Origin: Burkholderiaceae bacterium
GTDB lineage: Bacteria; Pseudomonadota; Gammaproteobacteria; Burkholderiales; Burkholderiaceae_E
Length of the DNA stretch: 32,953 nt
NCBI GenBank assembly: GCA_900299025.1
Contig: OMIE01000094.1
Span: forward strand, 1-32,953
Direction: 5' to 3'
The stretch's first letter is position 1; every line of letters starts with the position of its first letter. The notes under the pieces are model-generated. The model was not told the DNA's origin. It did no database searches and worked only from the letters and a program-made list of their open reading frames with translations. Below are positions 1 to 32,953 of this stretch, piece after piece. Both the position numbers and the translations under genes were made by a program.

Positions 1-805
1 ATGACGAAAAACTTTGACTGTTATGGCAATAGGTGCAATTAACGCCAAGCGAACCTGAGAAATGCATCATCAAGGCGTAGTTTGACTCAGTATGCTGCAA
101 ACTCTCAACTGGTCTTAGCGCTCTATCTTCGCCAGAGGGCAGTGCCTTCACGGTTTGAACTCGGATAGGCTCCTTATCAAGAAAGTAGGTCTTAAAGGGG
201 TCGTAGGGTAGCGAGGTCAACCCGACACCTGCTGCGGGTGTATTTTGGGCATTCCGCCAGCCAATGGCACCACCTTGCTTGGGCGCTGGCTGCTCAAACC
301 ACAAGTACTTCGGAACGGGTTGCCCGCGGTGACAGGTGTAGCAGGTCACACCGGTATCGGCCACATGCGACTTCCAAGTGCTATTGATGTGCATAGTCAT
401 TTGCAACATGCGGCGTGCCACGAGTTTGGTGTAGAGATCGTCGGACTCGAAATTGCCATTAGCGTGACAATAATTACAACCCTGCTCGGGCGATACCCAC
501 TGAGTCATTGCCGCCATGAGTCGTGTGAACTCGCCTACGCCCAGATCACCAAGCACTTGCACATTCTTGTATACCGCTGATGCTTTGGGACCATCACTGG
601 GCACCGAAGGCAAAGCTTCTGGCGCTTGGTTTGCTGCGAGCACCACCTGCTGCAAGCGAGGGTTATTGATTTCAACCATGCCCGTGCCGCGATAACCCAA
701 TTGCTGTGATTCCATCGGTGGGCGCTCGCAGGCTGCAAGACCCAGGCCGATGAAGCCAAGAATCATCCAGCGAATACCGAGACGATCCATGAAGTTAGTC
801 TTCAT
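1..805 (-). CDS. pufC: Photosynthetic reaction centre tetrahaem cytochrome c subunit (3' end cut by window edge)
   Basis: Periplasmic electron donor that re-reduces the oxidised special pair of the reaction centre. 268 codons are visible and the frame is still open at base 1. Residues 14-26 form a signal peptide ending in the lipobox LAAC (Cys26), so the protein is probably a membrane-anchored lipoprotein, as in Blastochloris viridis. Three CXXCH haem motifs are visible (Cys110-His114, Cys155-His159, Cys257-His261); the fourth expected in the family lies beyond the edge. The start ATG has AAGGAG seven bases upstream and overlaps the pufM stop as ATGA, so translation is probably coupled. It is the last visible gene of the puf operon. 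The identification rests on haem spacing, lipobox and position after pufM. Confidence 0.95.
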
Positions 806-1794
806 TTGCTCGCTCCTTGTTGTGTGAGGGCTGGGTCAACAATGACTGGACTGACTTCCGGGTAAGCAGGTGCAACGCCGTGCTTGACTGCCCATAAGTA
901 CCAGTTATCCACCACCGTGCCGGTAAGCAGGATACCGATGCCACCGGTGAGGGTGCAAAGCACTGCAAACCACCATGCCCAGCGATGAATCGATTCCATG
1001 GTCGCGTTAAAGCCCATGGTCCAGCGCCAAAACAGGGCTGCACGTTCTGAGGCTGTGCCTCGGTCGACGATTTGCTCAATCTCACGTTCGCCACCGTAAC
1101 GGCTGACAGCTAGAATTGTTGCACCGTGCATGGCGAACAAAAGTGCCGATCCGTATAAAAACGCGATCGATAGCATATGAAATGGGTTATAGAACAAATT
1201 ACCGTATCGAATGGATAATGCAGATGTCCAATCGAGGTGTGGGAAAATGCCATAGGGGACAGCCTCTGACCATGAGCCCATCAAGACAGGGCGAAACAGT
1301 CCAAGGACTAAAAAGAGCCAAATCGCCGAAGCAAAAGCCCAGGCCACATGCGTGCCCATACCAAGCGCTCTTGCACGTACATAAGTTCTTGCCCACCAGA
1401 GCATCACCGAAAGGAGCAGGAAAAAGCTTGCAATAACCCACCATCCGCCCTTGTTAAGTGGCGGCATCCGCAAGCCATACTCAGGCGGTGGCGGCTCTAA
1501 AGCGAGCCAGGGTAACTGTCGCACCATCTCAATAATGTTCCAGTTCACCGATGCCAGCATTGAGAAGCCGACGATCCAGAACCAAAGAACACCAAAGACA
1601 ATCGAGGCACTACCCAAGACCCCGAGGTAGATCGGTCCTATTTGAGCCTCACCGAATTTGCCAGCCCAATACAAGTACCAAGGCTCGCCTAAGCGCTCAA
1701 AGTCACCCCGTGGGAGAGGCAGACCGGTATGAGCGGGACCATGTGAGTTGGTGCGCAATTGCACCCGGGTGAAGAGGTTTTGATATTCGATCAT
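802..1794 (-). CDS. pufM: Photosynthetic reaction centre M subunit
   Basis: One of the two integral membrane polypeptides binding the BChl special pair, accessory BChls, bacteriopheophytins, quinones and the non-haem iron. 330 residues, the normal length, with five hydrophobic segments. The N-terminus ([13 protein letters not shown]) and the C-terminal stretch with [14 protein letters not shown] are characteristic of PufM. The frame is open upstream to 1848, but the ATG at 1794 is chosen because family homology begins exactly there and GGAG lies seven bases before it. The gene is 14 bases downstream of pufL and shares ATGA with pufC. The histidines in [19 protein letters not shown] and the IHRW motif provide the expected BChl and iron ligands. 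Confidence 0.97.
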
Positions 1795-1808
1795 GATGCC
1801 GCTCCGCC

Positions 1809-2633
1809 TTAAGACCAGATCGGTAGCCGCAGCCACCAGTTCCACCACTCAGGCCATCCACGTGTCCAGAATGGGCCACTGATCACAATACAAACCGCGC
1901 TAAAGAACACCGCAGAGATCGCAAGGAATAAGCCAAGCCTGTGAATCCCCAAGGTGCCGATTGAATAACCTAAGGTATCTCTGAAGAAGCTGTTCTCGTG
2001 CTCGGCGGTTTTGACCGGTTCACCTTTCATCGGGTTGGTCGCCGAGAGCACCAGCGCACCGTGCAATGCCAGGGCGAAGGTGGTGGTGAAAAACAGGCTA
2101 ACCGCGATCATATGGGCAGGGTTGTAGTGGAAATGCAAGTACTGATAGCCCACGTTTGATACCCAGTCGAGGTGGCTAATGATGCCGTAGGGAAAACCAT
2201 GTCCCCATGCGCCGAGTAAGACGGGCCGTATCACCACCAAAGTGAAGTAAGCAAAGATCGCCACTGAAAACGCAAATGGCACATGCAAACCCATGCCGAG
2301 CTTTCGCGCGATCTCAACTTCACGCAAGGCCCATGAACCAAACGCGCCGAGCGCACACACGGTGACAACCTGCCAAATCCCGCCTTCTTTAAGCGGTGCA
2401 AGGCCTAGCCCGTACTTAAGATCGGGCGGGGCAATGTTGATTTGCCAAATATTCCAAGTGTTGGTGAGCGAGGTCCCATAGAGAATCATCGCTGTGCCGA
2501 CAAAGGTAAAAAATACCGTAAGCACGCCGAAAAAACCGACATAAAAGGGACCTACCCAGAAATCAAATAGATCACCCCCTAGCAGGGTGCCGCCGCGTAC
2601 CCGATACTTTTTCTCAAAACTGAGCATGCTCAT
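1809..2633 (-). CDS. pufL: Photosynthetic reaction centre L subunit
   Basis: L polypeptide of the type-II reaction centre, partner of PufM in the heterodimer that binds the primary electron-transfer cofactors. 274 residues, the usual size. The N-terminal [20 protein letters not shown] and [12 protein letters not shown] stretches are diagnostic, and the histidines in [14 protein letters not shown] and [10 protein letters not shown] fit the BChl/iron ligands. The start at 2633 has AAGGAGG seven bases upstream; an in-frame ATG two codons later is less well placed. It is separated from pufA by 209 bases holding strong hairpins, the standard puf layout in which antenna transcripts outnumber reaction-centre transcripts. 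Confidence 0.97.
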
Positions 2634-2793
2634 GGCTGGGCCTCCTTATCGCCTCACCACCTGCGATCACAATATCGCTCTCCAAAACCTCAATCGATGA
2701 ATATCGATGCGCACTTCATATCGTTCTGCTTTTCGTATTACCTTACGATTGCAGAGGCACCCCAAATTCAACGATCACGAATCAATCGACGCA

Positions 2794-2838
2794 CTAGGCC
2801 CCGCCATTAAAGCCGGGACCTAGCCGCCGAAGCCGGCG
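2794..2838 (-). promoter_or_regulatory. Tandem RNA hairpins between pufA and pufL (probable mRNA-stabilising element)
   Basis: Just after the pufA stop the minus-strand transcript can form two adjacent stem-loops. Bases 2825-2838 are CGCCG-N4-CGGCG. Bases 2794-2823 are a 10-bp stem (CTAGGTCCCG with CGGGGCCTAG, one G-U pair) around a 10-base loop. Neither is followed by a T-run, so a simple intrinsic terminator is unlikely. In purple bacteria such intercistronic hairpins protect the upstream pufBA segment from 3' exonuclease decay and raise the antenna to reaction-centre ratio; that role is inferred here from position. I see no gene in the rest of the 2634-2842 interval. Confidence 0.75.
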
Positions 2839-2842
2839 CAAC

Positions 2843-3016
2843 TTACTTCGCCGGTGCTGCAGCTGCTGCCTTGGCAGGCAGCGGCTTGGTGTCGATCCAC
2901 TGGTACCGGTCGCTGCTTAGAACGACCAGATGGATCATGAACGCCAGGGCAGCCATCCAGATGCCTGTCGCCACGATCGCTTTGCGCGGATCGATTAGTC
3001 GCCAATATCGCCACAT
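2843..3016 (-). CDS. pufA: Light-harvesting complex 1 alpha subunit
   Basis: 57-residue core antenna alpha polypeptide forming the inner LH1 ring around the reaction centre. The N-terminus (MWRYWRLIDPRKA) is the classic LH1 alpha signature. It is followed by one membrane span with the BChl ligand His29 and by Trp40 in SSDRYQWI, which typically hydrogen-bonds the BChl. The tail is short and Ala/Pro/Lys-rich. The ATG at 3016 is chosen over the upstream frame because family homology begins there and GGAGG lies eight bases upstream. It starts 19 bases after orf73, whereas most puf operons have pufB directly upstream. Confidence 0.95.
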   Translation of the reverse strand: MWRYWRLIDPRKAIVATGIWMAALAFMIHLVVLSSDRYQWIDTKPLPAKAAAAAPAK

Positions 3017-3035
3017 GTTTAATCCCTCCAAAAAG

Positions 3036-3257
3036 TCAACTGAGATGCGACATAAAGGTATAGACCGCCGCCCGAACGCTAGGGATCAGTGAACCTTGAC
3101 CCTCAGCTCCCGGAAACCAGGTTCGCCAATCCCAGGCAACCAGTTTTCCCATCAGCGCTATCGAAAGAATCACGATAAATCCAATGATAAAAATCAGATC
3201 GAAACCCCTTGATGATTCGGCGGGCTCGAGCAAAGCTTGTCTAGTACCGTATGTCAT
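3036..3257 (-). CDS. Small single-span membrane protein between pufB and pufA, LH1 beta-like but lacking the BChl-ligand His
   Basis: 73 residues; ATG at 3257 with GAGG about nine bases upstream, 13 bases after the pufB stop and 19 bases before pufA, so surely co-transcribed and translated with them. The polar N-terminus (1-18) is followed by a hydrophobic span (about 19-42), then WDWRTWF (42-48) and a 25-residue tail that could form an amphipathic helix. Aligned without gaps on the C-terminal half of PufB from this operon, [12 protein letters not shown] matches GKLVAWDWRTWF, and the BChl-ligating His36 of PufB falls on Lys38. The only histidine is His71. It is not PufQ or PufX by sequence as I recall them. 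Inference: a pigmentless beta-like ring or gap subunit. I do not recognise a named family. Confidence 0.8.
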   Translation of the reverse strand: MTYGTRQALLEPAESSRGFDLIFIIGFIVILSIALMGKLVAWDWRTWFPGAEGQGSLIPSVRAAVYTFMSHLS

Positions 3258-3270
3258 GGCCAGATTCCTC

Positions 3271-3417
3271 TTAAGGGGTAAACCAGGGACGCCACATCCA
3301 AACAAGAATGTGCGCTATGACCGCAACCACGGTGTGCAGCGCCCAGCCTTGCATGTAGTAGCCATGGAACTCCTGGCATTCCTCATCGGTCAGACCGGAT
3401 ATGTTGGTTCTGCTCAT
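3271..3417 (-). CDS. pufB: Light-harvesting complex 1 beta subunit
   Basis: 48-residue outer-ring LH1 antenna polypeptide. The N-terminal [17 protein letters not shown] matches the conserved beta region (including His18). The membrane span carries the BChl ligand His36, and the chain ends in the conserved WRPWF. GGAGG lies ten bases before the ATG. It begins 33 bases after bchZ ends, so bchCXYZ read-through into puf is likely, as in other purple bacteria. No pufQ-like gene sits between bchZ and pufB. The gene is followed not by pufA but by the 73-codon beta-like gene. Confidence 0.95.
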
Positions 3418-3450
3418 GAGTGCATTTCCTCCAACAATGCCTTTCGGCGG

Positions 3451-5007
3451 TTACCGCGCGTGCAAGACGCGGCCGGACACGTCAACCCCTTGCTGCGGAT
3501 CGACGCACGAACCGAGCCGCTCACGCGTCTCGGAGTGCTCTAGATGCTTGCTTACGCCTTGCAATTCAGCCCCTTGCAAGCCCTCATCGCAGAGCAATTC
3601 AAGCAACACCCCATACTCAACGCGCTCAGCTGCTTGTGCCTGAGCACGCTGCTCGGCCTGATCGCGTAAACGCTTTGCCGCTGAGATTCGAATCAGGAAG
3701 GGGAGTTGACTTATACTTCGTTCTAATAATTGTTCTGCCTCTGCGGCCCAGGGCAGCTGCCTTCTAGCTGGCGTTGGATCATGCTGATCCAGTTCTGTCG
3801 CGATCGGCAGAATATGAAAAAGCGCATCAAATAAGGCGTTGCAAACTTCCTGAACGACATAGCAGGCACCCGAGTAGCCCATAAAGGGCGTGCCGGTGTG
3901 GCGTCGAATAATTGCACCAGGAAAAGAGGCAGGAATATACGCAGCACGCTTGCCGCATTCAGCCAAATACATGCGTTCGTTGTAGCTTCCGAATAAAACA
4001 AGCGGCGTCTTGGTCTTGATCAGTTGACGGACTTCATCGTTGGCTGTCTTTTCACCTGCTCTGCGCGGCACCGCGAATTGACAGGGTAAGCCAAGATCTT
4101 CCTCAAGAAAGAGCTTTAGTCCCCGCGTGTAGGTCTCATTAGCAACAACCGCAAATGAGGCGCTTGCAAAAAAGTCCTGGGTGACGGATCGCCATAAATC
4201 CCAGATCGGTTTTAGCGTGCTCTGCTTTTCACGCTCGATAAATGGCTCGGGATCGATGCCAATAAGTTCCCCAAGCGTTCTTAAAAATTCGGTGGTGCTA
4301 TGCAAACCAATGGGCGCTTGCAAATAGGGACGCTCAAGGGCCTCACAAAGCATGCGGCCGTATTCCCGGTACATGCAAATATTGACTTCGGCTTGGGCGA
4401 GCTTAGGTATTTGCTTGAGTTCTGTATCTAAGGGGAAAATTAGGTTGATGTCGCAACCCATGGCTTCAACCAAGCGGCGAATCTCAGCCAGATCAGAGGG
4501 CATATTGAAGCTGCCATACATCGGTCCGATGATGTTGACCTTGGGCTTTTCGCCTTCAGAACGGGGCTTAAGCTTGGGAAGCTTCTTTGACCCGTATTCG
4601 CTCCAGAGCCACATCAAGGCACGATCGGCACTTTGCCATTGATCCTCATCAATCGTGCGTGGCAAGAAGCGCTTAATGCCACTGCCTTCTGGGGTAACAC
4701 CGCCGCCAATCATCTCGGCGATTGAACCTGTCACAACCACCGCAGGCTTTGTAGGATCGAGGCTTGCATGGGCTCGCTTCATCGCACCTTCGGTGCCATG
4801 CTGACCCAGCTCTTCCTCTGCAAGGCCTGTAACCACAATCGGTAATTCATGGGGTGGCAGGGCATCGGTGTAGTGAAGTACGGAAGTCACAGGCAGGTTT
4901 TCGCAGCCCACGGGCCCGTCGATAATGACCTGCAAGCCCTTGACCGCGGTAAAGGCATAGACTGCCCCCCAGTAGCCCCCTGCCCGATCGTGATCGATTA
5001 CGAGCAT
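3451..5007 (-). CDS. bchZ: Chlorophyllide a reductase subunit Z
   Basis: With BchY this forms the catalytic, nitrogenase MoFe-like component of chlorophyllide a oxidoreductase (COR), which reduces ring B of chlorophyllide a using electrons from BchX. 518 residues. Cys35 in [10 protein letters not shown] is at the position known in BchZ as the single ligand it gives to the shared [4Fe-4S] cluster. The C-terminal domain contains [20 protein letters not shown], a hallmark shared with BchB/ChlB. After that it extends about 70 residues in a Gln/Ala/Glu-rich tail. The ATG at 5007 has GAGG seven bases upstream and lies inside the last codons of bchY (10-base overlap). Confidence 0.96.
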
Positions 5008-6467
5008 GAACTCACCTCGGTAGCTTGATTGGGACTAAAAAAGCCAAGCATGCGCTTAAAGCGCGCTTGTCCCTTGACTGCGGTCGCAACCGTGGTGGCC
5101 AAAGAGCTTGTACCGGCCAGTCCCATCAGCGGACGCGCTGAGATAAGGTTTGTAAAATAGAGCGCAGGCAAGGCGATTTCCTTCGCCTTTTGCACGACAG
5201 GCGTGGTTCCGATCGCAAGATCGGGCTTGAAGTGATGCATGGCTTCAAGGTCTTGCTCAAGCGAAGCGCGAAATTGAACCTGCACGCCCTTGGCCTGAAG
5301 CCATTCGGCATCATGACGATTGTGGGCAGTCTTTGGACAAGCCGTTCCTACATAGTGAAGTTGTGCCCCTGCTTCAACTAAGAGCCTGCCTACAAGCAGC
5401 TCGGATCCTTCGTACCCAGACAGGGTGATTCTTGCGTTGATGCGATGATTCTTTAAAGCCTCTTTGATTGCTGGAAGCGCAGCATCCTTGGCTGCAGCAA
5501 TCAGTGCGCTGGGCACCGAGCACGCTTTACCAATCGACTCAAGCCAGGCGGCAGTGCCCTCATAACCAACGGGTGCAGAGCCGATCACTTGTCGTCCGGC
5601 AGCCTCGAATTCGCGCGTGCTCGCGGTATAGAACGGATGAACGGCAGCAACAGCTGCAGCATCTAGAGCGCTATATAATTCGCGCCATTCGCGCGTTGGG
5701 ACGCTTGGTCCAACCGCCAGGCCCATCGGCTCAAGCAAGCGCCCTATACCAACCGGATCGGCAGGAAAGACTTCACCTAAAAGCGTGACGGTGGGGCGAG
5801 GGTTTCGTCCTTGCAGCGGGGCAGCGACCGGCCCGCTTTCGGCCTCTGCTCTTGCGTAACGGAGCATGGCTGCAGCCAAGACGTCTTTGGCTTCGGCATG
5901 TGTGGGCACGCCAAAGCCCGGCACGTCAATACCAATGATTCTCACGCCACGAATCGATTTTGGCAGCAACTGAAGCGGCACGCCTGAGGCCGACGGGACA
6001 CAAAGATTCGTTACAATAATCGTATCGTAGAGCGCAGGATCAGCAAGATCGTCAACCGCTTGCCTTATATCCTCAAAGAGCTTGCCTGTCACCAAGGTCT
6101 CAGAATTAAAGGGTACATAGCCCACGCTACGCCTTGCACCATAAAAATGCGAGGTGAAGGTGAGGCCATAAACACAGCAAGCCGAACCTGAAAGAATCGT
6201 AGCCGTGCGCCGCATTCTCAGACCCACCCGAAGCGAGCCAAAAGCCGGACACATGCTTTGTGGCTGATCGTGAGGACCACGGGGGTAGTCTTTCGTTAAC
6301 CGATCTAATTTCTCGTGCCGAACGACAGCGGTATCGGGCATGCCAAAGCTCGAATGAACGACAGATTCACTAGCTTTGCCTGGTGCAGCTTTCACCGCCA
6401 TACTCTGATCATCAGCTGCTGCAAGTGCAGCCTTTGCAATGGGGATGACGCGGGAACAAGTGCTCAT
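4998..6467 (-). CDS. bchY: Chlorophyllide a reductase subunit Y
   Basis: Partner of BchZ in the catalytic component of COR. 489 residues. After a variable N-terminal segment of about 65 residues come the conserved cysteine regions [18 protein letters not shown] and [20 protein letters not shown]; these and a later Cys in [13 protein letters not shown] are the expected three cluster ligands. The [15 protein letters not shown] segment near the C-terminus is also typical. It starts 10 bases after the bchX stop behind a weak AGG Shine-Dalgarno, and its 3' end overlaps bchZ, which favours equimolar translation. Confidence 0.95.
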
Positions 6468-6477
6468 GTTTGCTTAC

Positions 6478-7419
6478 CTAGGCCTTGTCGTAGACCACTT
6501 CAAGCGACTTGCGGGCCACGATCGGGCGCCCCATCATGTCTTCTTGCGAAGCTGGCTGTAAGGGCGCACCGGCCGCCTCCTGCCCCTTAAAGAGACCAAG
6601 CAATTGATCCTGGGCCAGCGGTTTAGGCCGCAGCGGTGGCGCGTCAGCCACTGCCTGTGCAAGCCCTGCAAATAGACTTCCCCATGGCGAATGCTTCGTT
6701 CCAATAATTTCGTAATTCGCACTCTTGCGTCGAATATCATCGTCTGCCGGTATGGCAGCAAGCACAGGAATACCGACCGCTTGCGCAAATGCCTGCGACT
6801 CCCCAGTGCCATCATCTTTGTTGATCACTAGACCAGCAACACCGACATTACCTCCGAGTTTTCGGAAATACTCCACTGCTGAGCAAACATTGTTTGCAAC
6901 ATAAAGCGATTGCAAGTCGTTGGAACCAACGACAATGACTTTTTGACAAAGATCACGAGCAATCGGCAGACCGAATCCACCGCAAACGACATCGCCCAGA
7001 AAATCAAGCAAGACGTAATCGAAGCCCCAGTCGTGAAATCCCAATTTTTCGATCGTTTCAAAACCATGAATGATGCCGCGACCTCCGCAGCCACGACCGA
7101 CTTCAGGACCTCCAAGTTCCATCGCAAAAACACCATCACGCTTAAAGCAGATGTCTTCAATCCTTAGCACTTCGCCGGCTTGCTTTTTTGCCGACGAAGT
7201 CTCAATGATCGTTGGGCAGGCTTTCCCGCCAAAGAGCAGCGAAGTCGTATCACTTTTTGGATCACAACCAATGAGCAGGACACGTTTACCCATCTGCGCC
7301 ATCATGGTCGACAGGTTGGCAAGCGTGAAGCTCTTACCAATCCCGCCTTTGCCATAAATAGCGATAATTTGTGTAGCCGATGGTGGAGCGGGCTCGAAAT
7401 GAGCGTCATCTACTTTCAT
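6478..7419 (-). CDS. bchX: Chlorophyllide a reductase iron protein (subunit X)
   Basis: NifH/BchL-like ATPase that donates electrons to BchYZ in COR. About 313 residues. A P-loop GKGGIGKS lies near residues 23-30, and the two conserved cysteines that bridge the [4Fe-4S] cluster across the dimer occur in EVGRGCGGRGI and GDVVCGGFGLP. Switch II DFLGDVVCGG is present. Two in-frame ATGs exist, at 7425 and 7419. The second is preferred because GGAG lies nine bases upstream (only three for the first) and because it forms an ATGA overlap with the bchC stop. The 40-residue C-terminal tail is Gln/Ala/Pro-rich. Confidence 0.95.
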   Translation of the reverse strand: MKVDDAHFEPAPPSATQIIAIYGKGGIGKSFTLANLSTMMAQMGKRVLLIGCDPKSDTTSLLFGGKACPTIIETSSAKKQAGEVLRIEDICFKRDGVFAMELGGPEVGRGCGGRGIIHGFETIEKLGFHDWGFDYVLLDFLGDVVCGGFGLPIARDLCQKVIVVGSNDLQSLYVANNVCSAVEYFRKLGGNVGVAGLVINKDDGTGESQAFAQAVGIPVLAAIPADDDIRRKSANYEIIGTKHSPWGSLFAGLAQAVADAPPLRPKPLAQDQLLGLFKGQEAAGAPLQPASQEDMMGRPIVARKSLEVVYDKA

Positions 7420-8498
7420 TGACATGAACTCCAGTCAAGCACCATTTTCAGGCAGCTCGGATCGGTAAAGGCGGTTTCGTAGGCGCGATTTGCTTCTTGG
7501 GCGGGCATGCGATGCGTGATCAAACCATCAAGGCTTAGCTGCCCTGATTCCACGAAGCGCTTAACGGCATGAAGGTCTTGCTCTTTCCATTCAGCGGCAA
7601 CCCGGATACTCAGTTCACGCATGAAGGCTGGCGCAAAAGAGAAATGGAGTAGGTCAGCATAAAAGCCGGCAAGCACAAGCTGTCCGCCTGGTGCAATCCG
7701 GGCGATCAACTGATCAAGATGCGATGCGTCGCCCGAAGCATCGACAATGCATCGGTAATCCCGCCGCGGGTCGTCTTCAGGTTGCACCACCGGATAATCC
7801 ACTGGGCTTCTTGCTGCCGATATCGAGGAGGAGAGCTTGGCAGCAAGTGAGTTTGGAACTTCGGGTAATGCTTCGGAGAACACCGCGACGGGAGCCGATT
7901 GCTGCGGCCCTTGGGCTAAATCCTGTGGGTTTGACTGGGCTGGGCGACGAAGTGGATCGCGCTCCCAGACGGTGGGCGGCGGCCCGCCGCGCAACATACA
8001 AAGACGCGCAAGCAGACGTCCAAGCACCCCATGGCCCACGATCAAATCGGGCGCCTCCAGATGCGGTAAGTTCATGGCGTGATGAGCCGTTGCGGCGAGG
8101 GCAAGTAAAACGGCCCGCTCTCCAAGTTGCTGGTCCATGGCTAATGCTCGGTGTGAAGGTACGACAACCGTCTTTGCCGCTCCGCCAAATAAACTTCTCA
8201 CTTCCGGGTAGCAGCGAGCACCCGGTACAAAGACAAAGTCACCGGCTCGCCGAGATGAGTTGCGACCTGCCTCGAGCACGCGGCCTACCGACTCATAGCC
8301 GGGAATCAAGGGGTAGCCCATACCGGGGAAATGGGGCATACGACCGGTCCAAAGCAGTTTTTCAGTACCCGTACTGATGCCGCTTGCGCCGATTTCGACA
8401 AGCAAATCCTGTTCGCCAGGCACCGACAAGCCAACGCGGTCTAAGCGAAGGCATTGAGGCTTTTCCATAACAACGGCTAGGGTTTGCAGGCTAGGCAT
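7416..8498 (-). CDS. bchC: 3-hydroxyethyl bacteriochlorophyllide a dehydrogenase
   Basis: MDR-superfamily NAD-dependent oxidoreductase that converts the C3 hydroxyethyl group to acetyl in BChl a synthesis. Signatures: EIGASGISTGTEKLLWTG, FPGMGYPLIPGYESVGRV and the dinucleotide-fold loop VGHGVLG (about 154-160). The ATG at 8498 is chosen because GAGG lies ten bases upstream and family homology (LQTLAVVMEKP) starts there; an ATG at 8522 is also possible. Oddity: between WERDPLRR and DDPRRDYRCIVDASG lies an insertion of about 45 residues (roughly 186-232, rich in Gln, Pro, Ser and Ala) absent from the roughly 312-residue Rhodobacter protein as I recall it. It heads the bchCXYZ-puf segment behind a gap with PpsR-type sites. 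Confidence 0.94.
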   Translation of the reverse strand: MPSLQTLAVVMEKPQCLRLDRVGLSVPGEQDLLVEIGASGISTGTEKLLWTGRMPHFPGMGYPLIPGYESVGRVLEAGRNSSRRAGDFVFVPGARCYPEVRSLFGGAAKTVVVPSHRALAMDQQLGERAVLLALAATAHHAMNLPHLEAPDLIVGHGVLGRLLARLCMLRGGPPPTVWERDPLRRPAQSNPQDLAQGPQQSAPVAVFSEALPEVPNSLAAKLSSSISAARSPVDYPVVQPEDDPRRDYRCIVDASGDASHLDQLIARIAPGGQLVLAGFYADLLHFSFAPAFMRELSIRVAAEWKEQDLHAVKRFVESGQLSLDGLITHRMPAQEANRAYETAFTDPSCLKMVLDWSSCQ

Positions 8499-8555
8499 GC
8501 TTAGAAAACCTCGCTGCGCCATGGACTTGCTTAGTACCGACGAAGCAGCTCAGCA

Positions 8556-8570
8556 CCAGGTACTTCCTGG
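8556..8570 (-). promoter_or_regulatory. Small hairpin in the bchC leader
   Basis: CCAGG-N5-CCTGG is a perfect 5-bp inverted repeat with a 5-base loop, 58-72 bases upstream of the bchC start and just downstream of the repressor palindromes, so it would lie in the 5' untranslated RNA. No T-run follows. Function unknown; it could be chance. Confidence 0.3.
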
Positions 8571-8588
8571 TCAGTACTTGCAGCCTTA

Positions 8589-8632
8589 TGTCTTTTGGGG
8601 TTGTCATTTGCATATGTCTAGTTTGTTTGACA
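8589..8632 (-). promoter_or_regulatory. Tandem PpsR/CrtJ-type operator upstream of bchC
   Basis: A perfect TGT-N12-ACA palindrome occupies 8615-8632. A one-mismatch copy, TGT-N12-TCA, occupies 8589-8606. They are separated by exactly 8 bases. CrtJ/PpsR of Rhodobacter binds cooperatively to two such palindromes 8 bp apart in the bchC promoter, so this is the same architecture at the same gene. It lies in the 197-base gap between crtF and bchC, 91-134 bases before the bchC start. No clean sigma70 hexamer pair was found; TAGACA (minus strand, 8615-8620) is the best -35 candidate. Confidence 0.75.
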
Positions 8633-8695
8633 CTTATACACCTGATTATTGGCTTCGTCCACGACAATCAACCACCACTCGTCGGCGCCGAACGG

Positions 8696-9892
8696 TTAGG
8701 CCTCGGCAAGAATCACGCGAACCTGTAACGGCATGGCCTGTCGCAAGAGCCTTGTCGTTCTAAAACCCGCATCGTTTAACATCGTCATTAATTCATCAGC
8801 CCGTCGTGACCGACCACTACCCATCGCCCACAAGTACATAGCGAAATAAGCATCAGCAACCGGCATAGCACCTTTGGTTTGAGCCATCGGCTCAGCTAAC
8901 AGCAGCTTTGCACCAGGAGCCATCACCTGACGGATCCGGCGGAAAAGCTGCATCACAAATTCATCATCATGGTCATGGGCAACGCGAACCAAACTCACCA
9001 AATCGGCGCCTTGTGGAATGGGATCGCTTAAAAAACTGCCTCCAATACAATCTGCTCTTGCGCCAAGACCCAAACGCTCAAAGCGCTGGGCGGCGCGCTT
9101 GGCGACTGCTGGCAGGTCCATCAAGGTGAGCCTTAGCTTGGGATGCCGAGCGCCTACCTCTGAGAGAAATACACCTTCGCCGCCGCCGATATCGAGCAGA
9201 TGCTTATGTTTTGAGAAGTTATAGCAAGCAAGAATTTCATCGGCAACCATAGGCTGCGAAGCCGCCATGAGGGCCGAATACTCGCCAACAGCTACATCGT
9301 GAAGCTCGCGCGGGGCTTGACTTGTCGCATAGGCCCAGTACGAGGCCATCGCCCGATCAGACCCGCGACCTCGAAGTAGCGCAACAGGATCTGCCATATC
9401 GTGATAAAAGAGCGCATGATGTTGAATCATGGCCCTCACCCCCGGGCTTGTGAGCACCGAAGCACCAAGCATGCCCAGGCCATAGGTCGTCTCGACACCT
9501 GCATGCGCGCTGCGCTGCTCAAGCAAATCAAGGGCAACAGCCGCTTGCAAGAGCCGCTCAAGCGCATCGGTGCGCATGCGCAAACGCTTGGCCATGTCAG
9601 CCAGACTGAGCGGCCCTTCGCTGAGCATCTCAAATAAATCGAGTCGAACAGCCGCGAGCAAGACCTGCGAGTAAATAAAGCCCGCGCAAAGATCAAAGAG
9701 CCTTACTGCATAGCGCCTGGCAATCGGGCGGGTGAGCGGAAACGACAAAGCCCATTGCTGAAATCGCCGCTGAAGCAGCATGCCATCGCGCCAGCGTAGA
9801 AAACGCGCCTTGATCAGGGTCAAAAGCCCATGCTCCGCGGCTAGAGCCGGCGGATCCGGAAGCGGCTTCAAATGCTCAGGCGCAGCACTCAC
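8696..9892 (-). CDS. crtF: Demethylspheroidene (hydroxyneurosporene) O-methyltransferase
   Basis: SAM-dependent methyltransferase that methylates the C-1 hydroxyl of acyclic carotenoids to give the methoxy group of spheroidene. 398 residues: a helical dimerisation region (about 60-180, with RLFDLCAGFIYSQVLLAAVRL) and a class I methyltransferase fold with the SAM loop LLDIGGGEGVFLSEV, then DLPAVAKRA and VRVAHDHDDE. This matches the acetylserotonin OMT-like family to which CrtF belongs. The start is GTG at 9892 with only a weak purine-rich stretch upstream. It follows crtE by 30 bases, so the two are co-transcribed. Confidence 0.92.
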   Translation of the reverse strand: MSAAPEHLKPLPDPPALAAEHGLLTLIKARFLRWRDGMLLQRRFQQWALSFPLTRPIARRYAVRLFDLCAGFIYSQVLLAAVRLDLFEMLSEGPLSLADMAKRLRMRTDALERLLQAAVALDLLEQRSAHAGVETTYGLGMLGASVLTSPGVRAMIQHHALFYHDMADPVALLRGRGSDRAMASYWAYATSQAPRELHDVAVGEYSALMAASQPMVADEILACYNFSKHKHLLDIGGGEGVFLSEVGARHPKLRLTLMDLPAVAKRAAQRFERLGLGARADCIGGSFLSDPIPQGADLVSLVRVAHDHDDEFVMQLFRRIRQVMAPGAKLLLAEPMAQTKGAMPVADAYFAMYLWAMGSGRSRRADELMTMLNDAGFRTTRLLRQAMPLQVRVILAEA

Positions 9893-9922
9893 GCTTGGCT
9901 TCTTCGCTGATGGTCGGTCGAT

Positions 9923-10840
9923 CTATAGCGAACGCGAAAGCAGCTCGCGCTGGGCGCCTGACTGCTTGCTCGCTTGAGGCTTACTGAGCATATGACTGGG
10001 AATCAGCCGCTGCGACTCAGCACGCAGAAGCGACCTGAGGGCTTTTTCGCCACGGCAATCTGGAATACTCCCAAGTGCCTGAGCCATTAATTCACTGAAG
10101 CGCTCAAGCGCCCCGCTTAGCCCCAAGGTGCTTACCGCGCTGGGCCTGCCGTGGCAAATGTCCTGACCGGTTGGTTTGCCGAGCTCGGCTGCATCGGCAG
10201 CTACATCGCGAATATCGTCGGCGACTTGATAGGCCTCGCCAAGCCAGTTGCCCAATGCCTCCCAGTCTTCAGGCGACTGCCCAGCCGAGGCAGCACCGAG
10301 CGAAGTCGCAGCTGCAAACAAAGCACCTGTTTTTGCACGCTGATATTGCCGCAAGTCGACGATCGACTCGCTTTCCCAAGCCTGCCCTGCAACGATGCCA
10401 GCCGGCATACCGACTGCTTGCGATAGACCACGCAGCAAGGGCCTAGCGCGCTCAGGGCGATGATGAATATCAGCGCTCAGTGTTTGATAAGCGAGAACGA
10501 TAAGCGCATCGCCCGCTAACACGGCCAATCGTTCGCCAAAGGCTTTGTGCACCGAGGGCTGCCCGCGCCGCATATCGGCATTATCAAAGCAGGGCAAATC
10601 ATCATGAACCAACGAAGCACAATGCATCAATTCGATGGCGGCAGCCGTGGCATTACTCAAGGGCGCACAGTCATCGCCGCAGGCCATTGCAACCGCCAAA
10701 CATAAGCGGGGGCGTATTCTTGCCCCCCCTGGAAATACAGCGTGTTTTAGCGCTGCAGCCAGGCTTCGTGGGGCACCGGGATGATCGACTTCGGCAAGTG
10801 CCTCGGCCAGAACCCACTCAATTCGTCTTACGGTATCCAT
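9923..10840 (-). CDS. crtE: Geranylgeranyl diphosphate synthase
   Basis: Makes the C20 precursor for carotenoids and for the phytyl/geranylgeranyl tail of BChl. 305 residues with both Asp-rich motifs of trans-prenyltransferases: DDLPCFD (Asp80, Asp81, Asp86) and, later, ADDIRD. The FPGGARIRPRL segment (diphosphate-binding Lys/Arg region) is also present. The ATG has GGAGG six bases upstream. It is the first gene of the crtEF-bchCXYZ-puf superoperon and is divergent from crtA across a 62-base region with PpsR-type sites. An octaprenyl synthase is unlikely given the length and context. Confidence 0.94.
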   Translation of the reverse strand: MDTVRRIEWVLAEALAEVDHPGAPRSLAAALKHAVFPGGARIRPRLCLAVAMACGDDCAPLSNATAAAIELMHCASLVHDDLPCFDNADMRRGQPSVHKAFGERLAVLAGDALIVLAYQTLSADIHHRPERARPLLRGLSQAVGMPAGIVAGQAWESESIVDLRQYQRAKTGALFAAATSLGAASAGQSPEDWEALGNWLGEAYQVADDIRDVAADAAELGKPTGQDICHGRPSAVSTLGLSGALERFSELMAQALGSIPDCRGEKALRSLLRAESQRLIPSHMLSKPQASKQSGAQRELLSRSL

Positions 10841-10867
10841 GTAAGGCCTCCAATGGTGGGAATCGCG

Positions 10868-10921
10868 TTGACATGGCTGTACTGAAACACTGACAATGCT
10901 TTATGTCAAGTTTTCCTTACG
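10868..10921. promoter_or_regulatory. Overlapping divergent crtE/crtA promoters with tandem PpsR/CrtJ-type sites
   Basis: Perfect TGT-N12-ACA at 10878-10895 and a one-mismatch TGT-N12-ACG at 10904-10921, 8 bases apart. On the plus strand TTGACA (10868-10873) is followed after 18 bases by GACAAT (4 of 6 to TATAAT), which would start crtA transcription at about its ATG. On the minus strand TTGACA (10904-10909) is followed after 17 bases by the weak TTCAGT, which would give crtE a leader of about 35 bases. The two promoters therefore occupy the same DNA, and one bound repressor could block both. The motif matches are direct; the repressor and promoter roles are inferred. Confidence 0.7.
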
Positions 10922-11763
10922 ATAAGACCTGGACAAATCAAGACGCGGCCGTAACAGTCAACGAACAAGCGGCTACCGCGTTGTTGCTGCTCGCTGATAT
11001 CAAAGCAAGCCAAAGGCTTTGGGGTTATGCTCGATTTGTTCTGGGAACACTACCTTTGCGGCACTGCCATGGCCTTCGCTTTGCCAAGCAACTCGGAAGC
11101 GGAGAAAACGGAGGCTTTGGACTAAAGCCAAGCCTGAGCATTCAGGGACTGTTCCTTGTCTTTGATGACAGCTCACAAGCCTTTGACTTTTGGCACAGCC
11201 ACCCCTTGGCTATGCGCTATAAGCAAAGCGCAAGTGAGTGTTTCGGCTTGATCGCAAGCCCCTTGCGAGCACGCGGAAGTTGGTCTGGCCAAAGGCCTTT
11301 TGGGCTGGAAAGCCAGACCAACACGAACCAGAGCAGACAGCACACCGAGGCAAGGCCTAACGAACCGATTGCAGCGCTCACACGCGCATCCATACGGATC
11401 AGCAAAGCGGCAGCATTTTGGTCGAAGGCACCCGCTGCGCAAAGCTCGCTTGCAGACCACCCTGGCTGCATGCTCGCCATCGGACTCGGTGAAGCCCCCC
11501 TGCTAAGGCAGGCTACCTTTAGCGTTTGGCAATCGGATGCAGCCATGGATGCTTACGCTCGAACGGGTGCGCATTTAGCTGCTATCAAAGCAGCCGGCAT
11601 GGGCCACTTTTTTAGCGAAGACATGTTTGTACGCTTTAAACCGCTTGCCTCCTTTGGAAGCTGGCAAGGCAGAACACTGAATCTGGAGCCTGCTAGGCCT
11701 GCACAATCCGCAACACAGCCACAGACCACAGCCGATCGCAGCGAGCCTGCCACCTCAGCATGA
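10903..11763 (+). CDS. crtA: Spheroidene monooxygenase
   Basis: Introduces the C-2 keto group, converting spheroidene to spheroidenone under oxic conditions. 286 residues. Recognised from LLLLADIKASQRLWGYARFVLG, KQLGSGENGGFGLKPS, RGSWSG, LTRASIRISKAAAFW and GLGEAPLLRQATFSVWQSDAAMDAYARTGAHLAAIKAAGMGHFFSEDMFVRF, all typical of CrtA. The ATG at 10903 has no Shine-Dalgarno and lies almost at the predicted transcription start, so the mRNA may be leaderless; the N-terminal 16 residues look non-conserved. The 3' end shares ATGA with crtD. Its presence suggests a strain that makes keto-carotenoids in air. Confidence 0.93.
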   Translation: MSSFPYDKTWTNQDAAVTVNEQAATALLLLADIKASQRLWGYARFVLGTLPLRHCHGLRFAKQLGSGENGGFGLKPSLSIQGLFLVFDDSSQAFDFWHSHPLAMRYKQSASECFGLIASPLRARGSWSGQRPFGLESQTNTNQSRQHTEARPNEPIAALTRASIRISKAAAFWSKAPAAQSSLADHPGCMLAIGLGEAPLLRQATFSVWQSDAAMDAYARTGAHLAAIKAAGMGHFFSEDMFVRFKPLASFGSWQGRTLNLEPARPAQSATQPQTTADRSEPATSA

Positions 11764-13325
11764 GCGGAGCATCCTCGACGAGCGACTTACCTATCCGGAT
11801 CATTGGCGCAGGCGTGGGCGGGCTGGCAGCAGCCATCAGCTTGGCGTCAAAGGGCCATTCGGTACAAATCCTAGAGCAACATGAATCGGTAGGCGGCAAG
11901 ATGCGCGCTTTTGATGTCGACGGCGTACAAGTCCCATGCGGACCTACGGTATTCACGATGCGCTGGGTGTTCGACGCACTTTTTGACGCTGCTGGCACAT
12001 CAATTGAGCGCGTCCTGAGCTTACAACCGCTATCGATTCTAGCTCGTCATGCCTGGTCCGAGCACGAGCGCTTAGACTTGCTTGCCGATCCTAAACAAAG
12101 CCTTGATGCCATTGCTGCCTTTTCGGGCCCCGAGCAGGCCCGCGCCTTTGAAGGGTTTTGTGTCGAAGCCAAGCTTATTCATGATCGGCTGATCGACCCA
12201 TTTATTCGCTCACAGCGACCCGATCTTTGGTCGATGATGCATCGACTTGGCGCCAAAGGATTAATCGCATTGACCGGGCTCGGGCCATTCAAAACATTGT
12301 GGTCACGGCTTGGACATCACTTTCCAGACCCACGATTGCATCAATTATTTGGACGTTATGCTACTTACTGCGGTACATCGCCATGGCAAGCACCTGCAAC
12401 CCTTGTGCTGATTGCCCATGTTGAAATGCAAGGTGTCTGGGCCATTCACGGCGGGATGCCAGCGCTCGCACAAGCGCTGGCCAAGTGCGCTCAAGATCTT
12501 GGCGTTGAGATCCGCTGCAATACGCCTGTCAAGCGAATCCGCACCGCACAGCATCAAGTCAAGGCGATCGAGCTTGCAGACGGCGACATACTTGCCACGG
12601 ATCAACTGATCTTTAATGGCGATGTGCGTGCCTTGGGCCGAGCATTACTGGGTGAATCCTTGGCCAAACATTTCCAAAAAGCAGATCGAGCTCCGATGAG
12701 CCTATCGGCGCTAACCTGGTGCCTTAAAGCGAAAGCGAGTGGCTTTGATTTATCCCAACACAATGTCTTTTTTCAATCAGATTATGAATCAGAATTTAAT
12801 GACATTTTCAAACGCCATCGACTACCGCGGCAACCCACGGTTTATCTTTGTGCGCCCGAACGTACAGAGCCATCTCAAGCGCAGGGCAAGGACCAGGCAG
12901 AACCCATGCTCTTGCTCATTAATGCGCCGGGCTCGTTTAAAGATGTAGGTGAATCAGTCGCAAGCTCGGCACAGGAGATAAGCGTATGTCAACAGCAAAT
13001 GCTTCACATGTTGGAACAACGGGGCTTGAAGCTGGCATTCGAGCCCAAGCAATGTCTGGTCACGACACCGAGAGCCTTCGCAGCTCACTTCCCGGGTTCG
13101 GGCGGCGCCTTGTATGGTCCGGCAGCCAATGGCTGGATGGCGACCTTTGCACGAGAACAGGCGCGAAGTCCGATGAAGGGGCTGTATCTGGCAGGTGGAT
13201 CGGTTCACCCAGGCCCCGGGGTTCCGATGGCAGCGATGTCAGGGGTTTTGGCGGCCGAGGCACTGACGGTAGACCACGCTTTGACCAGGCGGTTCCACCC
13301 GGTGGCTACCTCTGGTGGTACCTAG
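11760..13325 (+). CDS. crtD: Hydroxyneurosporene (methoxyneurosporene) desaturase
   Basis: FAD-dependent C-3,4 carotenoid desaturase of the CrtI family, acting between CrtC and CrtF in the spheroidene pathway. 521 residues. The N-terminal Rossmann motif is IIGAGVGGLAAAISLASKGHSVQILEQ followed by VGGKMRAF. The C-terminal FAD signature GLYLAGGSVHPGPGVPMAAMSGVLAAEAL is intact. It is assigned as CrtD rather than CrtI from its place between crtA and crtC and because a separate crtI lies nearby. It overlaps the crtA stop by ATGA. Its last 340 bases are also read in another frame as the start of crtC. Confidence 0.92.
   Translation: MSGASSTSDLPIRIIGAGVGGLAAAISLASKGHSVQILEQHESVGGKMRAFDVDGVQVPCGPTVFTMRWVFDALFDAAGTSIERVLSLQPLSILARHAWSEHERLDLLADPKQSLDAIAAFSGPEQARAFEGFCVEAKLIHDRLIDPFIRSQRPDLWSMMHRLGAKGLIALTGLGPFKTLWSRLGHHFPDPRLHQLFGRYATYCGTSPWQAPATLVLIAHVEMQGVWAIHGGMPALAQALAKCAQDLGVEIRCNTPVKRIRTAQHQVKAIELADGDILATDQLIFNGDVRALGRALLGESLAKHFQKADRAPMSLSALTWCLKAKASGFDLSQHNVFFQSDYESEFNDIFKRHRLPRQPTVYLCAPERTEPSQAQGKDQAEPMLLLINAPGSFKDVGESVASSAQEISVCQQQMLHMLEQRGLKLAFEPKQCLVTTPRAFAAHFPGSGGALYGPAANGWMATFAREQARSPMKGLYLAGGSVHPGPGVPMAAMSGVLAAEALTVDHALTRRFHPVATSGGT
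12973..12977 (+). promoter_or_regulatory. Shine-Dalgarno for crtC inside crtD
   Basis: AGGAG stands eight bases before the ATG at 12986, deep within the crtD coding sequence. It is the best-placed ribosome-binding site in the crtC frame and decides the start choice for crtC. Confidence 0.65.
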
Positions 13326-14209
13326 ATGCGCTCAGCGACGATCAGCGATACGGGATCACGCTCATCGCCTTCGTAGGCAGCGTTTTCTCGCCATACTATG
13401 CTTGGGCGAGACGCCGTGGCACAAGCAATCCGATGGCCCACTGCGCATTGAATGTTGCCCTTTATGGTGCGCTTTCTCGTTGGTCGATGACAGAGCGCAG
13501 CCACGCAGTCTGTCATCGCGACCAATATCATTTTCAGATCGGTCCAAGTTCCTTAAGCTGTAACGATGAAGGCTTAGTCTGGAAGATCGATGAGATTGCA
13601 AATCCAATTCCTCGCCGGCTGCAGGGCGAGGTTTTTGATCATATGGGTAAGGCATGGCAGTCCGATGTCTTCTCGCTCACGGCCGACGCATCACACCGCT
13701 GGGGACCCTTGCAGCCGCGCGCACGCATCAAGGTCCGCTTTGAGCGTCCAGCGCTTCAGTGGGAAGGTTGGGCCTATGTGGACGCTAACGAGGGTGATGA
13801 ACCCATCAACCAGGGCTTTAGTGACTGGGATTGGTCACGAGCTCACTTGCCTGATCACAGTACCGCTGTACTTTACGACGTACGAAGCCCTGGCATGGAG
13901 CCGCAAAGTTCCAACATACTTGCTTTACGTTTTGCCAGCGGGGAAAAGCCCGAGGCGTTTTCGCCCGGTGTGCGGCAGTCGCTGGGAAGAACAGCCTGGG
14001 GTATCCATCGGCACAGCTTTAGAGAAGGTGAAAAAGCAACAAGACTTGAAGAATCGCTCGAAGATACGCCTTTTTATGCTCGATCAGTGATCCGCGCGAC
14101 CATGCTTGGTCACGATGTTGTCGCGATGCACGAAACGCTCGATGCGCGCCGCTTCGCAAGCCCCTGGGTACAAAGCCTATTACCATGGCGGATGCCACGG
14201 CAGGCTTAA
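12986..14209 (+). CDS. crtC: Acyclic carotenoid 1,2-hydratase (hydroxyneurosporene synthase)
   Basis: Adds water across the C-1,2 double bond of neurosporene or lycopene. 407 residues from ATG 12986. The recognisable CrtC core begins at about residue 99 (FDQAVPPGGYLWWY, then ALSDDQRYGITLIAFVGSVFSPYYAW) and continues through PMAHCALNVALYG, MTERSH and the final MHETLDARRFASPWVQSLLPWRMPR. The first 113 codons lie out of frame inside crtD. After the ATG at 13052 there is no ATG, GTG or TTG before the core, so the start must be 13052 or 12986; the latter has a good Shine-Dalgarno. Long (about 400-residue) CrtC proteins occur in Rubrivivax, to my recollection. The 3' end overlaps the crtB stop on the opposite strand. 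Confidence 0.88.
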   Translation: MSTANASHVGTTGLEAGIRAQAMSGHDTESLRSSLPGFGRRLVWSGSQWLDGDLCTRTGAKSDEGAVSGRWIGSPRPRGSDGSDVRGFGGRGTDGRPRFDQAVPPGGYLWWYLDALSDDQRYGITLIAFVGSVFSPYYAWARRRGTSNPMAHCALNVALYGALSRWSMTERSHAVCHRDQYHFQIGPSSLSCNDEGLVWKIDEIANPIPRRLQGEVFDHMGKAWQSDVFSLTADASHRWGPLQPRARIKVRFERPALQWEGWAYVDANEGDEPINQGFSDWDWSRAHLPDHSTAVLYDVRSPGMEPQSSNILALRFASGEKPEAFSPGVRQSLGRTAWGIHRHSFREGEKATRLEESLEDTPFYARSVIRATMLGHDVVAMHETLDARRFASPWVQSLLPWRMPRQA

Positions 14210-15300
14210 GTTATCGTACGAAATCCCGGATGCTGCTTGGCGCGCTGCTCACGGTCAAGCGTATCGAGTCGCTCAAAGACCACAGCAAGTCTTTCGATAC
14301 CGCTTGCCTTCCTCGGCTTTGTCGCTTCCCAATCGGCATCGCCGCTACGCAACAAATGTTCGATGACGGGTCGGACCGCTTGTCGCAAGCCTGTCAGCTC
14401 AGCTCGCTGGGTTGATAGCGATCGATGACTAGGTTTGAGGCCCTGTGTGAGCGCGTAAAAGACGAGCTGCCACTTTTTACTCGAAGCGACTACGGTGCGT
14501 TGGTTTACCGAGTCAAACGAACGGCGCTCGAGCTCGCGACCGATTTCGGCATAAACCCTAGAGGCCGCCACAATGGCAGGGCGGCAGCGCCAAGGTAAGT
14601 GAGCCGTGGCTAGTTCGGCATCGTCATAAAGTCGATCGGCATGCTTAAGCAGGCGTTTGACCACATTGGCAAGCGCAGTGCTATAGCTTGGCGTGGCAAG
14701 CCAAGTTTGTGGATCGATGCCCGCTTCACGCATCCAGGCCTGAGGCAGATAGAGACGACCCGCGCGCGCATCTTCGCCCACATCGCGTGCGATATTGGTG
14801 AGTTGCATCGCCATGCCCATTTCACAGGCGCTTGCCAAGACCATGGGGTGTCGCACACCCATCAAGAAGGCCATCATCACGCCCACGCTTCCAGCCACGC
14901 GCACCGCGTAAGCCTCAAGCGCTTCAATCGTCTCGTAACGCTTTGACGAAGCGTCCCAGTCAAAACCCTCAAAAAGTAGCAAAGGCAGGGACTTGGGCAG
15001 CGCTTGCTCATGGACAAGCCTTGAAAAGGCTCGATCGGCAGGATGATCCATCGGCTGGGACCGATAAATGCGATCGAGTCGTTGATTCAATAACTGGATC
15101 GCTTCTGATTGCAGCTTGCCGACATGCTTATCGTTTTCAGAAATCAGATCAATGGCATCGTCGGCAACCCTGCAAAAGGCATAAAGAGCCATCGCCGACT
15201 GGCGCATTGGTCTTGGTAAAACGCGAGACGCAGCAAAAAATGATTTTGAGCCCCCGCGCATCAAGCGCTGACAGTCGCGGAGGTCTTGATCCATACTCAT
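14206..15300 (-). CDS. crtB: Phytoene synthase
   Basis: Condenses two GGPP to phytoene, the first committed carotenoid step. 364 residues from the ATG at 15300. Both Asp-rich motifs of the squalene/phytoene synthase family are present: DDAID (Asp47-Asp51) in YAFCRVADDAID, and DVGED (Asp173-Asp177) in QLTNIARDVGEDARAGRLYLP. The start is chosen for its ATGA overlap with the crtI stop; the frame is open to ATG 15312, and no Shine-Dalgarno is visible for either, which suggests coupling to crtI. The C-terminus runs about 50 residues past the usual core and ends tail to tail with crtC. Confidence 0.94.
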   Translation of the reverse strand: MSMDQDLRDCQRLMRGGSKSFFAASRVLPRPMRQSAMALYAFCRVADDAIDLISENDKHVGKLQSEAIQLLNQRLDRIYRSQPMDHPADRAFSRLVHEQALPKSLPLLLFEGFDWDASSKRYETIEALEAYAVRVAGSVGVMMAFLMGVRHPMVLASACEMGMAMQLTNIARDVGEDARAGRLYLPQAWMREAGIDPQTWLATPSYSTALANVVKRLLKHADRLYDDAELATAHLPWRCRPAIVAASRVYAEIGRELERRSFDSVNQRTVVASSKKWQLVFYALTQGLKPSHRSLSTQRAELTGLRQAVRPVIEHLLRSGDADWEATKPRKASGIERLAVVFERLDTLDREQRAKQHPGFRTIT

Positions 15301-16844
15301 GCGCGGGCCCATGATTTGGCTTGAGGAATGATTGAATCGAGCGCTTTGGCTGAGGACAAAACACCTGGAATACCCGCGCCAGGATGCGTTCCTGCACCGA
15401 CAAAGTACAGATCTTTGACGTCTTCCGAACGATTGTGAGGACGGAACCAGGCGCTTTGCAAGAGGATGGGTTCGAGCCCGAAGGCAGCGCCCTTGAGCGA
15501 ATTCAGTTCACGCTGAAAATAAAGTGGTGTCACAATTTTTGAGCTCACCACCTCTTGTCTTAGGCCCGGTAGCACGCTTTGCTCAAGGACGGATTCAACC
15601 GCCTGCCGATAGGACTCGGCGTGACGCTCCCAATCGGTCCCACTATCAAGATGAGGCACCGGAGAAAGCGCATAAAAACTATCACAGCCTGGTGGTGCAA
15701 GCTGCGGGTCGGTCGCAGTCGGTCGATGAAGGTAGAGGCTGAAATCCTTGGCCAAATGATGCTTATGAAAAATATCTCGAAGCAAAGCCTCGTAGCGTGG
15801 CCCAAGAATCAACATATGATGGGGCACATCGTCATAGCGCCGTTTGGTGCCGAAGTACCAAACGAATAAGCTCATCGAGTACTTGCCGCGATCAATACGA
15901 CGATCGGTCCAATGGGGCCGATGCTCCGGTGCAATTAAATGCTTATAAGTCGCAGCGGTGTCAGCATTAGAAACAATCATATCGGCCATGATCTTGCGAC
16001 CATCATTTAGCTCGACACCGTTTGCGCGCGACTGCGAAACAAGAATTCGGCTGACTTCATGACCGCAAAGCACCGCTACGCCCAACTGATCTAATAATTT
16101 GACCATGCCTCTAATCAGTGCGCCCGTTCCACCCATGGCAAAGTGCACACCGTAACGGCGCTCTAAACTCGCAATTAAGCTATATGCACTAGTCACCGAT
16201 AAAGGATTGCCGCCGATCAACAGCGGATGAAAGCTCATGACCACGCGTAACTTCGGATCGCTTAAGTGCTCACAGACCATGGCGTAAATCGACCGCCACG
16301 CTCGCATTCTCACCATATTGGGAATCGCAGCCATCAAGTCCCATAAGCTTTCAAACGCGACGCTGCCCAATTCCTCAAAGCCCAGCCGATAACAGGCCTC
16401 AGCCTTCTGCATGAAGCGCTCATAGCCTGGAACGTCAGCCGGACAAAAGCGCGCCACTTCCGCACGCCTCGCTTGAGGATCGCCGCTGTAATCGAAATGA
16501 GAACCATCGGCAAAGCGAATCCGATAATAAGGATGCATGGGCACCAGTTCGACGTCGTCGCTCATTCGCCGCCCACATAAGGCCCAGAGTTCTTCGAGCA
16601 AGAATGGGGCCGTAACAATGGTGGGGCCGGCATCGAACGTAAAACCATCTTGCCGAAAAACAAAAGCGCGGCCACCAGGCTCTGAGAGTTTTTCAAGCAC
16701 TGTCACCCGGTAGCCCTTTGAGCGAAAGCGAATCGCAGCTGCCAGCCCGCCAAAGCCCGAACCAATCACCACAACATGCGGCGCTAGCGTCGACTTCGCG
16801 GTGGGGAGCTCGCTTAGCAAAGGGGCTGAAACATGGGTGGCCAT
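15297..16844 (-). CDS. crtI: Phytoene desaturase
   Basis: FAD-dependent desaturase that turns phytoene into neurosporene/lycopene. 515 residues. Dinucleotide-binding VVVIGSGFGGLAAAIRFRSKGYRVTVLEK at 24-52, then GGRAFVFRQDGFTFDAGPTIVTAPFLLEELW, diagnostic of bacterial CrtI. The C-terminal DLYFVGAGTHPGAGIPGVLSSAKA is the family signature. The ATG at 16844 sits only one base after GAGG, so no conventional ribosome-binding site is available; the predicted transcription start is about 10 bases upstream, giving a very short leader. It is transcribed with crtB. How many double bonds it introduces cannot be read from sequence by eye. Confidence 0.95.
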   Translation of the reverse strand: MATHVSAPLLSELPTAKSTLAPHVVVIGSGFGGLAAAIRFRSKGYRVTVLEKLSEPGGRAFVFRQDGFTFDAGPTIVTAPFLLEELWALCGRRMSDDVELVPMHPYYRIRFADGSHFDYSGDPQARRAEVARFCPADVPGYERFMQKAEACYRLGFEELGSVAFESLWDLMAAIPNMVRMRAWRSIYAMVCEHLSDPKLRVVMSFHPLLIGGNPLSVTSAYSLIASLERRYGVHFAMGGTGALIRGMVKLLDQLGVAVLCGHEVSRILVSQSRANGVELNDGRKIMADMIVSNADTAATYKHLIAPEHRPHWTDRRIDRGKYSMSLFVWYFGTKRRYDDVPHHMLILGPRYEALLRDIFHKHHLAKDFSLYLHRPTATDPQLAPPGCDSFYALSPVPHLDSGTDWERHAESYRQAVESVLEQSVLPGLRQEVVSSKIVTPLYFQRELNSLKGAAFGLEPILLQSAWFRPHNRSEDVKDLYFVGAGTHPGAGIPGVLSSAKALDSIIPQAKSWARA

Positions 16845-16851
16845 GCCTCAG

Positions 16852-16890
16852 TGTAAATCGTTTTAGACATTTTGAAACGTCTAATGTCGA
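16852..16890 (-). promoter_or_regulatory. Promoter and PpsR/CrtJ-type operator of crtIB
   Basis: On the minus strand TCGACA (16885-16890, 5 of 6 to the -35 consensus) and TCTAAA (16862-16867, 4 of 6 to the -10) are 17 bases apart. A perfect TGT-N12-ACA palindrome at 16852-16869 covers the -10 and the start site, so a bound repressor would block the polymerase. The -35 lies within the end of bchO. A further inverted repeat, GACATT-N11-AATGTC, spans 16866-16888. Repressor identity is inferred. Confidence 0.65.
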
Positions 16891-17780
16891 TTCAAAGACT
16901 CCAAAATCGACGCTGCAACGGTTTGAGGGGCCTCTTCGTGCGCTAAGTGACCCAAATCACGCAAGACCTGGCAGCGCGCTTGAGGTAACAAAAGCGCAGC
17001 CCGCTTGATCTCTGATGCCGGGACGGTTGCATCGCGACTTGCAGCGAGCAAATCAATGGGCGCACGGAATGTGGGCAATAGCTGTGCGAAGCCTGCTAAA
17101 TCCCAACGCGCCATCATATCCATGACCGCTTGGACATGCGGAGCATCGCTTGCCAATCGGCGATACCATGAGACATCGTCCGGGCTGAGCACGGATCCTG
17201 TTCCTGCCAGCAAGCGGTCGACCCAGTCACTGTGACGCGACCGCCAGGCTGTGAATTGAGCCAGGCCAGGAACAAAGTCGAGTACTTGCGCTGCCGGTGC
17301 AAAAACATGGCCCAAAAGTCCTGGCAAAGGCAGCAAAGCACCATTAAGACTTATCACCGACTCAAGTAACTTACCGGAAGTAAGGCCAAGGCGCATTGCA
17401 AGTGCTGCCCCAGCCGAATGCCCCACAAAGACCGCAGGGTAAAAGCCAAGCGATTCAATCAGTACTGCGAGCAGTCTTGCCATATTGGGCATGGCCATAT
17501 CCGAGGCGCGCGCCCCCTGTGTCCAGCCATGCCCAGGCAGATCGGGCATTAATACCTCATGGCCTTGGGCAAGTAACGGGCCAAGTTTACGGAAGCTATG
17601 AGTGGACGAAAACGTTCCGTGCAATAGAACAATACGACGAGGAGGTTTTGATGGCGACTCAGCCTCAGAGGGCATTAATCGTTGGATGTGCCAGCGCAAA
17701 TGGCCAAGCGCAACAAAGCTGCTAGTACTTCGCAGTGGCCAGTCTGCCCCCTCGCGCTCCCAATGCCAGCCGCTTCGCAC
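16881..17780 (-). CDS. bchO: Alpha/beta hydrolase of the magnesium-chelatase cluster
   Basis: 299-residue alpha/beta-hydrolase found beside bchID in purple bacteria; its exact reaction in BChl synthesis is not settled (proposed roles include handling of Mg-protoporphyrin intermediates). Family features: WEREGADWPLRSTSSFVALGHLRWHIQR near the N-terminus, the oxyanion HG at HGTF (54-57), the nucleophile Ser122 in GHSAGA, an acid in AASRDATVP and the catalytic His near the C-terminus in LRDLGHLAHEEAP. The start is GTG at 17780, two bases after the bchD stop, with GAG six bases upstream. The stop lies inside the crtI promoter region. Confidence 0.9.
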   Translation of the reverse strand: MRSGWHWEREGADWPLRSTSSFVALGHLRWHIQRLMPSEAESPSKPPRRIVLLHGTFSSTHSFRKLGPLLAQGHEVLMPDLPGHGWTQGARASDMAMPNMARLLAVLIESLGFYPAVFVGHSAGAALAMRLGLTSGKLLESVISLNGALLPLPGLLGHVFAPAAQVLDFVPGLAQFTAWRSRHSDWVDRLLAGTGSVLSPDDVSWYRRLASDAPHVQAVMDMMARWDLAGFAQLLPTFRAPIDLLAASRDATVPASEIKRAALLLPQARCQVLRDLGHLAHEEAPQTVAASILESLNRH

Positions 17781-17782
17781 GA

Positions 17783-19648
17783 TTAACTCGCCAGCGCGAC
17801 CAGGCCTTGGGCGTTTGCATAAGGTAGCAGCATATAGCTTGCCCGCATCGCCTGGGCCATCGATTGGGCCTCGCTTGACGGCCTTGGCGCCGTATCCACC
17901 CAGACAAGCCTTGATCCAGTAAGGGCAAGCTTGGCCAACAACTTGGCCTGGTGGTGCGCATCGTGCATGGCCTTAGCTCGTCCAGGCTTACCTTCTATAT
18001 CGATATTGGCCTTGCCATCACTGAGCATAATCGCCTGGATTCGCTGGCCTTGTCGGCGCCAATTCGTGATCAACTTGCTCGTCAGTGCAAGTGCACTGGC
18101 CAGCGGTGTACCGCCACCGCCTGGCAATGCCGCAAGTTGGCGCTTGGCCCGAGTGAGCGAACGGGTCGGTGGCAGCAAGAGCTGAGCCTGATCCAAGCGA
18201 AATGCGATGACTGCGACCTGGTCACGTCGCACATAGCATTGTGCGAGCAAGAGTTCAACCGCGCCTTTTACCTCAGCCAAACGGTATAAGGCCGCCGACC
18301 CCGAAGCATCAACAACAAAAACCGTGGTCAGTTGATCGCGTTGCTCATAACGATGCACCCTCAAATCAGAGCGCTCGATCCGCAAGAGCGCTCCGTTTGA
18401 GACAGGCGCTCGCAAGCGCTGCCAGGGCACGGCGGCTCGAATGGTAGCCAGCACGTGCAAACGCGATCGTGGTCCAGGCGTTCCTTCGCGCACGCCAAGA
18501 CTGCGACCACGCAACCCAGCATTTGAACGACTCCCTGAGCGCCCCATGGATGATGACGAACGGGCCATCGCTGTAGCAGCCAGAGCACTCGAGGCAAGCA
18601 GGCCTGCAGGCAATAGCGCCTGCGCAGCGCCAACGGCTATTGCAAGCACCTGCTCAAAGCTTAAGGGAGGAGCCTCCTCCCGATCACCCTCAGCCGGCGG
18701 GTCATTTTGTTTCCTGACTGACTCCTGCCTCGAGAGGCCCTCTTGGCCCTGGTCGTCGTTGGCCTGATCGCGTTCGGCCTTGGCCGGCTCCCCTTCGGAC
18801 TCAGCCGATTCACGGTCGGGCTTGGGCGATGACTGAGGACTTTGCATAGCATCCTCTCGAGCCGGCTCCGCCTCGGAGGGCTGTGGCAGCCGTCTTGCGC
18901 GCGGGCCATAGACTAGGGCAATAAGCGCTCCAAGCAGCGCTTCTTCATCGTGCATTGGTTTGGATACTGGATGCATGACCAAGGCGAGCGCCTTTAAGGC
19001 TCGATAAGCACGTAAAGCGAACTGCGGCGCTCTTAAGTCGTCTACGCCGAAGGCCAGCGCAGCCTCACCAAGCACGCGAAAAGCAGCAGGCGATATCGAT
19101 ATGCTATTTCGCATGTTTCGAGCATCTAATAAATCATTCTCTCCAAGTAGTTCTAATTTTGTATTCAGTAAATTTATTTCACCGATCCAAAAAGCGAGTC
19201 GACAAGACAGAAAAACCGGTACACCTGGCTCATCTTCAAGTGCTTCGTCCAATAACAAACAGGCAAAGCCTCGCTGATCCAGCGCCTGCCCAATTAAGGC
19301 AGCCAAACTCGGATTGAGCCGATCAGCCATCCCGATCTTCAATAGGCCGCTGTTCACACGTGCCAAGACACCTTGCTCAACATACGCTTTGCCCTGATGC
19401 AAACTCGACGCCCAGTCGATGCCGCCGCGAAGGCTTTGCTCATCGGCGTGGGATGCGAGCTCGATCACCGGACCGAGCCTGGCAGCAAGACTTAGAAATG
19501 GCTTAACCCAGCCGCTTCGCCAAGGCGAAACCCTAGCTTTACAATGAATCCCGCCCAGACCCAAAGGATCGACAAGAAGCAAATTGGCTGCAAGACTAAG
19601 CGGTGAAGCAAGCAATGCTTCAAACTTTTGTTGAACAACGCAGCTCAT
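17783..19648 (-). CDS. bchD: Magnesium chelatase subunit D
   Basis: Forms the AAA+ ring with BchI that drives Mg insertion into protoporphyrin IX by BchH. About 621 residues. The N-terminal AAA-like region is degenerate, without a Walker A. A low-complexity acidic/proline linker rich in Ser, Glu, Asp and Lys follows (about residues 255-335). The C-terminal integrin-I/VWA domain has the MIDAS residues VVDASGSAALYR and GGGGTPLASAL. The ATG at 19648 (GGTGA four bases upstream) is preferred to a TTG at 19681 without Shine-Dalgarno. It follows bchI by 44 bases and precedes bchO by two. BchH is not in the window. Confidence 0.94.
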   Translation of the reverse strand: MSCVVQQKFEALLASPLSLAANLLLVDPLGLGGIHCKARVSPWRSGWVKPFLSLAARLGPVIELASHADEQSLRGGIDWASSLHQGKAYVEQGVLARVNSGLLKIGMADRLNPSLAALIGQALDQRGFACLLLDEALEDEPGVPVFLSCRLAFWIGEINLLNTKLELLGENDLLDARNMRNSISISPAAFRVLGEAALAFGVDDLRAPQFALRAYRALKALALVMHPVSKPMHDEEALLGALIALVYGPRARRLPQPSEAEPAREDAMQSPQSSPKPDRESAESEGEPAKAERDQANDDQGQEGLSRQESVRKQNDPPAEGDREEAPPLSFEQVLAIAVGAAQALLPAGLLASSALAATAMARSSSSMGRSGSRSNAGLRGRSLGVREGTPGPRSRLHVLATIRAAVPWQRLRAPVSNGALLRIERSDLRVHRYEQRDQLTTVFVVDASGSAALYRLAEVKGAVELLLAQCYVRRDQVAVIAFRLDQAQLLLPPTRSLTRAKRQLAALPGGGGTPLASALALTSKLITNWRRQGQRIQAIMLSDGKANIDIEGKPGRAKAMHDAHHQAKLLAKLALTGSRLVWVDTAPRPSSEAQSMAQAMRASYMLLPYANAQGLVALAS

Positions 19649-19692
19649 GCGCTCACCGAGCGGTGGAATAGACAAGCCCAAGCAACATCACA

Positions 19693-20709
19693 CTAAGCAT
19701 TTGCCATATCGCGAAGCGCTCTTGCAATCACGCTTGCACTTGCGCTTTCCTCAAGCGGGTCGCGACGAAGCCGGTGACTTAAAACACTTGGCGCGACATC
19801 GATCACGTCTTGAATACTCGTCTCGGAGTGCTCACGCATAGCGCTCAAAACACGTGCGGCACGCATTAAGCCGAGTTCGCCGCGCAGCCCATCGGTACCG
19901 AGCTTCATACATAACTGGGCGATGTAACGCATCACCTCATCAGGTAACGCCACTGAAGCGAGCGAAGCTCTTGCCTTCACAATCAAAGCTTGCAAAGCCT
20001 GCTGTTGGGATTCATAGTGGGCGCAGAAAGCCACAGGATCCTGATCAAAAGCATCGCGACGTTTTAAGACCTCAAGCCGCGTTTCCAAGTCCATTGGCGT
20101 TTTGACATCGATCGATAAACCGAAACGATCTAATAATTGAGGCCTTAACTCACCCTCTTCAGGATTACCACTGCCAACCAGTACAAAGCGCGCCGGGTGC
20201 CTCAGGCTGAGCCCTTCTCGTTCAATGAGGTTTTCGCCCGATGCGGCAACATCAAGCAATAAATCAACCAGATGATCTTCAAGCAGATTGACCTCATCCA
20301 CATACAAAAAACCGCGATGAGCTTTTGCAAGCAAGCCCGGCTCAAAGGCTTTAACTCCTTCACGCAAGGCTTTTTGCAAATCGAGTGCGCCCAAGACCCT
20401 GTCTTCGGTGGCCCCTAAGGGTAGATCGACCACGGGGACCGCTACGGTGATCGACTGGCGCTTGCGCGAGCCCTTGCAGTAAGGGCAAGCGCTTGATTGC
20501 TGCTGCGGATCGCATTGATAAGGGCAGGACTTTACCGCTTGCATCGGCGGCAAAAGCGCTGCGAGTGAGCGCACAGCGGTTGACTTACCGGTACCGCGAT
20601 CGCCAAAGACCAACACGCCACCAATCAAGGGATCAATGGCGGCGATCAACAAAGCCTGTTTCATGTCGTCCTGCCCGACCAGGGCGGCAAAGGGATAAAC
20701 ATGCTTCAT
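19693..20709 (-). CDS. bchI: Magnesium chelatase ATPase subunit I
   Basis: AAA+ ATPase motor of Mg-chelatase. 338 residues. Walker A GDRGTGKS at 36-43; Walker B in GFLYVDEVNLLEDHLVDLLLDVAASG; sensor ARFVLVGSGNPEEGELRPQLLDRFGL; all typical of BchI. A four-cysteine arrangement, C62-X3-C66-X8-C75-X2-C78, follows the first helix and could hold a metal or act as a redox switch. The ATG has GAGG seven bases upstream. It is the first gene of bchIDO, downstream of a PpsR-type palindrome. Confidence 0.95.
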   Translation of the reverse strand: MKHVYPFAALVGQDDMKQALLIAAIDPLIGGVLVFGDRGTGKSTAVRSLAALLPPMQAVKSCPYQCDPQQQSSACPYCKGSRKRQSITVAVPVVDLPLGATEDRVLGALDLQKALREGVKAFEPGLLAKAHRGFLYVDEVNLLEDHLVDLLLDVAASGENLIEREGLSLRHPARFVLVGSGNPEEGELRPQLLDRFGLSIDVKTPMDLETRLEVLKRRDAFDQDPVAFCAHYESQQQALQALIVKARASLASVALPDEVMRYIAQLCMKLGTDGLRGELGLMRAARVLSAMREHSETSIQDVIDVAPSVLSHRLRRDPLEESASASVIARALRDMANA

Positions 20710-20763
20710 GGCTCAGCCTCGTGCGAAGAAATCAAACCGCCTAGTTTTATGAACACTCATCTA

Positions 20764-20781
20764 TGTCATGTTACATGGACA
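20764..20781 (-). promoter_or_regulatory. PpsR/CrtJ-type palindrome upstream of bchI
   Basis: TGTC-N10-GACA, a perfect and extended match to TGT-N12-ACA, 55-72 bases before the bchI start and 8 bases past the stop of the preceding acetyltransferase gene. An ACA half-site lies at 20753-20755, but its partner half is missing. No convincing sigma70 pair was found. The site implies that bchIDO has its own light/oxygen-controlled promoter. Confidence 0.65.
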
Positions 20782-20788
20782 TTGACGA

Positions 20789-21265
20789 TCAGTCGTCGGG
20801 TATGAGGCGTTTTCCCATCGCAAGCGCTTGATCAACACGATAGCCTAAGCGTTCGTAGAAGGCGCGTACAGCCTCGTTGTCGCTACGAACCAAAAGGCTT
20901 AGCTTCGGACAAGCTTCGGCTAAAAGCAGACTTTCCGCCTCTGCCATGAGGGCACGCCCAATGCCTCGGCCCTGCCAGCGCGGATGTACCGCAAGATAAT
21001 TCACCCAGCCGCGATGCCCTTCGTAACCAATCATGATTGAACCGATAAGCTCCCAGCGCTTCGCACTGCGTTGTACTTCGACAACGCGCAGCCATTGCGG
21101 CCGGTTTGCCTGTTTCCGCTCGATATCGCGGTAAGGATTGTTCCAAGGTCGGACCAGACCGCATAGCTCCCACAGAGCAACAAGCTTTTCTCGATCCTCC
21201 GGCGCATAAGCACGAATGAGCCAATCGCTCGGTGCTTGTTGCTCGATCGCCTCAGCGCGAGACAT
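20789..21265 (-). CDS. GNAT family acetyltransferase, YpeA-like
   Basis: 158 residues. The LWELCGLVRPWNNPYRDIERK segment, IMIGYEGHRGWVNYLAVHPRWQGRGIGRALM (acetyl-CoA pyrophosphate loop Q/R-G-x-G) and the ending AMGKRLIPDD match the YpeA subgroup closely. The substrate of this group is not established. AAGGA lies eight bases before the ATG. The start overlaps the end of the upstream acetyltransferase gene by 14 bases, indicating coupling. The stop lies 79 bases before bchI on the same strand. Confidence 0.85.
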   Translation of the reverse strand: MSRAEAIEQQAPSDWLIRAYAPEDREKLVALWELCGLVRPWNNPYRDIERKQANRPQWLRVVEVQRSAKRWELIGSIMIGYEGHRGWVNYLAVHPRWQGRGIGRALMAEAESLLLAEACPKLSLLVRSDNEAVRAFYERLGYRVDQALAMGKRLIPDD

Positions 21266-21839
21266 GACGCCAGTCCTTGTTGATGCATTGGGTGATCAGG
21301 TGATCACGCCAGGCTCCCCGGACCCAAAGATAAGCAGCTGCCAAACCGATGTCTTCAAAACCGCAATGCCTAAGCACAGCAAGACTCGCCTTGTTTTCGG
21401 GGAGCACAGAGGCCTGAAGACGATGTAAATTAATCGACGAGGTGAAAAGCCAGCGCTTGGCCGCAGCCAGTGCCTCTTGCATATAACCTTTGCGATGATG
21501 CGACTCGGCGATTGCGTAGCCAACACGTCCGGAATAAAAGGCACCCGCCGTTAAGGCGTCAATTTTCACCCACCCAATCAGCTTCGAAGGCGCCTCGCGC
21601 AAACGAATCCAAAAGCGAAGGCTTTCACCTCGCGTCCAAGCAAGGCCTTCGGATTCAATCAGTTGCAAGACATACTCAGCGCTTAGCTGTGCGCGGTCGA
21701 TGACCGGGTTCCAGTAGCTGAAGTATGCGTGGTTACTGAGCATCAACTCATAGATTTCAATCGCGTCGCAGGCTTGACCTGGTGTAAGCACCAAGCGATC
21801 GCTGTGCAAACTCAAAGGTGCCGGTGCTTTGATCGGCAT
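21252..21839 (-). CDS. GNAT family acetyltransferase, RimJ/RimL type
   Basis: 195 residues. Motifs of the RimJ/RimL N-acetyltransferase group: SDRLVLTPGQACDAIEIYELM at the N-terminus, VGYAIAESHHRKGYMQEALAAAKRWLF (acetyl-CoA loop) and ASVLPENKASLAVLRHCGFEDIG. Members modify protein N-termini or small molecules; the substrate here cannot be assigned. The upstream ribosome-binding site is weak. It is coupled to the YpeA-like gene by a 14-base overlap, making a tandem pair of unrelated GNAT subfamilies. Confidence 0.85.
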   Translation of the reverse strand: MPIKAPAPLSLHSDRLVLTPGQACDAIEIYELMLSNHAYFSYWNPVIDRAQLSAEYVLQLIESEGLAWTRGESLRFWIRLREAPSKLIGWVKIDALTAGAFYSGRVGYAIAESHHRKGYMQEALAAAKRWLFTSSINLHRLQASVLPENKASLAVLRHCGFEDIGLAAAYLWVRGAWRDHLITQCINKDWRHVSR

Positions 21840-21887
21840 GCTTATGTCTTAGCCTGGCTCGACAACAGGCCCCAACAAGGCATAAGA

Positions 21888-21901
21888 ATCGCCTCGGCGA
21901 T
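21888..21901 (-). terminator. Short palindrome after the thioesterase gene, possible weak terminator
   Basis: ATCGCC-GA-GGCGAT is a perfect 14-base palindrome located six bases after the thioesterase stop in the 67-base gap before the next gene. The loop would be very tight and only a short AT-rich stretch follows, so termination is doubtful. Confidence 0.25.
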
Positions 21902-21906
21902 GGCTT

Positions 21907-22353
21907 TCAAGACTTGGCTCCCTCGATAACTTCAGCAGGCACCACAGCGACCGTAAAGCGGCAAACACAGCTCAAGCGCTCTTGATCATCATAGATTTTG
22001 ATGTCCCAAACCTGGGTGGTTCTGCCCATATGCAGCGGGCGCGCGAAAGCACGCACCCAACCGCTGCGCACGGCACGCAAATGATTTGCGTTGATTTCCA
22101 AACCCACACATCGAAAGCGACTGCGGTCGACGACTTGCGCCGCCGCAGCGCTGCCTACGGTTTCAGCAAGCAGCACATTGGCCCCGCCATGAATCAGTCC
22201 GTAGGGTTGCCGGGTACGCTCGTCATGAGGCATGCGTGCAACAAGAAAGTCGTCACCAGCTTCGATAAATTCGATACCGAGCTGGGCTACGGCGGTGTGC
22301 TCGTGGATGCGCTGAAAAAATGCGAGATCAGGGGGACTGTGCCAAATCGTCAT
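21907..22353 (-). CDS. Hotdog-fold acyl-CoA thioesterase, YdiI/MenI type
   Basis: 148 residues. RTRQPYGLIHGGANVLLAETVGS gives His55 and Glu64 of the hotdog thioesterase active site, and VGLEINANHLRAVRSGWVRAFARPLHMGRTTQVWDIKIYDDQ matches E. coli YdiI very well. YdiI hydrolyses 1,4-dihydroxy-2-naphthoyl-CoA and other acyl-CoAs; the substrate here is unknown, and there are no menaquinone genes in the window. ATG at 22353, 18 bases after the patatin-like gene on the same strand. Confidence 0.88.
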   Translation of the reverse strand: MTIWHSPPDLAFFQRIHEHTAVAQLGIEFIEAGDDFLVARMPHDERTRQPYGLIHGGANVLLAETVGSAAAAQVVDRSRFRCVGLEINANHLRAVRSGWVRAFARPLHMGRTTQVWDIKIYDDQERLSCVCRFTVAVVPAEVIEGAKS

Positions 22354-22371
22354 AGCGGTTCGTTATCTCAT

Positions 22372-23508
22372 TCATAGTGGTTCGATTGCGATACAAGCCG
22401 GATCGCGGATAAAACAGTCAAAGGCCTGTGCCAGGGACTGCGCTTGAGCAAGCACCACACGCCAGCGATGCATGCGCGCCACCGGGTCATGTGCAAAACG
22501 CACAAAGTCATGGCGATCGGGCAGCTTGCCATCGGGCAGGCCTTGAACCCAGGCCTTGCTTGGACACAGGAGCACTAAATTATCCAAGCCCTCATGGGCT
22601 CGATGCCTCCAGGGCCAAGGCTTGTCGAGCCAACCTGGTATCAGCCGATCGATGAAGTGGGGATAAAGCACCAGACCCGGTTTGAGCGCAGCATAGTTCA
22701 AACGCAAATGATAGTCGGTCAGTCCGCCATCCCAGTAGGGACCCTCAGGTGCGCCTGCTAAATCCCAAACAGGATCAAGCACCATCGGTATCGAACAAGA
22801 GGCCTGAATGGCCGACAACCAGTTGTGGCGATCAAGTAGCACCTGCTTGGCCGGGTAATCATAAAGAAAAAGGGCGGCATCAAGATCATGGGCACTGACT
22901 TGCTGCGATGCATCCACAGCGCGCTGTCCTGGCGCTGAGAACACCACCCGTTTGAGATAAGCGCCGAGTGCTTGGCGCGACCGAGCATTGGCAAGCCAGG
23001 CTCTTGCAAAGGCCACACTTAAATCGAATGCCTTAGCGCTTGCCGCCTGCTTTAGCACCGGGCCGCCGAGCGCTGTGACCACATGCAGCCTATATTTCAC
23101 ATGCTCAAGCACTTGCTGACTCAGCCCGCCAAAAAACGCTGCCAAGCCCTCGGCAAATGATGCACTAACTGCAGACGGTGCAGGCCGCCGCTGGCCTTCG
23201 GGGATGCGATAGTCCTGCTCGATATAAGCCTTACTAAAGGCCTTGAGTTTGTCTTCTGGATCGGGCGCACAGGCCGCAGCAAGACGCCAGCAGCCAATCG
23301 ATGCGCCAATCAAGTCAATCGACTGCTTGGAGCCTTTGAGCCAATGGCCAAAAATATACTGATCGAGCGGACCGAGAATCAGGCCTTTGGGGCCGCCCGC
23401 GGCACCTGCAATCGCTCTTATTTGCTCCGCATGCAGTCCGTGACTTCGAACTTGCTCGCGGGCAAAAGGTCCGGCAAGAATACGCAAATGGTCCGATGGC
23501 TTAAACAT
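22372..23508 (-). CDS. Patatin-like phospholipase family protein
   Basis: 378 residues. Signatures of the Ser-Asp dyad: a glycine-rich oxyanion stretch GAAGGPKG (35-42), nucleophile Ser70 in GASIG, and Asp260 in YWDGGLTDYH. The expected activity is lipid acyl hydrolysis; the substrate is unknown. No signal peptide is seen, so it is probably cytoplasmic. First gene of the minus-strand run patatin-thioesterase-GNAT-GNAT, divergent from the MFS gene. No obvious Shine-Dalgarno was identified. Confidence 0.82.
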   Translation of the reverse strand: MFKPSDHLRILAGPFAREQVRSHGLHAEQIRAIAGAAGGPKGLILGPLDQYIFGHWLKGSKQSIDLIGASIGCWRLAAACAPDPEDKLKAFSKAYIEQDYRIPEGQRRPAPSAVSASFAEGLAAFFGGLSQQVLEHVKYRLHVVTALGGPVLKQAASAKAFDLSVAFARAWLANARSRQALGAYLKRVVFSAPGQRAVDASQQVSAHDLDAALFLYDYPAKQVLLDRHNWLSAIQASCSIPMVLDPVWDLAGAPEGPYWDGGLTDYHLRLNYAALKPGLVLYPHFIDRLIPGWLDKPWPWRHRAHEGLDNLVLLCPSKAWVQGLPDGKLPDRHDFVRFAHDPVARMHRWRVVLAQAQSLAQAFDCFIRDPACIAIEPL

Positions 23509-23590
23509 AAGAAGCAGAGTTTGCCAGCAAGCATGCCAATTGCGGACCGCTGCAACTGGGCAGGCCCAAGTTTGGCAGCGACAATGGGAT

Positions 23591-24814
23591 ATGAGTCAAG
23601 CCCTTATCGCACTTTCGGTGACCTTGGCGGCCCAGGTCGCAACAACGGTCGCACTTAACGCACCCGCGGTACTGGCGCCGATTGCAGCACCCTCACTTGG
23701 CTTACCGGCCGAGCGCATTGGCTGGTTTACCGGGCTTGCTTATTGCAGCGCCATGTTTACCGGCTTAATCGTGAGTCATCATGTCAGCCGCATCGGCGCA
23801 GTGCGGCTGACCCAGTGGGCCATGCTTGCAAGCGCGCTGGGACTTGGCCTGCTTTCGATGAATCTGGCTTGGTTGGTGCTCCCAGCCGCTATTGCCATGG
23901 GGCTGGGCTATGGCTGTACCAACCCGGCCGCAGCCGACATACTCACCCGCCACACGCCAGCAGATCGACGTGGGCTCTTCTTTTCCATCAAGCAAACCGG
24001 CGTACCCCTTGGGGTTGGCTTTGCAGGCTTGTCGCTTTCGGTACTGTTAGCCTGGTTCAGCTGGCAGTTAAGCAGTCTTCTTTTGCTCATCCCTTGTCTT
24101 GCAGTGGCCCTCCTGAGCCAACCAAGCCGCAGGCGCCTTGAAGGCCCCAAACCTGATGTGCACGCATCAAACACAGGTCGGGCTTTACGCGACAGTCTGA
24201 TGGGACCGCTGCGATTGGTCCTTGGCGATCAACACCTGCGGCGCTTAGGCTTGAGCTCGTTTGCTTATTCAAGCACGCAAATTTGCTTTGTGACCTTTCT
24301 CGTCTCCTATTTTCATCTCGAATTGCAGCAAAGCATTAGCTTTGCTGCGCTCGTACTGGCAGGCTCACAAGTCGTAAGTACGGTGGGTCGCGTGTTTTGG
24401 GGCTATGTCTCAGACCGCTGGGTGCGACCGGGCTTGTTATTAGGCCTTCTGGGGTTGAGCATGGCCGCGTGCATGCTGTGGCTTAGCCAGCTTACACTGC
24501 ATAGCGGCAATGCCAGTCTCATGGCCTGCGCCATGGCCTGTGCTGCAACCGTTGTTGCCTGGAACGGGGTTTATTTCGCCGAATTGGCCCATCGAGCACC
24601 GCCTGGGCAAATCGCACAGGCCAATGGCGGCACCCAATTCATTACTTTTTTTGGCGGCATGGTCGGTCCGGTGCTCTTTGGCCTGGGCGTGAGCACAAGC
24701 GGCAGCTACAGCCTGCCGCTTGCCTTCTGCAGCCTGTTGCCCGCTGCCGCTGGCTTAAGTTTTCTGCGGGCCGACCGCATCGAAGGCGCGTCGAAGCGAG
24801 CTAGCGCACAATGA
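23591..24814 (+). CDS. MFS family transporter
   Basis: About 407 residues with roughly twelve hydrophobic segments and an MFS-like central loop (QPSRRRLEGPKPDVHASN). Recognisable elements: GWFTGLAYCSAMFTGLIVS near TM2, GLGYGCTNPAAADIL, and WGYVSDRW, the inter-helix DR motif in the second half. The ATG at 23591 is chosen because the first membrane span follows directly; the frame is open to a TTG at 23540. The substrate cannot be inferred. The last 60 bases overlap antisense with the convergent esterase gene. Confidence 0.82.
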   Translation: MSQALIALSVTLAAQVATTVALNAPAVLAPIAAPSLGLPAERIGWFTGLAYCSAMFTGLIVSHHVSRIGAVRLTQWAMLASALGLGLLSMNLAWLVLPAAIAMGLGYGCTNPAAADILTRHTPADRRGLFFSIKQTGVPLGVGFAGLSLSVLLAWFSWQLSSLLLLIPCLAVALLSQPSRRRLEGPKPDVHASNTGRALRDSLMGPLRLVLGDQHLRRLGLSSFAYSSTQICFVTFLVSYFHLELQQSISFAALVLAGSQVVSTVGRVFWGYVSDRWVRPGLLLGLLGLSMAACMLWLSQLTLHSGNASLMACAMACAATVVAWNGVYFAELAHRAPPGQIAQANGGTQFITFFGGMVGPVLFGLGVSTSGSYSLPLAFCSLLPAAAGLSFLRADRIEGASKRASAQ

Positions 24815-25732
24815 AACCGCGGTCTTGGCCTCGTCGATCACCCGCGACATGGTTATGAAGCCGTGGATTTGGCGTTCAAAGCAAATGTATTGCGCTGGCG
24901 TGCCGTCGGCAGAGAGCTTATCGGCATACATTCTTCCTTCGTCCCGCAAGGGATCAAAGCCGGCGGTTAACACTAAAGCGGGCGGCAATGAGGCATGCGA
25001 GGCAGCAAGCAAGGGCGACGCGCGCCACGTTTTGGTCTCGGAGGTGCCTGAGCGATCCCCGAGGTACTGTTTCATAAACCACAACATCGACTTGCTACTG
25101 AGCAAAAATCCCTCGCCGTTGACGCGCATGGACTCGGTGGCAGCGTCCATTTCAGTGGCGGGATAAATCAGCACCTGATACGCAATTTTCGGATTGGGCG
25201 CGTGATCGCGAGCCATCAGACTGATGACAGCAGCCAGATTACCGCCTGCGCTATCGCCACCCACAGCCAGTCTGGCGGTATCCATGCCAAGGCTTTGTCC
25301 ATGCTCGGCAATCCAGCAGGTAGCGGCCCAACAGTCGTCGACGGCGGCAGGAAACTCAAACTCAGGCGCCATGCGGTAGTCCACCGAAACCACCATGGCC
25401 TGGGATTCACGAGCGAGTTGCCGACACAAAACATCGTGTGTATCGAGATCACCGATAACCCAACCGCCACCATGAAAGTAAACCAGCACCGGCAACGCTG
25501 CATCCGCAGGCGCAGCCTTGGGTCGAAAGGCACGCAAGGGTACCGGACCATGGGGCCCGGGAGCGCTTAGTGCCGTCGCTTGTACATCGGCCGGTGGGTC
25601 TTCCTGCGAAAAGAAGCGACGTTCGCGGTAGGACTGCCTTGCCTCGAGCGGTGTTTGTTGCCATACCTGAGGTATGCCATTTTTCTCGATGAGATCGAGC
25701 AACGCGCGGGCTTGGGGGTCGAGCATCTTCAT
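24755..25732 (-). CDS. Alpha/beta hydrolase, hormone-sensitive-lipase family esterase
   Basis: 325 residues from the ATG at 25732. HSL (family IV) signatures: HGGGW at 87-91 (oxyanion hole), GDSAGG with Ser161 as nucleophile, Asp in TAGFDPLRDEG and His in RQIHGF. These enzymes hydrolyse short-chain esters or lactones. The upstream frame extension to a TTG at 25831 lacks homology. No clear Shine-Dalgarno. It is divergent from the acyl-CoA ligase across 118 bases, suggesting a shared degradation role (hydrolyse an ester, then activate the acid), which is inference. Confidence 0.87.
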   Translation of the reverse strand: MKMLDPQARALLDLIEKNGIPQVWQQTPLEARQSYRERRFFSQEDPPADVQATALSAPGPHGPVPLRAFRPKAAPADAALPVLVYFHGGGWVIGDLDTHDVLCRQLARESQAMVVSVDYRMAPEFEFPAAVDDCWAATCWIAEHGQSLGMDTARLAVGGDSAGGNLAAVISLMARDHAPNPKIAYQVLIYPATEMDAATESMRVNGEGFLLSSKSMLWFMKQYLGDRSGTSETKTWRASPLLAASHASLPPALVLTAGFDPLRDEGRMYADKLSADGTPAQYICFERQIHGFITMSRVIDEAKTAVSLCASSLRRAFDAVGPQKT

Positions 25733-25850
25733 GATGGACGTTATAAAGAAGGTTGATAACAAAGAGCCTCTGATCACATTACCATAAGCCTTTAGATCTA
25801 AGAGCCCTTTGGTTAACGGGCAATCAAACAAAGGTTCCGGGAGACAAATA

Positions 25851-27431
25851 ATGCACCCATCGCGTCACGCAAAACAAACACCGAACAAGGCTGCAATCAT
25901 CATGGCCTCAAGCGGAAGCGTCACCACTTACCGCGAGCTTGAGGAGCGTTCGAATCAGCTTGCGCACTGGTTTCGCAAGCAGGGGCTCAAAGCAGGCGAT
26001 GCCATCGCTTTGTTTTTAGAAAATCATCCGCGCTTTTTTGAAATCTGCTGGGCCGCACAACGCAGCGGGCTTTACTACACGGCGATCAGTTCAAGGCTTG
26101 GCGTCGATGAACTCAGCTATATCGTTAATAACTGTAAGGCACGCGTCTTGATCAGCAGTAAAGCACTGCTCCAAACATGCCTGGCCGCCATGGATCAGAT
26201 CCAGCCTGATCGGGGTGTTTACCTGCTCGATATCGAGCAAGACATCGACATTGCGCCAACGATTCACGCCCTTGAAGCGCGGTGGGCCATGGAGCCTACA
26301 AACCCTATTGAGGATGAAAGCTCGGGCTATGACATGCTTTACTCGTCAGGCACAACAGGCAGGCCTAAGGGTGTTCGGGTGCCGCTGACTGGCGAGCCGA
26401 TTGACACCGTCAAACCACTCGTCCCTTTGTCACAAAAAATGTATCGCATGGACGAATCAACGATTTATCTCTCGCCTGCACCGCTGTATCACGCAGCACC
26501 GCTACGCTTTAATATGACGGTGATGCGATTGGGCGGCACTTGCGTGATCATGGAACAGTTTGATGCGGAACAATACCTTTCTTATGTAGAACGCTATCAA
26601 ATCACACACACACAGCTTGTGCCCACCATGTTTGTGCGTATGCTCAAATTGCCCGAAGCAAGCCGCAAAAAGCATCGACTCGACAGCTTAAACGTTGCGA
26701 TCCACGCCGCAGCGCCCTGTCCGATCGCAGTCAAGCAGGCGATGATCGACTGGTGGGGGCCGATTCTTTACGAATACTATGCGGGTACCGAAGGCAATGG
26801 CCTCACCATGGTGAACTCCGAAGAATGGCTTCAACATCCCGGAACGGTTGGCAAAGCGGTGCTTGGTGTTGTGAAGATTGTTGGCGATGACGGGACGCTT
26901 ATGCCCAAAGGTGAGGCGGGGACGGTTTACTTTGCCGATGGGCCAAGCTTTGAATATTTCGACGACCCGGGCAAGACGGCCGAATCGCGCCACCCGGCGG
27001 GATGGAGTACGCTTGGCGACATCGGTTATCTTGACGATGATGATTATCTTTATTTGACCGATCGAAAAGCTTTCATGATCATTTCAGGCGGTGTCAACAT
27101 CTATCCTCAAGAGGCGGAAAACATCTTAATCCTTCATCCTGAAGTCCTTGATGTAGCAGTCTTTGGTGTGCCTGATGAGGAATTTGGCGAGGCTGTTAAA
27201 GCAGTGGTGCAATTGCGTGAGCCCAAGCATGCAAGCCCTGAGCTTGCCGAAACCCTGATCGAATTTTGTCGCTCAAAACTTTCTGCTATCAAATGCCCAC
27301 GAAGCATTGACTTCGAAGCCGAGCTTCCCAGGCATCCCACAGGCAAACTTTACAAGCGCCTTTTGCGGGATCGCTATTGGCAAGCCCATGCTCAACGCAA
27401 GTCCTTGGCTGCACAGTTGAGTGCAGGCTAG
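25851..27431 (+). CDS. Acyl-CoA synthetase (AMP-forming, class I adenylate-forming enzyme)
   Basis: 526 residues. Phosphate loop YSSGTTGRPKG at 164-174; YYAGTEG (adenine-binding region); STLGDIGYLDDDDYLYLTDRKAFMIISGGVNIYP (hinge and CoA-binding region); catalytic Lys in PRHPTGKLYKR near the C-terminus. It activates a carboxylic acid as the acyl-AMP and transfers it to CoA. GGGAG lies seven bases before the ATG at 25851. Closest in feel to FadD-type ligases of actinobacteria and proteobacteria; the substrate is unknown. The stop is 11 bases from that of the convergent ABC transporter gene. Confidence 0.9.
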   Translation: MHPSRHAKQTPNKAAIIMASSGSVTTYRELEERSNQLAHWFRKQGLKAGDAIALFLENHPRFFEICWAAQRSGLYYTAISSRLGVDELSYIVNNCKARVLISSKALLQTCLAAMDQIQPDRGVYLLDIEQDIDIAPTIHALEARWAMEPTNPIEDESSGYDMLYSSGTTGRPKGVRVPLTGEPIDTVKPLVPLSQKMYRMDESTIYLSPAPLYHAAPLRFNMTVMRLGGTCVIMEQFDAEQYLSYVERYQITHTQLVPTMFVRMLKLPEASRKKHRLDSLNVAIHAAAPCPIAVKQAMIDWWGPILYEYYAGTEGNGLTMVNSEEWLQHPGTVGKAVLGVVKIVGDDGTLMPKGEAGTVYFADGPSFEYFDDPGKTAESRHPAGWSTLGDIGYLDDDDYLYLTDRKAFMIISGGVNIYPQEAENILILHPEVLDVAVFGVPDEEFGEAVKAVVQLREPKHASPELAETLIEFCRSKLSAIKCPRSIDFEAELPRHPTGKLYKRLLRDRYWQAHAQRKSLAAQLSAG

Positions 27432-27442
27432 GCCTTTGACGC

Positions 27443-29311
27443 TTATGCCTGAAACTGAAGCCTTGCAAGACGGGCGTATAGCCCGTTTTGCGCAAGTAAG
27501 CTCTCATGGGTTCCGGTTTCAACCACCTTACCGTCGTCCATTACCACGATCCGATGGGCCTTCCGAACGGTAGCCAATCGATGCGCAATCACCAAGGAGC
27601 TGCGTCCTGGCAGCCAACGATCGAGCGTGTCCTGGACCAAGGCTTCGGATTCCGCATCCAATGCCGAAGTTGCTTCATCGAGCAAAAGCAAATCGGGGTT
27701 TCTCACGATGGCACGCGCCAGTGCGAGACGCTGGCGCTGCCCACCTGAGAGGCGCACGCCTCGTTCGCCCAATTCACTCTGATAGCCCTGCGGCAGGGCG
27801 CGAATAAAGTCATCAGCATGCGCCATATTTGCAGCAGCAATTACAGCCTCATCGCTAGCGTTTAATAAACCATATCGAATATTATCGAATGCCGTTCCAG
27901 AAAACAAAACAGGCTCTTGTGGCACCCACGCCATCCGAGCCCGACAAACGCGAGCCTCTCGATAAGCATCGTGCGATCCAAGCCCGACGCGACCCTGGTT
28001 GCAAGCGTAAAGTCCGAGAAGCAGTTGAAACACGGTGCTCTTGCCTGCACCCGAAGGCCCCACCAGTGCCACGGTCTCGCCTGCGCGCACTTCCAAATCG
28101 ACACCACGCAAGACCGGATGATTTGGACTTGAAGGATAGGCAAAATGGACATCACTCAAAAAAGCCAAAACCGGCGTTTGGGTCGAAGCATGCGCAGGCA
28201 ACTGAGCCTGCCTGACTTCGTGCACTGTTGGATTTTCAACAGGCGCATTACCCAACTCAACACGCGTTAAGGGCTTGTCAACCGGCGCTTGAGGTCTCTC
28301 CATCAGCGCTTGCCGATCCAGGCCAGGGTTTGGCAACAACTCACCGAGACGCTCAGCAGCACCTGCAGCGCGTTGCAAGTCGCCAAACACCTCGGATAAA
28401 GCGCCCATCGAGCCTGCAACCAGGGCTGCGTAAAAGACAAATTGGGCAAGTTCACCCGTACTGGTTCGCCCACCCACCACCGATTGGGCGCCCATCCAGA
28501 GGGTGAATACGATCACGCTAAAACTGAGCACGATCGCAAGCGCAGTCAGGCTTGAACGAAGCCGATTGCGCCGCAATGCGGCGGCAAGCGCTCGATCAAC
28601 CTCGTCGGCATAGGCTTGCGCCTCGAAAGACTCGCGCTGATAAGCCTGAACCAGCGGCATAGCCCCCAATCGTTCGCCAGCTCGCGCAGCACTATCGGCT
28701 AAACGATCCTGACTGTCTCGCGAAAGACGTCTCACCCGCCTTCCGGTTGCCCACAGCGGCAATACGACCACTACCAGGAGCCCGATCAAGGAGAGGGCAA
28801 GCTTAGGGCTCGTCACGACCATCATGGTGAGCGCACCGAGCAATAAGAGACTAGAGCGAAGTGCCATCGAAATGCTGGTACCCACAAGGGTTTGAACCAA
28901 GGAGGTGTCGGCAGTCAGTCGCGATAGTAAGCCGCCGGTCTTTAAGGTTTCAAAAAAAGCCGGAGGTTGGCTAAGCACATGGGCAAAGACCGCCTTTCGC
29001 AAATCGGCGGTGATCCGCTCGCCAAGCCAGGCCATCCAGTAAAAGCGCAAACCCGTGGCCACCCCAAGCGTTAAGGCTAGGCCCAATAAGATGAGGAAGC
29101 GGCCGTTAAGATCGACTGCCGAGAAGCCGGCATCGATGAGACTGCGAAAGGCAAGCGGCACAGCAAGCATGGCCCCAGCGGCAAGTACTAAAAAGAAAAA
29201 TGCAGCAAACCAATGACCGCGATAACGCAGCACAAAGGGTTGTATTGGGGCAAGATTTGCAATAACTGCAGCCATAGGAAAACCCGGTAAAGACGCAAAT
29301 GCTACCCTCAT
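27443..29311 (-). CDS. ABC transporter, fused permease/ATPase (MsbA-like exporter)
   Basis: 622-residue half-transporter: an N-terminal domain with about six membrane spans (to about residue 310), a long variable linker rich in Pro/Gln/Val (about 325-385), then an ATPase domain with Walker A GPSGAGKST, signature LSGGQRQRLALARAI, Walker B LLLLDEATSALD and the H-loop IAHRLATV. Such proteins act as homodimeric exporters of lipids or hydrophobic compounds. ATG at 29311 has GAGG only one base away; an ATG at 29275 (MAAVIANLAP) is an equally good start. Divergent from the OYE-family gene across 42 bases. Confidence 0.9.
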   Translation of the reverse strand: MRVAFASLPGFPMAAVIANLAPIQPFVLRYRGHWFAAFFFLVLAAGAMLAVPLAFRSLIDAGFSAVDLNGRFLILLGLALTLGVATGLRFYWMAWLGERITADLRKAVFAHVLSQPPAFFETLKTGGLLSRLTADTSLVQTLVGTSISMALRSSLLLLGALTMMVVTSPKLALSLIGLLVVVVLPLWATGRRVRRLSRDSQDRLADSAARAGERLGAMPLVQAYQRESFEAQAYADEVDRALAAALRRNRLRSSLTALAIVLSFSVIVFTLWMGAQSVVGGRTSTGELAQFVFYAALVAGSMGALSEVFGDLQRAAGAAERLGELLPNPGLDRQALMERPQAPVDKPLTRVELGNAPVENPTVHEVRQAQLPAHASTQTPVLAFLSDVHFAYPSSPNHPVLRGVDLEVRAGETVALVGPSGAGKSTVFQLLLGLYACNQGRVGLGSHDAYREARVCRARMAWVPQEPVLFSGTAFDNIRYGLLNASDEAVIAAANMAHADDFIRALPQGYQSELGERGVRLSGGQRQRLALARAIVRNPDLLLLDEATSALDAESEALVQDTLDRWLPGRSSLVIAHRLATVRKAHRIVVMDDGKVVETGTHESLLAQNGLYARLARLQFQA

Positions 29312-29353
29312 GCCTCAAACTTCGCCGATCCATGCTCAAAACCACAACCAACC

Positions 29354-30460
29354 ATGACAACCAACGCCACATCGCTTTTTAAGCCCTTTTCCCTCGGAAA
29401 GCTTCAACTCCCCACACGCATCGTGATGGCACCGATGACCCGGTCCTTTTCCCCTGAAGGCATCCCAGGCGACGATGTGGCCGCGTATTACGGACGCAGA
29501 GCGGCGCAGGATTTAGGCCTCATCATCACTGAGGGCACCTCCGTCAATCGTGAGGCTGCGCGCAATGACCCCAAGGTGCCAGTGTTTCACGGCGAAGAGG
29601 CCTTGGCGGGTTGGAAAAAGACAGTTGAGGCTGCGCATGCCCATGGCTGCCCCATCTGGCCCCAGCTCTGGCATGTTGGTGCCTTGCCTAATCCAACGAT
29701 TAGCTGGCGCCCGTCAAGCCCTTTTGAGAGCCCCTCGGGCGCGTACAAACCCTCGCGAAGCAATGGCAAGGCTATGAGCGAAAGCGATGTGCGCGATTGC
29801 ATCGAAGCGTTTGCCAAGGCGGCGCGAGACGCGATGAACATCGGCTTTGACGGGGTTGAAATTCACGGCGCACACGGCTATTTGATCGATCAATTTTTTT
29901 GGGACGGCAGCAATCACCGTGACGATCATTATGGCGGTGAGAACATTGCCCAGCGCAGCCGGTTTGCCGCCGAAGTGATTGCCGCGATTCGCCGAGCGAC
30001 TTCGGCTGACTTTCCGATCTGCATCCGTTTATCGCAGTGGAAGCAACAAGACTTCGCTGCAAAACTTGCGCCAACACCCGAGGCCATGGAAGCCTGGTTG
30101 CGCCCGCTTGTTGATGCTGGTGCCGACGTTTTACATTGCTCACAGCGAAGGTTTTGGGAAGCCGAATTTGAAGGCTCCGATCTCAATTTTGCAGCTTGGG
30201 CGCGCAAACTCACGGGTAAACCTGTCATCACTGTTGGGTCAGTCGGTTTGAGCGGTGAATTCATCGCCGCTTTTCGTGGCGAAGCCTCGCAGCCAGCTTC
30301 GCTTGACACACTGATGGAGCGTTTTGAGCGCGGCGACTTCGATTTGGTTGCGGTGGGACGAGCGCTCATCACCGATCCTGCCTGGGCAAGCAAGGTTAAG
30401 GCGGGTCAATGGGAATCACTTACCGCCTTCGACCCAGCATCGCTTGCTAGTTTGTATTGA
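29354..30460 (+). CDS. NADH:flavin oxidoreductase, old yellow enzyme family
   Basis: 368 residues, an FMN-binding TIM barrel. Signatures: IVMAPMTRSFSPEGIPGDDVAAYYGRRA at the N-terminus, WPQLWHVGA, and GFDGVEIHGAHGYLIDQFFWDGSNHRDDHYGG, where the two histidines in HGAH bind the substrate oxygen. The C-terminal FDLVAVGRALITDPAWASKV is the flavin phosphate site. Expected to reduce alpha,beta-unsaturated carbonyl compounds with NAD(P)H. No Shine-Dalgarno is visible before the ATG at 29354. Tail to tail with aceE. Confidence 0.9.
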   Translation: MTTNATSLFKPFSLGKLQLPTRIVMAPMTRSFSPEGIPGDDVAAYYGRRAAQDLGLIITEGTSVNREAARNDPKVPVFHGEEALAGWKKTVEAAHAHGCPIWPQLWHVGALPNPTISWRPSSPFESPSGAYKPSRSNGKAMSESDVRDCIEAFAKAARDAMNIGFDGVEIHGAHGYLIDQFFWDGSNHRDDHYGGENIAQRSRFAAEVIAAIRRATSADFPICIRLSQWKQQDFAAKLAPTPEAMEAWLRPLVDAGADVLHCSQRRFWEAEFEGSDLNFAAWARKLTGKPVITVGSVGLSGEFIAAFRGEASQPASLDTLMERFERGDFDLVAVGRALITDPAWASKVKAGQWESLTAFDPASLASLY

Positions 30461-30472
30461 CGATCGCACGTC

Positions 30473-30535
30473 AGCTTGGACCTACCATCGCAGGCTGACT
30501 TGAACCCGAGCTAACACGACGCTTCGGTCCAAGCT
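30473..30535. terminator. Perfect 10-bp inverted repeat between convergent genes, possible bidirectional terminator
   Basis: AGCTTGGACC (30473-30482) is exactly repeated in inverse as GGTCCAAGCT (30526-30535) with a 43-base loop, filling most of the 78-base space between the OYE-family stop and the aceE stop. No poly-T tract follows on either strand, so a Rho-independent mechanism is uncertain. The palindrome AAGCTAGCTT overlaps its right end. Confidence 0.45.
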
Positions 30536-30538
30536 AGC

Positions 30539-32953
30539 TTAGTGCTCCCAGGGTGCTTGACGACGATCTGCCTGCGGCCCGCCAAGACTCGCGTCGAGCT
30601 CAGCAAATAAGGCATGGATCAAATCGCGACGCTGCAATCGCACAAGCGCCGCCTGTGCGATCCAACGCGCACTGACCTCAAAAAAGTCGCGCAACTCACT
30701 TCGGGTGTCACTGCGCCCAAAACCATCGGTGCCCAGGCAAGTCATCGTTTGCGGCTTCGGTAAGTAGGCTCGGATTTGTTCAGGGACTGCACGCACATAG
30801 TCCGAAACCGCAATAATCGGTGTATCGCTTTGACCCAATTGATCGGCAAGCCAGGTATGGGCGAGCGCAGATTCATCCTCGATGCGCTCAAGCCGCTCTG
30901 CTTGCATACCTTCGCGTGCAAGTCGGCTCCATGAGGTCACACTAAAAACATCGATGGTAAAGCCCTGCTGTGCCAACCATTGGGCAGCAAGCAAGGCCTG
31001 ATGCACCATCGGCCCAGAGGCAAGCAACCGAACATCGGCCTGTCCATCAAGCGCATGCTCGCCTACCCGTTTGATGCAATGCATACCGCGCAAGACCGCG
31101 TCGGGATCCTCCATAGCAAGCTGGGGCAAAGACTCATTGGTGAGCGTAATGTAATAAAAAACATCTCGTTCTAAAGACAACATCTCGTGCATACCCTCTT
31201 GCACGATCACGGCGAGCTCCTGGGCAAAGGCCGGGTCAAAGGCATGACAATTCGGAATCGTTGCGGCCACCAAAGCGGACGAGCCATCTTGGTGCTGCAA
31301 GCCTTCACCGGCAAGCGTTGTTCGACCTGAGGTCGCCCCAATCAAAAAGCCACGTGCGCGTTGATCCGCAGCCGCCCAGATCTGATCGCCTACCCGCTGA
31401 AAACCAAAAACCGAGTAGTAAATATAAAAGGGCAGCATGGCAAGCCCGTGCACCGCATAGCTCGTGGCGGCAGCCGTCCAAGACGCCATGGCACCTGCTT
31501 CGCTAATGCCTTCTTCGAGAATTTGTCCATCGAGCGCTTCGCGGTAGTGCAGCACCGACCCGATGTCCTCAGGTTCATAACGCTGACCGACTGAGGAGTA
31601 GATCCCGACCTGACGGAAGAGCGAAGCCATGCCGAAAGTCCTTGCCTCATCAGCGACGATCGGTACAATTCTTGGGCCAATCTTTGGGTCTTTCAGCAAG
31701 TTGCCAAGCATACGCACAAAGGCGAGCGTGTTTGACATCTCGCGCCCTACCTCGTTGATCGCGAAACCAGCCCACTGGCTCATCGCGGGCACATCCAAAG
31801 GCTTGGACTCAAGACGTCTTGCGGGCAATGCGCCGCCGAGCGCCCTGCGACGTTCGCGCAAATAGCGCACCTCTGGGCTGTCGGGATCAGGCTCGATAAG
31901 ACGAAGTGCTCTGGCTTGGTCATCGCTCAAAGGCAGGCGGAAGCGATCCCTAAAGCCGATCAAGGCCTCTTCGTCCATCTTCTTTTGCGAGTGGGTGGTC
32001 ATCTTGCCCTGACCGGCTTGGCCCATGCCAAAGCCCTTTTTGGTGTGTGCAAGAATGACTACCGGCTGCCCCTGATGACGCATCGCATGCCAGTATGCAG
32101 CGTGGATTTTGACCATGTCGTGCCCGCCTCTGCGCAGGCGGTCTACCTGAGCATCGCTTAAGTCTGCGACCAAATCTGCAAGCGCCGGATGCTGGCCGAA
32201 AAACGCGCGGCGGTTAAAGGCACCATCTTTGGCCGCATAGGTTTGAAACTGGCCATCGACCGTCTGCGCAAAAGCCTTTAACAACTCGCCGCCCTTGTCC
32301 TTGGCAAAAAGCGCATCCCAATCGCTCCCCCAAATCACCTTGATGACCTTCCAGCCAGCGCCGGTAAACAAGGATTCGAGTTCATCGATGATGCGACCGT
32401 TGCCACGAACAGGGCCATCGAGTCGTTGCAGGTTGCAATTGATCACAAAGATCAAGTTATCCAAACGCTCGCGGGCTGCAAGTGTTAGGGCCGACATTGA
32501 TTCGGGCTCATCCATTTCGCCATCACCAAACACGCCCCAGATCTTGCGTTGACCATGCTCGACTGATAAAAGTCCGCGATGCTGCAAATAGCGCAAGAAT
32601 CGGGCCTGATAAATCGCACTAATCGGACCAATGCCCATCGAACCCGTTGGAAACTGCCAAAAGTCTGGCATAAGCCAGGGATGAGGGTATGAACTCAGCC
32701 CGCGCGCCCCTTGCCGTGGCGCCGATAGCTCGCGCCGGAAATGGGCCAAGTCCTGGGCACTCAGACGCCCTTCATAAAAAGCACGGGCGTAAATGCCCGG
32801 CGCGGAATGGGGTTGGACATAAAGCAGATCCGCGGGTGCGTCGCCTTCGGGGCCACGGAAAAAGTGGTTAAACCCGACCTCAAAAAGATCTGCCGCCGAG
32901 GCATAGCTTGCGATATGGCCTCCGAGTTCAGCGTCAGCCGCATTCGCTTTGGC
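30539..32953 (-). CDS. aceE: Pyruvate dehydrogenase E1 component, homodimeric type (5' end beyond window)
   Basis: Thiamine-diphosphate-dependent decarboxylase of the pyruvate dehydrogenase complex. 804 codons are present and the frame runs off the right edge; the family has about 890 residues, so about 85 N-terminal residues are missing. The visible start AKANAADAELGGHIASYASAADLFEVGFNHFF, the ThDP motif GDGEMDEPES followed by FVINCNLQRLDGPVRGN, and HTKKGFGMG identify the single-chain AceE. Unusually, no aceF follows: the next gene is convergent, so E2/E3 must be elsewhere or upstream. Confidence 0.96.
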   Translation of the reverse strand, partial: AKANAADAELGGHIASYASAADLFEVGFNHFFRGPEGDAPADLLYVQPHSAPGIYARAFYEGRLSAQDLAHFRRELSAPRQGARGLSSYPHPWLMPDFWQFPTGSMGIGPISAIYQARFLRYLQHRGLLSVEHGQRKIWGVFGDGEMDEPESMSALTLAARERLDNLIFVINCNLQRLDGPVRGNGRIIDELESLFTGAGWKVIKVIWGSDWDALFAKDKGGELLKAFAQTVDGQFQTYAAKDGAFNRRAFFGQHPALADLVADLSDAQVDRLRRGGHDMVKIHAAYWHAMRHQGQPVVILAHTKKGFGMGQAGQGKMTTHSQKKMDEEALIGFRDRFRLPLSDDQARALRLIEPDPDSPEVRYLRERRRALGGALPARRLESKPLDVPAMSQWAGFAINEVGREMSNTLAFVRMLGNLLKDPKIGPRIVPIVADEARTFGMASLFRQVGIYSSVGQRYEPEDIGSVLHYREALDGQILEEGISEAGAMASWTAAATSYAVHGLAMLPFYIYYSVFGFQRVGDQIWAAADQRARGFLIGATSGRTTLAGEGLQHQDGSSALVAATIPNCHAFDPAFAQELAVIVQEGMHEMLSLERDVFYYITLTNESLPQLAMEDPDAVLRGMHCIKRVGEHALDGQADVRLLASGPMVHQALLAAQWLAQQGFTIDVFSVTSWSRLAREGMQAERLERIEDESALAHTWLADQLGQSDTPIIAVSDYVRAVPEQIRAYLPKPQTMTCLGTDGFGRSDTRSELRDFFEVSARWIAQAALVRLQRRDLIHALFAELDASLGGPQADRRQAPWEH

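Follow-up and report, generated by a model that had tools for sequence, protein, structure and literature searches.

The window, meaning the whole 32,953-nucleotide stretch of Burkholderiaceae DNA that was analysed, carries on its minus strand, in this order, bchZ (3451..5007), pufB (3271..3417), a further gene termed X (3036..3257), pufA (2843..3016), pufL (1809..2633) and pufM (open frame 802..1848, the real start of which is probably internal), followed by a pufC-like frame that is truncated at the window end. The pufB gene encodes a short form of the LH1 beta chain with the ligand residue His36, and pufA encodes LH1 alpha. Gene X, recognized from its open frame, from profile searches and from the loci of relatives, runs from an ATG at 3257 to a stop codon at 3036-3038 and specifies a beta-like protein of 73 residues that lacks the ligand His. 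It is preceded by a GAGGA box resembling a ribosome-binding site (3266..3270, minus strand). These coordinates and the box agree with the sequence-only reading of the region, which had placed a 73-codon gene with its own ribosome-binding site between pufB and pufA. The gap from the pufB stop to X is 13 nt and that from X to the pufA ATG (3016) is 19 nt, pufA having a GGAGGG box of its own. No PufQ-type ORF was matched in the bchZ-pufB interval of the window. Elsewhere in the window (20789-21839, minus strand), two neighbouring open frames named by eye as acetyltransferase-like lie beside bch genes.

An AlphaFold model of X, of modest confidence (mean pLDDT 65.7), contains helices at residues 17-40 and 57-72. 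The former is the predicted transmembrane (TM) helix (3138..3209, minus strand), and the latter falls in the conserved C-terminal region of the alignment, the PufQ-type tail (3042..3089, minus strand). X therefore combines a single TM segment with a conserved C-terminal region, as does PufQ. In a 55-row alignment, A64 and Y66 were invariant in every row and the tail was well conserved. The added tail of the sequence-only reading is thus a conserved element, but the amphipathic character suggested for its helix gained little from a hydrophobic moment of 0.36, a value reached by 7.1% of 2000 shuffles. Counts of Lys and Arg favoured neither membrane topology, and a Foldseek search with the model gave one match, which was meaningless.

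Lys38 of X (GKLVAWDWRTWF; codon 3144..3146, minus strand) aligns with His36 of PufB, the residues and their alignment being exactly as first described. Among 123 distinct X sequences this place is occupied by Gln (85), Ser (13), Lys (10), Thr (9), Ala (3), Gly (1) or Leu (1); one sequence (L108) was not parsed here and has Lys by eye. His was found in none of the 123. The earlier claim that X cannot ligate bacteriochlorophyll (BChl) in the usual way is a fair one, but Gln, the replacement most often seen, is a chlorophyll ligand in plant LHCII. In the 55-row alignment the small residue ahead of the ligand place, W44 and the WRxW motif are all retained, whereas the beta N-terminal motif SGL..E..EFH is missing from the X consensus as compared with the beta consensus. 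With Gln at the ligand place in 85 sequences, and with the preceding small residue and W44 in place, X might still ligate BChl via Gln, Lys or water and act as a special beta chain of shifted absorption. The occurrence of Ser, Ala, Gly or Leu in other members, together with the lost N-terminal motif, makes this very unlikely.

Outside the TM segment and the tail, the 55 rows are variable, which is what a decaying beta duplicate or an untranslated spacer would lead one to expect. Such an origin is nevertheless exceedingly improbable, given a median dN/dS of about 0.15 (range 0.06-0.64, 16 pairs), the invariant A64 and Y66 and a frame that is open at the same place in 142 loci. An untranslated spacer, which the sequence-only reading had named as an outcome contrary to its proposal, is excluded by the low dN/dS, the lack of any change at A64 and Y66 and the conservation of the tail. 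X is a conserved protein gene under purifying selection.

The sequence-only reading had regarded the insertion into pufBA as unusual and had proposed that pufB-pufA intervals be compared in relatives. The order pufB-X-pufA proved to be the commonest among the photosynthetic Burkholderiales sampled. Reaction-centre genes were present in 48 of 399 genomes of the order, and X was found in 38 of these; the others had a Q-type ORF upstream (3), a long-tailed beta (5) or a contig edge (2; G216 and G365). The X profile gave 49 matches among the 399 genomes, ten of which were not X: three were ordinary betas with a Q-type ORF upstream (G140, G257 and G287), five were long-tailed betas (G101, G235, G248, G320 and G349) and two were weak matches in genomes without a reaction-centre match, left out of the X count (G172 and G407). 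One genome (G340) has X without a reaction-centre match, its contig stopping ∼240 bases past X. Within the family of the window, reaction-centre genes occur in 27 of 74 genomes, with X in 23, a tailed beta in two (G033 and G035) and a contig edge in two (G041 and G048). Here the profile gave 27 matches among 74 genomes, four of them not X, namely G031 (E 0.0099, a 757-residue frame in a genome without a reaction-centre match) and the tailed betas of G033-G035. Named carriers of X, among the 80 of 122 relatives kept, include Rubrivivax gelatinosus, R. benzoatilyticus, Piscinibacter and Limnohabitans. In the assembly of G042, pufB-X-pufA occurs on each of two contigs (L004/L033 and L030/L034) and the two X differ, so that either two operons or mixed strains are represented. 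An unusual alpha chain is encoded by pufA of L006-L014 and L016 in the family of the window (MWRYWRIVDPRKAIILTGLLIAFVSTSIHLIQISGDRYNIN...), strongly unlike the common alpha after the ligand His.

A profile of 55 X members was compared with the PDB, where antenna chains, most of them named beta, made up the top 40 of the best 50 rows. The leading matches were 8z81_B (2.7e-16), 9m8m_B (6.8e-13) and 7xxf_B (1.8e-12). All were antenna chains from other organisms and none was close to X. In hhalign, X scored 46.0 against short PufB; the best of 100 profiles in which the columns were shuffled and the TM segment was held in place reached 25.4. Alpha ancestry of X was also considered and was rejected, 3 of 100 shuffles equalling the real score against alpha as compared with none of 100 for the short beta. 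Judged by these profiles, the true homologues of X are the antenna beta chains and not the alpha chains. The beta likeness asserted in the sequence-only reading is thereby upheld, and the profile search that it had recommended placed X among antenna beta chains rather than in an unrelated family. The curated LH1 beta models (PF00556 and NF040862) did not pick up X: the X of the window had no Pfam or NCBIfam match, and the Rubrivivax X reached 13.7 bits against a cut-off of 61. For the Rubrivivax L subunit the PDB gave 9m8m_L as the best match, but the two sequences disagree at many positions, and 9m8m was therefore not taken as a structure of the Rubrivivax complex. Chain 4 of PDB entry 8k5o (105 residues, X profile 4.2e-4) has an antenna domain and occurs once in its entry, and is a possible precedent for a single-copy antenna-like chain.

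The gaps of 13 and 19 nt make co-transcription of pufB, X and pufA likely, and in Rhodopila gamma-like chains lie between the betas (PMC9640540); X could by analogy be a multi-copy ring subunit, comparable to the gamma chains in Blastochloris or Rhodopila, that is inserted between one alpha-beta pair and the next. This is quite unlikely, since the Rhodopila chain has 22 residues and an inverted orientation (PMC9640540) and X is a tailed beta homologue.

In R. gelatinosus (L048 and L050) the pufB-pufA interval contains an X homologue. The puf operon of Rubrivivax has been described as having two ORFs to which no function is assigned (Nagashima et al. 1994, as cited in PMC12817894), and by position the Rubrivivax X is ORF2, which occupies the same place upstream of pufA. 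In PMC12817894, ORF2 is given as of unknown function and is compared with alpha chains alone, with 10-14.5% identity to PufA2 and the alpha His missing. No link of ORF2 to beta or PufQ was found in excerpts of the open-licence literature. The earlier remark that no named family of this position and sequence is known is not supported, in view of ORF2 (PMC12817894) and of the matches to ORFs at the pufQ position described below.

In alpha- and gammaproteobacteria the X profile also detected small ORFs in the bchZ-pufB interval, the place of the Halorhodospira gene named pufQ (PMC8877833). Twelve such PufQ-position ORFs were taken from genomes found by the X profile and were picked by position and partly, by eye, for their tails; the sample is therefore biased toward X likeness. 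hhalign aligned X with these 12 at 98.1% and 36% identity over 59 columns that include the tail, the score of 64.9 being approached by none of 100 shuffles (best 24.3). All 99 distinct X sequences matched the profile of the PufQ-position ORFs at E<1e-3, as compared with 65 of 99 for the short-beta profile, and the former outscored the latter for 92 of 99 (Z=1000 in the detection of these ORFs, the cross-profile counts and the locus survey). Conversely, the X profile at E<1e-3 matched 6 of the 12 ORFs, and short beta was matched by 3 of the 12. By profile comparison, then, X with its tail is matched most closely by the pufQ-position ORFs found in other purple bacteria. One of these ORFs, upstream of pufB in L143 (1084-1332), has a His at the beta ligand place (AHFMPKKWRGW) and is a possible beta/PufQ intermediate.

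Fifteen Rhodobacteraceae PufQ sequences were gathered with PF05398. The PufQ-position ORFs aligned with them in hhalign at 82% in one comparison and at 88% in another, in which none of 100 shuffles did as well. These ORFs were also linked to short beta (0 of 100 shuffles as good), and beta chains came first among their PDB matches (8z81_B, 1e-8). The direct comparison of X with Rhodobacteraceae PufQ was weaker (75-86%, 0 of 100 shuffles) and covered the N-terminus and TM segment alone. The X profile matched none of the 15 PufQ sequences, the Rhodobacteraceae PufQ profile at E<1e-3 matched none of the 99 X and Pfam PufQ (PF05398) did not match X at E<=10. For Rhodobacteraceae PufQ alone the comparison with beta was not significant, 13 of 100 shuffles doing as well, and a PDB search at E<=10 gave no match. 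Because no significant PufQ-beta link was seen and the direct X-PufQ link is weaker, the argument goes via the PufQ-position ORFs as intermediates.

The tree, calculated from 80 rows and 77 columns, placed X in one group (100/94), and the Q-type ORFs and PufQ fell together on one side of a branch (99/97), PufQ being nested among those ORFs. Support for X, Q and PufQ against all betas was 77/51. A grouping of X with the tailed betas of Burkholderiales was not rejected (p 0.35), and descent of X from a tailed beta would be compatible with this test.

The 204 loci fetched overlap, include the window locus several times and in part lack an order label; their counts are therefore not independent. 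The order pufB-X-pufA occurred in 142 of the 204, the beta ending 1-3 residues past WRPW in 141 (one was not parsed). Among Burkholderiales without X, L184-L186 (one genus) have a Q-type ORF, found later by profile, upstream of a short beta, and L025-L027, L188, L189 and L202-L204 have a His-bearing beta with an X/Q-like tail of 21-28 residues (27-28 residues in L188, L189, L202, L203 and L204; L025 is truncated by a contig end). The X-less genomes of the order sample in which the region could be read followed suit, three with a short beta and an upstream PufQ-like ORF and the other five with a tailed beta. No Burkholderiales locus with whole pufB and pufA was free of a tail or had two tail matches. 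Each operon of the Burkholderiales loci examined thus has a single such tail, borne by X, by a PufQ-like ORF upstream or by beta itself. The pattern fails outside this order, where the short beta of L147, L148, L166 and L167 is accompanied by no upstream match and where, in several alphaproteobacterial loci, a tailed beta occurs together with an upstream ORF.

A PufQ-type job in pigment handling and assembly, performed on a beta scaffold, is put first for X because of its likeness to the PufQ-position ORFs and, through them, its putative homology to PufQ, taken with the phenotype of the Rba. sphaeroides pufQ deletion, in which 6% of BChl is left (PMC5725709). By this analogy, which we adopt tentatively and at slightly less than even confidence, X would be produced together with beta and alpha and would lie in the membrane beside nascent LH1. 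Its weak-ligand site (Gln or Lys) may briefly hold or pass on (bacterio)chlorophyll or carotenoid, and the tail helix may dock X to a partner, be it an assembly factor, the reaction centre or cytochrome or a tetrapyrrole enzyme. Docking would keep pigment supply matched to antenna synthesis, and X need not stay in the finished ring. Ferrochelatase and carotenoid were recovered together with Rba. sphaeroides PufQ (PMC5725709), the only PufQ for which ferrochelatase binding and control of BChl synthesis are known. Bauer and Marrs 1988 (as cited in PMC5725709) noted that PufQ resembles reaction-centre helices, and groups without pufQ are reported in PMC3176799 and PMC11762602. Against a PufQ-type role stand the position of X inside pufBA rather than at the operon head, the lack of matches to Pfam PufQ and, for all 99 X, to the Rhodobacteraceae PufQ profile, the weaker direct hhalign link, the low support (77/51) for X with PufQ, the tree test that did not reject descent of X from a tailed beta and the breakdown of the one-tail pattern outside Burkholderiales. 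In a true beta, the C-terminal tail would be expected on the periplasmic side. This too counts against the role, as the PufQ C-terminus and its ferrochelatase contact are predicted to be cytoplasmic (PMC5725709).

As the sequence-only reading proposed, X might instead have a structural role like that of PufX or protein W. Present once or a few times in each LH1 ring, it would stand in for a beta chain but carry no BChl, and would thereby interrupt or gate the ring so that quinone can be exchanged. The true beta homology with its retained WRxW and the gene position between pufB and pufA speak for this, and the reading is kept because the same tail on ordinary His-bearing betas of some Burkholderiales shows that the module can live in a ring. 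It is nonetheless doubtful, as X-like Q proteins occur at the pufQ position, the beta N-terminal motif is lost and the antenna chains that X matches in the PDB all come from other organisms, none being close to it. PufQ is not known from the solved Rhodobacter rings. An unlikely but broader proposal would unite PufQ, Rubrivivax ORF2/X and the long beta tails as a single module. This would be a beta antenna chain without the ligand that occupies one position in the LH1 ring as it grows, sets the timing of pigment delivery and leaves a quinone gap. If true, it would explain the single tail per Burkholderiales operon on X, Q or beta and would make X the betaproteobacterial counterpart of PufX and W. 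The pigment-handling and ring-gap readings predict different deletion phenotypes and copy numbers, and X offers a natural ligand-less beta chain with which LH1 ring assembly or gating could be tested.

Photosynthetic Burkholderiales seem to own a PufQ-type protein with a beta scaffold, the gene for which is concealed in the pufB-pufA interval. If this is correct, PufQ gains a structural ancestry and the old Rubrivivax ORF2 a testable role. Among known systems, PufX and protein W are, like X, small proteins with a single TM segment and may share a ring-gap role; the PufX gene lies after pufM. The tailed LH1 betas (8z81_B, 7xxf_B and 9m8m_B; L188, L189 and L202-L204) are homologous to X in the TM segment and WRxW and have a similar tail, but they retain the ligand His and the N-terminal beta motif, neither of which X has. 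PufQ (PF05398) and the PufQ-position ORFs resemble X in size, in the one TM helix, in the conserved C-terminal region and in belonging to the puf operon, whereas X differs from PufQ in lying between pufB and pufA rather than between bchZ and pufB, in having no PF05398 match and in its beta-like WRxW.
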